Assembly: GCA_016927815.1 (NCBI GenBank)
Contig: JAFGLY010000124.1
Span: 1-56,978 of the forward strand
Source of the DNA: Deltaproteobacteria bacterium
Lineage (GTDB): Bacteria > Myxococcota_A > UBA796 > JAFGLY01
Length of the DNA: 56,978 nucleotides
Direction of reading: 5' to 3'
The notes under the pieces are model-generated. The model did not search any database and was not told the origin of the DNA. It saw nothing but the letters and a program-made list of their open reading frames with translations. Both the position numbers and the translations under genes were made by a program. Below, in pieces: positions 1 through 56,978 of this stretch. Each line of letters begins with the position of its first letter. The stretch's first letter is position 1.

Positions 1-1199
1 AGCCTCCATCCCCCCCGTCTCCCCGCCCCTACGCCGGCATCGCCCATGATCACCAGGCTGTCGGTGCGTCCGGCCACCCGATCCACCTCCAGGCGCAGCC
101 GGGACGATCCGAGACGGGCCTCGGCCGGCCGTGCGATCCTCAGCCCCTCGGAAACCGCCTCCAGGATGGCCCCGCGGGCGAGGAGGACGAGCGGATCGAG
201 CACGCCCGCACCCGACGAGTGCTCGCCCTCGGTCACGACCGACGGTTCCAGGCGGATGCGGCCGTCCTCGAGGCGGATCTCGCCGTTCACCCGGTAGTCG
301 CGCCACCAGCCCAGGCCCGCCAGGCGCCACAGCCGGAGGTCCAGGGTGAACCGATCGCCCTCCACCGCGAGCGCGCGTGGATCCGCGTGAACGCCGTGTC
401 CCAGGTCTCCTCGGTCGAAGGCAGCCCGGCGGGCGAGCCCGAGCAGGGAGGCGGTTCGGACGGACAGGTACCAGTCGCAGGTCTCGCCGGGGGGGGCCGG
501 TGGTCCACCGGTGGATCCAGGCGCCTCGGTCAGGAGGTCCACCCTGAGATCCCTGGCCTCGGGGACGAGGCGGACGGCCCGTACGGGCGCCGCCTGTGCA
601 CCGAGCGTGGCCAGGCGGATGCGCGGCGCTTCCCGGTCGAACTGCTCGGCCAACCAGGAGGCCAGCGGGGCATCCAGGCCGACCCTTCGACCGCCCCGAG
701 CGGCTCGGGCCTCGACCGCGCGGACCACCCCCTCCACGGTATGGCCCTTCCCGGAAGACCGCGTTTCGAGCTCCAACGTGGCCGCCAGCGCGAGACGTAC
801 CGGTACGTCGCCGGCGGTCGGGCCTGCCCGGAGTCGCACCCGGCCCACGATCGTGCTCTCCAGGCGCGCGTAGGCAACGCAGCTGGGGTCCGGCGAGAGG
901 TCGAGGGCCTCCAGGGACAGGTCGGGGGTGGCCGAGACCTCCCCATCGAGCGGCAGTTCGACCCGGAAACCGGAGCCCCCGGTGAGGCGGGTCGAGACCT
1001 CGCCTCCCACGAGGTCTTCGACGAGCGGCCACGCCAGGCCCAGGACCGCGTCGGGTGTCCAGTCCGGGGGCACCGGACCGGGGTCGGCCAGCGCCTCGGC
1101 CCTCGTCTTCTCGTACAGGGATCGGACCCCGGTTCCGCATGCGGGAATCGCGAGCAGGAAGGCCGAGGCGACAAGGGTTCGGCACAGGATCGCACGCAC
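1..1199 (-). CDS. Predicted lipoprotein of unknown function (3' end cut by window edge)
   Basis: The minus-strand frame is open from a GTG at 1199 to the window edge, 399 codons. GGAGGT (minus strand, 1203-1208) lies 3 nt before the GTG and supports this start. The N-terminus is a signal peptide with the lipobox-like IPAC, so Cys21 is the likely lipidated residue; the Pro at -2 is not ideal. The remainder is Leu/Arg/Glu/Asp-rich with alternating polar and hydrophobic stretches that suggest beta structure, and ends near the edge in a helical-looking segment (around LVLLARGAILEAV). I do not recognise the family. Plus-strand open frames over the same bases have Arg/Gly/Pro-rich shadow composition. 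It is divergent from the HEAT-repeat gene, with about 100 bp between them in which I see no clear promoter. Confidence 0.72.
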   Translation of the reverse strand, partial: MRAILCRTLVASAFLLAIPACGTGVRSLYEKTRAEALADPGPVPPDWTPDAVLGLAWPLVEDLVGGEVSTRLTGGSGFRVELPLDGEVSATPDLSLEALDLSPDPSCVAYARLESTIVGRVRLRAGPTAGDVPVRLALAATLELETRSSGKGHTVEGVVRAVEARAARGGRRVGLDAPLASWLAEQFDREAPRIRLATLGAQAAPVRAVRLVPEARDLRVDLLTEAPGSTGGPPAPPGETCDWYLSVRTASLLGLARRAAFDRGDLGHGVHADPRALAVEGDRFTLDLRLWRLAGLGWWRDYRVNGEIRLEDGRIRLEPSVVTEGEHSSGAGVLDPLVLLARGAILEAVSEGLRIARPAEARLGSSRLRLEVDRVAGRTDSLVIMGDAGVGAGRRGGWR

Positions 1200-1299
1200 G
1201 AGACCTCCGTGTCGGAGCCCTATCCCGGTGGAGGATCCCCTCGGGGCGTTGCCTCCTCGATGCGTCGCGATTAGGCCGTGGCCACCGCGAGGAGAACCC

Positions 1300-2556
1300 G
1301 TGGCAGACCCCGCCGACCTCGCTGGCCTGGAGGCTCCGGGCATCGCGGAACGGGCCGAGACGGCCCGCATCCTGGGCCGCACCGGGGGGCCTGCCGCCAT
1401 CGAACCTTTGCTCGAACGCGCGGTAGGCGATCGATCCGCGGGCGTTCGCCTCGCCGCGGCCGGAGCGGTGGCCGACATCCTGTCCCGGCACCGGCTGCCC
1501 CCCCGTCGCGAGGCCGTTCCGGACGCCGTGCGGGACGCGCTCGTGCGTCGGGTGCGGTCCATCGATCCGGGTCTGAACCCCGGACTCTTCCAGGTCGTCG
1601 CCACCTCCGGCGCGCCCGGAGCCATCCGAGCCCTGGTCCCCGGGCTGCGCGATCCGAGGGCGGACGTCCGCACCGGGGCGCTCGTCGGGCTGGAGCGGCT
1701 CGTGCTCTCGGCCGCGTCGAATGGAGATGCCGAGGTGTCGCACGCCCTCGGGACCCTTCTCGGAGAGGGTCGCCTGAGGCCCGAGATCGCGGTCGCGATC
1801 GCCCGGATCGCGGCTCGGGCTGGGCATCCGGCGGTTGAGAGCGCGCTGGAAGCGCTGGCCGCCGCCAGCGGGGCCTCGGGGCGCCGGGCCGTAGACGAGG
1901 TGCGGGCGATCATCGACCGGCGGTTGGGATTTGCGCCTTTGTGGGGGGTCTGGACCACGCGAGGCCTGGACGTGGGAGAGGTGAGCGAGGCCACGAGCCC
2001 CCGGCGCTGGCTCCTCCTGGGACCCGGAGCGACGGTCGAGGGTCCGGAGGATCACCTCACCGCCGCCCCCAGCGCCGAACCCGGTCCTCGCGTCCTCGGG
2101 ATCGGGAGGGCGGACCTCCCCACGCGACGCCTCGTGGTGCCCTACGACGGGGTCGCCGAAGTCGAGGTCCTCCAGGCTGGCACCGCATCCTGGCGCCGGG
2201 CCACAGACCGGGAGGCCTCCCGCCCGATCGAGTGGATTCTCGCCGATCGCCTGCTCGATCCGGCCGACCGTATTCCCTTCGCGGCGGCCGTGGGCGAGAC
2301 CCTCTCCACCCAGCCGTGCGGGCTCTACGCTCGGGCGATGCTGGACCTGTGGGCCGATCGGCCCCTCGAGGCGATGGCGGGGTTCGAGGCGGCCGCCGAG
2401 GCCGGTCGCCTGCCCCCGGCGATGGATCTGTTCCGGGCCCGGGCGCTGGCCGCCCTGGGTCGTGTCGACGAGGCTCGGGAGGCCGCCCGCGCGTTCCTGG
2501 CCTCGGCGCCCCGACGCAGCCCGTGGCTCGCCGAAGCCCGAAGCCTGGCCGGTTAG
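1300..2556 (+). CDS. HEAT-repeat / TPR-like protein
   Basis: 418 residues from a GTG preceded by GGAG at 1291-1294 (5-nt spacer). The frame is open further upstream, but that part has random Arg/Pro/Ser composition, so the GTG is preferred. The N-terminal half (about residues 10-190) contains successive helical pairs of HEAT type, for example around AAIEPLLERAVGD and AIRALVPGLRDPRADVR. A central segment without repeats follows, and the C-terminal 70 residues form a TPR-like helical pair (around LFRARALAALGRVDEA). No signal peptide is visible, so it is probably a cytoplasmic scaffold. It is the first gene of a likely three-gene operon, 18 nt before the macro-domain gene. The specific partner is unknown. 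Confidence 0.75.
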   Translation: MADPADLAGLEAPGIAERAETARILGRTGGPAAIEPLLERAVGDRSAGVRLAAAGAVADILSRHRLPPRREAVPDAVRDALVRRVRSIDPGLNPGLFQVVATSGAPGAIRALVPGLRDPRADVRTGALVGLERLVLSAASNGDAEVSHALGTLLGEGRLRPEIAVAIARIAARAGHPAVESALEALAAASGASGRRAVDEVRAIIDRRLGFAPLWGVWTTRGLDVGEVSEATSPRRWLLLGPGATVEGPEDHLTAAPSAEPGPRVLGIGRADLPTRRLVVPYDGVAEVEVLQAGTASWRRATDREASRPIEWILADRLLDPADRIPFAAAVGETLSTQPCGLYARAMLDLWADRPLEAMAGFEAAAEAGRLPPAMDLFRARALAALGRVDEAREAARAFLASAPRRSPWLAEARSLAG

Positions 2557-2574
2557 GGCGGCTCGGGAGGCTCC

Positions 2575-3126
2575 ATGCGTACCCTGGCCGTCGGGCCCCG
2601 CATCCTGGCCCTGTTCGTGGGCAGCATCACCGAGGTCGGTGCAGAGGCGGTGATCACGGCCGCCAACCGCCATCTCGCAGGAGGCGGCGGTGTGGATGGC
2701 GCCGTCCACCGAGCGGCCGGCCCGCGTCTCCTCGAGGCCTGCCGAGGCCTGCCCGCGGACGCCGAGGGGATCCGTTGCCCCACGGGGCAGGCCCGCATCA
2801 CGCCGGGCTTCGACCTCGCGCCGTGGGTGGTCCACGCGGTCGGACCCGTGTGGAACGCGGACCGGCCCGCCGAGTCCGCCGCCCTCCTGGACCGAGCCCT
2901 GGTCATGGCCTTCCGGCTTGCCGACGAGGCGGGGGCCCGGCACGTGGCCGCCCCGGCCGTGTCCACCGGAGTGTACGGCTACCCCCTGCCCGATGCCGCC
3001 CGGATTTCGGTCGCAGCGGCCATCCGGAGCCTCCGGAGCGCCCGTTCGGTGGAACGGATCACCTTCGCTCTCCTCGGCACGCCCGCCCTGAGAGCCTTCG
3101 AGGACGCGCTCGCGGCCGGGGCCTGA
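2575..3126 (+). CDS. Macro domain protein (ADP-ribose / O-acetyl-ADP-ribose hydrolase type)
   Basis: 183 residues covering a complete single macro domain. The family hallmarks are present: the AAN segment (Asn31), the glycine loop GGGGVDGA at about 36-43 followed by HRAAGP, and STGVYGYP at about 129-136 that closes over the distal ribose. This matches the YmdB-like subgroup, which binds ADP-ribose and removes acetyl or ADP-ribosyl groups. The start is an ATG with GGCTCGGGAGG just upstream. The gene lies 18 nt after the HEAT gene and 2 nt before the DUF2058 gene, so the three are probably cotranscribed. The true substrate (O-acetyl-ADP-ribose, ADP-ribosylated protein or nucleic acid) cannot be read from sequence. 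No ADP-ribosyltransferase partner is seen in the window. Confidence 0.9.
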   Translation: MRTLAVGPRILALFVGSITEVGAEAVITAANRHLAGGGGVDGAVHRAAGPRLLEACRGLPADAEGIRCPTGQARITPGFDLAPWVVHAVGPVWNADRPAESAALLDRALVMAFRLADEAGARHVAAPAVSTGVYGYPLPDAARISVAAAIRSLRSARSVERITFALLGTPALRAFEDALAAGA

Positions 3127-3128
3127 CC

Positions 3129-3734
3129 GTGGGGTCCCTCCGCGACCAGCTCCTCCGGGCGGGGATCGCCACCGCACGCGACCGGAAGCGGGTAGAGCGG
3201 GAACTCAAGGAGGAGCGCCGCCGCAAGCAGGGATCCCGGGAAGCCCGAGCCGTGATCGAGGCTCGGGAGGACCAGGAGCGACGCAGGCGCGAGGAGGAGG
3301 CCCGACAACACCGCATCGCCGAGCGCGCGGCCCGCCGGGCGGCCGAGGAGGACGCGGCCCGCGAGCTCCAGGTGACCCACCTGCTTCGCCACCATGCCCT
3401 GTCCTTCGGGAGCGGCCCCCAGCGGTTCTGGCACCGCACGCTCGAGGGGACCCACTGCCATCGCCTGGACCTGCCCGAGTGGATCGCGCTCGATCTGCGG
3501 GCCGGGCGGCTCGGCATCGGTGCGTTGCCGGTCTACGAGGACGTGGACTACGTCGTGATCCCGAGGGAGGTAGCGATCCGGATTCGGGCCATCCGGCCCC
3601 GTCGCATCGTGTTCTGGAACGACGCGCCCCCTCCGGACGACGACCCGGCCCAGCGACTGCTGGAGTCCCCGAAGCCCGTGGGGCACCGAACCCCGGCTAC
3701 GCCCTCGCGGACTGGTGGACCGTCCGCTCCGTGA
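3129..3734 (+). CDS. DUF2058 (YaiL-like) protein
   Basis: 201 residues from a GTG located 2 nt after the macro-gene stop; translational coupling is likely because no good Shine-Dalgarno is seen. It begins GSLRDQLLRAG, the family signature (SLRDQLLKAG). A long charged coiled coil of Arg/Glu/Ala follows (about residues 18-85), then a compact C-terminal domain containing IGALPVYEDVDYVVIP and IVFWNDA. This is the layout of E. coli YaiL (DUF2058), which has been called nucleoprotein/polynucleotide-associated but has no settled function. The usual C-terminal end (DPYAxxxxPDDLxW-like) is not recognisable; the last 25 residues diverge and overlap the convergent minE by 38 bp. A changed C-terminus is possible. 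Confidence 0.75.
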   Translation: MGSLRDQLLRAGIATARDRKRVERELKEERRRKQGSREARAVIEAREDQERRRREEEARQHRIAERAARRAAEEDAARELQVTHLLRHHALSFGSGPQRFWHRTLEGTHCHRLDLPEWIALDLRAGRLGIGALPVYEDVDYVVIPREVAIRIRAIRPRRIVFWNDAPPPDDDPAQRLLESPKPVGHRTPATPSRTGGPSAP

Positions 3735-3981
3735 CCCGACGCACCGGCACCGACGACACGAGCGCGACCTTGTCCTGCAGGCGCTCCAGGCGGAACACCG
3801 TCTCCTGGGGATCCACGTCGAGGTAGCGGCAGACCACCTCCAGGATCTCGGCCTTCATGGCCTCGAGCTGGGCGGGCGTGAGGTCCACCTGGTCGTGGAT
3901 GAGCAGGAACTTGAGACGCTGCTTGGCGTCGTCCTTGGAGGCACCACGCGATCCGAAGAAGCGGTTGAGGATCTCCCTCAT
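3697..3981 (-). CDS. minE: Cell division topological specificity factor MinE
   Basis: 94 residues, the usual MinE size. The N-terminal segment MREILNRFFG can form the membrane-binding amphipathic helix. The following stretch to about residue 35 (KQRLKFLLIHDQ) corresponds to the MinD-contacting region (in E. coli RLQIIVAERR). The C-terminal half is the dimeric topological-specificity domain with EILEVVCRYLDVDPQ. The ATG overlaps the minD stop as ATGA (3978-3981), so translation is coupled. Its 3' end overlaps the convergent DUF2058 gene by 38 bp. In known systems MinE stimulates MinD ATPase and drives pole-to-pole oscillation that keeps MinC away from midcell. Confidence 0.96.
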   Translation of the reverse strand: MREILNRFFGSRGASKDDAKQRLKFLLIHDQVDLTPAQLEAMKAEILEVVCRYLDVDPQETVFRLERLQDKVALVSSVPVRRVTERTVHQSARA

Positions 3982-4796
3982 GACGCCACCTCCCGGGCCG
4001 CCCCGAAGCCCATCCAGCGCTTGACCGATGTCCAGAATCCTGGCGAGGTCTCCAGGGCCACGAATGGGATGTCCTTCTCCCCTTGCAGGCGTCGGGCGAT
4101 GCGCCGGTAGGCCTCCCCGACCTTGGACTCCGGATCCAGGACCGCCGGCTGGCCGCGGTTGGCGTGGATGATGATCTCCTCGCTCTCGGGGACGATGCCG
4201 ACGAGCGGGATGGCCAGGATCTCGAGGATGTCCTCCCGCGAGAGCATGTCCCCGGAGCGGACCATGTTGGAGCGGTACCGGTTGATGACCAGGTGCGGCT
4301 CGGGGAGCTCGGCGGCCTCGACCAGGCCGATGATCCGGTCTGCGTCGCGGATCGCGCTCACCTCCGGGGTGGTCACGATGAGGGCCCGATCGGCTCCGGC
4401 CACGGAGTTCCTGAATCCCTGCTCGATCCCCGCGGGGCAGTCCACCAGGACGTAGTCGAAGGTTTCCTTCAACTGCGCCACGAGACGTCGCATCTGGTCC
4501 GGAGTGACCGCGTTCTTGTCGCGGGTCTGCGCTGCGGGCAGCAGGTGGAGCCCCTCCACCCGCTTGTCCTTGATGAGGGCCTGCTTCAGCCGGCACTCCC
4601 CCTCGACCACGTGCACGAGGTCGTAGACGATCCGGTTCTCCAGCCCCAGGATCACGTCCAGGTTGCGCAGCCCGATGTCGGCGTCCAGCACGGCGACCCG
4701 CTGTCCCGACATCGCGAGCGCGAGGCCGACGTTGGCGGTGGCGGTGGTCTTGCCCACGCCCCCCTTTCCAGAGGTGATCACGATGCATTCGCTCAT
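3978..4796 (-). CDS. minD: Septum site-determining protein MinD
   Basis: 272 residues, standard MinD length. The deviant Walker A motif GKGGVGKTT is at residues 10-18 with both the signature Lys11 and the P-loop Lys16. AVLDADIGLRNLD is the switch I region, YVLVDCPAGIE the Walker B/switch II, and VVTTPEVSAIRDADR is typical of MinD. The C-terminus (around FWTSVKRWMGFG) is an amphipathic membrane-targeting helix. The ATG is preceded by AAAGGAG and overlaps the minC stop as ATGA (4793-4796). It is a membrane-cycling ATPase that recruits MinC. It belongs to a complete minCDE operon in canonical order. Confidence 0.98.
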   Translation of the reverse strand: MSECIVITSGKGGVGKTTATANVGLALAMSGQRVAVLDADIGLRNLDVILGLENRIVYDLVHVVEGECRLKQALIKDKRVEGLHLLPAAQTRDKNAVTPDQMRRLVAQLKETFDYVLVDCPAGIEQGFRNSVAGADRALIVTTPEVSAIRDADRIIGLVEAAELPEPHLVINRYRSNMVRSGDMLSREDILEILAIPLVGIVPESEEIIIHANRGQPAVLDPESKVGEAYRRIARRLQGEKDIPFVALETSPGFWTSVKRWMGFGAAREVAS

Positions 4797-5728
4797 TCGA
4801 CGCTCCTTTGTGCGGAGGACGAGGGCAGGCGGCCCCGGTAGGGCTCGATCACGATCCGGTCCTCTCGGACGAACGCGATCTCGGCGCCCCGGGGGGGACC
4901 TCCTCCGGGGGCCTGGGGGGGGATGGCGATCCGGGTCCCGATCCGGATCTGGGTGGGCTCCAGGTCCAGGGCCAGTACGAAGGCCGCGTCGTCCCCGCGG
5001 GCGCCCGCGTGGGCCAGGCCCAGGAGCGACCCCAGGATGACGACGCTTCCGTTGGCGGTGACCTGGGCTCCGGCGTGGACGTCTCCGAAGACGACGACAT
5101 CTCCGTTGAACCGGACGGAGGAACCCGAGCGGAGGGTCCGGTGGACGACCTGGACCCGCGAGGCGGCCGTGTCCGGTTCCTCGGGTTCGGGGAGGGAGGG
5201 CGCCTCGACCGGCTCCGGCTCCACCCTCGAGGCCTCGACGACCTCCGGGGCCTCCTCGGGCGGGGGTGTCTCGGGGACGGGAGGCTGGGGCGTCTCGGGG
5301 ACGGCGGGAGGAGGCTCGATGGCCGGGATCTGCGACGCGGTCTCCTCCTCGGCCAGGACCTTGAGCTTGAGCTCGCGCTCGGCGTACCGCCGGACACTGC
5401 GCGGCGAGCAGCGCAACGCGACGACGAGCACCCCGTGATCCGCCTCGAGCGCGTGCGCCAGGCGCCGCAGCTCGAAGAGATCGATGTCCCGGTCGCCGAT
5501 GTCGAGGTGGGCACGTATGCCCTGGAACCGGACGGGGTCGGACCCGAGCAGCACGGCGAGGTCGGATCGGGCCGACTCCCAACTCGCCTCGCAGGAGAGA
5601 TGGATCGCCAGGGGGTCGAGGCAGTCGCCGAGGTGGACCGACCGGGAAGGGCCGGAATCGGGAGGGGCGGCGGGCATCGGAGGAGGGGGGAGCGGGGAGG
5701 CGGGCGGGGGACGCACGCGCGAGGTCAT
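4793..5728 (-). CDS. minC: Septum formation inhibitor MinC
   Basis: 311 residues, longer than the approximately 230 of E. coli MinC. The N-terminal domain (about 20-120) has the typical YajC-like pattern with HLDIGDRDIDLFELRRL. A Pro/Glu/Val-rich linker spans about 130-190 and accounts for most of the extra length. The C-terminal beta-helix domain (about 190-300) has the diagnostic VVHRTLRSGSSVRF, GDVVVFGDVHAGAQV and NGSVVILGSLLGLAHAG. It blocks FtsZ assembly when bound to MinD. The ATG at 5728 has no clear Shine-Dalgarno and the first 20 residues are Pro-rich, so a later start is possible, but the promoter at 5760-5789 sits about 30 nt upstream, consistent with this start. Confidence 0.95.
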   Translation of the reverse strand: MTSRVRPPPASPLPPPPMPAAPPDSGPSRSVHLGDCLDPLAIHLSCEASWESARSDLAVLLGSDPVRFQGIRAHLDIGDRDIDLFELRRLAHALEADHGVLVVALRCSPRSVRRYAERELKLKVLAEEETASQIPAIEPPPAVPETPQPPVPETPPPEEAPEVVEASRVEPEPVEAPSLPEPEEPDTAASRVQVVHRTLRSGSSVRFNGDVVVFGDVHAGAQVTANGSVVILGSLLGLAHAGARGDDAAFVLALDLEPTQIRIGTRIAIPPQAPGGGPPRGAEIAFVREDRIVIEPYRGRLPSSSAQRSVE

Positions 5729-5759
5729 GCGACGCTAAGTATTGCCGAGTCAAGACCAG

Positions 5760-5789
5760 ATTGTAAGACTCCCCCTCTAGAAATGTCAA
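5760..5789 (-). promoter_or_regulatory. sigma70-type promoter of minCDE
   Basis: On the minus strand a perfect -35 TTGACA (5789-5784) is followed after 18 bp by TACAAT (5765-5760, 5 of 6 to TATAAT). It lies in an AT-richer island, unusual for this window. Initiation is predicted near 5753, giving a leader of about 25 nt before the minC ATG. This is the best promoter match I see in the window. Confidence 0.75.
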
Positions 5790-5895
5790 GCATGTCGTTC
5801 AAGACGAGATCGTAGAGTCTCACCAGAGGGGAGTGGCGCCGTGGAGCGGTGCGGCGCGAGGCGCGTGGGCCTGCATGCGGGTGCCGGACACACGA

Positions 5896-5916
5896 ACGGC
5901 GGGCCCTGCCCGCCGT
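5896..5916 (-). terminator. Terminator-like hairpin after the 5926-6345 gene
   Basis: A perfect 9-bp GC-rich stem (ACGGCGGGC paired with GCCCGCCGT, 3-nt loop) starts about 10 nt after the stop codon of the lipoprotein gene. Read on the minus strand it is followed by TCGTGTGT, only moderately T-rich, so efficiency is uncertain. The remaining sequence up to minC (5730-5895) holds the minC promoter and no gene. Confidence 0.5.
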
Positions 5917-5925
5917 CCTGGAGTC

Positions 5926-6345
5926 CTACTCGTAGACGTACGGGTAGACGTCCACCACGTCCACGGCCTCGAAGTAGTCGTACGCGGTGAACTCGACCAC
6001 GTTGTAGGCGTAGTAGCAGTCGAGCCAGGTCGAGGACTCCCACCAGTCGGAGAACCAGGTGATGCCGTCGTACCAGTAGAGCTCGAAGCCGTCGATCCAC
6101 TCGCCGGACCAGTCGTCGTACACGTCGGCGTACACGGCGATCACGTCTCCGGCACCGTTCGGATCGTCCACGTCGGCCTCGAAGTACCAGACGTAGTCCC
6201 CACCGTAGCCGTCCCAGTAGCAGCCCGCCTCGGCCCAGGCGATGTAGGGCGGCTGGTTGGGGGGCGGCGGATCCCGGACGTCGGAGTCGTAGACGATGCA
6301 GCCAGCGAAGAGGGCGGCGAAGGCCGCGAGGAGGATCCGGTTCAT
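5926..6345 (-). CDS. Small aromatic- and acid-rich lipoprotein
   Basis: 139 residues. The start is the ATG at 6345 with AAAGGAG 5 nt before it; the frame extends 22 codons further but without a Shine-Dalgarno. Signal peptide MNRILLAAF with lipobox LFAGC predicts lipidation at Cys16. The mature protein starts with a Pro-rich spacer (PPPPNQPP) followed by a domain very rich in Tyr, Trp and Asp, for example YWDGYGGDYVWYFEADVDD, which resembles an Ig-like beta sandwich. It is a stand-alone gene divergent from the methyltransferase and followed by a terminator-like hairpin. The 168 bp to the divergent gene shows no convincing promoter. I do not recognise a family; surface exposure is an inference. 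Confidence 0.8.
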   Translation of the reverse strand: MNRILLAAFAALFAGCIVYDSDVRDPPPPNQPPYIAWAEAGCYWDGYGGDYVWYFEADVDDPNGAGDVIAVYADVYDDWSGEWIDGFELYWYDGITWFSDWWESSTWLDCYYAYNVVEFTAYDYFEAVDVVDVYPYVYE

Positions 6346-6513
6346 GTGCGCTCCTTTCGGGTCCGCGAGCGAGTCGACCGCAGGGACGACAGGGGCATGA
6401 AAGGTATTCATGGCAGGCGGGCAGGCGATCGGGAAACCACCGGTGCGGGATGGTACCCCGTTGGACGCCGGTGTACAGCAGATGCCAATGCGACGGTGCC
6501 ATCAGGAGTCTTC

Positions 6514-7659
6514 ATGGAGCCCATCGAGCTCACCCCCGATGCGGTCGGACCCGTAGCCCGCGGCCACCCCTGGGTGTGGCGGGACGGGGTGGCGCGCGGC
6601 TTTGCGCCCGTGGGATCCCCGGTACGGCTCGTGGACGGCCGGGGCCGCCCGGTGGCCTGGGGCCTCGCGGATCGCGGCGAGATCGCGGTGCGCGTGCTGG
6701 GCCGCGATCCGGAATCCGTCCCGGACCTGTTGACCCGCCGTCTCGCAGAGGCCCAGGCGCTCCGGGACCGCGTCCTCCCCCCAGCCACGGATGCCTTCCG
6801 GGTCTGCAACGGGGAGGGAGACCACCTGCCCGGGCTCGTGGTGGATCGGTACGGTGCCCTCGCCGTCGTGCGACTCTATGCCGCCGCCTGGGAGCCGCAC
6901 CTGGACGCCGTCGTCTCGGCCGTCGCCGCCCTCGGTGGCATCGAGGCCGTGCTGCGCCGCCTCGGCGTCGGCACCGTGGACGCCGACGGCGGTGCGGTCC
7001 CGCTCCACGGCCCGCCTCCACCCGACGCCATCGTGGTGCACGAGGCCGGACTCCGCTTCCTGGTCCGCCCCTGGCGAGGGCAGAAGACGGGCCTGTTCCT
7101 GGACCAGCGCGAGAACCGGATCCGGATGGCCGGGTGGGCCAGGGGAGCGGAGGTGGTCAACCTGTTCGGCTACAACGGCGGGTTCTCGGTGCATGCAGCG
7201 GCTGGGGGCGCCCGCAGGACCGTCACCGTGGACGTCGCGTCCGAGGCGCTGTCCGACGCCCGCGAGAACTTTCGGTTGAACGGGCTCGACGACGCCGGAC
7301 ACGGGTTCGAGGTGGCGGACGCCTTCCGCTGGCGACCCCCGCGGCCGGTGGACCTGGTGATCTGCGATCCGCCGTCGCTCTCGCACGGGGCCCGCTCGGA
7401 CGGCCCGGCTCGCGCGGCCTACCGCGATCTCGCCGCCCACGCGGCCGCCATGACCGCACCGGGAGGCCTCCTGTTCACGGCCTCCTGCACGGCCCGCATT
7501 CGAGAGGATCGCTGGATGGAGGCCGTCCGAAAGGGGATCGGCCGCGTGCCGGGCCGCTGGAGCGTGGTCCACCGGGCCTTCGAGCCTCCGGACCACCCGG
7601 TCTCGGTCGCCCACCCGGAGGGAGCCTACCTCAAGGCCGTGGCCCTCCGACGGCGTTGA
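6514..7659 (+). CDS. rlmI: Class I SAM-dependent methyltransferase, RlmI family (23S rRNA m5C)
   Basis: 381 residues. The ATG is preceded by AGGAG at 6504-6508; an open frame further upstream overlaps the divergent lipoprotein gene and lacks coding character. An N-terminal PUA-like domain (about 1-85, with HPWVWRDG) precedes a central RlmI domain and the Rossmann-like catalytic domain. Diagnostic motifs are KTGLFLDQRENR, VVNLFGYNGGFSVHAA (SAM motif I), VICDPPSLS (motif IV) and SCTAR with the likely catalytic cysteine of motif VI. The E. coli homologue makes m5C1962 in 23S rRNA. The specific target base here is inferred from family, and RlmK/PUA-methyltransferase paralogues are alternatives. 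Confidence 0.86.
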   Translation: MEPIELTPDAVGPVARGHPWVWRDGVARGFAPVGSPVRLVDGRGRPVAWGLADRGEIAVRVLGRDPESVPDLLTRRLAEAQALRDRVLPPATDAFRVCNGEGDHLPGLVVDRYGALAVVRLYAAAWEPHLDAVVSAVAALGGIEAVLRRLGVGTVDADGGAVPLHGPPPPDAIVVHEAGLRFLVRPWRGQKTGLFLDQRENRIRMAGWARGAEVVNLFGYNGGFSVHAAAGGARRTVTVDVASEALSDARENFRLNGLDDAGHGFEVADAFRWRPPRPVDLVICDPPSLSHGARSDGPARAAYRDLAAHAAAMTAPGGLLFTASCTARIREDRWMEAVRKGIGRVPGRWSVVHRAFEPPDHPVSVAHPEGAYLKAVALRRR

Positions 7660-7977
7660 CGCCAGGGGCGCGCGGTGTGACATTGACGCGTCCGCGTCCG
7701 TCCCACAAGGACCGGCGCCGCCTCCGAACTTTCCGCCGGCCTTCCGGCACCCGCCCCGTCACGGGCTTCCTCCGCCGGGGCGAACCCACCGTTACGGAAC
7801 CCCTTCCGGACCCACCGGGTCCGCACGCCGTCATTCCCCCGCCGGAGTCTCGATGCGCCTTGTGAGGCACACCCATGGATCGGGTCCTGGCCATCCAGGG
7901 AGGCCCCGCGCGGGCCCCCGGGGCGGCCGTTCGGCCCCCCTCCCGCGGGCGTCTGCGGCGATCTCACGGAGATCGCC
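7660..7977 (+). other. Non-coding leader upstream of rng
   Basis: 318 bp without a credible gene on either strand. It is hairpin-rich towards its 3' end: GGCCC/GGGCC at 7902-7916, an inverted repeat around GGCCGTTCGGCC at 7926-7937, and the perfect hairpin at 7957-7977 that ends at the rng start. A TTGACG at about 7684 could be a -35 but lacks a good -10. Such length and structure fit a long rng leader; E. coli RNase E is known to control its own mRNA through its 5' UTR. Confidence 0.5.
7957..7977 (+). promoter_or_regulatory. Hairpin covering the rng ribosome binding site
   Basis: GGCGATCTC (7957-7965) pairs perfectly with GAGATCGCC (7969-7977) over a 3-nt ACG loop. The last paired base is immediately followed by the TTG start at 7978. 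The only Shine-Dalgarno candidate, GGAG at 7968-7971, is partly in the loop and partly in the 3' arm. When folded, initiation should be hindered; a regulatory role is inference. Confidence 0.6.
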
Positions 7978-9513
7978 TTGTCCACAGAAATCATCGTCAG
8001 CAGCACGGGTCGAGAGACCCGGGTGGCCATCGTCGAGGCCGGCAGCCTCGCGGAGCTCCATGTAGACCGGGGCGACGGCCACGGGTACGTCGGGAACATC
8101 TACTACGGGAAGGTCGTCCGCGTGCTGCCCGGCATGCAGGCGGCGTTCGTGGACATCGGCCTCGACCGCGCGGCGTTCCTCTACGTGGGGGACATCTTCC
8201 CGGCCTTCCTCGACCTCACGGACGAGGAGGGGGACGCCGAGGACCCCGCCGAGCTGACCGTGGCCGAGGAGGCTCCCCGCCCGGCTCCGCGAGAGGGCCA
8301 TCCGGCCATCCAGGACCTGCTCAAGGAGGGCCAGTCGCTCGTGGTGCAGGTGGCCAAGGATCCCATCGGTACCAAGGGTGCCCGGGTCACATCCCACGTC
8401 ACGCTGCCCGGCCGGTACCTCGTCTACATGCCCACCGTGGACCACATCGGCATCTCCCGCCGCATCGACAAGGAGCGCGAGCGCCACCGTTTGAGGGCGT
8501 TCGTCGAGAAGCACCGTCAGAAGGGCCATGGCTTCATCGTTCGCACCGTGTGCGAGGAGCAGTCGCTCGAGGAACTCAAGGCCGACATGGACTACCTCGT
8601 GTCCATCTGGCAGCGGGTCCAGGAGGAGGTCAAGAACGCCAAGGCCCCGGCCGCGCTCCACACGGAGCACGATCTCGTGCTCAGGGTCGTCCGCGACGGG
8701 TTCACCGACAACGTGGAGCGCATGGTGGTGGACAACCCCGAGACGTACGAACGGGTTCGGGCGTTCGTAGCTGACTTCCTGCCTCGCCACCGGGATCGGG
8801 TGCAGCTCTACCGTGGGCCGGAGCCGATCTTCGACACGTTCGGCATCGAGACGGAGATCACGCGATCCCTGGGCCGCAAGGTGTGGCTCAAGTCCGGGGG
8901 ATACCTGGTGATCGATCAGACCGAGGCGCTCACCGCAATCGACGTGAACTCGGGAAAGTACGTCGGAACGTCCAACCTCGAGGACACCACCCTCAAGATC
9001 AACCTCGATGCGGTCAAGGAGATCGTGTACCAGCTGCGCCTGAGGAACCTCGGCGGCATCATCATCATCGACTTCATCGACATGGAGAAGGACACGAACC
9101 GGGAGAAGGTGTTCCGCGCCCTGGGAGAGGAGTTGCGCAGGGACCGGGCCCGCACCAACATCGTGAAGATCAGCGAGCTGGGATTGGTGGAGATGACGCG
9201 CAAGCGCGTGCAGGAGGATCTCATCCGCACCATCTCCGATCCCTGCCCCTACTGCGAGGGCAAGGGGTACACGCGGTCCCGCCTCACCGTCTGCTTCGAG
9301 ATCCTGAGGGAGGTCCAGCGCGAGGCGCGTCGGACCCCGTCCCGCGATCCCATCCTGGTCAACACCCACCCCGACGTGGCCGACCTGTTGTACGGCGGTG
9401 AACTGGCGTCCCTCGAGGCCTACGAGAAGCGGCTCGGCCGCCGCATCGTGGTCCGGGCCGCCCCCCAGTACCACCTCGAACGGTTCGAGGTGTACACGCA
9501 GCGCACCCCCTAG
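7978..9513 (+). CDS. rng: Ribonuclease G / RNase E family endoribonuclease
   Basis: 511 residues, RNase G-sized and without the long C-terminal degradosome scaffold of RNase E. The start is TTG; the protein then begins STEIIVSSTGRETRVAI, matching the family N-terminus exactly. The S1 domain (about 35-140, with YYGKVVRVLPGMQAAFVDIG) contains an acidic insertion around residues 80-110. The catalytic domain has AIDVNSGKYVG and GIIIIDFIDM, carrying the two metal-binding Asp residues. DPCPYCEGKG supplies the CxxC zinc link of the dimer. In known systems it matures 16S rRNA 5' ends and degrades mRNA. It heads the long run that continues with recD2, 28 nt downstream. Confidence 0.95.
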   Translation: MSTEIIVSSTGRETRVAIVEAGSLAELHVDRGDGHGYVGNIYYGKVVRVLPGMQAAFVDIGLDRAAFLYVGDIFPAFLDLTDEEGDAEDPAELTVAEEAPRPAPREGHPAIQDLLKEGQSLVVQVAKDPIGTKGARVTSHVTLPGRYLVYMPTVDHIGISRRIDKERERHRLRAFVEKHRQKGHGFIVRTVCEEQSLEELKADMDYLVSIWQRVQEEVKNAKAPAALHTEHDLVLRVVRDGFTDNVERMVVDNPETYERVRAFVADFLPRHRDRVQLYRGPEPIFDTFGIETEITRSLGRKVWLKSGGYLVIDQTEALTAIDVNSGKYVGTSNLEDTTLKINLDAVKEIVYQLRLRNLGGIIIIDFIDMEKDTNREKVFRALGEELRRDRARTNIVKISELGLVEMTRKRVQEDLIRTISDPCPYCEGKGYTRSRLTVCFEILREVQREARRTPSRDPILVNTHPDVADLLYGGELASLEAYEKRLGRRIVVRAAPQYHLERFEVYTQRTP

Positions 9514-9541
9514 ACCCCTCGGGGGCAGGCCAGTGGGCTCC

Positions 9542-11734
9542 ATGGAAGGAACCCGACTCGACGGCGAGTGGATCGCGACGTCTTACCAGGACGAACGCAC
9601 CGGCTTCGCCGTGGGTCGCCTGCGCCTCGCCGACGGCGACGAGGCCACGGTCGTGGGGCCCCTGGCCTCGCTCCGGCCCGGACAGCACGCCGTCCTGGGC
9701 GGTCGTTGGGAGCAGCACGCCCAGCACGGCCGGCAGTTCCGGGCCGAGACCTTCCTGGTGGACGACCCTCGCACCCTCCAGGGGCTCCATGCGTACCTGG
9801 GCTCCGGGATCGTGAAGGGGATCGGCCCCGAGATCGCCGGCCGGCTCGTGGAGCGCTTCGGCCTCGACGTGTTCCGCGTCCTGGAGGAGGAGCCCGATCG
9901 CCTGCAGCAGGTGCCGGGCGTCGGGCCGGCCCGCGTGGCGTCCATCCGCGAGGCCTGGGCGGCGGACCGCAAAGACCGGGAGATCCGGGCCACCCTGCAG
10001 GGCCACGGATTCGCGCCCTCGCTCGCCCGGCGGGTCATCGAGCGGTACGGCTCCGGAGCCCTGGCGGTGATCCGGAGAGATCCGTACCGGATGATGAGCG
10101 AGGTGCCCGGGGTGGGGTTTCGGACCGCCGATCGGGTGGCCCGGCAGAACGGCATCCTGGCCGACGACCCCGCGCGCGTGGAGGCTGCGGTGCTCCACGT
10201 GCTCGCCCAGGCCGCAGAGGACGACGGTCACTGCTACCTGCCCGAGGCTGAGGTGATCGAGCGGGTCGGGAAGCTGGACGTCCCGCCCCCGCTCGTCCGA
10301 GAGGCCTCCCTGCGCCTGGGCGATCTCGGGCGGGTGCGCATCGGGGAGGCCAGGGACCCCGGACTGCGACCCGTCCAGCAGAGTGCCCTCGCCCGGTCGG
10401 AACGGAGCGTGGCCCGACACCTGGTCCGGCTCGCGGCTCGGCGGCCCCATCCCAGCCTGCTGGGCGTGACGGACGCGGAACGGGCCTCCGGTCTGGTCCT
10501 CTCGCCCGGCCAGCGCGGTGCGCTCGAGGCTGCCCTCCAGGAGGGCGTGGTGGTCATCACGGGGGGGCCGGGGACCGGGAAGACCACCCTCGTCCGTGTC
10601 CTGCTGGCGGCGTTGCGCCGCCTGGGCGAGAGCTGGAAGCTGGCTGCGCCCACGGGCCGCGCGGCTCGTCGCCTGGCCGAGGCCACGGGCCAGGAAGCCG
10701 CCACCCTCCACCGGCTCCTGGACTTCGGCTTCCCGGAGATGCGCTTCCGGCGGAACGCCGTCAACCCGTTGGATGCGGACGGGGTGATCGTCGACGAGGC
10801 GTCCATGGTGGACCTGGGCCTCATGGAGGCTCTGCTCGAGGCCATGCCGGCGCGTGGGCGTCTCGTGCTCGTGGGAGACGCCCACCAACTCCCCCCCGTG
10901 GGACCCGGCCAGGTCCTGGCGGACATCATCGCGTCGGGCGTCCTGCCGGTGGTCACGCTCACCGACATTCACCGGCAGGTGGCGGGGAGCGGCATCGTGG
11001 TGAACGCCCACCGGGTGGATCGAGGCGAGATGCCGGTGTCCTCGGAGAAGGAGCCCCAGACGGTCCGGCCGGCGCCGAGCCCGGAGCCCCGGCGCGACTT
11101 CTTCCTGGTGGACCGGGAGGAACCGGAGGAGGTCAGGGCAGCCCTGCTCGAGGTGGTCACGCGTCGCCTGCCGGCCCACGGGTTCCACCCCATGGACGAC
11201 ATCCAGGTGCTCGTCCCCATGCACCGCGGAGATCTGGGGACCGTGGCGCTCAACCGCCTGCTCCAGGACGCGCTCAATCCCACCGGGCCGACCCTGGAAC
11301 GCCACGACTGGCGATTCCGCGTGGGCGACCGCGTCATCCAGACCCGGAACGACTACGACACGGAGGTCTTCAACGGCGAGGTCGGACGGGTGCTGTCCGC
11401 GGCCGGAGACGAACTCGTGGTGGACTTCGACGGCCGGGTGGTCACCCTCGCCGGTGACGCGCTCCACGACCTGGAGCCCGCCTATGCCATCACCGTCCAC
11501 AAGTCCCAGGGGTCCGAGTACCCGGCGGTCGTGGTGGTGCTGCACCGGGCCCACCAGGTCATGCTCCGCAGGAACCTCCTCTACACGGCGATCACACGGG
11601 CTTCGGCCTTCTGCTGCATCGTGGGGTCGCGTCCGGCCTTGAGGCTCGCGGTGAACGTGTCGGGCCGCCGCGACCGCCATACCCTCCTCGACGACCTGCT
11701 GCGCGCCGAGGCGTCCGCCGGGATCCGACCGTGA
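9542..11734 (+). CDS. recD2: RecD2-type ATP-dependent DNA helicase
   Basis: 730 residues from ATG 9542; an in-frame GTG at 9533 is an alternative. The N-terminal OB-like region (1-80) is followed by helix-hairpin-helix segments (GSGIVKGIGPEIAGRL at about 86, VPGVGPARV at about 127, SEVPGVGFRTADR at about 190). SF1B helicase motifs follow: Walker A GGPGTGKTT at about 341, GVIVDEASMVD (Walker B), LVGDAHQLPPVGPG (motif III), and the C-terminal AITVHKSQGSEYP and YTAITRA. The extended N-terminus without RecBC partners defines the stand-alone RecD2 group, 5'-3' helicases linked to mismatch repair and replication-fork stability in other bacteria. It overlaps rlmN by 4 nt (GTGA). Confidence 0.94.
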   Translation: MEGTRLDGEWIATSYQDERTGFAVGRLRLADGDEATVVGPLASLRPGQHAVLGGRWEQHAQHGRQFRAETFLVDDPRTLQGLHAYLGSGIVKGIGPEIAGRLVERFGLDVFRVLEEEPDRLQQVPGVGPARVASIREAWAADRKDREIRATLQGHGFAPSLARRVIERYGSGALAVIRRDPYRMMSEVPGVGFRTADRVARQNGILADDPARVEAAVLHVLAQAAEDDGHCYLPEAEVIERVGKLDVPPPLVREASLRLGDLGRVRIGEARDPGLRPVQQSALARSERSVARHLVRLAARRPHPSLLGVTDAERASGLVLSPGQRGALEAALQEGVVVITGGPGTGKTTLVRVLLAALRRLGESWKLAAPTGRAARRLAEATGQEAATLHRLLDFGFPEMRFRRNAVNPLDADGVIVDEASMVDLGLMEALLEAMPARGRLVLVGDAHQLPPVGPGQVLADIIASGVLPVVTLTDIHRQVAGSGIVVNAHRVDRGEMPVSSEKEPQTVRPAPSPEPRRDFFLVDREEPEEVRAALLEVVTRRLPAHGFHPMDDIQVLVPMHRGDLGTVALNRLLQDALNPTGPTLERHDWRFRVGDRVIQTRNDYDTEVFNGEVGRVLSAAGDELVVDFDGRVVTLAGDALHDLEPAYAITVHKSQGSEYPAVVVVLHRAHQVMLRRNLLYTAITRASAFCCIVGSRPALRLAVNVSGRRDRHTLLDDLLRAEASAGIRP

Positions 11735-12822
11735 CGGACGCCTCCAACACAGACGCCCGGGGCCGCGTGGACCTGCGCAGCCTCGGGCGGGCTGCGATCC
11801 GGGACCTGGTCGAGGGCATGGGCCGGGAAGGGTATCGGGCGCTGCAGACCTGGAAGTGGATGTGGCAGAAGGGGATCCGGGACTTCGACGAGATGACCGA
11901 CATCTCCAAGGCGTTCCGGGCGGAGCTCGCCGAGCGGGCATGGCTGCCGGACCTGTCCGTCCTGGCGCTCGAGCGCGCGTCCGACGGCACGCGCAAGGTG
12001 GCCTGGACGCTCGAGGACGGCTGCGTGGTGGAGTCGGTCCTCATCCCGGAGGAGGATCGGCTGACGCTCTGCGTGTCGAGCCAGGTCGGGTGCGCCCAGG
12101 GGTGCCGGTTCTGCGTGACGGGCGACCTGGGGTTCACGCGGAACCTGTGGCCCTCCGAGATCGCGCTCCAGGCGTTGCGCGCCCGGGATCTCCTCGACCC
12201 CGGGGAGCGCGTGTCCAACGTGGTCCTCATGGGCATGGGCGAGCCGCTCGCCAACCTCTCCAACCTGCTTGCGGCGCTCGAGATCCTGCTCGACGGGCAT
12301 GCGCTCGGCTTCTCCCACCGAAGGGTCACCGTGTCCACGGCTGGGCTGGTGCCCGCGCTCCGGGAACTCGCCGCCCGGTCGCCGGTCAACCTGGCCGTGA
12401 GCCTCAACGCCTCCACCGACGCGCAGCGGGACGCCGTCATGCCCATCAACCGGCGGTATCCCATGGCCGTGCTCAAGCGCGCCTGCCAGGAGATCCCGAT
12501 CCCGAGAGGCAAGCGCATCTCCTTCGAGTACGTCCTCATCCAGGGCTTCAACGACAGCCTCGACGACGCGGATCGCCTGGTCGCGTGGCTCCGGGGAGTG
12601 AAGGCGAAGGTGAACCTGATCCCGTACAACGAGAACCCGGGGCGGGCGCTCGCGCAGCCCGACGCCGAGCGGGTGAAGGCGTTCCAGGATCGGGTGGTCC
12701 GGGCCGGGATCCAGTGCTCGATCCGGGTGTCCAGGGGACTCGAGATCTCGGCTGCCTGCGGTCAGCTGGGGCTCGCCGAGCTCGCGCGTCGCAGGGGGGC
12801 GGAGGGTCGTCCGAGCGATTAG
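11731..12822 (+). CDS. rlmN: Dual-specificity RNA methyltransferase RlmN (radical SAM)
   Basis: 363 residues from a GTG that overlaps the recD2 stop. The radical-SAM CxxxCxxC cluster is visible as GCAQGCRFC (about residues 113-121), followed by the SAM-binding VVLMGMGEPLANL. The C-terminal ISAACGQLG contains the second methyl-carrying cysteine; the preceding position is variant (LEIS rather than the common DDID). Family members make m2A2503 in 23S rRNA and m2A37 in some tRNAs. The downstream pilF- and rodZ-like genes reproduce the rlmN-pilF-rodZ order of pseudomonads, which supports the annotation of those neighbours; mtnP is inserted between. Confidence 0.97.
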   Translation: MTDASNTDARGRVDLRSLGRAAIRDLVEGMGREGYRALQTWKWMWQKGIRDFDEMTDISKAFRAELAERAWLPDLSVLALERASDGTRKVAWTLEDGCVVESVLIPEEDRLTLCVSSQVGCAQGCRFCVTGDLGFTRNLWPSEIALQALRARDLLDPGERVSNVVLMGMGEPLANLSNLLAALEILLDGHALGFSHRRVTVSTAGLVPALRELAARSPVNLAVSLNASTDAQRDAVMPINRRYPMAVLKRACQEIPIPRGKRISFEYVLIQGFNDSLDDADRLVAWLRGVKAKVNLIPYNENPGRALAQPDAERVKAFQDRVVRAGIQCSIRVSRGLEISAACGQLGLAELARRRGAEGRPSD

Positions 12823-12841
12823 TGAGGGGCCGGCCCCTCAC
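12822..12841 (+). promoter_or_regulatory. Perfect 20-bp palindrome between rlmN and mtnP
   Basis: GTGAGGGGCC is followed directly by its reverse complement, ending at 12841; the first base is the last base of the rlmN stop. There is no T-tract, so a classic terminator is unlikely. It lies 12 nt before the mtnP ATG, just ahead of AGGA. It could attenuate translation or be a protein-binding operator. Confidence 0.5.
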
Positions 12842-12853
12842 CAGGACGGACGC

Positions 12854-13720
12854 ATGAGCAGAGCGCGCATCGGGATTATCGGCGGTACAGGCCTCTACGA
12901 CATGCCCGGAGTCGAGGACGTCCGGGAGGAGCGCGTCTCCACGCCCTACGGCGAGCCCTCGGACGCGTTCCGGATCGGACGGTTGGGGGGCGTCGAGGTC
13001 GTGTTCCTGGCGCGTCACGGCCGCGGCCACCGCTTCAGCCCCACCGAGATCCCCTACCGGGCCAATGTCTTCGGGTTCAAGCGCCTCGGGGTGGGTTGGA
13101 TCGTCAGCGTCTCCGCAGTCGGATCCCTGCGTGAGGACGTGGCACGCGGACACATCGTCGCCGTGGACCAGTTCATCGATCGCACGTGGCAGCGCGCCTC
13201 CACCTTCTTCGACGAGGGCATGGTGGGCCACGCATCGTTCGCGGACCCCGTCTGCCCGATCCTGCGCACCCTGCTGGTCGAGGCCGCCCGGGAGGCCGGC
13301 GGCGTCGTGCACGACGGTGGAACCTACGTGTGCATGGAGGGGCCGGCCTTCTCCACGCGCGCCGAGAGCCTCCTCCACCGGTCCTGGGGTGCCACCGTCA
13401 TCGGCATGACCAATCTCCCGGAGGCCAAGCTGGCCCGGGAGGCGGGAATCTCCTACGCCACCCTGGCCATGGTCACGGACTACGACTGTTGGCACCCGGC
13501 CGAGAGCGCGGTCAGCGTCGAGCAGATCCTGGCCGTCCTCCAGGCCAACGCGGACCTCGCCCAGGCCACGGTGCGCGCGGTCGTTCCGCGCATCCTCGCC
13601 TTCGATGGGCCTCCTCCACAGTCCGATGCCATGCGGACGGCCGTCCTCACCCCGCGCGAGGCCATTCCTCCCCACCGGCGCGAGGCCCTCGACGTCCTGC
13701 TCGCCCCGACGGAGCCTTGA
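12854..13720 (+). CDS. mtnP: S-methyl-5'-thioadenosine phosphorylase (MtnP/MTAP family)
   Basis: 288 residues, full length. IGIIGGTGLYD at the N-terminus binds phosphate and ribose, followed by LARHGRGH and PTEIPYRAN, with GGTYVCMEGPAFSTRAE in the middle. MTNLPEAKLAREAGI and MVTDYDCWH carry the base-binding residues of the trimeric nucleoside phosphorylase family. It phosphorolyses methylthioadenosine (from polyamine or quorum-signal synthesis) to adenine and methylthioribose-1-phosphate; a sequence-close alternative is S-methyl-5'-thioinosine or inosine phosphorylase. TDYDCWH favours methylthioadenosine-type substrates. No other methionine-salvage gene is in the window, but the spermidine-synthase-like protein at 19762 is of related chemistry. 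It lies between rlmN and the TPR lipoprotein gene (1-nt gap). Confidence 0.92.
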   Translation: MSRARIGIIGGTGLYDMPGVEDVREERVSTPYGEPSDAFRIGRLGGVEVVFLARHGRGHRFSPTEIPYRANVFGFKRLGVGWIVSVSAVGSLREDVARGHIVAVDQFIDRTWQRASTFFDEGMVGHASFADPVCPILRTLLVEAAREAGGVVHDGGTYVCMEGPAFSTRAESLLHRSWGATVIGMTNLPEAKLAREAGISYATLAMVTDYDCWHPAESAVSVEQILAVLQANADLAQATVRAVVPRILAFDGPPPQSDAMRTAVLTPREAIPPHRREALDVLLAPTEP

Positions 13721-13721
13721 C

Positions 13722-14465
13722 GTGCCCCGCCTCCTCCCCCTCCTCGCGTTCCCCCTCCTCGTGGCCTGCGTCACGGCGCGCGAGGCCGAGCGGGCACGCG
13801 CCCAGGTGGACCTCGGGGCCGCCTACCTCAAGGAGGGCAGCACCGAGTCCGCCATCGCCTCGCTCACCGAGGCCACCCGCCTGGATCCACGGTCCTGGGC
13901 CGCGTGGAGCCACCTGGGCATGGCGATGTGGGCCAAGGGGCGCCCAGAGCAGGCCGAGGAGGCCCTGCGCAAGGCCGTCCGGCTCGCGGGCGGGCGGGCC
14001 GAGCCGCACCTCAACCTGGGGGTGGTGCTCTTCGGCCAGGGACGCGTGGACGAGTCCATCGCCCAGTACGAGGCGGCGCTCCAGGATCTCACGTACCGGA
14101 AGCCCGCCCTGGTCCTGAACGACCTGGGCTTCGCCCTCTACGCTCGAGGGGAGTACGAACGGGCGGAGGCCGTGCTCGCCGAGGCCGTGGAGCGGGCGCC
14201 GAACTTCTGCCCGGCCCGCTTCAACCTCGGTCTCGTTCAGCGGGCCCGGCAGGACGCCGCGGCCGCGCTCGCCACCTTCGACCGGGTGCTGGCCATCTGC
14301 CCGGACGAAGCGGTGGGCGCGTACTTCCAGGCCGGAACGCTGCTGCTGGACGGAGGGGAGACCGCCCGCGGCGCCACCTACCTCGAGCAGGTCCTCGAGA
14401 GGGCCCCGGATACCGAAGCGGCCCGGGCCGCAGCCGTTCGGCTGCAAGAGGCCGGCCTGCGATGA
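13722..14465 (+). CDS. TPR lipoprotein, PilF/PilW (Tgl)-like type IV pilus pilotin
   Basis: 247 residues from a GTG 1 nt after the mtnP stop, with GGAG 7 nt upstream. A short signal peptide ends in LLVAC, predicting lipidation at Cys16. Six TPR units cover about residues 25-240; the third-to-fourth transition (LTYRKPALVLNDLGFALYARG) resembles the PilF pattern with Pro-Ala-x-x-x-Asn. Size, lipoprotein nature and position before a rodZ-like gene and after rlmN match the pilF locus of Pseudomonas. The myxobacterial counterpart is Tgl, which assembles the PilQ secretin in the outer membrane. Function is inferred from family and synteny; no pilus gene lies in the window. It overlaps the next gene by ATGA. 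Confidence 0.78.
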   Translation: MPRLLPLLAFPLLVACVTAREAERARAQVDLGAAYLKEGSTESAIASLTEATRLDPRSWAAWSHLGMAMWAKGRPEQAEEALRKAVRLAGGRAEPHLNLGVVLFGQGRVDESIAQYEAALQDLTYRKPALVLNDLGFALYARGEYERAEAVLAEAVERAPNFCPARFNLGLVQRARQDAAAALATFDRVLAICPDEAVGAYFQAGTLLLDGGETARGATYLEQVLERAPDTEAARAAAVRLQEAGLR

Positions 14466-15199
14466 TCCTGGATCTCCGAGGCGAGCGACGGCGCCTCGGG
14501 CTGACCCTGCGCGACGTTAGTCGGAAGACCGGCATCCCGGTGGACGTGCTGGCGGCCCTCGAGGAGGAGACCGGCCTGGAGGGTGCGCCGGGAGGTTCCG
14601 TCCACGGGTATCGGAAGACCTACCTCGAGTTCCTCGGGCTCGACGACGACCTCGCGGACCTCCCGGAGCCCCCGATCGCCGGTGGGGGCGTGGGGGCGGA
14701 GCCCACCGAGACCACCACGCCTCAGACCGGCCCGTGGGGCCTGGGACCCATTCCCGTGGTGCGGACGGTCCTGGCCGGCGTGGCCGTGGTGGTCCTGATC
14801 CTCCTCGTGCTGTGGGTCGCCGCCACGGTCCTTGGCTCCGAGCCCATCCTAAGCGGAACACCCGTGGAGATCGAGGTGGCCGAGCCCGTGGACGAACCCC
14901 CCGCCGCCCAGGCCGTGGCCGAGGACCCCGAGCCCCAGGGGCCTCTGTCGACCGGCCCGCGGCGCGTGGAGGTCCGGGCCATCGAGCCCACCCGGGTGGT
15001 GGTCGAGGTGGACGGCGCCCGGGTGCAGGACTCCATCCTCACTCGGGGCACGGTGAGGTTCGAGGGCCAGCAGGAAGTCTCGGTCTACGCACCGGATCTC
15101 ACGCGTGTCGAGGTCAGGCTCGATGGGATCCGCGTCCGGCCTCTCGGCAACCTCACGCGGCCCCGTCGGCTGGTCTTCGTCAACGACCTCGAGGAGTGA
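14462..15199 (+). CDS. RodZ-like membrane protein (HTH_25 plus DUF4115)
   Basis: 245 residues. Residues 3-60 form a Xre-like helix-turn-helix of the RodZ type (RRRLGLTLRDVSRKTGIPVDVL, then GYRKTYLEFLGL). A Pro/Thr-rich linker is followed by one transmembrane segment at about 99-124 and a periplasmic C-terminal domain (about 155-245, with RVEVRAIEPTRVVVEVDG) typical of DUF4115. RodZ binds MreB and sets rod shape; in gene neighbourhoods it follows pilF, as here. The ATG overlaps the TPR-gene stop (14462-14465). Single-pass topology and length are a little below E. coli RodZ (337 residues) but usual for delta-type relatives. Confidence 0.83.
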   Translation: MILDLRGERRRLGLTLRDVSRKTGIPVDVLAALEEETGLEGAPGGSVHGYRKTYLEFLGLDDDLADLPEPPIAGGGVGAEPTETTTPQTGPWGLGPIPVVRTVLAGVAVVVLILLVLWVAATVLGSEPILSGTPVEIEVAEPVDEPPAAQAVAEDPEPQGPLSTGPRRVEVRAIEPTRVVVEVDGARVQDSILTRGTVRFEGQQEVSVYAPDLTRVEVRLDGIRVRPLGNLTRPRRLVFVNDLEE

Positions 15200-15228
15200 A
15201 CCCGGATGGCTGGGCGGCGGAGGGGTTC

Positions 15229-15966
15229 ATGAGCGGTGCCGCCCGCGACCTCGACGCGGTGGTGCTGGGGCACGTCGATTACGGCGAGCGGGACAGGATC
15301 GTGCGCCTGCTGACGCCCGAGCTGGGCCGCATCGCCGTCCTGGCCCGCGGGGCGCGCGCCAGCCGGCACCGGTTTGCCGGGGCGCTCGATCTCGGCAACC
15401 GCATCCAGGCCCAGGTCGCGCCGGGGAGGGAGGACCTGTGGGCCCTCCGCGAGGCCACGCTGGTCGAAGGCAGACTCCACGCGAGAGAGGACCTCGTCCT
15501 CCTGGCCCTGGCGACCTATGGCTGCGAACTCGTGGGTGGACTGGCGCAGGAGGAGCGCCCCGAGCGCCGCCTGTTCGGGCTCCTGGAGGTGTTCCTGACC
15601 GTGCTGGACGGCCTGGTGGAGGCGCCCTCCAGCCTGTTCCGCATGGGCCTGGAGATCAAGGCGCTCACGCTGGCGGGGATCGCGCCCGTGCTCGACCGCT
15701 GTGCCCGGTGCGGCGGCGGCCTCGAGACGGGGGCGGTGTTCAGCGCCTCGGCCGGAGGCGCCGTCCACGTCGAGTGCGGGACCGGGGAGGTCGTGACCCC
15801 GGAATTCCTGGCTGCGCTGGAATCGGCCCGACGGACGCGCCTGATGGAACTCGTCGACCGCCGACCTCCGCCCGGGCCCGCGTGGTGCCTGGCCTCCTTC
15901 GCCGAGCACCACCTCTGCCGGGGACTGCGTTCCCGGGCCTGGGTCGTGAGCGTCGGAGGTGCGTGA
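15229..15966 (+). CDS. recO: DNA repair protein RecO
   Basis: 245 residues from an ATG preceded by GGAGGGG. The N-terminal OB fold (about 5-85) contains VVLGHVDYGERDRIVRLLTPELG and the basic LARGARASRHRFAGAL. The helical C-terminal domain includes a zinc-site CARCGG with Cys158 and Cys161 and a further Cys183 in HVECG. RecO loads RecA onto SSB-coated DNA together with RecR and anneals complementary strands. It lies 29 nt after the rodZ-like gene in the same run. The fourth zinc ligand is not obvious, which is common in the family. Confidence 0.92.
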   Translation: MSGAARDLDAVVLGHVDYGERDRIVRLLTPELGRIAVLARGARASRHRFAGALDLGNRIQAQVAPGREDLWALREATLVEGRLHAREDLVLLALATYGCELVGGLAQEERPERRLFGLLEVFLTVLDGLVEAPSSLFRMGLEIKALTLAGIAPVLDRCARCGGGLETGAVFSASAGGAVHVECGTGEVVTPEFLAALESARRTRLMELVDRRPPPGPAWCLASFAEHHLCRGLRSRAWVVSVGGA

Positions 15967-15978
15967 TAGCCTGGGGGC

Positions 15979-16713
15979 GTGCCCGTCCTTCCTGCCATGC
16001 TCACCTCCCTGGCGCTCGTCGTGGGCTGCGATCGCCTCTGGCCCGAGGGGACGCAGGACACCGGCGACGTCTCCTGGACCGGACAGGTCCTCGATGGTCC
16101 CTACAACGGCGAGAATGGCCTTTTCACAGGGGGGACCTTCGAGGTGACCGACCCGGGCGGTCGTCTCCTCGCCGAGGGCGAGGAGCCGTGGGACGACGAG
16201 CCGGGGACCTGGCGCATCCTCGTCCCGAGGGACGCGCCCGTGGCCATCCACCTCGCCGCCGAGGGCATGCTCGGTGCCGCCTGGCGGTCCGCCACGCCGT
16301 CCACCGACGCCTACTGGTACACCGGTGCCCTCTTCGCCTACGACGAGGCCGAGTGGTTGCCGTTCTTCGAGCAGTTCGACGACACGTACACGGACCTGGA
16401 ACCGCTCGACGATCGCACGTGCTGGTTCTGGGGCGCCCCCGAGGACGCCCACGCCTGGGCCGGGGCGGAGGTGTCCCTCACGGACGGTGGGGGCACCGAG
16501 ATCGAGGTGCTCCGGTTCACGTCGGACGACGAGGGCCTGCTGGTTCCGGCCGAAGAGGGCCCCGTGCCGTACCTCTTCGCGTTCGACCTCGCGCCGGGCG
16601 ACGTTCGCCTCGAGGTCGCAACCACCGACGGCCGTTCCATGAGCGAGACCTGGCCAGCGCGAGGGGGCGAGGTGATCACCGCCTGGTTCCTGGCTCTCCC
16701 CGAGGAGCAGTGA
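15979..16713 (+). CDS. Predicted lipoprotein, unknown function
   Basis: 244 residues from a GTG 12 nt after recO; an ATG at 15997 is a possible later start, and neither has a strong Shine-Dalgarno. The signal peptide ends in LVVGC (Cys17), followed by a TQDTGD linker. The mature part is acidic and aromatic, with beta-rich segments such as WTGQVLDGPYNG and an early GG-TFEVTDPGGR turn, resembling a carboxypeptidase-regulatory-like fold. The C-terminal half contains GTEIEVLRFTSDDEG. It overlaps the next lipoprotein gene by 1 nt (TGATG), so the two are probably cotranslated and may act together at the outer membrane. The family is not recognised. Confidence 0.75.
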   Translation: MPVLPAMLTSLALVVGCDRLWPEGTQDTGDVSWTGQVLDGPYNGENGLFTGGTFEVTDPGGRLLAEGEEPWDDEPGTWRILVPRDAPVAIHLAAEGMLGAAWRSATPSTDAYWYTGALFAYDEAEWLPFFEQFDDTYTDLEPLDDRTCWFWGAPEDAHAWAGAEVSLTDGGGTEIEVLRFTSDDEGLLVPAEEGPVPYLFAFDLAPGDVRLEVATTDGRSMSETWPARGGEVITAWFLALPEEQ

Positions 16714-17489
16714 TGCGCTTTCGATCGGTCGTGGTTCTCGTACCCCTGGCGTGCCTGGCTGCCTGTGACACGTTCCCCGACACGGTCCTGCTGTCCGGGA
16801 GCGTGTACGACGCGCCCTACGACGAGGGGAAGGCCGTGGCGGGCATCGCAGTCACGACGCGTGACGGGGGGCTCGATGTCTTCTCCGAGACCGTCACCGA
16901 CGCATCCGGCGCGTTCCAGGTGGAGGTGGCTTCGCAGCAGCACCTGTACGTGGCCCTATCGGGCGACGGGCAGGCGCCCACGCTCTTCGCCGGGCAGACC
17001 GGCGCCTACGACATGACCGTCGCCCGGGGCGCCCTTTTCGTCCGGCCGGAGACCTGGGCCGCGGACCTCGCCGCCCGGTTCGGGGCATGCGCCAGCCAGG
17101 CGCTCGCGGCCAAGGGCGCCGGGACGGGTCTCATCGAGGGTGAGGTCCGGCTCTACATGGCCGGCGTGAGCGCGCCGGACTCCATCGTCGCGGAACGCGC
17201 CTGGGTCACCGCCCGGCAGGGCGACGGCACCGCGTGGGAGGCGTGCTACCTCGACGACGAGGGCGCGCCCGACCCGGACGCCCGCTACACCGGTTCGCAA
17301 GGTCGTTTCGCGGTCTTCGGGGTGCCCGCGGGCCCCATCCTCCTCCTCGTGTCCTACGGGGACCGGGATGCCGCGGACAACGACGACACCGGAGAGGGCG
17401 TGTGGTACTCCTGGGTCTACGAGGTGCTCATGGAGGACAACGGGGTCGCGCCGTTCTACCCGGCCTGGGTCGAGCAGGTCGCCCGATAG
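16713..17489 (+). CDS. Predicted lipoprotein with carboxypeptidase-regulatory-like domain
   Basis: 258 residues; ATG with GAGGAG just upstream inside the preceding gene. The signal peptide ends in LAAC (Cys18). Residues about 28-110 (VLLSGSVYDAPYDEG, VAGIAVTTRDGGLDVFSETVTDASGAF) have the pattern of a CarboxypepD_reg-like beta sandwich, where a loop is followed by T-D-x-x-G-x-F. A second similar stretch at about 150-235 ends in GRFAVFGVPAGPILLLV. These domains usually serve as structural or adhesive modules. It is in a lipoprotein pair between recO and mnmA with no obvious metabolic link to either. Role unknown. Confidence 0.78.
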   Translation: MRFRSVVVLVPLACLAACDTFPDTVLLSGSVYDAPYDEGKAVAGIAVTTRDGGLDVFSETVTDASGAFQVEVASQQHLYVALSGDGQAPTLFAGQTGAYDMTVARGALFVRPETWAADLAARFGACASQALAAKGAGTGLIEGEVRLYMAGVSAPDSIVAERAWVTARQGDGTAWEACYLDDEGAPDPDARYTGSQGRFAVFGVPAGPILLLVSYGDRDAADNDDTGEGVWYSWVYEVLMEDNGVAPFYPAWVEQVAR

Positions 17490-17494
17490 GGTCC

Positions 17495-18583
17495 ATGCCC
17501 CGCCGTCGCGTGGTCGTGGCCATGAGCGGTGGCGTCGACTCCGCGGTGGCCGCCGCCCTCCTCGCCAGAGACGGGTGGGACGTGATCGGTGCGACCCTCC
17601 GCCTGGCGACGTGCGCCGGCCCCGTGGGTTCCGGCGGATCGATCGAGCGCGACGGCGACGCGTCCGCTGCCGCTGCGGCTCGCACCCTGGGCATCTCGCA
17701 CGTCGTGCTCGATGCGGAGGAGCGGTTTGGGGAGCAGGTGCTACGCCGGTCGTGGGAGGAGGTGGCCCTGGGGAGGACCCCGTGTCCCTGCGCCTGGTGC
17801 AACCGCGACGTGAAGCTCGGACTCCTGCTTCCATGGGCGAAAGCCCAGGGGGCGACCCACGTGGCCACCGGGCACTACGCCCGCACGATGTCCACGGAGG
17901 GCCCAGGCCTCTGGAGGGCGCGCGATCCGGAGAGGGACCAGTCCTGGTTTCTCTTCGCGCTTCCCCTCGAGGTGCTGGGGGCCCTCCTCCTGCCGGTGGG
18001 GGATCACACCAAGGACGAGGTGCGCGGGATTGCACGGCGGATCGGGCTCCCCCACGCGGGCCGGCCCGACAGCCAGGACGCCTGCCTGGGCGAGGCCGGG
18101 GTGGCGTTCGGCGAGAGCCTCCGTCTCCGCTTCGGAGCCGAGGCCCGACCCGGGCGCGTGCTGGACCGGGCCGGGCGGGTGCTCGGGCGGCACGACGGCG
18201 TGCACCGCTTCACCATCGGCCAGCGCAGGGGATTGGGCCTGGCCCTGGGCCGCCCCGCCTGGGTTCGGGCCCTCCGGCCCGATGCTGCCGAGATCGTGCT
18301 CGACACCGAGGTATCGTGGGCCGACGCCCTCGAGGCGACGAACGCGACCTGGCAGATGCCCGATCCTCGAGGCGCCTTCCGCTGCGCCGTACAGGTCCGT
18401 TCCCGCCACCGGGCGGCCGAGGCCACCGTGGACCCGCTCCCGGACGGGCGGTTCCGGGTTCGGTTCGATGCGCCCCAGCGAGCGGTCACCCCCGGGCAGC
18501 CAGCGGTCTGCTACACCGGCGACCGGGTGCTGGGGGGCGGCTGGATTGCGTGGACCGAGCGCGACGGGGAGCGGATCGGGTAG
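17495..18583 (+). CDS. mnmA: tRNA-specific 2-thiouridylase MnmA
   Basis: 362 residues. The PP-loop MSGGVDSAVAAALL is at the start; CPCAWCNRDVKLG holds the first catalytic cysteine; ATGHYAR, RDQSWFLFAL and PDSQDACLGE (second catalytic cysteine) follow in order, then FTIGQRRGLGL of the central domain and a C-terminal beta barrel. It thiolates U34 of Lys, Glu and Gln tRNAs. The insertion usually seen after the PP-loop is short, and IERDGDASAAAAARTLGI replaces the more common D-C-C motif, so the subfamily is slightly divergent. The ATG lies 5 nt after the upstream stop. The stop codon lies within a hairpin shared with the convergent gene. Confidence 0.92.
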   Translation: MPRRRVVVAMSGGVDSAVAAALLARDGWDVIGATLRLATCAGPVGSGGSIERDGDASAAAAARTLGISHVVLDAEERFGEQVLRRSWEEVALGRTPCPCAWCNRDVKLGLLLPWAKAQGATHVATGHYARTMSTEGPGLWRARDPERDQSWFLFALPLEVLGALLLPVGDHTKDEVRGIARRIGLPHAGRPDSQDACLGEAGVAFGESLRLRFGAEARPGRVLDRAGRVLGRHDGVHRFTIGQRRGLGLALGRPAWVRALRPDAAEIVLDTEVSWADALEATNATWQMPDPRGAFRCAVQVRSRHRAAEATVDPLPDGRFRVRFDAPQRAVTPGQPAVCYTGDRVLGGGWIAWTERDGERIG

Positions 18584-18592
18584 ACGCTACCC
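18578..18592. terminator. Hairpin shared by two convergent stop codons
   Basis: GGGTAG (18578-18583) pairs with CTACCC (18587-18592) across ACG. The TAG of mnmA and the TAG of the minus-strand gene are both inside the stem, and the two genes are separated by only 3 nt. It has no T-tract on either side. It could act as a weak bidirectional terminator. Confidence 0.4.
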
Positions 18593-19504
18593 CAGCACGC
18601 GACGGCAGCGCAGGTAGTCCTCCGCGACGGCCACCGCGAGGGCGGCGTCGGGATCGATCCCGCGGATGTGCGCGAGCTCCTGGAGCATGGCCTCCGTGCG
18701 ATCGCTCAGGATCCGGCCTCTGGGTGCGGCCTCGACCGGAGCCGCTTCGACCGGCACGGCCTCGACCGGAGCCGCTTCGACCGGCGCGGCCTCGACCGGA
18801 GCCGCTTCGACCGGCACGGCCTCGACCGGAGCCGCTTCGACCGGCGCGGGTGCTCGGCGGGTGCGCTTGCGGGTGGGCGGTCGCCGCTCCGACCGCCGGA
18901 TCCTCTTGGAGGCCCTCTCGGCTCTCGCCTTGATCCTGCGCCAGGAGCGGACGGTGGATTCGGCCACGCCGGCCAGCTCCGCCAGCTCGGCGTCGGGCAT
19001 CACGCCCACCTGGTCGATGTACTGACCGATCTTGGAGGGTCGCCCGATCTTCCCTTTCGGCGGGGCCGCTTTCGGCGGGGCCGGAGCGGGGGTGACGGGC
19101 TCCTCGACCGGAGTGTCGGTCTCGACGATCTGCACCGCCTTGGGCTCCTCCGCGCGCTTGCGGTGGGGACCGGGGTAGGCCGGGGATGGAGGGATGCCGT
19201 GCCGCCGGCGGTACATCTGGACCGCCGCACGGGTGACGCCCGCGAGTTCGGCCACCTTCCCGTCGGAGAGGACGCCGACGCGGTCCGCGAAAGGATCGAG
19301 GCGGGACGGCATCGGGGCTCGGGTTCTTTTCGTTCCCTTCTCCGTTTCCACTGCCGTTCCCGTACGCCCGGTCCTGGCCTTGGAGGGTATTTTCTCCGCT
19401 GCGGGCTTTTCAGGGGGTGCGTCGACGAGTGTAAACGCGGTGGGCTCCTCGGTGGGTGCGGAAGAAACGGACCTGGGGGACCTCGTTTTCCTGGTACGAG
19501 CCAT
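18587..19504 (-). CDS. Repeat-containing protein with two HTH-like segments
   Basis: 305 residues from the ATG at 19504, which has CGGAG 5 nt upstream; a longer start at 19543 lacks a Shine-Dalgarno. A basic, disordered N-terminus is followed by two copies of a helix-turn-helix-like unit at about 69-103 (LDPFADRVGVLSDGKVAELA, then VTRAAVQMYRR) and 159-194 (IGQYIDQVGVMPDAELAELA, then VAESTVRSWRR). A strongly basic stretch leads into a PVEAA/PVEAV tandem repeat (about 221-260), and a helical C-terminus carries RTEAMLQELAHIRGIDPDAALAVAVAEDYL. It is likely a DNA-binding protein; the two units resemble the 'unchanging-number, same-spacing' HTH found in some Myxococcota proteins, but I cannot name a family. 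It is divergent from the membrane protein at 19762. Confidence 0.75.
   Translation of the reverse strand: MARTRKTRSPRSVSSAPTEEPTAFTLVDAPPEKPAAEKIPSKARTGRTGTAVETEKGTKRTRAPMPSRLDPFADRVGVLSDGKVAELAGVTRAAVQMYRRRHGIPPSPAYPGPHRKRAEEPKAVQIVETDTPVEEPVTPAPAPPKAAPPKGKIGRPSKIGQYIDQVGVMPDAELAELAGVAESTVRSWRRIKARAERASKRIRRSERRPPTRKRTRRAPAPVEAAPVEAVPVEAAPVEAAPVEAAPVEAVPVEAAPVEAAPRGRILSDRTEAMLQELAHIRGIDPDAALAVAVAEDYLRCRRVLG
18729..18848 (-). repeat. 30-bp tandem repeat (x4) coding for PVEA repeats
   Basis: Four consecutive 30-bp units, each two 15-bp halves encoding five residues. Alternate units differ at one base, so the array is also an exact 60-bp direct duplication (18729-18788 equals 18789-18848). It keeps the reading frame. 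The lack of synonymous drift between copies suggests recent expansion by slippage or unequal exchange. Confidence 0.93.
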
Positions 19505-19761
19505 CGATGCTCCGGGAGGGGTGGGGATGGGTATTTTCTGCATAGCACATCTGGCGAGGTGTCACACCGACGTCCATCCTTTCCTCCGTGTCCGCATCGA
19601 ATGCGGACGCCCTGGACAGCGGGAATTCCATGACGTCGCGTGCGGGCGATCGGGATCCTGCCGAGGATCGACCGTGTGCCCCCGACCGGAGCGCCCTGCC
19701 TCGCCTCCCGGACTCGGACGGGGGTATGCTCTGCATTCCTGGCCGCGAGACGCGCTGGCGC
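19505..19761. promoter_or_regulatory. Divergent intergenic region with two inverted repeats
   Basis: 257 bp between two divergent starts. Two perfect inverted repeats lie 21 bp apart: GGTGT-C-ACACC at 19558-19568 and GTCCGCAT-CGA-ATGCGGAC at 19590-19608. They are near the HTH gene start (54-104 bp upstream of it), where an autoregulator would bind. A GTGACA / TATGCA pair on the minus strand has only 15-bp spacing and is weak. Nothing else is recognised. Confidence 0.45.
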
Positions 19762-22107
19762 ATGTCCCCTCCTTCCCCGAACCGGACCCGCCGCTGGCCG
19801 ATTCCCGGCGCCCTGCCCTTGAGCGTGTGTCTCGCCAGCGGATCGCTCGTCCTGTACGAACTCCTGCTGACCCGCCTGTTCGCCGTGGTGCTCTTCGCCC
19901 AGTTCGCGCACCTCGCACTCGGGCTCGCCCTGCTCGGCATCAGCGTGGGCGCGGTCGCGCAGCACCTCTGGCCGAGGCTCGTTCCTGAAGACGGCTTGGA
20001 ACGCCGAGTGGCCCTCCTCTGCCTGGCCCTCGCCGGTGCGGTGCTGTGTGCCGTACTGGCCGCCATCCGGTTTCCGGTGATCGAGGCGCCCTCGGGCCTG
20101 CCGGCGACCTACCAGGCCCGGTCGATCGCGCCCGTGCAGCTCCTGGATCCAGGCTGGTTCGCGGCCCTGCTGCCGCTCCTCGCGTTCCCCTTCGTCCTCG
20201 GCGGAGCGCTCGTGTCCGGGATCCTGCAACGCCGCAAGGGGCGGATCTCTGGGCTGTATGCGGCCGATCTCCTCGGGGGGGCCGCGGGGGCCCTCGTGTT
20301 CGTCCCCCTGCTCGGCGCCCTGGCGGGTCCCGACACCGCGTTCGCGGTCGTCGCGGCGGCCTCCCTGGCCGCGGTTGCGGCGGCCCGTGGTGCCCGCTGG
20401 AGGGCCGGCGCCCTCGTGGCCGGCATCGTGTTCGTCACCTCCACGGGGGCCGGACTCGTGGGACGCGCGAGCGGGGAGCTCCTCCACATCCGCGAGAGCG
20501 CCGGCTTCTCGGAGAAGGGGGTGCAGGAGGTCCGCTGGACCGCCCTGACCCGGCTCTCCCTCTACGAGGGGAGCGGGCGCACGCTGGTGCTCCTGGACAA
20601 CTCCTCGGCCTCCGAGGTCGTGACCACCCGGGCCCAGCGGGAGGCGATCGCCCAAAGCGACTCCAGGGGCCTCGTCTACCGGCTGCACGATCCGTCCTCC
20701 CGCGTGGCCATCCTCGCGGCCTCGGCGGGCCCGGAGATCGCCGCCGCGCAGCACTGGGGCTTCCGGGACATCGATGCCATCGACATCGCCTCGGAGATCT
20801 ACGACCTCGTGGACCGGCGGTTCGCCCACGTGGACGTCAACCCCTTCCGGCACCCGGGGGTGCGTCGCGTGCACGCAGACGGACGCGCGGCGATTCTCAC
20901 CGCCCGGGAGCCGTACACCATCATCCAGATGGTCCACGCCAACCTGTGGTCCGCCGCGGGACTGCTGGCGGTTACCTGGTCGCCGTCGCTCCTGGAGACC
21001 CGGGAGGCGTTCGGGACCTACCTCGACCATCTTGTGCCCGACGGCACGCTGGCGTTCGCCCGGGGACAGCAGACCGGAAGCCTGGTCCCGCCTGCGGTGA
21101 GCGCCCTGCGCGCGCGTGGGGTGATGCCGGCCTGGCGGGCGTTGGCCCTCGTGGACGGGGATCACCCGGTGCTGCTGGTGAAGAAGCGGCCCTGGACCGA
21201 GGCCGAGAGGGCCCGGCTCGCCCTGGAGATGTCCCCTCGTTCCTGGCTCGCCATCGATCCGGTCGCGGACGACCTGTCTTTGCAGGGCCGGAAGATGCTC
21301 TTTCACCATGCCATCCTGACGGATGATCGGCCCTATCTGGACCGCCCCTCCCTGGTGTGGAACGCCCTCGTGGGCCTGGGTCACGCCGGCGGCCTGGAGT
21401 CCGTGCTCGGCAGCCTCTACCAGTGCCTCGTCGTCCAGGCCCTCTTCGTCCTGGGCGCCGGGATCGCGTTCCTGCTGGTGCCCTGGATGACGCGCGGTCG
21501 GTCGGAGATGGCCGCGGTGCGCGGGTGGGGGGGTCTGCTCGGGTTCGTGGCGGGCCTGGGCTACGGGTACCTCGCCATCGAGACGGTCCTGGTCCACGAC
21601 CTGATCCTGTTCGTGGGCCATCCGACCTACGCCGTCACGGTGGTGGTGTTCGCCCTCCTCCTGGCCTCGGGCCTCGGGAGCCTGGCCACCGGCCGCCTCT
21701 CCCCGGAGCGGGGGGCTCGACTCCTCCGGCCCGTGCTCGTGGGCGTGATGGGGCTCGGCCTGCTCCAGGCCTGGGTGGCACCTCCGGTTCTCCACGCCAC
21801 GTGTCTCGGGCTGCCGATTTCCGCCCGCGTGGTCCTCACAGCGGGGCTCCTCGTGCCGCTCGGGTTCTTGATGGGCATGCCCTTTCCCTTGGCTTTGAGG
21901 GCCCTGCCCCCCGGCACCTCGGGGGTCGTCCCCTGGGCCTGGGCCTTGAACGGCTGGATGAGCGTGGTGGCGACCCTGTCCACCGTGCTGCTCTCCAGGC
22001 TCTCCGGATACCGGACGGCGTTCGCGGTCGCGCTTGGGGCCTACCTGCTGGCGTTCCTCCTCGTCGGCACGCTGTCCCGGGTCCGGACCGGGACCGCGGA
22101 GGGCTGA
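19762..22107 (+). CDS. Polytopic membrane protein with fused spermidine-synthase-like domain
   Basis: 781 residues if started at ATG 19762; ATG 19726 is an alternative and the frame is open to 19588. About six hydrophobic helices come first (LSVCLASGSLVLYELLLTRL onward), then a soluble spermidine-synthase-like domain (about 235-470) and four to six more helices. The soluble part keeps the order of the family: a Rossmann turn (VAILAASAGPEIAAAQ, with the usual GGGDG-type loop degenerated), DIDAIDIASEIYDLV in place of the ExD motif, PGVRRVHADGRAAI and EPYTIIQM. Aminopropyl transfer or SAM binding is therefore doubtful. Similar 'fused MFS/spermidine synthase' proteins are common in delta-type genomes and lack a known substrate. 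Confidence 0.75.
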   Translation: MSPPSPNRTRRWPIPGALPLSVCLASGSLVLYELLLTRLFAVVLFAQFAHLALGLALLGISVGAVAQHLWPRLVPEDGLERRVALLCLALAGAVLCAVLAAIRFPVIEAPSGLPATYQARSIAPVQLLDPGWFAALLPLLAFPFVLGGALVSGILQRRKGRISGLYAADLLGGAAGALVFVPLLGALAGPDTAFAVVAAASLAAVAAARGARWRAGALVAGIVFVTSTGAGLVGRASGELLHIRESAGFSEKGVQEVRWTALTRLSLYEGSGRTLVLLDNSSASEVVTTRAQREAIAQSDSRGLVYRLHDPSSRVAILAASAGPEIAAAQHWGFRDIDAIDIASEIYDLVDRRFAHVDVNPFRHPGVRRVHADGRAAILTAREPYTIIQMVHANLWSAAGLLAVTWSPSLLETREAFGTYLDHLVPDGTLAFARGQQTGSLVPPAVSALRARGVMPAWRALALVDGDHPVLLVKKRPWTEAERARLALEMSPRSWLAIDPVADDLSLQGRKMLFHHAILTDDRPYLDRPSLVWNALVGLGHAGGLESVLGSLYQCLVVQALFVLGAGIAFLLVPWMTRGRSEMAAVRGWGGLLGFVAGLGYGYLAIETVLVHDLILFVGHPTYAVTVVVFALLLASGLGSLATGRLSPERGARLLRPVLVGVMGLGLLQAWVAPPVLHATCLGLPISARVVLTAGLLVPLGFLMGMPFPLALRALPPGTSGVVPWAWALNGWMSVVATLSTVLLSRLSGYRTAFAVALGAYLLAFLLVGTLSRVRTGTAEG

Positions 22108-22277
22108 TCGAGGCCTCTCTGGCGCCCGGGGCCCGGCTCGGATCAGCCCGCGACAGGATCTCGCCGCCTGCAGCGAACGATGCGCGTTGACACCCCACCG
22201 GCTCCAGGGTACCTCACGGGCCCGCCGAATCCCGGCCGACAACGTGCGTCCCACGCGATAGAACCCGAGCACAGCGG

Positions 22278-23150
22278 ATGAATCCACGTACCTCCTTCCA
22301 GGACCTCGTCCTCGCGCTCCAGCAGTACTGGGGCGACCGGGGATGCGTGGTGTTGCAGCCGCTCGATCTGCAGGTCGGCGCGGGCACCTTCCATCCGGCC
22401 ACGTTCCTCCGCGTACTCGGCCCGACGCCCTGGAACTGCGTGTACGTCCAGCCCTCCCGCCGCCCCGGCGATGCCCGCTACGGGGAAAACCCCCACCGGC
22501 TCGGCCACTACTACCAGCTCCAGGTCGTCCTCAAGCCCTCTCCGGCCGACGTCCAGGACCTGTACCTCGGATCGCTCGCCGCCATCGGCATCGACCTCCA
22601 ACGGCACGACGTCCGGTTCGTGGAGGACGACTGGGAGTCGCCCACGCTGGGGGCCTGGGGTGTGGGATGGGAGGTCTGGCTGGATGGGATGGAGATCACG
22701 CAGTTCACCTATTTCCAGCAGTGCGGCGGGTTCGACCTCTCGCCCATTCCCGTGGAACTGACCTACGGGCTGGAGCGGTTGGCCATGTACCTCCAGGGCG
22801 CGGACTCCGTGTACGACCTCGTCTGGGCGCCCGGCACCACCTACCGGGACGTCTTCCACCGCAACGAGGTGGAGCAGAGCCGGTTCAACTTCGAGCTGGC
22901 CCATGTAGAGACTCTGTTTCAGCTTTTCAACGCCCATTTCGAGGAGTGCCGCCGCCTGTGCGAGGCCGGCGTGGCCCTGCCTGCCTACGATCAGTGCATC
23001 CAGACGAGCCACGTCTTCAACCTCCTCGACGCCCGAGGGGTCCTCTCGGTCGCGGAGCGCGCACGGTACATCCGGCGCATCCGGGAGCTGGCCTGCGCCA
23101 CGGCGGCCACCTGGCTCGGCGTGCCGTCGGCCACGGAGGCGAAGCCGTGA
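22278..23150 (+). CDS. glyQ: Glycyl-tRNA synthetase alpha subunit
   Basis: 290 residues, typical of the alpha chain of the heterotetrameric bacterial enzyme. Conserved blocks are [24 protein letters not shown] at the start, [21 protein letters not shown] (motif 2), [18 protein letters not shown] and [17 protein letters not shown]. The alpha subunit carries the catalytic class II core. The start has only CAGCGG upstream. A TTGACA lies at 22187-22192 but without a good -10, so the promoter remains unclear; the leader is too short and lacks the features of a T-box. GTGA overlap couples it to glyS. Confidence 0.97.
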
Positions 23151-25213
23151 GCGGCGCCTCCCTCTTCGTGGAAGTCCGGTGCGAGGAGCTCCCCACCGGG
23201 TGGGGCGCCCCCGCAGCAGAGGCCCTCGGACGGAACGTCCTGGGCCTGCTCGAGGGCATCCCCCACGGTGCGATCCGCACCTGGCACACGCCCTGCCGGA
23301 TCGCCGCGGCGGTGGACGACGTCGCCTCCACCCGGCCGCGCACCGAGCGGATCGTCCTGGGTCCGTCCGCCGGTACGGCCTTTCGCGACGGCCGCGTCAC
23401 GCCCGCCGGGGAGGGGTTTGCCCGAGCCCGCGGGGTCGCCCCCGAAGCGCTCGAGGTCGTGGACGGACCCAAGGGACCCGTGGCGGCCGTCCGGGTGGAG
23501 GAGGGCGGCGAACCGGTGGCCGGGATCCTGGCCCAAGGCCTCGAGAGCGCCATCCTGGAGATTCCGTTCCCCCGGACCATGCGCTGGGGCGCGGGTCCCT
23601 GGCGCTGGGCGCGTCCCATCCAGGGGGTCTGCGCCGTCCTGGGCGGCGCGCCCATCCCCGCCACGGTGGCGGGACTGCCCGTGGATGCGCGCTCCAACGG
23701 GCACCGGCAGGCGCACGAGCCCTTCGGGGTGGTGGACGCCGAGGGCTGGGAGGCCGATCTCCAGCGCCGTTTCGTGATCGCGGACGCCTCGCGCCGGCGG
23801 GCCGCGATCGTCCGTGGACTGCAGGGCGCTGCGGCCGAGGCCGGGGTGGAGCCCAGCCTGCCCGACGCGCTCCTGGACCGGGTCTGCGACCTCGTGGAAT
23901 GGCCGGTGGTGGTGGCGGGGACCCTGAAGGCCTCGCTCCTGGACCTGCCCCCGCGCCTCCTGGTGGAGAGCATGCGCGTCCACCTGAGGATCTTCGACAC
24001 GCGCACACCGGATGGATCCCTGGCCCCGGTGTTCCTGGCCGTGTCCAACGCACCGCGAGGAGACCCCGGCGTGATCTGTGCGGGCTACGCCCGGGTGCTC
24101 GCGGCCCGCTTCGAGGATGCCCGCTTCTTCTTCGACGAGGATCGGAAACGGCGCCTCGAGGCCCACGGCGAGCGCCTGGAGCGCATGCAATGGGTCCGCG
24201 GGCTGGGGACCATGGCCGAGAAGGCGCTTCGCGTGGGTCGACTCGCCGCCCACCTCGGTCCGGATCTGGGGGCCGACCCCGAGGTCGTGGCGCGTGCGGG
24301 GGCCTTGTGCAAGGCCGATCTGGCCACACTCATGGTGGGCGAGTTCCCAGACCTCCAGGGCCACGTGGGCCGGCTCTACGCCCGTCACCAGGGCGAGCCC
24401 GAATCCGTGGCCGCCGCGATCGAGGAGCACTACCTCCCGCGCTTCGCGGACGACGTCCTGCCCGGCACCCCGGCGGGTCGCGTACTCGCGCTGGCGGACC
24501 GCCTCGACACCCTCGCGGGCTGCTTCGCCGCCGGCCTCGCGCCCAGGGGGGGCGCGGATCCCCAGGGCCTGCGCCGTGCGGCCAACGGGGTGGTGGCCAT
24601 CCTGCGCGACGCCGGCCTCCTGTCCCCGCTCGGGGATCTGTTCGACGCCGCGCTCTCGCCCTTCGCGTCGGCGTCCCGGGTGCCCCTTTCCACCGTACGG
24701 GGGGATCTGGTTGCGTTCGTGCTGGCCCGCCTGCGCGCCACGCTCCAGTCCGAGGACGTGCCCACCGAGCTCGTGGACGCCGTCCTGGCCGCGGGTGGAG
24801 ACAGCGTCGTGCGCCTCGCAGCGCGTGCCGAGGCGCTTCGATCCATGGCCTCCGGAGCAGACTTCGGACCGCTATGCACGGCGTTCCGCCGCGTGGCCGG
24901 TCTGGCCAAGGACCACCCGGATGCTCGCTACGACCCCTCGATGCTCCAAGAGCCCGCCGAACGCGCCCTCCACCGGGCGCTGAATGCCGTGCGCGACGAG
25001 GCCTTCGACAGGGCGGGCCGCCTCGACTACGAGGGCGTGCTCGAGGGGCTCGCCACGCTCAAGAGACCCGTGGACACCCTCTTCGACCAGGTACTCGTGA
25101 TGGCGGAAGACCCCGCCATCCGGGCCAACCGCCTGGGCCTGCTGCGGTCCACCTCGGACCTGTTCGACCTCGTCGCCGACTTCTCCAGGCTCTCAGCGGA
25201 CGCCGGTCCCTGA
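23147..25213 (+). CDS. glyS: Glycyl-tRNA synthetase beta subunit
   Basis: 688 residues, full-length beta chain from a GTG overlapping the glyQ stop by 4 nt. It begins [14 protein letters not shown] and contains [10 protein letters not shown] in the N-terminal part, [19 protein letters not shown], and the HD-like region with [21 protein letters not shown] and its [14 protein letters not shown] segment; the C-terminal anticodon-binding DALR-like domain has LYDE-type changes (around [16 protein letters not shown]). The beta subunit binds the tRNA. A 19-nt hairpin follows. Confidence 0.96.
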
Positions 25214-25232
25214 TCCATGTCCATCCGCATCT

Positions 25233-25251
25233 CGGAGGCTTGCGGCCTCCG
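25233..25251 (+). terminator. Hairpin between glyS and ppdK
   Basis: CGGAGGC pairs with GCCTCCG (7 bp, TTGCG loop), 20 nt after the glyS stop. A second imperfect inverted repeat (CCCAC/GTGGG within GGGT/ACCC) follows at about 25251-25275, just before the ppdK Shine-Dalgarno. There is no T-tract. It may be a terminator or a leader structure for ppdK. Confidence 0.4.
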
Positions 25252-25292
25252 GGTCCTCCCCACCCGCGTGGGACCCTGAAAGGACTTCTCGC

Positions 25293-28007
25293 ATGACTCC
25301 CCGGAACGTCTATTTCTTCGGCGGTGGCCAGGCCGACGGCAACGGCGCCATGAAGAACCTCCTCGGCGGGAAGGGTGCCAACCTCGCCCAGATGGCGCTC
25401 CTGGCGATCCCGGTGCCGGCCGGCTTCACCATCACCACCGAGGTCTGCACCTGGACATACGCGCACGGCCGCACGTACCCCTCCGAGCTCCGGGCGGAGG
25501 TGGAGGCCGCGATCGGTCGGGTCGAGGCCCTCATGGGCCAGAGATTCGGAGATCCGGAGAACCCCCTCCTGGTGTCCGTGCGATCCGGCGCCCGCAGATC
25601 CATGCCCGGCATGATGGAGACCGTGCTCAACGTGGGCCTGTGCTCCCGCACCATTCCCGGCCTCATTCGCCGTACCGGCAATCCTCGGTTCGTCTGGGAC
25701 GCATATCGCCGCCTCATCATGATGTACTCGGATGTCGTCATGGAGAAGGCCGCAGGCGTCGAGCCTGCGGAGGGTATGGGCATCCGGGTCCAACTCGACC
25801 GCATGCTGGAGGCGCTCAAGCGGGCGCGGGGCTGTGCGTCCGACACCGACCTGTCGGCGGACGACCTGGAGGCCTTGTGCGGCCAGTTCCAGCACAAGGT
25901 GAGCGAGGTCCTGGGCCGCGACTTTCCGGACGATCCGAACGAGCAGCTCTGGGGGGGTATCGGAGCGGTCTTCGCTTCCTGGATGGGCCGGCGCGCCGTG
26001 TCGTACCGGCGCATCGAGAACATCCCCGAGGAGTGGGGCACCGCGGTGACCGTACAGGCCATGGTGTTCGGCAACATGGGCGACACCTCGGCCACGGGCG
26101 TCGCGTTCACGCGCAACCCGGCCACCGGCGACCCCCGCTTCTACGGGGAGTGGCTGATGAATGCCCAGGGAGAGGACGTGGTCGCCGGCATTCGGACCCC
26201 CGGCCCCCTCAACGAGGCCACCCGGTCCACGCGGGAGGCCCACCAGCCCTCGCTCGAGCACACGGTTCCCGCCCTCTACGAGGAACTCGTGGCCATCCGT
26301 GACCGGTTGGAGCAGCACTTCCGGGACATGCTGGACATCGAGTTCACCATCCAGGAGGGACGCCTCTGGATGCTCCAGTGCCGGGTGGGCAAGCGCACCG
26401 GGACCGCAGCCCTCAACATCGCCATGGACATGCTCGCCGAGGGCCTCATCGACGAGAAGGAGGCGGTGCTCCGGATCTCCCCGAACCAGCTGGACGAGCT
26501 CCTCCACCCCGTGGTCGATCCCGCGGCCGAGCAGGATGCCACTCCGCTGGCAGCGGGCCTCCCCGCGGGTCCGGGCGGAGCCTGCGGTCGGATCGTGTTC
26601 ACCGCGGCCGACGCCGTGGCCTGGGCCCGAAAGGGCAGGAAGGTCATCCTCGTCCGGGAGGAGACCAACCCGGAGGACGTCGAGGGCATGCGGGCGGCCG
26701 CCGGGATCCTCACGGCTCGCGGGGGCATGACGAGCCACGCGGCGCTCGTGGCCCGGGGATGGGGCAAGTGCTGCGTGGTGGGCTGCGCCGAACTCCACGT
26801 GGACGTCCACGCCCGCACCGGCAGCCTCTCCGGGTATGCCTTCGCCGAGGGCGACGTGCTCACGCTCAACGGCACGCGGGGCCAGGTCTACGCCGGCTGC
26901 CTGCCGATGGTCTCCAACACCGAGAATCCACGGTTCGTGGAGTTCATGGCCATCGTGGACCAGTACCGGCGGCTGGGCGTCCGCGCCAACGCCGACACGC
27001 CCGAGGATGCCCAGAAGGCGCGCCGTTTCGGGGCCCAGGGCATCGGCCTGTTCCGCACCGAGCACATGTTCTACGGGAAGAACGGAGAGCGGCCGCTCTT
27101 CCTCTTGCGGAAGATGATCGTGTCCCGCACCGAGAACGAGCGCCGGGTCGCGCTCGACGAGTTGTACCCGTACGTCAAGGAGAGCGTGAAGAGCACGCTG
27201 ACGGCGATGGATGGCCTGCCGGTCACCCTCCGCCTGCTCGACCCTCCCCTCCACGAGTTCGTGCCGGTCGAGCCGGAGAAGCGGCGGGAGCTGGCGGGCG
27301 CCCTCGGCATCTCGACACAGGAGCTGGAGGACCAGGCGGAGGCGCTCCACGAGTCCAATCCCATGATGGGCCACCGGGGCGTCCGCCTCGGCGTGACCTA
27401 CCCCGAGATCAGCGAGATGCAGGTCCGGGCCATCCTGGAATCCGCCGTGGAGCTCGCCCGGGAGGGCAAGCACGTGTATCCGGAGATCATGGTGCCCGTG
27501 GTCGGTCTCAAGACCGAGCTCGACGACCAGAAGACGGTGGTCGATCGAGTCCACGCCGAGGTGTGCGCCCGGTACGGCGTGTCGTCGGTGGCGTTCCTGT
27601 ACGGCACCATGATCGAGGTCCCCCGCGCAGCCCTCACGGCGGACCGGATCGCCGCGACCGCCGAGTTCTTCTCGTTCGGTACCAACGACTTGACCCAGAT
27701 GACGTTCGGGTTTTCCCGGGACGACATCGGGGCCTTCCTGCCCGAGTACCTCCAGCGTGGGATCATCGAGGCGGATCCCTTCCAGGTCCTCGATTCGGAG
27801 GGCGTGGGCCAGCTCGTTCGCATCGCGGTCGAGCGCGGTCGGAAGACCAGGCCCGATCTCAAGATCGGGATCTGCGGAGAGCATGGCGGCGACCCCGCGT
27901 CCGTGAGGTTCTGCCACGCCCTGGGCCTGGACTACGTGTCCTGTTCCCCCTTCCGGGTGCCCATCGCGCGGCTCGCGGCCGCACAGGCCGCGCTGTCCGA
28001 GGGGTAG
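25293..28007 (+). CDS. ppdK: Pyruvate, phosphate dikinase
   Basis: 904 residues; ATG preceded by AAAGGA. The N-terminal ATP-grasp part contains VYFFGGGQADG, LLGGKGANLAQM and SVRSGARRSMPGMM. The central swivelling domain carries the phosphorylatable His482 in GGMTSHAALVARG. The C-terminal TIM barrel has GLFRTEHMF, SFGTNDLTQMTFGFSRDD and the acid/base Cys861 in GICGEHGGDP. It interconverts pyruvate, ATP and phosphate with phosphoenolpyruvate, AMP and pyrophosphate, acting in gluconeogenesis or PPi-linked glycolysis. The nearby GGM-x-S-H environment lacks an obvious PDRP regulator gene. Its 3' end overlaps the convergent transporter gene by 76 bp. Confidence 0.97.
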   Translation: MTPRNVYFFGGGQADGNGAMKNLLGGKGANLAQMALLAIPVPAGFTITTEVCTWTYAHGRTYPSELRAEVEAAIGRVEALMGQRFGDPENPLLVSVRSGARRSMPGMMETVLNVGLCSRTIPGLIRRTGNPRFVWDAYRRLIMMYSDVVMEKAAGVEPAEGMGIRVQLDRMLEALKRARGCASDTDLSADDLEALCGQFQHKVSEVLGRDFPDDPNEQLWGGIGAVFASWMGRRAVSYRRIENIPEEWGTAVTVQAMVFGNMGDTSATGVAFTRNPATGDPRFYGEWLMNAQGEDVVAGIRTPGPLNEATRSTREAHQPSLEHTVPALYEELVAIRDRLEQHFRDMLDIEFTIQEGRLWMLQCRVGKRTGTAALNIAMDMLAEGLIDEKEAVLRISPNQLDELLHPVVDPAAEQDATPLAAGLPAGPGGACGRIVFTAADAVAWARKGRKVILVREETNPEDVEGMRAAAGILTARGGMTSHAALVARGWGKCCVVGCAELHVDVHARTGSLSGYAFAEGDVLTLNGTRGQVYAGCLPMVSNTENPRFVEFMAIVDQYRRLGVRANADTPEDAQKARRFGAQGIGLFRTEHMFYGKNGERPLFLLRKMIVSRTENERRVALDELYPYVKESVKSTLTAMDGLPVTLRLLDPPLHEFVPVEPEKRRELAGALGISTQELEDQAEALHESNPMMGHRGVRLGVTYPEISEMQVRAILESAVELAREGKHVYPEIMVPVVGLKTELDDQKTVVDRVHAEVCARYGVSSVAFLYGTMIEVPRAALTADRIAATAEFFSFGTNDLTQMTFGFSRDDIGAFLPEYLQRGIIEADPFQVLDSEGVGQLVRIAVERGRKTRPDLKIGICGEHGGDPASVRFCHALGLDYVSCSPFRVPIARLAAAQAALSEG

Positions 28008-29671
28008 GCGAGGCGGGCCCGACGGCGCCAGGCGATCCGGACGAGCAGGAGCGCGCCCGCGAGGATCGCGAGACAGAGCAGGCGCGCGGCCCAGTGGTAC
28101 GGCACCTCCGCGGGTTCCCGGCCTCGCAACATCAGCTCGGGGATGGCGTCCTGCCAGGTCCAGACGACGAGGAGCGCGACCAGGTAGAGGGGGGTCACCC
28201 AGCGCAGGATGAAGCGGAACACCCGAGGCACCTCGAGGTCGGCGCCCCGGTGCATCTCCTTCCACCCGCGGTCCACGCCGTAGATCCAGGAGAAGACCCC
28301 GATCTCGAGCACCGCGAAGAGCGCCAACCCGAAGGTGCCGATCCAGAAGTCCATCTCGTCGAGGAAGCCGAACTTGAAGAAGGCCACCACCGGCGTCGTG
28401 CAGGCGACCAGGACCAGGAACGTGAGGTCCACCGCGCGCTTTCGCCGGATCTTCAGCTCGTCCTCCAGGAAGGCCACGACCGGCTGGATCATGGCGACCG
28501 ACGAGGTGATGCCCGCGATGAACAGGAGCCCGAACCAGAGGGTGCCGAAGGCCTGGCCGGCGTAGACCTGCTGGAAGATGACGGGCAGGGACTGGAAGCC
28601 GAGGTCGAAGGCGCCTCCCTGGGCGATGGCCTGGGTCTCGGCCAGCCCGAAGAAGGCCACCGCTGCGGGGATGGCCAGCGTGGCACCCAGGATCACTTCG
28701 GCGAACTCGTTGGTCATGGCCGTGGTCAGGCCGTTCAAGGTGATGTCCTGGTCTTCGCCCACGTACGAGGCGTACGTGTTGATCATCCCCTGGCCGAGCG
28801 ACAGCGTGAAGAAGACCTGCCCTGCGGCGATGAGCCAGACCTTCGCCTCGTCGAGCCGGGAGAAGTCCGGGTTCCAGAGCCACGCCATGCCGCGGGCCAC
28901 GCTGTTCTCCGGCTGGGTGGGGTCGGGGCTGCCGAACGTCAATACCCGGATCACCAGCACCACCGCGCACAGGAACAGGATCGGCATGCCGTACCGGGCC
29001 AGGATCTCGATCCCTCGGGCCAGGCCCCGGCGGAGGAACCACCAGTTGACCAGGAGCGTGAGCAGCAGGAATCCCACAGCCGGGAGCACGGTCCCGAAGG
29101 AGGCGTTGCTCTCCACGCCCTGGTAGCCGCGCAGGAAGGCGCCCATGGCCTCGCGGGTGGTGTTTCCGAAATAGAGGCCGGTCGCCGAGAACGTGGCGAA
29201 GGCGAGGGTCCAGGACTCGATGAAGCAGTAGAACACCGCCACGCCGAAGGGCAGCGCGATGCCGAGCGCACCCAGGTACTTGGACGCCGGGTGCTTCCAG
29301 AGGAGCGAGAACATGCCGGGCGTGGAGCCGTGGCCCTTCGAGCCGCCCAGGCGGCCGGTGGTCCACTCCACCCACATGAGCGGGATGCCCAGGAAGAGGA
29401 ACGCGCAGAAATAGGGGACGAGGAAGGCGCCGCCGCCGTTGGAGGCGACCTTCACCGGAAACCGCAGGAAGTTGCCCAGCCCGATGGCGTTGCCCGAGAC
29501 CGCCAGGATGAGGCCGACCCGGCTGGCCCAGCGCGCCCGTCCCGCGGTGCCCCCCGGGCCCTTCTTGCTGCACAGCACTCGGCCGAAGCACCAGATCGTG
29601 AGGCCGCCGATGATGGACCAGGTGGCGACCAGCGTGATCCATCCCGAGGTCGTGAGGGATGCCTGGGGCAT
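27932..29671 (-). CDS. Sodium-dependent transporter, NSS/SNF family
   Basis: 579 residues with about 12-13 hydrophobic segments. The family signature is in the second helix, SGNAIGLGNFLRFPVKVASNGGGAFLVPY (positions about 59-87), where the GNxxRFP-type unwound region lines the Na+ and substrate sites. LSLGQGMINTYASYVGED and the FAEVILGATLAIP segment correspond to later Na+-site helices. An extra N-terminal helix and Lys-rich loop precede TM1. GGAG lies 5 nt before the ATG. Substrates in the family are amino acids or small amines; this cannot be predicted here. It overlaps convergent ppdK by 76 bp, so each mRNA would be antisense to the other's 3' end. Confidence 0.93.
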   Translation of the reverse strand: MPQASLTTSGWITLVATWSIIGGLTIWCFGRVLCSKKGPGGTAGRARWASRVGLILAVSGNAIGLGNFLRFPVKVASNGGGAFLVPYFCAFLFLGIPLMWVEWTTGRLGGSKGHGSTPGMFSLLWKHPASKYLGALGIALPFGVAVFYCFIESWTLAFATFSATGLYFGNTTREAMGAFLRGYQGVESNASFGTVLPAVGFLLLTLLVNWWFLRRGLARGIEILARYGMPILFLCAVVLVIRVLTFGSPDPTQPENSVARGMAWLWNPDFSRLDEAKVWLIAAGQVFFTLSLGQGMINTYASYVGEDQDITLNGLTTAMTNEFAEVILGATLAIPAAVAFFGLAETQAIAQGGAFDLGFQSLPVIFQQVYAGQAFGTLWFGLLFIAGITSSVAMIQPVVAFLEDELKIRRKRAVDLTFLVLVACTTPVVAFFKFGFLDEMDFWIGTFGLALFAVLEIGVFSWIYGVDRGWKEMHRGADLEVPRVFRFILRWVTPLYLVALLVVWTWQDAIPELMLRGREPAEVPYHWAARLLCLAILAGALLLVRIAWRRRARLAYPSDSAACAAASRAMGTRKGEQDT

Positions 29672-29915
29672 CGGGTCTCCGGCGGGGGAGGGGACGTGAG
29701 CCGCAGGCTACCGGAGGTGGGCGGGCGAGGCAAGGGGGGTGATGGACCGGAGTTGGTCCGATCCTGCAGGCCTTGACGGGGGGACCTGGTGCCCCGACCG
29801 CCGCGGCGAGCGGCCGGACGAGCGTGTCCGGGCACGGGAAGGAGGAACGTGCGGTGCCTGGAACCCGCACGGGGGAACTCGCCCGAGCGCGTTATCGGTT
29901 CGCCCGGAGCCCGCC

Positions 29916-30407
29916 ATGTCCGACGTCCCGCCCGGCAAGCACGCGATGGTGATGCGCTGGCGGGCGCACCTCGAGGAGACTCTGGCCACGTTGGAGCGCA
30001 CGCTCGGAGCAGCCCGCAGCCGGATGGACGTGGTGGGCGAGCGGCCGACCAACCGCGGAGAGCGCGCCGAGGTCACGAGCCAGGGCTACCTGGCGGACGG
30101 GCTCGGCCGCAGGATCGAGGAGGTCCGGACGGCCCTCGCACTCCTGGAGGAGGTGAACCTGGCCGCGAGCGATCGGATCCGTGCGGGCAGCCTCGTGGCC
30201 GTGGAGGAGGCCGACGGGGGGATGCGATGGCTGCTGGTGCTCCCCGGGGGCGACGGTACACGAGTCTGGGACGAGGACCGCGCCGTGTCCGTGGTGCCGC
30301 CCGGCTCGCCCTGGGTGCGGGCGCTCCGGGATCGAGGGGTCGGAGACGAGGTATCGATCGAGCGGGCCACCGGCCCGGTCACGGTGCGGGTGACGTCGGT
30401 GACGTGA
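29916..30407 (+). CDS. GreA/GreB C-terminal-domain protein
   Basis: 163 residues. GGAG lies 6 nt before the ATG. The N-terminal half (about 10-85) is a helical hairpin rich in Leu/Glu/Arg, with VVGERPTNRGERAEVTSQGYLAD between the helices. The C-terminal half (about 88-160) has the Gre C-domain pattern: IRAGSLVAVEEADGG, then LLVLPGGDG and VVPPGSPWVRALRDRGVGDEV. Gre factors enter the RNA polymerase secondary channel and stimulate transcript cleavage using acidic residues at the coiled-coil tip; that tip is not clearly conserved, so this may be a Gre-like polymerase-binding protein (Rnk/GfH1-like) of other function. The 244-bp divergent region upstream (29672-29915) has no clear promoter. Confidence 0.8.
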   Translation: MSDVPPGKHAMVMRWRAHLEETLATLERTLGAARSRMDVVGERPTNRGERAEVTSQGYLADGLGRRIEEVRTALALLEEVNLAASDRIRAGSLVAVEEADGGMRWLLVLPGGDGTRVWDEDRAVSVVPPGSPWVRALRDRGVGDEVSIERATGPVTVRVTSVT

Positions 30408-30413
30408 CTCCGA

Positions 30414-31142
30414 CTAGGGGACGATGGTGGCCTTGGTCACGCGGTCGAGCTTGGGGAAGTCCTTGTCCAGGTAGGCGTTGCCCTCCCGCTGGATGCGCCC
30501 CTGGGCGGGTCCGGCACCCCCGGGCGCACCCTCGCCGTAGCCGGTGTAGAGGGCGTCCACGACCTCCATGCCGCTCACCACCTCGCCGATGGGGGAGAAG
30601 CCCGAGGCGTCGAGACGGGCGTTGGAGTCGGAGAAGTTGATGAAGACCTGGGTGGTCCGGCTGTCGGTGCCGCTCGTGGCGAAGGTCAGGCGACCGCGCG
30701 TGTTGGACTGCTTGACCGGATCGTCCTTGATGCGGGCCTCGCGCCACTTCGCATTGACCTGGGGCGATCCGTGGATGCCGAACTGCACCATGAAGCCCTT
30801 GATGGCGCGGAAGAAGCGGATGTCGTCGAAAAAGCCGATCTTGACGAGGTTGTAGAAGCGATCGGCTCCCCTGGGGGCCCAGTCGCGGTGGACCTGCACG
30901 ACGAACGCGCCCTTGGACGTTTCGAACTGGACCTTGTAGCTGTCGGGCGCGGTCTCCTTCGCACGAGCGGGGTCGAGGAGCGCGGGGTGGGCCTCGGCGG
31001 CCAGTGCCGGCGCGGAGGCCGTGGTCGCCAGGCCGGCGGCGGCGCTGGCCACCGACGGCGATCCGGCCTCGGGTTCGCCGGGGCGCTGGGTGGCGCAGCC
31101 GGCAAGGCAGGTGAGAAGGCAGGCGAGCACGATTCTGCGCAT
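30414..31142 (-). CDS. Cyclophilin-type peptidyl-prolyl isomerase lipoprotein
   Basis: 242 residues from ATG 31142 with GGGAG upstream; an upstream ATG at 31172 is less likely. The signal peptide ends in LAGC (Cys16), followed by an Ala/Ser/Pro-rich linker to about residue 75. The cyclophilin domain has YNLVKIGFFDDIRFFRAIKG, with the catalytic Arg retained, then FMVQFGIHGSP and NSDSRTTQVFINFSDSN-like QVFIN. The usual His before Arg (F-H-R) is Phe, a frequent bacterial variant. It would catalyse prolyl isomerisation in the envelope or periplasm. The gene ends 6 nt from the convergent Gre-like gene. Confidence 0.9.
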   Translation of the reverse strand: MRRIVLACLLTCLAGCATQRPGEPEAGSPSVASAAAGLATTASAPALAAEAHPALLDPARAKETAPDSYKVQFETSKGAFVVQVHRDWAPRGADRFYNLVKIGFFDDIRFFRAIKGFMVQFGIHGSPQVNAKWREARIKDDPVKQSNTRGRLTFATSGTDSRTTQVFINFSDSNARLDASGFSPIGEVVSGMEVVDALYTGYGEGAPGGAGPAQGRIQREGNAYLDKDFPKLDRVTKATIVP

Positions 31143-31208
31143 GGGATCTCCCGGTCGGGTGGGAGGATGCATGTAGCGCGCCGGGCGTGGACGTCCCAGC
31201 CGCCCGGC

Positions 31209-31240
31209 CGGAGGGGGCCCTCCGTACCCGGTGGCCGGGT
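31209..31240. promoter_or_regulatory. Two adjacent hairpins in a divergent intergenic region
   Basis: CGGAGGG/CCCTCCG (31209-31224) and ACCCGG-TGG-CCGGGT (31226-31240) are perfect inverted repeats only 1 nt apart, between the cyclophilin gene and the nucleotidyltransferase gene. They could be operator sites or leader structure of the plus-strand gene, which begins 40 nt downstream. No clear -35/-10 pair is visible. Confidence 0.35.
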
Positions 31241-31279
31241 CATGTTACTCCTGTGGGCCACACGCTCCCAGGAGCCGCC

Positions 31280-32044
31280 GTGGAGACCTGCCTCCCCGTC
31301 AGCGGGCTCGTCCTGGCCGCCGGCCGGGGCACGCGCATGCGCACGGACCTTCCCAAGGCCCTGGTGAGCCTGGGCGGGCGCCCCATGGTGCTCCGCCTCC
31401 TCGACACGCTCGCCCAGGCAGGGATCCAGGACCTCACCGTGGTGGTGGGATACGCCGCAGACCTCGTCCGGGGCGCCCTTCCCTACGGAGTGGGCGCCGT
31501 GGCCCAGGCGGACCTCGGGGGCACGGCCCAGGCCGTGTCGCTGACGGGACCGGTCCTGAGGTCGCGGGTGGCGCCGCCCAGCCAGATCGTGGTGACCACG
31601 GGCGATACCCCCCTCCTTCGACCCGAGTCCGTGCGCCGCCTGGTGGAGACCCACCTCGCCTCCCAGGCAGCGTGCACCTTCCTCTGCGCCGTGTTCGACG
31701 AACCCGTGCCGCACCCGCGGGTCGTGCGAAACCGGGCGCGCCGGGTGACGGGATTCGTGGAGGACACCGACGCTCCGACCCGGCAGCGCAGGCGACGCGA
31801 GCGGCTCACCTCCCACTTCGCCTTCGAGGCCGAAGCGCTGTGGAGCGTGGTGGACAGGGTTCCGGCCCGAGGCCCGGCGGGGGAGCGCACGCTCAACGAC
31901 GCCGTGGGCCTGCTGCTGGCCGCGGGCCAGCGCGTGGAATCCGTGCGGGTGGACGATCCGCGAGAACTCGTGGGGGTCAACACCCCCGAGGATCTGGCCT
32001 GGGCCGAGGGGATCCTGGCCGAGCGGGAACCCTCCGGAACCTGA
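31280..32044 (+). CDS. GlmU-like single-domain nucleotidyltransferase
   Basis: 254 residues from GTG 31280, which has AGGAG 5 nt upstream; a longer start at 31187 has no coding character. SGLVLAAGRGTRMRTDLPKAL at residues 8-28 is the nucleotide-binding loop of sugar-phosphate nucleotidyltransferases. GYAADLVRGALPYG, GGTAQAVSL and TTGDTPLL follow in the order found in GlmU. The left-handed beta-helix acetyltransferase domain of full-length GlmU is missing: the protein stops after the pyrophosphorylase fold (VNTPEDLAWAEGILAE). It may be a stand-alone GlcNAc-1-P uridylyltransferase or a related MobA-like/NTP transferase with another sugar. Confidence 0.85.
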   Translation: METCLPVSGLVLAAGRGTRMRTDLPKALVSLGGRPMVLRLLDTLAQAGIQDLTVVVGYAADLVRGALPYGVGAVAQADLGGTAQAVSLTGPVLRSRVAPPSQIVVTTGDTPLLRPESVRRLVETHLASQAACTFLCAVFDEPVPHPRVVRNRARRVTGFVEDTDAPTRQRRRRERLTSHFAFEAEALWSVVDRVPARGPAGERTLNDAVGLLLAAGQRVESVRVDDPRELVGVNTPEDLAWAEGILAEREPSGT

Positions 32045-32136
32045 CGGTCCGGCCGCCCGCCGGACCAGGGAACGACCGCATGCCGACAAGGGTTCCCCCT
32101 TTCCCCCGTCCACCCCCGGGGATAGGGTCCCGCCCC

Positions 32137-35100
32137 GTGTCGCCCCACCGTGCCGCCATCGCTTCGATCCGCCGGATCCCTGTCCTTTTCGTGCTCCTCG
32201 GGGGCACGAGTTGCATGAGGGACGCCGCATCGCCCTTCATGGGCGACTGCGCCGTCTACCCCGAGGGGGTCTACGAGTACGGCGAGATCGGAATTGGAAC
32301 CTGCCTGTCCACGCCAGCCGACCTCGCGTTTCTCGAGCGCGACGACCACGGGTGGTCGCTCGCGGTCTCCAACGGAGATGCCTTCCACGTCTTCACCGGG
32401 GGCAGCGTCCTGTTCCTGGACTGGGATTCCATCGACCTCGACGCCTCGACGAACGTCGTCTCCGACCTCGAGAGCGTGGCGGTGGCGTTCGATCCGCTGC
32501 CCGGCACGCTGGTCGAGATCCCCGATCGGGATCTGCTCGCGGTCCCGGTGCGCGACTCGGCCGGCGCGAACACCCGCACGGAGTTCGACGACGTCCGCTT
32601 CCTCGACGTCGCGGATCCGCGCGTGCCGGCACCTGCGACAGCCGGCTTCGACGGGGGCGATGCCGTGGAGGTCGAGGCCGATCCGTTCGCCCTCGCGTAC
32701 GACCCGTCCAGCGGGTACCTGTTCGTGGGGAACCGCACAAGCCACACGATCTCGGTGCTGGACGCCCTCGCCACGCCCATCGCGGACGTGGACACCGTAG
32801 GCCGCGCCTGGATCGGGGGAAGGCGGTGGTTCGACAGCGACTCGAGCGGATCCAAGGCCGCGTTCTCGGTCCTGCAGGCCTCCGACGCGAGCCTCCTGGA
32901 GGACGAGACCTGGAGCCTGGCCTGGGTGGACGGGACCTACACCCTGTGGGTCCCCGAGGAGGGAGGCTTGAGGCGCTGGACGTCCGGCGGAGACGGCACC
33001 TGGACCGAGGGTGCCTACGGGGTCGAACTGCACCCGGACGATTCCGACGGCCTGGTCTCCTGCGTGACGGATCCCACCCGGTACACCACGTCTTCGGGCC
33101 GGCGTATGGCCTTCGCCTCGGACGGATCCATCCGATCCGCGACCGCGGGCCAGTGGGGCGCCGACTGGTCGTTCGACGAGGACGCCCTCCTCGAACCCAG
33201 CGAGGACGCCTGGGACCGGTTCCTCGGAGGCCCGTGTGTCGTGACCTCCGAGGGAGTCTCCTGGCTCTTCTACGACGGATCGGGGCCCGAGGGCACGCGC
33301 ATCGGGGTGGCGCGGGCCACGGGAAGCGGCGACCTCCACGCACGCGCCGCGTCGGGCCTGCCGGTGCTGGAGCCGGGGGGCGCGCACGACGTCGCGGGCC
33401 AGGCCGATCCGTTCGTGGTCTGGGACGAGGTCCTCTCGGTGTGGCGCATGTGGTACTCGGCCTGGGACGGCGAGCGCTGGACCCTCGGGGAGGCCGTGTC
33501 CGACGACCTCGAGACCTGGGAGGCCCGAGCGGCCCCGGCCCTGGCCCTGGACGGTGCGGATGCCGCGTCGCCCGAGGTGGCATTCGCCAACGGAGGGGTG
33601 CACCTCTGGTACCTGAGGCGCGACGACCCGGACCCGACGTGGCGCGTGGCGTGGGCCGAGAGCGTGGACGGCACCACCTGGTTCGACCACGGGCCGATCC
33701 TCGAGGACGATCGTTCCGGTCCCGGCCTGCTCACGGGCCCTCGGGGTCTGGCCATCGAGGTGGAGCAGACCCAGGCCTTCCGCGTGGAAGGCCGGGACAT
33801 TGGACCGCTGGCGGTGCTCGTGTCCTGCGGATCCCTCCTCGAGTCCACGACCCACGGCTGGCAGGTCCAGGTCGTGGCGGGTGAGGCGCTCGACCTGGGC
33901 GACGCGGGGAGCGCCAGCGCGAACGGGCTCGCGGTGGCCTCCGTGCTCCCCGACGAGGACCTGGCCTGGCTCGACCTGGTGGACGACCGGGGGGTCCCCG
34001 TGGTGGGGTTCGCCACCTGGGACGGCGAGCGGCTCGATCCGTGGGAGGGGGCGGTGCTCGAGCCCGCCCGGGGCACCTTCGACGCCGAGGGCGTCCACTC
34101 CCCGACCGTCTTCAGAGACCAGGCCGGTCGGTACGTGATGCTCTACGCGGGGACGCGAGGGGGCCTGACCCGCGTCGGACGGGCCACGAGCCTGGACGGC
34201 GTCACCTGGACGCGCGACTCGGGCGCGATCCTCGACCTCGGCTCGGACTGGGACTCGGTCGCCATGGTGCCCGGCTCCGTGGAGACCTTGGAGGACGGCA
34301 CCTTCCGCCTCTGGTACGCCGGCTCGGACGGCGTCCGGTTCCGGATCGGCGCGGCCGTGAGCGACGACGGGGCTGCCTGGACCCGAGCCGGAGACGGCGA
34401 CTGGATCCTGGGCACCGGGTCGCCCGGGTCGTGGGACGACTCGTCGGTCTCCGACCCGTGGGTCGCCCGGAGCGACGGCGTCCTCCACCTCTGGTACACC
34501 GGGTACGACGGCAGCGTGAATCGCATCGGGCACGCCGTGTCCGACCCGGAGGGGCTCGACTGGACACGCGACCGGGACGCCGACGAGAACCCGGTCTACC
34601 GGATGGAGGGCACGGCCTCGCTCTTCGACTACGGAGGCGTGGAGCGGCCCGTGGCGTTCCGAGACGAGGCGGGCTGGGTGATGTTCTATCGGGGGCGCGA
34701 CGGCCTGGTGTTCCGGCCCGGCCTCGCGCTCGGACCCGAGGCCTCGGCCGTCTACAAGGCCCCGTGCATGCCCACCCCGGGCGATCACCTCGACTTCTCG
34801 ACGCGACGAGGCAGCCCGGGCGACGATCCGGTGGACCTGGACGTCACCGTGGACGGTACGTCGTTCACGGGCAGCGGGCTCGATGCGCTGTTCGTGGACG
34901 CCGACCGGGGGCTTCTGTGGGCCGGCAGCAAGCTCGTCAACTACGTCTTCGCCGTGGACATCCGGGACGACTCGGAGACCGGCTTCGACGACGCGAACGT
35001 GCTCGGCCTGGAGGCCGTGGTGGTGTTGGAGGCTGCCACGGGGTCGCCGGGCGTGCGGGATCTCGCCCTGGATCCCGGATCCTCCCGGCTGCTCGCTCTC

Positions 35101-35559
35101 TCGGACGGGCCCGAGGGCGTGCTCGTCCTGGACGCGGATCGCGTGGAAGACGACGCGCGGCCCGACGTGGTCCGCGGTGCGATCACGGGGTTCCTCCCGG
35201 CGCCGCGGGGATCCGAACGCGACCTGGGGGCGGTGACCGTCTCGGATGTCGGGCCCGCCCAGATGGCGCTGCTTCCGGACGGGGTGCACCTCGCCGTCGC
35301 CAACTTCAACCAGAACAGCCTCTCCCTCTACGACCTGCGCATGGGCGCGTGGGGCCAGATGATCGGGGAGAGCGAGTTCCTCGGGGAGAACCCCAGCGCG
35401 GTGGCGGTCACGCCGGATGGGCGGTACGCGGTCGTGGCATGCTACGAGGGCGAGTTGGACGAGGAGGCCGAGCAGGTGGACAGCACTCTGGCCGTCGTGG
35501 ACGTGGATCCGTCGAGCCCGTCCTTCCTCGAGGTGGTGACGTGGATCGTCAACCGCTAG
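32137..35559 (+). CDS. Large lipoprotein with GH43-like and YVTN-like propeller repeats
   Basis: 1140 residues from GTG 32137 (weak AGGG upstream). The signal peptide ends in GGTSC (Cys26). Residues about 60-230 have YVTN-like blades (DPSSGYLFVGNRTSHTISVLD). From about 330 to 900 at least five units of the type LWY-x-G-x-DG-x-x-R-I-G-x-A-x-S-x-D-G-x-x-W occur, as in five-bladed GH43/32 sugar-active propellers. From about 905 YVTN-like blades resume (FVDADRGLLWAGSKLVNYVF, then MALLPDGVHLAVANFNQNSL and VAVTPDGRYAVVACYEG). The GH-like segment thus appears inserted between two parts of a second propeller. Catalytic acids cannot be assigned. The 3' end overlaps the next lipoprotein gene by 19 bp. 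The 92 bp before the start hold nothing recognised. Confidence 0.8.
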   Translation: MSPHRAAIASIRRIPVLFVLLGGTSCMRDAASPFMGDCAVYPEGVYEYGEIGIGTCLSTPADLAFLERDDHGWSLAVSNGDAFHVFTGGSVLFLDWDSIDLDASTNVVSDLESVAVAFDPLPGTLVEIPDRDLLAVPVRDSAGANTRTEFDDVRFLDVADPRVPAPATAGFDGGDAVEVEADPFALAYDPSSGYLFVGNRTSHTISVLDALATPIADVDTVGRAWIGGRRWFDSDSSGSKAAFSVLQASDASLLEDETWSLAWVDGTYTLWVPEEGGLRRWTSGGDGTWTEGAYGVELHPDDSDGLVSCVTDPTRYTTSSGRRMAFASDGSIRSATAGQWGADWSFDEDALLEPSEDAWDRFLGGPCVVTSEGVSWLFYDGSGPEGTRIGVARATGSGDLHARAASGLPVLEPGGAHDVAGQADPFVVWDEVLSVWRMWYSAWDGERWTLGEAVSDDLETWEARAAPALALDGADAASPEVAFANGGVHLWYLRRDDPDPTWRVAWAESVDGTTWFDHGPILEDDRSGPGLLTGPRGLAIEVEQTQAFRVEGRDIGPLAVLVSCGSLLESTTHGWQVQVVAGEALDLGDAGSASANGLAVASVLPDEDLAWLDLVDDRGVPVVGFATWDGERLDPWEGAVLEPARGTFDAEGVHSPTVFRDQAGRYVMLYAGTRGGLTRVGRATSLDGVTWTRDSGAILDLGSDWDSVAMVPGSVETLEDGTFRLWYAGSDGVRFRIGAAVSDDGAAWTRAGDGDWILGTGSPGSWDDSSVSDPWVARSDGVLHLWYTGYDGSVNRIGHAVSDPEGLDWTRDRDADENPVYRMEGTASLFDYGGVERPVAFRDEAGWVMFYRGRDGLVFRPGLALGPEASAVYKAPCMPTPGDHLDFSTRRGSPGDDPVDLDVTVDGTSFTGSGLDALFVDADRGLLWAGSKLVNYVFAVDIRDDSETGFDDANVLGLEAVVVLEAATGSPGVRDLALDPGSSRLLALSDGPEGVLVLDADRVEDDARPDVVRGAITGFLPAPRGSERDLGAVTVSDVGPAQMALLPDGVHLAVANFNQNSLSLYDLRMGAWGQMIGESEFLGENPSAVAVTPDGRYAVVACYEGELDEEAEQVDSTLAVVDVDPSSPSFLEVVTWIVNR

Positions 35560-37397
35560 TCCGTGCCGCGTGGCTGTGGTGCGTGCTCGGTGCGGGCTGC
35601 TCGGACGATGCGACCACCGATCCGGCCTTCGACGGGCCCACCTACGCCGCGGTCCTCCACCCGGACGAGGGGGGTCCCTTCGAGGAGCCCGTGGGCTTCG
35701 TGGCGTCCTCCCGTTCGGGACGGATCGCGGCACTGGACCTGAAGCACGGCCGGTTCCTCGCAGTGGCGCCGGCGGCCTCCTTCTTGAGGTCGCCGTGGAT
35801 CGCGCTCGGACGGGACCGGGTCCTGACCGAGATCGCCGTGTATGCCCCCTCCAACGACGTCGTGACGTTGTTCGCCGGCGATGCGGCCTACCCGGGCCTG
35901 CTCGAGGTGCCCTGGATCGTGGGGGCCGGCCCCGACACCGTGCAGCCGGAGGCCTCGGACGTCACCTTCGACGATGCCGACGGTAACGGGGACGAGGCCA
36001 CGCTGGAAGGCCTGGTGCTCAGGGCGGGGTCCACCACCACCGAGGACTGGATCCTCACCTGCAAGGAAGACGGCTGGGAGGTGTGGGGCAGCCGATCCGG
36101 CCGCCAGCCCAAGAACGCCGAGACCGGGGCGCACTACCTGTCGGGCTGGCGGGAGCTGGAGTTCACGATCACCGGAACTGCCAGCCCGGGGGACCGGATC
36201 ACGCTCGGCACCGACACCGGGGTGGTGGAGCACGACGTGGGGGGCGTGGTGGAGGCCATGGCCCTGGCCCCGGATCGATCCGTCCTGGTCCTCTCGGTCT
36301 GGGACGGGTCCGCAGGGTCCCTCGTGGCCTGGGATCCGGCCGGAGGGGTTCGGCTGGGGGAGGTCCGGCTGCCCGAGGGCGCGCATCCCTGGAGGATGGA
36401 CTGGGACGACGTCGGAGAGCGCGTGTTCGTGGCCGATGCCTCCCTTCCGTTGGCCTGGGAGGTGGCTGTGGACGGCCCGGATCCTTCGGCCTGGACCGTC
36501 ACGGGTCGGGAGATGCCTGCTCCTGTCGTGGACCTCGCGTGGATCGCGGGGGACTTCGGAGAGCGCCTGGCCGTGGCGCCCGAGGGCTTGAACCGGGTGG
36601 ATCTGCTCCAGCTCGACACCGACGAGTGGGTGGACGCCAACCCGATCACCCCCGAGGTGGAGGGCGTGGACCTCTCGACCCCGGTCACCGGCATGGCGTC
36701 CGCCCCACTGCCGGTGCCCCTGTTGGAGGAGACCGAGTGGGGCGCGCACCAAGTGCGCGAGGTGGTGGCGGTCTCCCTCCTGTCCGGCCGCATGGTGCTC
36801 GTGCAGGCCACGGACGGCTGCCTGGCCCAGGACGAGGTCGGGCCCCACAACGTGGACGCCAACAGCAGCTCGGACTTCTGCTCCTTCGACGACCAGGGGA
36901 GCTACTCGGACCCCTACCTCTGGGAGGACGAGACCACCGGCTGGCAAATGGTCGCGAACGCCTGCGCGGGGGTGGCCCAGACGGAGACGTGGACCCTCAC
37001 CTACGACGAGGTGGACCAGGCGTGGCGAGTGGAGGGGAGCCGGTCCGGCGTGCAGCAGGGCATGGCCCACAACGACGAGCGGTACGTGAGCGACGGCGGG
37101 GAGGTGTCCTTCACGATCATGTCCGGCGTCTACCCCGCCACCGACGGGGACGCCTGGACCTGCAGCGTGGAGGACGGTGTCCTCGGGTTCAGCGGTGACC
37201 TCGACCGGGACGACGACGACGAGTACACGTTCGCCATGCCCGGGCGGCCCGCGGTCTTCTGGTACGACACCGGACCTACGGGGGGAGGCTGGGATCCGCT
37301 GGACCGAAGGTCGTTCATGCTGTGGCCCATCACCGGGTCCGACCTGGTGGGCAGGGTGCGGCTGTCCTCGGGGCAGGTGGAGGTGGTCTGGCGGTAG
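35541..37397 (+). CDS. Predicted lipoprotein with propeller-like blades and an internal repeat
   Basis: 618 residues from GTG 35541, which lies inside the preceding gene and is preceded by GAGGTGG. The signal peptide ends in LGAGC (Cys20). Blade-like stretches (GFVASSRSGRIAALDLKHGRF; MALAPDRSVLVLSVWDG; VDWDDVGERVFVADASLPL-like) suggest a beta propeller. A distinctive module with W-x-L-T-x(6-8)-W-x-V-x-GSRSG-x-Q occurs twice, near residues 170-205 and 480-525, the second time with Asp-rich flanks (DLDRDDDDEY). Family not recognised. Overlap with the upstream propeller lipoprotein gene suggests joint translation and perhaps a shared surface complex. Confidence 0.78.
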   Translation: MDRQPLVRAAWLWCVLGAGCSDDATTDPAFDGPTYAAVLHPDEGGPFEEPVGFVASSRSGRIAALDLKHGRFLAVAPAASFLRSPWIALGRDRVLTEIAVYAPSNDVVTLFAGDAAYPGLLEVPWIVGAGPDTVQPEASDVTFDDADGNGDEATLEGLVLRAGSTTTEDWILTCKEDGWEVWGSRSGRQPKNAETGAHYLSGWRELEFTITGTASPGDRITLGTDTGVVEHDVGGVVEAMALAPDRSVLVLSVWDGSAGSLVAWDPAGGVRLGEVRLPEGAHPWRMDWDDVGERVFVADASLPLAWEVAVDGPDPSAWTVTGREMPAPVVDLAWIAGDFGERLAVAPEGLNRVDLLQLDTDEWVDANPITPEVEGVDLSTPVTGMASAPLPVPLLEETEWGAHQVREVVAVSLLSGRMVLVQATDGCLAQDEVGPHNVDANSSSDFCSFDDQGSYSDPYLWEDETTGWQMVANACAGVAQTETWTLTYDEVDQAWRVEGSRSGVQQGMAHNDERYVSDGGEVSFTIMSGVYPATDGDAWTCSVEDGVLGFSGDLDRDDDDEYTFAMPGRPAVFWYDTGPTGGGWDPLDRRSFMLWPITGSDLVGRVRLSSGQVEVVWR

Positions 37398-37461
37398 CGG
37401 GGCGCCGGCCGGGATGACCCGGACCCCCGGCGGATGTAGACTTCCGCAGGCAGGGACCGCC

Positions 37462-39117
37462 GTGTCCGCTTTCTCCGACGTCCCCCCCGATGCCTCCGCC
37501 CGTCCGCCCGAGGGCGCCTCGGTGCGCGCCTGCGTGGCCTGGACGGCCGTCCTGGCCCTGGCCGGGATCGCGTTGCCCCAGGTGCTGTGCGCGGCCGTCC
37601 CCTTGAGCGCTCCGGCGGGGCTGGACCCGGCCTTGTGGGGGTTCGCCGCCCTGGAGATGCAGGCCGGGACCGCGCCCATGGTGCCCCCGATCTACCCCCT
37701 CCTCGCGTCCCTGCTCCAGGGCTCGGGGGACATCGTGACGGGGGCGGCGCGGGCCAGCGCGCTGGCCGCCGCGTGCACGGGTCCGCTCGTCTTCGCGGTG
37801 GCCCGCGCGCTGGGCGCCCGGCCGTGGGGTGCGGGGCTCGCGGGCCTGCTCGCGCTCTCCCTGCCGCGGATCGGGATCCCTGCGGTATCCGTCTCGCCCG
37901 ACGCCCTGACGGTGGACCTGTTCGCCGCGTCGGTCCTGGTGGCCGTCCGGTTCGGAGAACGTCCCACCTGGCTGCGACTCGCCGTGCTCGGCGCGATCGC
38001 GGCCCTGGCGCCGCTGATCCGGGAGCACGGCCTGCTCCTGTCCCTGGGGCTGGCTGTCGTCGTCGTGGCGGCGCCCGGGACGTGGGGTGTGCGGGCCCTG
38101 CGGACGGGCGGAGTGCTGGCGGCCGTCGGGGTCGGCCCCGTCCTCGTGGGCATGGAGCCCACGCTGCCGTGGGCCGTTCCCTGGGTGCATCGCCTGGTGC
38201 AGCCCGGCGTGGATCTCCTCCATCGGGACCGGCCGACCTACCTGGGCGATCTTCCGGAGCAGTTCCGGTTGGCCGGGATGTCCGAGCGTCAACGCGACCT
38301 GCTCCTGGATCTGCACACGAGACGCGATCGGCCGCAAATCGTGGCGTTCCACTGCCTGTGGGCGCTCGTCCAGGCGCCCGTGTACTGGGCGCTGGTGCTC
38401 GGAGCCCTGGTCGCGGCAGTCCGGCTGGCCCGCCCGAGGGCCCTGTCCGCCTGGGTGGGCCTGGTGCCCGTGCTGCCGGCGCTCGGGATCTGGTCCGCAC
38501 CGAGGCACGTGGCGGTGGCCGCGCCCGTGGCCCTGGCCGTGCTGGCGGCCTGGGTGGCGCCGCATGCGGGGGGGGCCCGATCGCGTCGCGTCCGGATCCT
38601 GGCCGGGGCAGGCCTCGTGAGCCTCGTCGCCTCCACCTGGACCACCTGGCCGGATCGCGCCCGGGATCTTGGCAACGAGGCCGATCACCTCTCCAAGCTC
38701 GCCCGGTTCGGCAGGTCCCTGTGCGCGTTGGCACGGCCGGGTGACGTGGGGATCGGTGTGGCCGAGGCCTTCCTGTTCTGCCCCCTGCCCCTCCACGTCC
38801 CGGGGGAGCGGTACGGGGCCGCCGAGTGGCACGCCTGGTGGGTGGTCTACAGCGATCTGCCCGAGGCGTCGGTCGATCGCCTCTCGGGGCCTCGGCCGTT
38901 GTCTCTCGTCCCACCGGAGCCTCCCTGGGCGGTCCTGGAGCTGCCCATCGCCGGGGTGCCCTTCACGACCTATCGCCTGGTCCCCTGGATGCGAGATCGC
39001 CCGTGTGCCGAGTCCCGGCCCGATCCGGGGTTTCGCCCACGCTACTCGAACCCCACGACCGTGCCGATGACGCCGCCGTGCTCGATGGAGTTTCCTGGTC
39101 GAGACCCGAACCGGTGA
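37462..39117 (+). CDS. GT-C-type integral membrane protein (putative glycosyltransferase)
   Basis: 551 residues from GTG 37462 with AGGGA upstream. Around eleven hydrophobic helices fill most of the chain. A short luminal loop after the first helix (LSAPAGLDPALWGFAALEMQAG) and the layout match the polyprenol-phosphate-sugar-dependent glycosyltransferase (GT39/83-like) group, where acidic residues of that loop are catalytic. The periplasmic C-terminal part (about 430-550) has WHAWWVVYSDLPE and no clear domain. It would use a lipid-linked sugar, but donor and acceptor are unknown. It is followed 57 nt later by a second membrane protein of the same general type. Oligosaccharyl-transferase or DUF2079-like function is an alternative. 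Confidence 0.7.
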   Translation: MSAFSDVPPDASARPPEGASVRACVAWTAVLALAGIALPQVLCAAVPLSAPAGLDPALWGFAALEMQAGTAPMVPPIYPLLASLLQGSGDIVTGAARASALAAACTGPLVFAVARALGARPWGAGLAGLLALSLPRIGIPAVSVSPDALTVDLFAASVLVAVRFGERPTWLRLAVLGAIAALAPLIREHGLLLSLGLAVVVVAAPGTWGVRALRTGGVLAAVGVGPVLVGMEPTLPWAVPWVHRLVQPGVDLLHRDRPTYLGDLPEQFRLAGMSERQRDLLLDLHTRRDRPQIVAFHCLWALVQAPVYWALVLGALVAAVRLARPRALSAWVGLVPVLPALGIWSAPRHVAVAAPVALAVLAAWVAPHAGGARSRRVRILAGAGLVSLVASTWTTWPDRARDLGNEADHLSKLARFGRSLCALARPGDVGIGVAEAFLFCPLPLHVPGERYGAAEWHAWWVVYSDLPEASVDRLSGPRPLSLVPPEPPWAVLELPIAGVPFTTYRLVPWMRDRPCAESRPDPGFRPRYSNPTTVPMTPPCSMEFPGRDPNR

Positions 39118-39173
39118 GATAGCCTGCCCCGGTCCCTGACCCGGGCAGGCAACCCACGGAGCGATCGGGTCCC

Positions 39174-40970
39174 ATGCGGGATCTCCTGGCAAGGGCGCTC
39201 GGACGGGCATGGCGAGCGTGGCCGGTGGCCGTCCTCGTGGCCGGTGGGACGCTCCCCATCGCCCGGGTCCTGGCCGACCCCCTGCACCGGCTGCCCGGCG
39301 GAGCCCGAACCGACGTGTACAAGCACGTCTGGTCCTACTGGCACACGCTCCGGACGCTCGGGGACGGGTGGCCCTGGACCCCGTACCTGAACGCCCCGGG
39401 CGGGGGCTACCTCCTCGACGTGATGCTGGTGCCCTCCCTGCTCCTCGCGCCCGTCACGTGGCTGCTCGGCGTCGCGGCGGCCGCCAACCTCTGGGTCTGG
39501 CTCTCGCTGGTGGCGACCGGCCTAAGCACCTGGGCGCTCTGCCGCGAGGTCACCGGGTCGGACCTGGGAGGCGTGGTGGGGGGCCTGCTCGCCCAGACGG
39601 CCCCCTACCTCCTCGCCTATCCGCTCTACAGCGGCGTCCACGAGCGCCTGTCGGTCTGGGCCTTTCCGCTCGTCCTCCTCGGGCTCCTCCGGCTCCGCGC
39701 CGGGCGATCGTGGGGGTGGATCCCGGTCCTGGTCGGGGTCTTCGCCCTGACCTCCGCAGGCTGTGCCATCCACGGCTACATCGCGGGGCTGGTGTGCCTC
39801 CTCGCCGCGCCGCTGTTCGTCCCGCTGCCCGTGGATGGGAGGTCGTGGCGCGACGGGTGGCGGCCCGCGCTCCGAGCCGGCCTGGGCGTGGCCCTTACGC
39901 TCGGCTGCTTCGTGCTGGTCCTGCACCTCGACTTCCGCTGGTACCAGTGGGGCTCGTACCACCCGTGGACTCTCTCCTACCAGGGCGACTGGATCCAGAA
40001 GTGGCACGGGTTGCCCCAGCGCGACACGCTGGCCACGCTGCCGGCCCTGCTCCTGCCCGAGGCCGTGCGCTATACCACAGCAAGCCTGACCAACGACGAA
40101 CTGTACCGCATCTGCTTCCTCGGGCAGGTGCCCCTCGGGGCGGCCCTGGCAGGCCTGCTGGCGGCTCGCCGGCACCAACGGTTCCGCGTGGCCTGGATCG
40201 TGCTCGTCGGCCTGTTCCTCTCGTTCCTGGCGCTGGGGCCGAGCTTCGAGTGGAGGGGACGGTTCTACTCCAGCCCCCCCTTCGTGTGGCTGGCCGGGGT
40301 GCTGCCCTACTTCGGCGTGCGTGTCACCCACTGGCAGCTCGTGGCCGCCTTTGCGCCGCTGTCGGCCGTGGGTGTCGCGGCCCTGGTGGGGCGGCCGGAC
40401 CGGCGATGGCTGCGCGTCCTCATCGCCCTGGGCGTCCTGGTCGCGGCGACCGCGGAGCGGGTCCGAGCCCTGCCGTTCCCTCTCCTCCTTCCCGCCGCGT
40501 CGGCCCGGGTCTCGCCCATCTACGACGCCGTGCTGCCCGACGGAGGCCTGGTCGAGGTCCCCCGGTTCTGGCGGGGCACCGAGCTCACCCCGGGCATCCT
40601 CTTCCTCGCCCAGACCGTGCACGAGCGCCCCATTCCCATCACCGTGAACATCAACCAGACCGTCTGGGACAACGTGCCCCTCCTCAGGGACGGCATCTCC
40701 GGTGCGTGGCCCATGGTCGCCATGGCGCTGCGCCGATCGGGCTTCCGCTGGATCGTGGTGCACCGCTCCTGGTTCCTACGGCCCGGTCCCGCCGATACCT
40801 GCCTGCGTGCGCTCCGGATGCTCCTGGGTCCGCCCGTGGCCGAAACCGAGGACGAAGCGCTCTTCGACCTGTCGGTCCTGCCGGTGGAGCCGGACCCCAC
40901 GCTCGTATGGCCGCCCGGACACTTCCCCAGCGAGATGGGGAAGATGCCGGCCGGATCTGTGGGATGGTGA
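39174..40970 (+). CDS. Polytopic membrane protein, GT-C / YfhO-like
   Basis: 598 residues. About ten to twelve hydrophobic helices, with a first luminal loop containing HRLPGGARTDVYKHVWSYWH (Asp47 with neighbouring His/Trp), similar to the acidic loop of GT-C transferases, and SGVHERLSVWAFPLVLL. HLDFRWYQWGSYHPWTLSYQGD forms another luminal loop. The C-terminus (about 440-598) is soluble and beta-like. YfhO/DUF6541-type proteins of this layout have no established reaction. A GGAG lies 13 nt before the ATG, farther than usual. The 168 bp downstream separates it from the acyl-CoA operon and contains that operon's promoter. Confidence 0.72.
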   Translation: MRDLLARALGRAWRAWPVAVLVAGGTLPIARVLADPLHRLPGGARTDVYKHVWSYWHTLRTLGDGWPWTPYLNAPGGGYLLDVMLVPSLLLAPVTWLLGVAAAANLWVWLSLVATGLSTWALCREVTGSDLGGVVGGLLAQTAPYLLAYPLYSGVHERLSVWAFPLVLLGLLRLRAGRSWGWIPVLVGVFALTSAGCAIHGYIAGLVCLLAAPLFVPLPVDGRSWRDGWRPALRAGLGVALTLGCFVLVLHLDFRWYQWGSYHPWTLSYQGDWIQKWHGLPQRDTLATLPALLLPEAVRYTTASLTNDELYRICFLGQVPLGAALAGLLAARRHQRFRVAWIVLVGLFLSFLALGPSFEWRGRFYSSPPFVWLAGVLPYFGVRVTHWQLVAAFAPLSAVGVAALVGRPDRRWLRVLIALGVLVAATAERVRALPFPLLLPAASARVSPIYDAVLPDGGLVEVPRFWRGTELTPGILFLAQTVHERPIPITVNINQTVWDNVPLLRDGISGAWPMVAMALRRSGFRWIVVHRSWFLRPGPADTCLRALRMLLGPPVAETEDEALFDLSVLPVEPDPTLVWPPGHFPSEMGKMPAGSVGW

Positions 40971-41014
40971 CGGGGTTCGGGGCCGTACCGGCCAGCGGGC
41001 CCGGGACGGGCAGG

Positions 41015-41043
41015 TTGTGACAGCGGGAGGCCCCTGTTATCCT
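41015..41043 (+). promoter_or_regulatory. Putative promoter of the acyl-CoA operon
   Basis: TTGTGA (41015-41020) and TATCCT (41038-41043) are separated by 17 bp, and TG at 41035-41036 makes an extended -10. Transcription would start near 41050, giving a leader of about 90 nt. Confidence 0.5.
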
Positions 41044-41059
41044 CGCCGCCTGTCGCCCC

Positions 41060-41102
41060 GGACCCTAAGGGGTCCTCCGTCCTCCAGCCGCGCCGGGCGC
41101 GG
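41060..41102 (+). promoter_or_regulatory. Two hairpins in the acyl-CoA operon leader
   Basis: GGACCC-TAAG-GGGTCC (41060-41075) and CCGCGCC-G-GGCGCGG (41088-41102) are perfect inverted repeats within the predicted 5' UTR, ending 36 nt before the ATG at 41139. They may be structural or protein-binding sites; neither has a T-tract. Confidence 0.35.
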
Positions 41103-41138
41103 ATCAGCGGCAGGCCCGCTCGGGCAAGAAGGTACGTC

Positions 41139-41999
41139 ATGAGCGGGATCCGGACCGTGGGTGTGGTGGGTGCTGGTCAGATGGGCAACGGCATCGCCCA
41201 GGTCGCGGCCGAGGCGGGCTACCAGGTTCTCATGACCGACGTCGCGGCCTCCATCCTGGACAAGGCCAGAGCCACCATCCAGAAGAACCTGGGCCGGGCC
41301 GTGGCCAAGGGCCGTGCGACCCAGGAGCACATAGACGAGGCGCTGGCCCACATCCGGACCGACACCGAGCTCGGTGCGCTGGCGGCCTGCGACGTCGTGA
41401 TCGAGGCCGCGACCGAGAAGGTGGATCTCAAGTTCCGCCTCTTCGAGGATCTCTGCAGGATCGTCCCCCCGCACGCCCTGCTCGCCACCAACACGTCTTC
41501 CATCTCCATCACCGCCATCGCCGCGCACACCGATCGCCCGGACAAGGTCATCGGGATGCACTTCATGAACCCTGTGCCGGTCATGCAGCTCGTGGAGGTC
41601 ATCCGGGGCCTGGCCACCTCCCAGGACACCTGGGACGCCACCGTGGAGATGGCTAGGCGCATGGGCAAGACCACGGTGGAAGGGCGGGACATGCCCGGCT
41701 TCATCGTGAACCGAATCCTCATGCCCTACCTCAACGAAGCGGTGTACGCCCTCTACGAGGGAATCGGTTCGGTGCAGGACATCGACGCCGCGATGCGGCT
41801 GGGCACGAACGTGCCCATGGGGCCCCTCACCCTCGCCGACTTCATCGGCCTCGACACGTGTCTGGCCATCCTGGAGGTCCTGCACCAGGGCCTGGGGGAC
41901 CCCAAGTACCGACCGTGCCCGCTCCTCCGGAAGTACGTGGAGGCGGGCTGGCTCGGGCGCAAGACCGGCCGTGGCTTCTACCCGTACCTGGAGGCGTGA
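41139..41999 (+). CDS. 3-hydroxybutyryl-CoA dehydrogenase
   Basis: 286 residues, the size of the single-function enzyme (Hbd/PaaH/FadB2 group). The Rossmann motif [15 protein letters not shown] is at residues 6-20. [13 protein letters not shown] contains the catalytic Ser of the family, and [17 protein letters not shown] the catalytic His with its Asn-Pro neighbour. [16 protein letters not shown] marks the C-terminal dimer domain. It oxidises 3-hydroxyacyl-CoA with NAD(P). The downstream hydratase (1-nt overlap) and dehydrogenase genes give a three-step segment of short-chain beta-oxidation, running in either direction. AGAAGG precedes the ATG. Confidence 0.95.
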
Positions 42000-42784
42000 T
42001 GAGCCCTCGATACGCGAACCTGACCCTCGAGTTCCGCGGCCTCGCCGCGCTGATCACCATCGACCGGCCCCACGCGCTCAACGCGCTCGACACCGCCACC
42101 CTCGAGGAGCTGGACGACGCGCTCTCGGAGGCGGCCGACCACGACGACATCCGCGCGCTCATCCTCACCGGCGCGGGCAGCAAGGCGTTCGTGGCCGGCG
42201 CGGACATCGCCCAGATGCGGGAGTTCACCGTGGCCGAGGCGGAGGACTTCTCGCTCCACGGCCAGAGCGTGCTCGATGGCCTCTCGGGGTTCCCGGCCCC
42301 GGTCATCGCCGCCGTGAACGGGTACGCGCTGGGCGGAGGGACCGAGATCGCCGTCGCCTGCGACCTCATCCTCTGCTCGGCCAACGCCGTGTTCGGTCAA
42401 CCGGAGGTGGGTCTTGGCGTGATCCCCGGGTTTGGGGGCACCCAACGGCTCACCCGGCTGGTGGGCCCCATGCGAGCACGGGAGATCGTCTTCACGGGAC
42501 GCCGGATCCCCGCTGCGGAGGCCGTCCAGATCGGGCTCGCACTGCGGGTCGTGGAGGGCGACGTGGTGGAGGCCGCCATGGAGCTGGCCACCGTCATCGC
42601 CCGGCAGGGCCCGGTCGCGGTCCGCCTGGCCAAGCGGGCCATCAACGAGAACGCGGATGCCGCACTCGCCACCGCGCTCGCGGCCGAGCGGACCCTGTTC
42701 GCGCACTGCTTCGCCACGAACGACCAGGACGAGGGCATGGCCGCCTTCCTGGAGAAGCGCAAGGCCGTGTTCCGAGGCGCCTAG
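41999..42784 (+). CDS. Enoyl-CoA hydratase (crotonase family)
   Basis: 261 residues; the ATG overlaps the upstream stop as TGATG with GGAGG before it. AGADIAQM forms the oxyanion-hole region (A-G-A-D-I), GGGTEIAVACD carries the first catalytic Glu, and FGQPEVGLGVIPGFGGTQRL the second. Both glutamates are present, so hydration of 2-enoyl-CoA (crotonyl-CoA) is expected. EGMAAFLEKRKAVFRG is the usual C-terminus. With the neighbours it links acyl-CoA dehydrogenase and hydroxyacyl-CoA dehydrogenase. Substrate chain length is inferred to be short from the company of the Hbd-type dehydrogenase. Confidence 0.95.
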   Translation: MSPRYANLTLEFRGLAALITIDRPHALNALDTATLEELDDALSEAADHDDIRALILTGAGSKAFVAGADIAQMREFTVAEAEDFSLHGQSVLDGLSGFPAPVIAAVNGYALGGGTEIAVACDLILCSANAVFGQPEVGLGVIPGFGGTQRLTRLVGPMRAREIVFTGRRIPAAEAVQIGLALRVVEGDVVEAAMELATVIARQGPVAVRLAKRAINENADAALATALAAERTLFAHCFATNDQDEGMAAFLEKRKAVFRGA

Positions 42785-42823
42785 TCTCCTTCGCTCGACC
42801 CCCAACCCCCCCAGGAGGATTCC

Positions 42824-43963
42824 ATGTACGGCTTGACGCCGGAGCAGGAGCAGATCGTCAACCTCGCCCGGGACTACGCCCGTGGGGAGATCCTACCCGG
42901 CGCGGCGGCCCGGGACCGGGAGCACGCCTACCCCGCCGACATCATCGCAGCGCTCGGCGACATGGGATTCATGGGGATTCTGGTCCCCGAGTCCTGGGGC
43001 GGCGCTGGCCTCGACAACGTCTCCTACGTGATGTCGCTCGCCGAGGTGGCCTACGCGGACGCGTCGGTGGCGGTGATCATGTCCGTCCAGAACTCGCTCG
43101 CCTGCCACCCGATCCTCGTGCACGGGACGGAGGCGCAGAAGCAGCGGTACCTGCCGGATCTCGCAGGTGGAAAGAAGATCGGCTGCTACGCACTCACCGA
43201 GCCCCAATGCGGATCCGACGCCGCGGCGCTGCGTACCCGAGCCGTCAAGCAGCCCGACGGATCCTGGGTGCTCAACGGCACCAAGATGTGGATCACCAAC
43301 GGCCCTCAGGCCGAGGTCGCCGTGGCCTATGCCTCCACGGATCCGTCCCAGCGCCACCGGACCATCCAGGCGTTCATCCTCGAGCGCGACTGGCCGGGCT
43401 ACCGAGTGGGAAAGGTCGAGGAGAAGCTCGGCATCTGCGCCAGCGGAACCTCCGAACTGGTCTTCGAGGATCTCCACGTCCCCGCCGAGAACATGCTCGG
43501 CGAGGAGAACAAGGGGTTCCACATCGCCATGGCCACGCTGGACGGCGGCCGGATCGGGATCGCCTCCCAGGGCCTCGGCATCGCCATGCGCGCGCTCGAC
43601 GTCGCGGTGGCCTACGCCAAGGAACGGACCGCCTTCGGCAAGCCCATCGGGGCACAGCAGGCCATCCAGTGGATGATCGCCGACATGGGCACCCGCATCG
43701 ACGCGGCGCGACTGCTCATCCTGCGGGCCGCCACGCTGCGCGACCAGGGGAAGAAGTGCGGCCGCGAGTGCGCCATGGCCAAGGTCTTCGCCACCGAGAC
43801 CGCCAGCTTCTGCGCGGACCGTGCCCTCCAGATCCACGGAGGGTACGGGTATTCGAAGGAGTACGAGGCCGAACGGCTCTTCCGCGACGCCCGCATCACC
43901 ACCATCTACGAGGGGACCAGCGAAATCCAGCGACTCGTCATCGCGCGGAGCCTCCTGGAGTAG
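42824..43963 (+). CDS. Acyl-CoA dehydrogenase, butyryl-CoA type
   Basis: 379 residues with a perfect AGGAGG before the ATG. FAD-binding and acyl-site motifs are GCYALTEPQCGSDAAAL, WITNG and RTAFGKPIGAQQAIQW, with QIHGGYGYSKEYEAERLFRDA. The catalytic base is Glu363 in IYEGTSEIQ, the position used by short-chain (Bcd/SCAD) enzymes. It would oxidise short acyl-CoA to 2-enoyl-CoA, passing electrons to ETF; no ETF genes or thiolase are in the window. It completes a local crotonate pathway with the two upstream genes. 31 nt separate it from the P-loop gene. Confidence 0.95.
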   Translation: MYGLTPEQEQIVNLARDYARGEILPGAAARDREHAYPADIIAALGDMGFMGILVPESWGGAGLDNVSYVMSLAEVAYADASVAVIMSVQNSLACHPILVHGTEAQKQRYLPDLAGGKKIGCYALTEPQCGSDAAALRTRAVKQPDGSWVLNGTKMWITNGPQAEVAVAYASTDPSQRHRTIQAFILERDWPGYRVGKVEEKLGICASGTSELVFEDLHVPAENMLGEENKGFHIAMATLDGGRIGIASQGLGIAMRALDVAVAYAKERTAFGKPIGAQQAIQWMIADMGTRIDAARLLILRAATLRDQGKKCGRECAMAKVFATETASFCADRALQIHGGYGYSKEYEAERLFRDARITTIYEGTSEIQRLVIARSLLE

Positions 43964-43994
43964 CGCGTCCGGGACGTTCCCCGGTGGAGTGACC

Positions 43995-44660
43995 GTGCCT
44001 GAGCTTCTCCCCAGCGTCGCCAAGCCCCCCGTTCCCCCGTCCGGGCGCACGTCGGTCCCCGACGAGCGCCTGCCCGCCGCCCTGGTGTCCGGCACCTCGG
44101 GGGAGTACCTGGGACGCCGGCCGCTGCCTCACGCGCTCCTGGAGTGCCCTCTCGTGGTCATCGCCGGACCCGTGGGCGTGGGCAAGACCACCGTGGCCCT
44201 CAAGGTCGCGGGGGACCGGGTGCGTCACCTCGAGAGGAGCGAGTTGCACGGGGCCACGGTGGACCGGGTACGGCGCCGCAGGTGGCCCGAGAACCTCACG
44301 GGTCCCGAGCCGCTGGTACTCGACGGCCCGGTGTACCTGCCACAGCGACCGGCCGCGGCTGCCGCGCTGCAGGAGCTCATCTGCCAGCGGGTGGACCTGG
44401 GCCACCGCACCCTGCTGGTGGAGGGCACGGTCCGGGACGGCTCGCTGGGGCTTCTCATGGACGTGGTGCCTCCGGAGCAGCGGATCACGGTCATGCTGAG
44501 GTTCCCGGGCTCGCGCGGCCGGGCCCGCTTCGCGCGCCAGGTCTGCGCCGAGTTCGGGCTGCCCTGGCACCTCGGCCGGGGCCTTCACCACCTCGAGCCC
44601 TGGTCCTACGCGGCGGTCCGCGAGGCCCTCCGGGCTCGGAGGCCTCCGGAGACCGGGTGA
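43995..44660 (+). CDS. DnaA/Hda-like P-loop ATPase
   Basis: 221 residues from GTG 43995 with GGAG 5 nt upstream. A 45-residue Pro-rich N-terminus is followed by the Walker A GPVGVGKTT (about 58-66). LERSELHGATVDRVRR resembles the DnaA strand-loop after Walker A. PLVLDGPVYLPQRPAAAAALQEL takes the place of Walker B and the following helix; the usual second acidic residue is Gly. RTLLVEGT corresponds to sensor 1 and ARFARQVCAEFGLPW, then LEPWSYAAVREALRARR to the lid. The arrangement is that of DnaA domain III or Hda without a DNA-binding or clamp-binding motif. The role is unknown; its place between acyl-CoA and membrane genes is unexplained. It overlaps the next gene as GTGA. Confidence 0.6.
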   Translation: MPELLPSVAKPPVPPSGRTSVPDERLPAALVSGTSGEYLGRRPLPHALLECPLVVIAGPVGVGKTTVALKVAGDRVRHLERSELHGATVDRVRRRRWPENLTGPEPLVLDGPVYLPQRPAAAAALQELICQRVDLGHRTLLVEGTVRDGSLGLLMDVVPPEQRITVMLRFPGSRGRARFARQVCAEFGLPWHLGRGLHHLEPWSYAAVREALRARRPPETG

Positions 44661-46378
44661 TCGACACCCGTGCCGTGGCGCTGGCCTTGCTGGCCTACGC
44701 GGTCCTCGCGCTGTCCACGGTCCGGGCGTTCGGCCTCGCGGGAGAGGTGGCTGCAGGGTGGACGTCCGGCCCCCCTCCGAAGGTGGCGGTGGCGATCGAG
44801 GGGCCCCTGTGGAGCGGGCCCCCCTGGGAGCCCGGTGCCGGCCATGCCTGGGGTCCGCTGGCCGCCCGGCAGACCCGCCCGGTCGAGACCCTGGACATCG
44901 GGACCGTCCACCTGCCCCTGGCTGTGAACGGGTACACGGGTGGCATCGCGGACTGGCCCGCACGGCTCCTGTACGCTGTCACCGGCTCGGCCCGGGCCGT
45001 GGTGGGTCTCCACGTCGTGTTGGGCGGTCTCCTCGTCTTGCTGGTCCACCGCTTCCTCTGCATCCACGCGAGCGCGGCGTCCGCCGGCGCTGCTGCGGTG
45101 ATCCTCGCGACCTCGTGGTCCTTCGTCTTCTACCGAAAGGTCCTGGGCGGCACCGAGCTCTTGCTCGAGGCCTGCGCCCTGCTCGTGCTGTGGGCGCTGT
45201 GGAGCCGGCGCTGGCGGGGAGGACGCCACGGCGATCTGGCCCTTGCCCTGGGCCTGGGAATCGGGCTCCTGGCCAAGGTCACCTTCGCGGCGACGGCCGT
45301 GGCGTTCGCCCTGGCCGCCTGGGCCACGCGCTGGGACCGCCCGTCCATCCAGCCCCCCTTGCCGATCCGGTGGCTGCGCGACCTGGGCGTCGTGGCCGCG
45401 TGCCTCCTGCCGCTGGGCGTGGCGGCGGTCCACGCCGGGCTGGGCCTGCCGGCCGCCCCCCGGATCGTGAGCCACGACGGGCTCGCCTTCCAGGCCGATC
45501 GACTGGCCCGCGGCCTCGACGGCCTCCTCTCGGGCGGGTTCGCGCCGGCTCGGGAAGGCGGCTCCAACCTGCTCTGGTTCCTGGCCGACCCCTTGCGCTG
45601 GTTCGTACCCGCCCTGGGCGCCGATCCACCGGCCTTCTCGCCCTGGCCGCTCCACGTCGTGGGGTGGTTGCTCGTGGCCTGGGGCGTGGCTCGCGTGTGG
45701 CGTCGCCGCGAACGGTCTCCCCAGGACGCGCTCCTGCGCTGGGCCTCGATCGCTGCGCCCCTGCAGCTCGGCCTCCTCTTCCTGCTCAACCGGGACCTGC
45801 ACCACCTCGCGCAGGCCTCTCCCACCCTGGCCCTCCTCGGGGGGCTGGCCCTGGAGTCGGTGGCTGCCCGGTTCACCCCGCCGCGATCGTGGAGGCGGGC
45901 GACGGCGGTGGCGTTGGGGTGCGGCGCCTGGGTCGTCGCTGGCGTGCTCTCGCTCGCGGCCACCGATCGGGTCATCGGTACGACCCGGGCGCCCGTGGTC
46001 ACCCGGAGCGGGCAGGCCCGGATCGTGGAGATGCTGCGCCAGAACGGGGCCCAGACCGTCTGGACGAGCGAGTACGACATCTACGGGGTCCTCGAGGCGC
46101 TGGCGCCGGACGTGGAGGCCCGCCACGCGTGGGGGGCTGTGAGCCTGGGCGGGGACCGTGCGGACCTGCTCGCCGGCATCCTGCGGGACGCCGGGCGCGG
46201 ACCGGCGGGCCACTACCTCGCGCTTCGACCGTCCGCGCGGCGCATCTACGACCTCTACCCGTCCGAGACAGACGTCCGGGCGGCGGCCGTTGAAGCGGGC
46301 GTGCGGGTGGAAGCGGTGGAGAGCGCCTCGGACCGGGACGGACCCTGGGCGATCCTCTGGCGCGTGACGGCCCCGTAG
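44657..46378 (+). CDS. GT-C-type integral membrane protein (third in the region)
   Basis: 573 residues from a GTG overlapping the ATPase stop. About ten to eleven hydrophobic helices follow a short N-terminus. The first loop contains TRPVETLDIGTVHLPLAVNGYTGG with Asp and Glu, as in the catalytic loop of GT39-type transferases; a hydrophobic stretch and an Arg-rich cytoplasmic loop (RWRGGRHGDLALALG) follow. The C-terminal 120 residues are soluble (RIVEMLRQNGAQTVWTSEYD, YDLYPSETDV). It is probably a dolichyl/polyprenyl-phosphate sugar or related transferase, but donor and acceptor are unknown. It ends 2 nt from the convergent M23 gene. Confidence 0.7.
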   Translation: MIDTRAVALALLAYAVLALSTVRAFGLAGEVAAGWTSGPPPKVAVAIEGPLWSGPPWEPGAGHAWGPLAARQTRPVETLDIGTVHLPLAVNGYTGGIADWPARLLYAVTGSARAVVGLHVVLGGLLVLLVHRFLCIHASAASAGAAAVILATSWSFVFYRKVLGGTELLLEACALLVLWALWSRRWRGGRHGDLALALGLGIGLLAKVTFAATAVAFALAAWATRWDRPSIQPPLPIRWLRDLGVVAACLLPLGVAAVHAGLGLPAAPRIVSHDGLAFQADRLARGLDGLLSGGFAPAREGGSNLLWFLADPLRWFVPALGADPPAFSPWPLHVVGWLLVAWGVARVWRRRERSPQDALLRWASIAAPLQLGLLFLLNRDLHHLAQASPTLALLGGLALESVAARFTPPRSWRRATAVALGCGAWVVAGVLSLAATDRVIGTTRAPVVTRSGQARIVEMLRQNGAQTVWTSEYDIYGVLEALAPDVEARHAWGAVSLGGDRADLLAGILRDAGRGPAGHYLALRPSARRIYDLYPSETDVRAAAVEAGVRVEAVESASDRDGPWAILWRVTAP

Positions 46379-46380
46379 GC

Positions 46381-47436
46381 CTACCCTGGGGCGGACGTCT
46401 CGGTCTGCGGCAGGGCCGGCGGCAGGGCGAGCGCGGCCTCGAGCAGTGCGTCCAGGCGGGCCGTCTCGGCCTGGAACGCGGGCATCGTGCTCGGGTCGAG
46501 GTGTCGCCTCAGCGTGCCGTGGTAGTCGCCCGGATCGATCACGCGTTCGCCGCGGACGAGTTGGTAGTGCAGGTGCGGAGCGGTGGAGCGACCGGTGTTG
46601 CCGCTCTTCGCGACGACCTGGCCGGCCGCCACCCGGTCGCCGGGCTTCACGAGGTTCTCGGACAGGTGCAGGAAGTAGGCGTTCGTCCCGTCGTCGAAGC
46701 GGATGTCGAGGCAGTTGCCGTTGCCGCGGAACGACCAGTTCTCGCGGACCACCTTTCCGGCCCGAGGCGTCTTCACCGGCGTGCCCACCGGCGTCTTGAA
46801 GTCCCAGCCCTTGTGCCGCTTGCGGTCCACGAGAGTCTCGGTGATCTGGATGTAGTCGTCGATCGGACCGTCCTGGAGGCGGAACGGGACCTCCGTGCCG
46901 TCCGGGTACCACCAGGAGGCATAGGCGTCGCCCGGTGCCTGGAACCGGCAGGCCTTGAGGTCCTTCCCCAGCTTCTGCGAGTGCAGGATCGCGAGCGGCA
47001 TGTCGATCTCCCCGCTGTCGGAGACCGCGTAGAGGGCCGCCAGCGTGTCGCCCTTCATGAGGTCGGTGCGTACGTCGAGATCCCAGACGAACAGCCGCGA
47101 GAACACGGCCGAGATCGCCGGTCCTGCGTCGCCGAGGGCCTCCTGGAACGTGCGCGAGAGGTTCTCGTGGACGACGCCCTGGACCGCCCGGAAGCCGGAA
47201 GCCGCGAGCGCGGCGTCGGGGGCAGGAGAGACCGTCGCAGCAACCTCCTCGGGGGGGGGCTCGTCGACCCCGGGATCCGTGGCGGCCGGGGGAGCGGGGG
47301 GGGCCTCGACGGCGGCGTCGACCTCGAGGCGGGCGCGCGGCCAGCGGATCGCCATCACCAGGTTCATGGCGAGGCTCGCGCCCAGGAGGGCGTAGAGGAG
47401 CCAGGGCCGGCCGCCAACGGGCGCAGAGGGAGACAT
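46381..47436 (-). CDS. M23 family (LytM-type) peptidase, membrane-anchored
   Basis: 351 residues with one N-terminal helix (about 13-30), a Pro/Ala/Glu linker to about 75, a middle domain (about 78-200) similar to the regulatory part of LytM-type proteins, and the peptidase at about 210-310. Zn ligands are visible: HKGWDFKTPVGTPV (His and Asp), and HLHYQL (His). The catalytic His of the HxH pair is present, so an active cell-wall endopeptidase is expected. The start has only a weak AGG upstream. It is last in the minus-strand operon, 6 nt after the porin gene, which suggests envelope remodelling linked to the porin/BMC group. Confidence 0.92.
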   Translation of the reverse strand: MSPSAPVGGRPWLLYALLGASLAMNLVMAIRWPRARLEVDAAVEAPPAPPAATDPGVDEPPPEEVAATVSPAPDAALAASGFRAVQGVVHENLSRTFQEALGDAGPAISAVFSRLFVWDLDVRTDLMKGDTLAALYAVSDSGEIDMPLAILHSQKLGKDLKACRFQAPGDAYASWWYPDGTEVPFRLQDGPIDDYIQITETLVDRKRHKGWDFKTPVGTPVKTPRAGKVVRENWSFRGNGNCLDIRFDDGTNAYFLHLSENLVKPGDRVAAGQVVAKSGNTGRSTAPHLHYQLVRGERVIDPGDYHGTLRRHLDPSTMPAFQAETARLDALLEAALALPPALPQTETSAPG

Positions 47437-47442
47437 GCGCGC

Positions 47443-48705
47443 CTAGAACAGAAGCTGGGTCTGGAGGGTGCCGGCGAGGCTGAAGTCGGATTCGGAACCC
47501 CCCGCTCGGGAGGCGCCGATCTCCGCCTTCACGTTGGCCGCGTGGCCCTGGTACCACCAGGCCAGGCCGCCGAGGATCGCCAGGTAGTCGGAGGCCTCGG
47601 CGTCGGACACGTCGTACATCTCGGCACAGAGGAGCGGTTCCCAGGTGCCGATGCGGTACCCGCCCTCCACGAACCCGCCCATGCCGCTCATGGGCTGGAT
47701 CGCACCCCTCGCGGAATCGACGAGGACGGAGGCGTCCCCGTGGTCATACCGGTAGAAGGCGGCCTGCGCGTTCACGGCCCGCTCGCCGCCCTCCAGGGGA
47801 AGGTCGGCGTAGACGTCGGCAGCGAGACCCAGGTACGCCTCGGTGGACCACCGATCGTCCAAGGGGTCCGTGAGGTCGTGCGGGTCCACCGCGTAGAACG
47901 CATCGGCCTGCCAGTCGGCGGAGAGGCCCACGGAAAGGACCCGCTTGGGCGTGACGACCCGCTTGCCGTCCGTCTTGAGCCCGGCACCCTTGTAGAAGTA
48001 GCCTGCGGCTCCGGGTCCGCCCTCGGCATCGAAGACGTTGTAGACCAGCCGTCCCGTGACGCGGGGGAGGTCGGACGGGTTGAGGAGGCCGCGCGGGTCG
48101 GTATCGGGGATACCGTCCTCGTCGGTGTCCTGCAGTTGGGCGCCGTAGCCGCTCTGCACGCCGTTGGTGAGGGCGAGGCGGTACTCCACCTGCTTCGCGA
48201 TCCTGCCGCGCGCCATGACGCCCGAGTCGCGCCAGATCTTGTGGGAGCCAGCGGGGTACTTGAGGAGCGCGGAGTGGTAGTCGCTCATGAGGAGCGAGGT
48301 GGCCCCCTGGGTGCCGTGGCGGGAGAACGGGAGGAGCAGCATCCCGACGTCGATCTGCAACTCGGGCGCGACGTCGTACTCCACCCAGGCGTCCTGGACG
48401 AAGACCATGGGCGTCCAGTCCCCGCTGCGACCCATGTTGGGGCTGTCCGTCTCGAAGAAGAAGTAGACGCGGTCGGTGACCTGGCCCGAGAGGAGCACGC
48501 GGGCCCGGCGCAGGAACGGGGTGTAGGCCCACCCGTCCTTGGTGTAGGTGCCGTCCTGGTCGAAGCGGACCTGGGGTTGGAGGAGCAGGCCCACCTGGGC
48601 CCAGGTGTCGTCCGAGATGGCGACCCGGGCCCCGGCCAGGGCTGGAGAAGACCCTGCGAGGGCCGCGAGGAGGACGAACCCGGGGAGGAGAGGCGCACGA
48701 GACAT
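47443..48705 (-). CDS. OprP/O-like porin
   Basis: 420 residues with signal peptide ending ALA-GA (about residue 25) and C-terminal ...TLQTQLLF ending in Phe, as required for outer-membrane assembly. AGGAG precedes the ATG by 5 nt. Alternating amphipathic beta strands run throughout (RFDQDGTYTKDGWAYTPFLRRARVLLSG, FFETDSPNMGRSGDW, DVGMLLLPFSRHGTQG), with the pattern of phosphate-selective porin O/P (Pfam Porin_O_P type). A Ca-binding-like DTDEDGIPDTDPRG occurs in a periplasmic or extracellular loop. It would allow anions or small solutes through. It lies 13 nt after the BMC gene and 6 nt before the M23 gene. Confidence 0.88.
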   Translation of the reverse strand: MSRAPLLPGFVLLAALAGSSPALAGARVAISDDTWAQVGLLLQPQVRFDQDGTYTKDGWAYTPFLRRARVLLSGQVTDRVYFFFETDSPNMGRSGDWTPMVFVQDAWVEYDVAPELQIDVGMLLLPFSRHGTQGATSLLMSDYHSALLKYPAGSHKIWRDSGVMARGRIAKQVEYRLALTNGVQSGYGAQLQDTDEDGIPDTDPRGLLNPSDLPRVTGRLVYNVFDAEGGPGAAGYFYKGAGLKTDGKRVVTPKRVLSVGLSADWQADAFYAVDPHDLTDPLDDRWSTEAYLGLAADVYADLPLEGGERAVNAQAAFYRYDHGDASVLVDSARGAIQPMSGMGGFVEGGYRIGTWEPLLCAEMYDVSDAEASDYLAILGGLAWWYQGHAANVKAEIGASRAGGSESDFSLAGTLQTQLLF

Positions 48706-48718
48706 GGGAACTCCTGGA

Positions 48719-49435
48719 CTACCGACTGTAGGAACGCTCGTCGTGGACGGCGCTGGACGGGTGCTCGTCCAGCTCCTGGTTGAGCTTCTGGAGGATGGAC
48801 AGGGCGGCGGCCGCAGCGGAGTCGATCTCGGACTCGCTGCCGGACAGGACGAGGCGGCCCGTGGCCCCGAACGGGCGGACGTGGATGAGCTTGACGTCCG
48901 CAGCCTTGAGGGCCTCGTTGCAGGCGATGACGAGGTATGCGGCGGGGGTGGTCTCGAGCACGAACACCGACTCGTTGGCCAGCACCATGTACCCGCGAGA
49001 CGTGCCCGTGAAGGAGATGGCGTGGTCCTGCTCGATACCGCGGATGATCATGTTCGTGAGGATCTCGATCCGGGCGCGGTCGTACCGGGTGAGACCGGTC
49101 TGGCGCAGCACCGCCTCGCCGGCCTCGATGACCTCACCCTGGTCGGGATGCTGGATCTGCATCATGCCGAAGTGGCGCTCGGTGACGACGGATCCGAGGC
49201 GGACGTTGGTGCTCTTCAGCGCCAGGTCGATCATCCGGTGGATCTCCATGGCCGGCGCGAGCTCGATCAGGAGGGCCGCGTCGTGCTCGGAGGGGTCGTA
49301 CACCCGGTTGTCCTTGGCGATGAACTGGGCGAGCTGAGGCTGCAACCGGTCCACGAACACGAACGTCCGAAGCTCGAACCGCGTGCCCTCGGGGATCGGC
49401 TGGGTCGTGATCGTGGGGACCAGGGGGGCGGACAT
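48719..49435 (-). CDS. Tandem BMC-domain (BMC-T-like) shell-type protein
   Basis: 238 residues; GAGAGG precedes the ATG by 5 nt. Two BMC folds are visible: residues 52-112 (AALLIELAPAMEIHRMIDLA, with NVRLGSV) and 147-218 (RGYMVLANESVFVLETTPAA, then ACNEALKAADVKLIHVRPFG and GATGRLVLSG). The phrases K-x-x-N-V-R-L and KAADVKLI align with the BMC signature of pfam BMC. Single chains with two BMC domains form trimeric pseudohexamers of the microcompartment shell. The N-terminal 45 residues are an unassigned extension (FELRTFVFVDRLQPQLAQFI). No BMC-H, BMC-P or cargo enzyme lies in the window. It is cotranscribed with the FG-GAP lipoprotein and porin genes. Confidence 0.75.
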   Translation of the reverse strand: MSAPLVPTITTQPIPEGTRFELRTFVFVDRLQPQLAQFIAKDNRVYDPSEHDAALLIELAPAMEIHRMIDLALKSTNVRLGSVVTERHFGMMQIQHPDQGEVIEAGEAVLRQTGLTRYDRARIEILTNMIIRGIEQDHAISFTGTSRGYMVLANESVFVLETTPAAYLVIACNEALKAADVKLIHVRPFGATGRLVLSGSESEIDSAAAAALSILQKLNQELDEHPSSAVHDERSYSR

Positions 49436-49466
49436 CGGGCCTCTCGGGTGGAGGCGCCCTGTAACG

Positions 49467-50720
49467 TCAGAAGGGAGCGACCGCGACGTTCCAGGTGATG
49501 GTCCCGGGCGACAGGCGGCCGAGGCGCGTGCGGCCCCAGGAGGTCGTGGGCGCGTTCCAGGCGTATCGGACCAGCTCCTCCTGATCGTCCGAGGCCACGT
49601 AGATCTCCGGCGTGCCGTCTCCGTCCAGGTCCGCGGCGACAGCGGCGTGCTCGTAGCCGCCGGAGTTGGGGTCGATACAGGTGGCCGTCCAGGGCCCCTC
49701 CACCGCCTTGCCCTTGCGATCGAGGATCCAGACGCCGGTCTTCATGGCCGAGGCCACCAACTCGACCTCGCCGTCGCCGTCGAAGTCGCCCGGCACCAGG
49801 AAGCGGGTCTGCCGATCCTGGATCGTGGCCACCACCTCGTGCGTCCAGCGTCCCTCGCGACCGGGCCGGTAGAGGCGAATCTCCACGGGCTTGACGATGC
49901 GCTCCGCGGGACCGAGCGCGGCCTCCAGCACCACGAACAGCTCGCTCTTCCCGTCTCCGTCCACGTCGTGAGCCAGGATCTCCTTGGCGTGGGTATCCTC
50001 GGCCTGCTCCACGAAGGAGCGGACGTACGTGGATCCGTCCCAACGGTACATCACCACCGCTCCCTTCTGGGAGGCGTCCGCCCGGTTGCGGGCGCTCGGG
50101 GTGGCAAAGAACTCGTTTCGCCCGTCCCCGTCCACGTCGCCGATCTCGATCTCGTGCACGAAGGTGTCGGATTGGGGGTCGAGCTCCGTGACCGGGCGGC
50201 CCTCCACCTCGGGGTCCATGACGGCCACCACCCCGTGGTCGTGGGTGGCCATCACGAACTCGTCCCGGCCGTCCCCGTCCACGTCACCGACCTCGAGATC
50301 CCTCAAGCGGTTGAAGCGTCCACCCCAGGTGCGGCTCCAGAGCGTCTCCTGGTGCCAGGCCGTGCCGTCCCAGGTCCGGCGCTTGAGCAGGGCCTTCTCC
50401 CCGCCGATCGTGAGCAGTGCGCCCTCGTGGGGCAAAGCCTTGTGGAACACGTTGGAGTCGGGGTCCTCCAGGCGCGTGGCCTCCCACCCGCGCGGGGTCT
50501 CCTGCCAGAACTGGAGCCGGGCGGGACCGGGCTTGGGCTTGCCGTCCGGTCCGTCCTCGAACCACGCGATGGAGAGCACGAGCGCGTGCGTGCGATCGGG
50601 CAGGAGGGCCTCCTCGACCTGACCGGCCGCTGCAGGAATGGCGGGAGGCGGGGCGGCGGGGGCAGGTTCGGGGCTGCCGCTGCAGGCTCCCAGGAAAATA
50701 GCGAAGGGAGAGAGAATCAT
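49467..50720 (-). CDS. FG-GAP/VCBS-repeat lipoprotein
   Basis: 417 residues; AAAGGAG lies 7 nt before the ATG at 50720. A short signal peptide ends in LGAC (Cys13), followed by an Ala/Pro linker. Blades of FG-GAP type repeat D-x-D-G-D-G-x-x-E-x-x-x-x-x (GDVDGDGRDEFVMATHDHG, GDVDGDGRNEFFATPS, HDVDGDGKSELFVVLE, GDFDGDGEVELVASA, ADLDGDGTPEIYVAS) and should make a calcium-binding seven-bladed propeller. Anchored in the outer membrane, it probably binds a ligand or partner. It is first in the operon with BMC, porin and M23 genes and is divergent from ZIP (123 bp between starts). Confidence 0.92.
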   Translation of the reverse strand: MILSPFAIFLGACSGSPEPAPAAPPPAIPAAAGQVEEALLPDRTHALVLSIAWFEDGPDGKPKPGPARLQFWQETPRGWEATRLEDPDSNVFHKALPHEGALLTIGGEKALLKRRTWDGTAWHQETLWSRTWGGRFNRLRDLEVGDVDGDGRDEFVMATHDHGVVAVMDPEVEGRPVTELDPQSDTFVHEIEIGDVDGDGRNEFFATPSARNRADASQKGAVVMYRWDGSTYVRSFVEQAEDTHAKEILAHDVDGDGKSELFVVLEAALGPAERIVKPVEIRLYRPGREGRWTHEVVATIQDRQTRFLVPGDFDGDGEVELVASAMKTGVWILDRKGKAVEGPWTATCIDPNSGGYEHAAVAADLDGDGTPEIYVASDDQEELVRYAWNAPTTSWGRTRLGRLSPGTITWNVAVAPF

Positions 50721-50843
50721 GGAGAGGCTCCTTTCGGCGGGTTGTCGCGGTATCCGCGTCCCAGGAGGCCAGCAACCGGCTCGACGGAGCCCTGTGCAGA
50801 AGCGAGCGGCCGGATACGTCGAAGGCATCGTCGAGGTCGTCTC

Positions 50844-51602
50844 ATGCCTGTCCTCGCCTGGATCGTCCTGTCCGGTCTCCTCATGTCGAGCCTCGCCCTG
50901 GTCGGGTCCCTCACCCTGCTCTTGCCGGACCGGACGTTCCGGGCTCTCGTGCTCCCGTTGGTGGCCCTGTCCGCCGGCAGCCTCATCGGCGGCGCGCTGT
51001 TCCACCTCCTGCCCGCCTCGATCCACGACATGGAGGGCATCGCGCCCTTCGTCTGGACCCTGGTCGGCTTCGCCACGCTCTTCGTCCTCGAGCAGTTCCT
51101 CCACTGGCACCACTGCCACCGACCCATGAGCGAGCACCGTGCGCCCCTCGGCTGGTTCATCCTGGTCGCGGACGGGATCCACAACTTCGTGGGCGGGTTG
51201 GCGTGCGCAGGAGCCTTCCTCGTGGACGTGCGGCTCGGCATCGTCACCTGGATCGTAGAGGCTGCCCACGAGGTGCCCCAGGAGCTGGGCGACTTCGGGA
51301 TTCTCATCCACGCCGGCTGGTCGAAGCGTAGGGCGCTGGTCTTCAACCTGCTCTCCGGCCTCACCTACCTGGCGGGCGGACTGGTGGCCTGGGCGGTGTC
51401 GCGGTCGCTCGACGTTACGTTCCTCATGGCCTTCGGAGCCGGGAACTTCCTCTACATCGCCGCAGCCGACCTCATCCCCGAGATCAAGCAGGAAGCGCGG
51501 GGCGTGCGGGCGGTGGTGCACTTCCTGTCCTTCGCCACGGGCGTCCTCATGCTCCTGGGCCTGCGCCTCCTCCTGCCCGAGTCCATGCACGCAGGCGGGT
51601 AG
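50844..51602 (+). CDS. ZIP family metal transporter
   Basis: 252 residues with about eight helices. The family's two metal-binding helices are clear: VADGIHNFVGGLACAGAF (HNxxxG) and EAAHEVPQELGDFGIL (HExPxExGD), which bind Zn2+/Fe2+. The cytoplasmic His-rich loop before them (HWHHCHRPMSEHR) is typical. GAGGT upstream of the ATG is separated by 8 nt, longer than normal. It imports divalent metal (Zn most often; Mn or Fe possible). It is divergent from the FG-GAP gene (123 bp between starts); a Zur-type site is not recognisable there, and the only repeat I see is GTATCCG/CGGATAC at 50750-50817 with a long spacer. Confidence 0.93.
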   Translation: MPVLAWIVLSGLLMSSLALVGSLTLLLPDRTFRALVLPLVALSAGSLIGGALFHLLPASIHDMEGIAPFVWTLVGFATLFVLEQFLHWHHCHRPMSEHRAPLGWFILVADGIHNFVGGLACAGAFLVDVRLGIVTWIVEAAHEVPQELGDFGILIHAGWSKRRALVFNLLSGLTYLAGGLVAWAVSRSLDVTFLMAFGAGNFLYIAAADLIPEIKQEARGVRAVVHFLSFATGVLMLLGLRLLLPESMHAGG

Positions 51603-51665
51603 GCGTCCTCCGGATCCACTCCCTCACGGGGACGCGCACCCGGCCCTGCCCGTGATGGCTTCCGG

Positions 51666-52916
51666 TCAGGCGCGGTCGAGGAGGAGCACGGCCTGGCGGA
51701 GGCGGGAGCGCGCCGAGAGCCAGCGGGCCAGGGCCTCGCCCACGGCATCGTCGGCTTTCCACTCGCCTTGTGCTCGGGCGCGGAGATCGGGATCGCCTTG
51801 GTCGCGCCGGGCCCACGCGCGCAGGAGCAGGCGTGCGTGGGGCGCGTCCAGGCCCTGGTCGGGATGGTAGACCACCGCGAGGTCGCCCGGCGGCACACCC
51901 GCCGCCGGCCCGCCCCGGACGCTGTGCCCGTCGCTCTCCACCAGGACGAGGTGGCCGTCCGGGCCGGCGTGGAGGCAGCACCGGCCCGAAGGAGGCGGCA
52001 GGGCGCGGGCGAGACGGGTCGCGGCCAGGCGGAGGCGGGCCGCCCGGTCGCCCCGGGCACCGCGGCGGGCACGCGCCGCGAGCCGGTGGCGCTCGGTGAT
52101 CAGGCACTCGGCCAGGGCACCCCGCACGAGGCGCCAGGCATCCGCCACCGAGGCGGGGGGCGCCTCGGCCCACGGGGACACGGCCTGGATGACCGGGTGG
52201 GCGGCGTCCAGCGCAGCCACGATCCGGCCCAGGGCCGCCAGGTCGTCCGAGGGTGCGCCCGGGACCTCAGCCACCGGGTCGAACCAGGCGAGAGCGAGGC
52301 CCGTGCGCTGGAGGAGCAGGTGACGCGCGGCCAGGGATCCGTGCACCAGGCCCCGATCGTGGAGGGCACCCAGGCGCTCCAGCGCCAGGAGCACCCAGCG
52401 GGCCACCTGGATGCCCTCGGGCGGATCCTCGGCGGGCAGGAGATCCTCCAGGGAGACGCCGGGCAGGGAGGCATGGACGTGGGGCCACTCCCCGTGAGGG
52501 CACCAGGCGAGCGGAGCCAGGCCCGGAATACGCCCTGCGAGGGCCACCCCTCGCTCCAGGCGCCGACCCCACACCGGATCGCGCCGGTGCGCGGGACGCA
52601 GGCAGCGCACGGCCTCGGGCGCACCCGTCCGGACGTTCCAGCCCCGCCAGGTGGTCGAGACGGCGTCGGCATCCATCAAGGTGGACCGGCGCACCTCTCC
52701 CACCACCGCGGGCAGGCCTTCGGCGCAGGTCTCGCGGTCCCGGAGGAGCAGGAGGGTGGCGTCGAGTGCCTGGTGGCTGGCGGGGTCCTGCTCCGCCCAG
52801 GCCTCCACCCTGGCCCGATCCTCCCCCGCAGGTCGCGCGGGATCCGCGAGCACGGCTTGTCGGATGGCCTCGGAATCGGGGAGGGGATTAGCGGGAGGAG
52901 GCGAGGCAGGTGTCAT
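51666..52916 (-). CDS. Pseudokinase (Ser/Thr-kinase fold without catalytic residues)
   Basis: 416 residues. The region about 85-260 aligns with bacterial eukaryotic-like Ser/Thr kinases: EAVRCLRP replaces VAIKVLRP, so the ATP-binding Lys is Arg (about residue 102); the catalytic loop HRDLKPxN is HGSLAARH (about 190), lacking Asp and Asn; DFG is WFDP (about 211). With all three key elements lost it should not phosphorylate, but may bind a partner. The N-terminal 65 residues (EAIRQAVLADPARPAGEDRA, WAEQDPASHQALDATLLLLRD) resemble the N-terminal helical domain of FecR-type or anti-sigma factors. Residues about 300-416 are Ala/Arg-rich. The ATG overlaps that of the divergent partner in the CATG at 52914-52917. 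No good Shine-Dalgarno is visible. Confidence 0.72.
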   Translation of the reverse strand: MTPASPPPANPLPDSEAIRQAVLADPARPAGEDRARVEAWAEQDPASHQALDATLLLLRDRETCAEGLPAVVGEVRRSTLMDADAVSTTWRGWNVRTGAPEAVRCLRPAHRRDPVWGRRLERGVALAGRIPGLAPLAWCPHGEWPHVHASLPGVSLEDLLPAEDPPEGIQVARWVLLALERLGALHDRGLVHGSLAARHLLLQRTGLALAWFDPVAEVPGAPSDDLAALGRIVAALDAAHPVIQAVSPWAEAPPASVADAWRLVRGALAECLITERHRLAARARRGARGDRAARLRLAATRLARALPPPSGRCCLHAGPDGHLVLVESDGHSVRGGPAAGVPPGDLAVVYHPDQGLDAPHARLLLRAWARRDQGDPDLRARAQGEWKADDAVGEALARWLSARSRLRQAVLLLDRA

Positions 52917-54165
52917 GCAGGACAGGATGACACGTCCCGGCAGCGTGCGGCACCCCCGGTTCTCCGGGCGGGGCGTCCTCGGCCCCGGAGCGCTCCCGGG
53001 GGTGTGGGCCGGGCGATGGCGGCGCGGGGCGCTGGGGGTCTTGGTGGTGGCGATCCCGCTCCTGGTCGCGGCGCGGGGGCCTCGTCTCCCCCGGCGCGTC
53101 TCCGCCGAGGAGGCCGTGGAGCGGGCGCTCGAGATCGTCCTCCTGGCCGACCCCGGATGGGAAGACCAGCCCGGCGCGCTGGAGGAGGCCCGGCGCCTCG
53201 CCCGCGAGCCCGATGCCGAGCCCGGCGTCCTCCCGGAACGGCTCGAGGCCGCGGCCCTGGCCTGGTCGGGGCGGTCCCTGGACGCCCACCGGCGATACGC
53301 TGCGGAGATCGCCCGGCGCGCCGGTCGCTCCAGGGACGGGTCCGACACGCTCGAGGCGCTCGATCGGGTCCGCTCGTGCGTCGCCGCCCTCGAGGCCGCT
53401 CGGACCGTGGCGCCGATCGAGGCGGAGGCCACCTTTGCCGCGTGCGCCGGGTCCGCGAGCGCCGTCCAGGCGCTCCAGACAGCCGGGGTCGCCCTGGACG
53501 CGGCCCGACCCGCTACCCAGCTGGGGCGGGCTCGGATCGTCCAGTGGCGCGACCGGCTCGCCAGTGCGCGCGTGCCCGGCCCTGCTTGCTGGGGCGATCT
53601 GCCCGCCGGAGACGGGTTTGCGCCCGCCTGTCCGCTCTGCGGCGTGGTGCGGATCGAGGACGACAGCGTCCTGTACGCGGTCCGGCCCCTCGTGTCCTGG
53701 GTCGAGGGTCGGCTCGTCACCGACCCCGGCCCTGCCCCCGAACGGGTGAACGGCTGGTCGGAGGAGGCCTTCGCGCGGCTCTCGACCATCGCGGCACGCC
53801 GGCAGGCCCTCTCGTTCGGGGGCGTGGAGGCCGGAGGGGCCCGCCCCGAGCCCACGCCGCCTCGGATTGCGATTCCCCCCCACCTGGCACTGTCTCGGCT
53901 GGCTGCGGTGGCCGGCTGGATGGATGCGGGACGGGTGGCTCCCTGCCTCCTGGTAGACGGCCGGGTCCCCGGGGAACTCTGCCTGCAGCGGCCTCTCGAT
54001 CCGGAGGAGGCTGGGGACGTCTCCGTGCTCTGGGTCCTGGCCGCCCCCGGTACGACCGTGGCCGACCTGGTCCGTCTCGCCGAGGACGTGCTGCCCGGGG
54101 GCGGCCGGGTGGGCCTGGTGGATCCCGGTGCCTCGGACGGTGCGTCTCCCGACGTGCCGGAATAG
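52915..54165 (+). CDS. Membrane-anchored protein of unknown function, ExbD-like C-terminus
   Basis: 416 residues from ATG 52915 (GAGGCAGG upstream); ATG 52927 is a close alternative. A basic N-terminus is followed by one helix at about 38-53 and a Glu/Arg/Ala-rich helical region to about 230 that resembles TPR-like repeats. The C-terminal part contains CPLCG (a CxxC pair), then GVLWVLAAPGTTVADLVRLA-like V-L-W-V-L-A-A-P-G-T-T-V-A-D-L-V and GGRVGLVDPG, a pattern seen in the periplasmic domain of ExbD/TolR; this is weak. Other half motifs were not found. It is head-to-head with the pseudokinase, so the pair may form a signalling or structural unit. Family not recognised with certainty. Confidence 0.62.
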   Translation: MQDRMTRPGSVRHPRFSGRGVLGPGALPGVWAGRWRRGALGVLVVAIPLLVAARGPRLPRRVSAEEAVERALEIVLLADPGWEDQPGALEEARRLAREPDAEPGVLPERLEAAALAWSGRSLDAHRRYAAEIARRAGRSRDGSDTLEALDRVRSCVAALEAARTVAPIEAEATFAACAGSASAVQALQTAGVALDAARPATQLGRARIVQWRDRLASARVPGPACWGDLPAGDGFAPACPLCGVVRIEDDSVLYAVRPLVSWVEGRLVTDPGPAPERVNGWSEEAFARLSTIAARRQALSFGGVEAGGARPEPTPPRIAIPPHLALSRLAAVAGWMDAGRVAPCLLVDGRVPGELCLQRPLDPEEAGDVSVLWVLAAPGTTVADLVRLAEDVLPGGGRVGLVDPGASDGASPDVPE

Positions 54166-54193
54166 GTCCGCGGCCTTGCTTCCGGAGCCTCCC

Positions 54194-54634
54194 ATGCCCG
54201 AAATCCGCTACGAGGTCGTCACCGATGCTCCCGTGGAGGAGATCCTGGCCCTGTACCGGGCCGCGGGCTGGTGGACGGAGGGCGACAGGGGGTCCGAGAC
54301 GATTCACGGGATTCTCCTTGGCAGCCTGGTCTTCGTCGTCGCCGTCGAGGATGGCCGGATCGTCGGCATGGCGCGTGCGCTGTCCGACGGGGTGAGCGAC
54401 GCCTGGATCCAGGACGTCACCGTGCTGCCCTCCCACCGGCGCCGGGGCATCGGAGCGAGGCTGGTCGAGCGGGTCACCGAGGCCTGCCTGGCCCGCGGGG
54501 TCACGTGGGTGGGCCTCGTGGCCGAAACCGGCACCGAGTCCTTCTACGGCGCGATCGGCTACGGCCGCATGACCGGGACGCCCATGCGGTACGGCATCGA
54601 GGACGAACCCGGGACCGGCGGGCGGAACGGTTGA
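54194..54634 (+). CDS. GNAT family N-acetyltransferase
   Basis: 146 residues. GGAG lies 6 nt before the ATG. Motif A for acetyl-CoA binding is IQDVTVLPSHRRRGIGARLVE (R-x-x-G-x-G/A), followed by ALVAETGTE-like GLVAETGTESFYGAIGY (motif B with Tyr as likely general acid). The N-terminus (YEVVTDAPVEEILALYRAAGW) is typical of YafP/RimI-like small acetyltransferases. Substrate unknown. It lies 28 nt after the membrane-anchored gene and 50 nt before the hydrolase, so could be in a plus-strand unit with them. No substrate-binding hint is seen. Confidence 0.9.
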   Translation: MPEIRYEVVTDAPVEEILALYRAAGWWTEGDRGSETIHGILLGSLVFVVAVEDGRIVGMARALSDGVSDAWIQDVTVLPSHRRRGIGARLVERVTEACLARGVTWVGLVAETGTESFYGAIGYGRMTGTPMRYGIEDEPGTGGRNG

Positions 54635-54684
54635 CGGTCGGCACGAAACCCGACCATCGGGGTAGAGGGAGGGCCGGAGAACCC

Positions 54685-55569
54685 ATGCCCGTCCGAGCCA
54701 CTGCCCCGGTCCGGTGGATCCTCGGTGCCGCGGCGGCCACGCTGCTGGCCGGGAGCGGGACGATCTCGTTGCAGCGCCGCATCCTGTACCCCCGGCACCT
54801 CGTGCGCGCCCAGTCCGACGCGGGTGAGGGCATTCCCGGCCTCGAACGATGGTGGCTGGACGTGCCCCGAGGAAGGGTCGAGGCCTGGTTCCTGCCGGGA
54901 GCAGGAGCGGGTCCGGACACACCGGCGCCGTTGGTCGTCTTCGCGCACGGAAACGCTGAGGTCATCGAGGAGTGGACCGACGAGATGGCCCCCTATCGGG
55001 CCTGGGGGGTGAGCCTCCTCCTGCCGGAGTACCGCGGATACGGCCGATCCGGCGGGCGGCCCTCGCAGGAGGGGATCACGGAGGATCTCGTCGCTTTCCT
55101 GGACCGTGCGCTCGCACGGCCCGACGTGGACCCAGACCGCGTGGTCTTCCACGGGCGATCGCTCGGGGGAGGGGTCGCATGTGCGCTGGCCGGCGTCCGC
55201 CCGCCCGAAGCCCTGGTGCTGGAGTCCACCTTCACGAGTGCCCGGGAGCGCGCCTGGGAGATGACGCGCCTGCCCCGATCCTGGATCCGCGATCCATGGG
55301 ACAGCCTGTCCGTGGTGTCCGCGTTCCAGGGGCCGGTGCTGGTGCTCCACGGCACCCTCGATCGCACCATTCCCCACGTCCACGGAGAGCGGCTCTCGGA
55401 AGCGGCGGCCTCGGGCCGACTGGAGAGTTGGCCGGCGGGCCACAACGACCTGCCACGCGGCGACCGGTACTGGGCGGCCGTCCGGGACACGCTCGTCCGG
55501 GCGGGGGTGCTGGCTCCGCTCGACCCGCCGGCATCCGGCACGCAAGAGAGTCCCCCCCCTCCCGGGTGA
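54685..55569 (+). CDS. Alpha/beta hydrolase, membrane-anchored (Bem46-like)
   Basis: 294 residues. An N-terminal signal anchor (about 8-25, WILGAAAATLLAGS) precedes the fold. The oxyanion/HG motif VFAHGNAEVIEEW and the nucleophile elbow HGRSLGGGVA (Ser about 157) are followed by the Asp in LHGTLDRTIP and the His in PAGHNDLP, giving a full Ser-Asp-His triad. EYRGYGRSGGRPSQEG is typical of Bem46/serine aminopeptidase S33-type hydrolases. A lipid, peptide or ester substrate is possible. GGAG lies before the ATG by 5 nt. The region 55570-55717 after it has small stem-loops (GCACG/CGTGC) and no gene. Confidence 0.9.
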   Translation: MPVRATAPVRWILGAAAATLLAGSGTISLQRRILYPRHLVRAQSDAGEGIPGLERWWLDVPRGRVEAWFLPGAGAGPDTPAPLVVFAHGNAEVIEEWTDEMAPYRAWGVSLLLPEYRGYGRSGGRPSQEGITEDLVAFLDRALARPDVDPDRVVFHGRSLGGGVACALAGVRPPEALVLESTFTSARERAWEMTRLPRSWIRDPWDSLSVVSAFQGPVLVLHGTLDRTIPHVHGERLSEAAASGRLESWPAGHNDLPRGDRYWAAVRDTLVRAGVLAPLDPPASGTQESPPPPG

Positions 55570-55717
55570 GCGCGTGCACACCCTTCACGTCCTCCAGGCC
55601 GGACACGAATGTCGGGGTCTCCGTTGGTACTTTTCGATGCGATCCGCCTCGAAGGCCGGTTCGAGCACAGGCACGATCCGTGCTGCGGGATCGGGGGACC
55701 CTCGGCAGGAAGATCTC

Positions 55718-56212
55718 ATGCACCGTACCCTCGCCCTCCTCCTCCTCGCCTCCGGCTGCGCGCCTCCCCTCCTCGATCCCGGCTTCGAGGAACACCTGGA
55801 CCGGACCGGTGGATGCGCCGACGTCGTCCTCTTCGCCGTGGATTCGGAAGACGAGGTCATGCTGCACCTCTCGACGGTCGAGGAGGGACGCGTGGCCGAG
55901 ACGACCACGGCCGGCACGCCACAGGTGTACGTGTTTCCCCTCCCGAGCGACGAGATCGTCCTGGAGGTTCGGCAGGGCACCCAGGTGAGCGACGCGACCT
56001 GTGACGACGTGGTCGAGAACGCGGGGCCCGAGGTGTTCCGGACCTGGACGGCGGTGGCCGGAAAGGCCACCCTCACGCTCACGCCCGACGGGGAGATCGT
56101 GACGGCGGACCTCGTCCTCATGGACGTGGACTTTCACGACGAGGACGGGAACTCGGTGGAGGTCGGCTCGTTTTCCGTCCACGCCGATGCGGTGGGCTGG
56201 TACGCCGGGTGA
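55718..56212 (+). CDS. Small predicted lipoprotein
   Basis: 164 residues; AGGA precedes the ATG. The signal peptide ends in ASGC (Cys14). The mature protein is acidic and beta-rich (VVLFAVDSEDEVMLHLSTVEE, KATLTLTPDGEIVTADLVLMDVDF), with two internal Cys (CADVV and CDDVV) that may form a disulfide. No family is recognised. It is convergent with the lipoprotein gene at 56246, with 33 nt between stop codons. Confidence 0.8.
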   Translation: MHRTLALLLLASGCAPPLLDPGFEEHLDRTGGCADVVLFAVDSEDEVMLHLSTVEEGRVAETTTAGTPQVYVFPLPSDEIVLEVRQGTQVSDATCDDVVENAGPEVFRTWTAVAGKATLTLTPDGEIVTADLVLMDVDFHDEDGNSVEVGSFSVHADAVGWYAG

Positions 56213-56245
56213 CCCTGGTGGGAGGGATCCAGCCCGGGGGGTGGG

Positions 56246-56764
56246 CTACTCCCCCTCCCCGTGGCGCAGGACCGTCCGGTAGGCGCCATCCTCCACCTCG
56301 AGGGTGTTGCGCCCGGTCAGGACGTCGGAGAGCGTGGCCTCGAACGTGCCCTCGGCCCATCCGATCCGGTGGTCCCCGGGGCCGTACCGTGGGTTCTTCT
56401 CGAACCGCGTGATCTCGAAGACGCCGTCGATGGACCACCACTGGACACCGCCATGGGGCCACCAGAACAGGCCGGGGTCCTTCTCCTCCTCGATGGGCTG
56501 GAGCGCCCAGGACTGGTAGCCGTTCCCCTCCCACCGGTACACGACGGCGTTGAGGTTGTCGCCCGAGAACACCTGGATGCGGTTGGGGTGCCAGTCCACG
56601 AGGAGGAGGCTCTCGGCAGCGGATCGTTCGTAGGCCACACCGTCGATGATGGCTCTGACCCAGGTTTCGGCGGACGATTCGCCGCCGGTGTCGTCCCCGG
56701 TGTCGTCGCCGGTGTCGCCGCAGGCCGAGAAGAGGAACGGGAGCGAGAAGAGCAGGGCGGGCAT
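56246..56764 (-). CDS. Predicted lipoprotein with Asp/Thr/Gly linker
   Basis: 172 residues from ATG 56764, which has GAGGA 4 nt upstream; ATG 56779 is less likely. The signal peptide ends in FSAC (Cys15) and is followed by the repetitive GDTGDDTGDDTGGESS linker, which is frequent in Myxococcota lipoproteins. The domain (about 40-172) is Trp-rich beta (LLLVDWHPNRIQVFSGDNLNAV, GVQWWSIDGVFEITRF, GTFEATLSDVL), similar to DUF-type calycin-like or 'lipocalin-like' sandwich proteins; not identified. A 40-bp inverted repeat lies upstream. Confidence 0.82.
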   Translation of the reverse strand: MPALLFSLPFLFSACGDTGDDTGDDTGGESSAETWVRAIIDGVAYERSAAESLLLVDWHPNRIQVFSGDNLNAVVYRWEGNGYQSWALQPIEEEKDPGLFWWPHGGVQWWSIDGVFEITRFEKNPRYGPGDHRIGWAEGTFEATLSDVLTGRNTLEVEDGAYRTVLRHGEGE

Positions 56765-56786
56765 GGGGTCCTCGGGCACGGCAAAG

Positions 56787-56826
56787 CGTACCCCGGCGGG
56801 TCGGATCGAGACAGTCCTGGGGTACG
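56787..56826. repeat. Inverted repeat upstream of the 56764 gene
   Basis: CGTACCCC (56787-56794) is repeated in inverted form as GGGGTACG (56819-56826) with a 24-bp spacer, 22-62 bp before the lipoprotein start. Spacing of about three helical turns between arm centres (32 bp) would suit a dimeric regulator. No -35/-10 pair is evident. Confidence 0.35.
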
Positions 56827-56882
56827 AAAGCGCGGGACCGAGCGATACCCGGCGATCGCCCTTGTCCGGGTTCTCGCCTCTC

Positions 56883-56978
56883 CTACTCGAGGTAGCCCAG
56901 CGCCTCGAGGTGCGACTCCAACCGGGACGCCCCGGGAGGGAGCCGCGTCGCCTCGGGCAGGGGAACGACCTGCAGATC
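56883..56978 (-). CDS. C-terminal fragment, sulfatase/phosphatase-like
   Basis: The minus-strand frame is open from the window edge to TAG at 56885-56883, 31 codons. It ends SRLESHLEALGYLE. The L-x-A-L-G-Y-L/V ending is characteristic of sulfatase/alkaline-phosphatase-fold proteins, though too short for certainty. The start lies outside the window. The 118 bp to the next minus-strand gene carries the inverted repeat at 56787-56826. Confidence 0.5.
   Translation of the reverse strand, partial: DLQVVPLPEATRLPPGASRLESHLEALGYLE

What the first reader, a model, noticed from the sequence alone, without database searches (positions are those of the whole stretch)
46381..50720. Orphan tandem-BMC protein in an envelope operon
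A two-BMC-domain protein (48719-49435) sits in a tight minus-strand operon with an FG-GAP lipoprotein, an OprP-like porin and an M23 peptidase (gaps 31, 13 and 6 nt). No other shell gene, encapsulation peptide or cargo enzyme is nearby. A BMC-T fold tied to outer-membrane proteins could be a satellite shell protein of a distant locus, or a trimer reused as a cytoplasmic or envelope scaffold, which would be a new use of the fold.
Basis: partly seen in the sequence, partly recalled or inferred. Interest (0 to 1): 0.68.

Follow-up and report, generated by a model that had tools for sequence, protein, structure and literature searches.

The report
Satellite shell-pore gene of a microcompartment
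The gene is an ordinary gated shell-pore protein of a bacterial microcompartment whose other shell and enzyme genes lie elsewhere in the same genome; only its position behind an outer-membrane lipoprotein gene is unusual, and that position is shared by one sister genus.

Summary
In detail: 48719-49435(-) encodes a tandem-BMC protein in a tight minus-strand run with an FG-GAP lipoprotein, a porin and an M23 peptidase. It is orphan only locally. The same draft genome carries BMC-H, BMC-P and an aldehyde dehydrogenase with an encapsulation-peptide-like N terminus (contig C8), PduS plus a PduT-type BMC-T (C142), and a DeoC aldolase with a similar N-terminal helix (C170). Sequence, predicted fold and an intact Glu-Arg gate make it a gated double-trimer type (BMC-T-dp; CsoS1D/CcmP/HO-5816). 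Of 31 relatives at 59-81% identity, 23 lie beside other microcompartment genes; all seven isolated copies come from genomes with pentamer genes elsewhere. The FG-GAP gene is core to the order (57 of 63 genomes, including 17 of 19 with no BMC gene). The FG-GAP/BMC-T/porin order is kept only in the one other family member held, and M23 is not part of it. Best reading: a satellite locus of a dispersed deoxyribose-phosphate (HO/SPU-like) metabolosome. Reuse as an envelope scaffold has no support. Whether co-expression with envelope genes tunes shell permeability is open.

The parts
48719..49435 (-). BMC-T-dp shell protein (gated double-stacking trimer type), 238 aa
   Evidence: PF00936 5e-12; HO-5816 1e-50, CsoS1D 7e-45; AlphaFold2 model pLDDT 80 and Foldseek top hits CsoS1D, HO-5816, CcmP
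49175..49180 (-). codons of the pore-gate pair Glu86-Arg87
   Evidence: invariant in 22 relatives; aligned with the ER of CsoS1D and HO-5816; gate role from CcmP Glu69-Arg70 (PMC5853799)
49467..50720 (-). FG-GAP repeat lipoprotein (lipobox LGAC near the N terminus), 417 aa; core gene of the order
   Evidence: PF13517 5.5e-27; ortholog in 57 of 63 genomes
47443..48705 (-). outer-membrane porin-like protein, 420 aa
   Evidence: ExtI porin model 1.7e-11, below its cut-off; found in 4 of 63 genomes of the order
46381..47436 (-). M23 peptidase, 351 aa; same run, but not conserved with it
   Evidence: PF01551 6.9e-27; replaced by a T2SSE ATPase gene in G001
50844..51602 (+). ZIP metal transporter, divergent from the run; neighbour kept in G001
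   Evidence: PF02535 9.3e-33; 65% identical gene in the same place in G001

Best explanation
The gene is a satellite locus, holding a single BMC-T-dp gene, for a metabolosome whose other genes are scattered over the genome. The protein is expected to form two stacked trimers with a large gated pore (Glu86-Arg87) that fills one tile position of the shell and passes larger metabolites, probably sugar phosphates or cofactors. [quoted passage not shown] In this family of bacteria the gene, related to those of SPU-type loci, now sits behind a core FG-GAP lipoprotein gene and ahead of a porin, and is probably transcribed with them. Shown: gene identity, predicted fold, gate residues, and the other shell and enzyme genes in the genome. 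Inferred: assembly into one shell, co-transcription, substrate, and any benefit of the position.
For: Other shell genes in the genome: BMC-H C8, PduT-type BMC-T C142, BMC-P C8. Aldehyde dehydrogenase with an amphipathic N terminus next to BMC-P. PduS next to the PduT-type BMC-T. DeoC with an encapsulation-peptide-like N terminus in G000 and G001. 23 of 31 relatives lie beside BMC-H, BMC-P or aldehyde dehydrogenase genes. All seven isolated copies come from genomes with pentamer genes elsewhere. Gate residues invariant. Fold matches CsoS1D, HO-5816, CcmP. The published catalog describes HO genomes with a distant DeoC carrying an EP-like extension, and satellite shell loci (PMC8217296).
Against: The main locus of this genome is cut by a contig end at C8, so only one BMC-P and part of the aldehyde dehydrogenase are seen, and no PduL was found. 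Co-assembly and co-transcription were not tested. The draft is a set of contigs, so the true distance to the main locus is unknown; it is at least several tens of kb on one side only if C110 and C8 are not neighbours.
Confidence: 0.9

Rival explanations
1. The position is functional: co-transcription with an outer-membrane lipoprotein, a porin and perhaps a metal transporter couples substrate uptake to shell permeability, so that more pore tiles are made when the substrate is imported. This refines the best explanation.
For: ZIP, FG-GAP, BMC-T-dp and porin stay together in two genera although the flanks differ. Gaps are 31 and 13 nt. Tuning of shell permeability is the published idea for satellite shell genes (PMC8217296).
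Against: Only two genomes of the family are held. The FG-GAP gene is core to the order with or without BMC genes and looks solitary in most regions inspected. The porin in the block of G001 is only 38% identical, less than another porin of that genome at 45%. No known link of these envelope genes to deoxyribose or DNA.
Confidence: 0.15
2. Neutral placement: the gene landed by chance behind a constitutively expressed core lipoprotein gene and is kept there because expression is good enough. Also compatible with the best explanation.
For: Isolated BMC-T-dp genes of the same clade sit among unrelated genes in other genomes (L020, L035, G063). The FG-GAP gene is core to the order and mostly solitary.
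Against: The block is kept in two genera while flanking genes changed.
Confidence: 0.75
3. The tandem-BMC protein has left the shell and serves as a scaffold or pore in the cytoplasm or envelope together with the lipoprotein and the porin.
For: Only the gene neighbourhood.
Against: Shell, enzyme and aldolase genes elsewhere in the genome. Gate pair and K74/K177 invariant. No signal or membrane segment: best 19-residue hydropathy 1.18, inside the fold. M23 not in the block in the sister genus. FG-GAP gene present in 17 genomes without BMC genes.
Confidence: 0.02

Closest known systems
HO BMC of Haliangium ochraceum, with BMC-T-dp proteins HO-5816 and HO-3341
   Same: Same protein type and fold. 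BMC-H, BMC-P and aldehyde dehydrogenase are 85-92%, 56-69% and 57-64% identical to genes in HO-like main loci of the same order. A DeoC with an EP-like extension lies away from the main locus, as the catalog reports for some HO genomes (PMC8217296).
   Different: The BMC-T-dp here groups with SPU-type genes, not with HO-5816. It lies behind an envelope gene, not beside BMC-H.
SPU (sugar phosphate utilization) BMC loci
   Same: Closest BMC-T-dp relatives lie in loci with DeoC, RpiB, PduS and PduT-type BMC-T; PduS and PduT of this genome are 56-68% identical to those in such loci.
   Different: Here the genes are dispersed over at least four contigs, and no RpiB was searched for in the genome.
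Satellite BMC loci (for example CcmK3/K4 of beta-carboxysomes)
   Same: Shell gene alone, away from the main locus, in a genome with other shell genes (PMC4207490, PMC8217296).
   Different: The neighbours here are envelope genes.
CsoS1D / CcmP carboxysome pore proteins
   Same: Two permuted BMC domains, Glu-Arg gate, 38-46% identity over the fold.
   Different: Not in a carboxysome context; below the CcmP equivalog cut-off.

Membership tests
BMC-T-dp shell protein | two BMC (PF00936) domains of the CsoS1D/CcmP/HO-5816 fold | tested here: met
BMC-T-dp shell protein | conserved Glu-Arg pore-gate pair | tested here: met
   E86-R87, invariant in 22 sequences (PMC5853799)
BMC-T-dp shell protein | two trimers stacked face to face | not testable with these tools
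   only a monomer was modelled
Satellite BMC locus | shell gene(s) of only one domain type (PF00936 or PF03319), no complete set at the place | tested here: met
Satellite BMC locus | a main locus with BMC-H and BMC-P elsewhere in the genome | tested here: met
   C8 BMC-H and BMC-P with an aldehyde dehydrogenase, cut by the contig end
HO-type BMC | triplet of BMC-P genes | tested here: inconclusive
   one BMC-P in this genome, whose locus is cut; in G001 three BMC-P-like ORFs are called
HO-type BMC | HO-5816-like BMC-T-dp | tested here: not met
   window gene groups with SPU-type genes, 100/96
SPU-type BMC | DeoC (PF01791) and RpiB (PF02502) in the locus | tested here: inconclusive
   DeoC present on another contig with an EP-like N terminus; RpiB not searched in the genome
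Beta-carboxysome CcmP | NCBIfam NF053796 equivalog cut-off of 340 bits | tested here: not met
   174 bits

The most novel reading that the evidence does not exclude
Transcription of a gated shell pore together with outer-membrane uptake genes links import of a substrate to the permeability of the microcompartment, a regulatory coupling not described in the papers searched here.
Probability: 0.15. Interest if true: 0.5.

Novelty: new member of a known kind. Interest (0 to 1): 0.22.

Why it matters
It shows a shell-pore gene that has settled in an unrelated operon while the other organelle genes persist elsewhere, and suggests that a shell can be built from genes of two locus types (HO-like core, SPU-like pore). 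It also cautions that 'orphan' BMC genes on single contigs are likely satellites. If the envelope coupling were real, it would give a simple handle on how cells tune shell permeability.

Tried and rejected
PduL search in the genome: none. Search for the missing half of the aldehyde dehydrogenase: not found in the assembly. A class II aldolase like the one at the end of the G001 main locus: only a 41% identical gene on contig C215, context not read. BMC genes on separate contigs in other families of the order were suspected to be the same kind of satellite; the ones read are EutL-type, with EutB beside the one checked by profile, not BMC-T-dp. M23 as a conserved partner: rejected, absent in the sister genus. 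Wider conservation of the envelope run: none seen around 31 relatives of the shell gene or in 13 FG-GAP or porin regions of the order and sister genome. Promoter and terminator scan: uninformative. Literature search for shell protein with porin, outer membrane and satellite: no paper.

Full report
Observation. The window is contig C110 of a 4.0 Mb, 216-contig draft that is 97% complete. The four minus-strand genes are at the stated coordinates with gaps of 31, 13 and 6 nt. The 238-aa product matches PF00936 at 5e-12 with two stretches. It matches the CcmP model at 3e-51, below its equivalog cut-off, and HO-5816 and CsoS1D in the PDB at 1e-50 and 7e-45. An AlphaFold2 model (mean pLDDT 80) finds CsoS1D, HO-5816 and CcmP at the top of the PDB by fold (TM-score by target length 0.85-0.89). 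The porin is only weakly like OprP or ExtI.

What kind of BMC-T. The pore-gate pair Glu-Arg, known from CcmP Glu69-Arg70 (PMC5853799), is E86-R87 here and is invariant in 22 sequences, as are lysines 74 and 177, which I place at the lateral edges from general knowledge of the fold. There is no signal peptide or membrane segment. Sequence and model thus support a gated double-stacking trimer, BMC-T-dp, that can still tile; the stacking itself was not modelled.

Not an orphan in the genome. PF00936 also hits C8:896-1123(-), a BMC-H, and two domains at C142:32001-32510(+), a PduT-type BMC-T; PF03319 hits C8:559-807(-), a BMC-P. BMC-P is followed by an aldehyde dehydrogenase cut by the contig start, with the amphipathic N terminus MQRDQVSEIVERVLARV. 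On C142 a PduS-like protein precedes the PduT-type shell gene. On C170 a DeoC (TIGR00126, 263 bits) begins MTGELDALVERIVAQVRARV, an encapsulation-peptide-like helix, and is followed by ORFs that read as phosphopentomutase and thymidine phosphorylase (the last two named by eye, not profile-tested). The sister genome G001 repeats the set on C5, C454 and C125, with the same kind of helix on DeoC. No PduL was found in the window's genome.

Relatives. Of these 31, 23 lie within about 10 kb of BMC-H, BMC-P or aldehyde dehydrogenase genes, mostly with PduS, PduT-type BMC-T and DeoC, and L022 sits next to DeoC. Seven are isolated (L008, L017, L020, L023, L032, L035, G063), several of them near contig ends. 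All six of those genomes that were searched have several BMC-P genes elsewhere, and the seventh, G001, has its locus on C5.

History. In the other families of the order the BMC-T-dp directly upstream of BMC-H is only 41-49% identical to this one and groups with HO-5816, whereas the window gene and its G001 relative group with genes from SPU-type loci, several of them Myxococcota (support 100/96). In G001 no BMC-T-dp hit lies upstream of BMC-H, and in the window's genome the upstream gene is a UbiE-like methyltransferase. So in this family a SPU-type BMC-T-dp, kept as a satellite, seems to stand in for the HO-type one. That substitution is an inference.

The envelope run. The FG-GAP gene has one clear ortholog in most genomes of the order, 57 of 63, including 17 of the 19 without any PF00936 match. 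In the regions inspected it has unrelated neighbours and mostly looks like a single gene. The porin is found in 4 of 63. ZIP, FG-GAP, BMC-T-dp and porin were seen together only in the window's genome and in G001; M23 is replaced there by a T2SSE ATPase gene. Two genes just beyond ZIP in the window lie about 20 kb away in G001. So the block is kept while its flanks changed, but it rests on two genomes.

Mechanism. Shell genes, a core aldehyde dehydrogenase and DeoC with targeting-like helices point to a compartment that degrades deoxyribose phosphate from DNA or nucleosides, as proposed for SPU and suggested for HO BMCs (PMC8217296; PMC4207490). The satellite protein would be its large gated pore. 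Whether co-transcription with envelope genes matters is not known; separate tuning of shell permeability is the published idea for satellites.

Verdict. A new member of a known kind. The satellite idea is supported; the envelope-scaffold idea is not.

Noticed in passing
L077:7443-10380 (G046:C2); likely also L080 and L081: Other genomes of the order carry a EutB plus EutL-type BMC-T module away from the main locus, like the 'EUT module' satellites reported for HO BMCs (PMC8217296).
   Followed up: partly
L099:1369-3687 and L098 (G000:C170, G001:C125): DeoC with an encapsulation-peptide-like N-terminal helix, followed by ORFs that read as phosphopentomutase and thymidine phosphorylase, suggests that nucleosides feed the microcompartment.
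   Followed up: partly
window 49467-50720: A single-copy FG-GAP lipoprotein is near-universal in this order (57 of 63 genomes) and has no assigned function: a candidate core surface protein.
   Followed up: partly
L105:9629-10291, L020:9995-10624, L035:7891-8562: Isolated BMC-T-dp genes of the same clade occur among unrelated genes in several other genomes, so single-gene satellites of this pore may have arisen more than once.
   Followed up: partly
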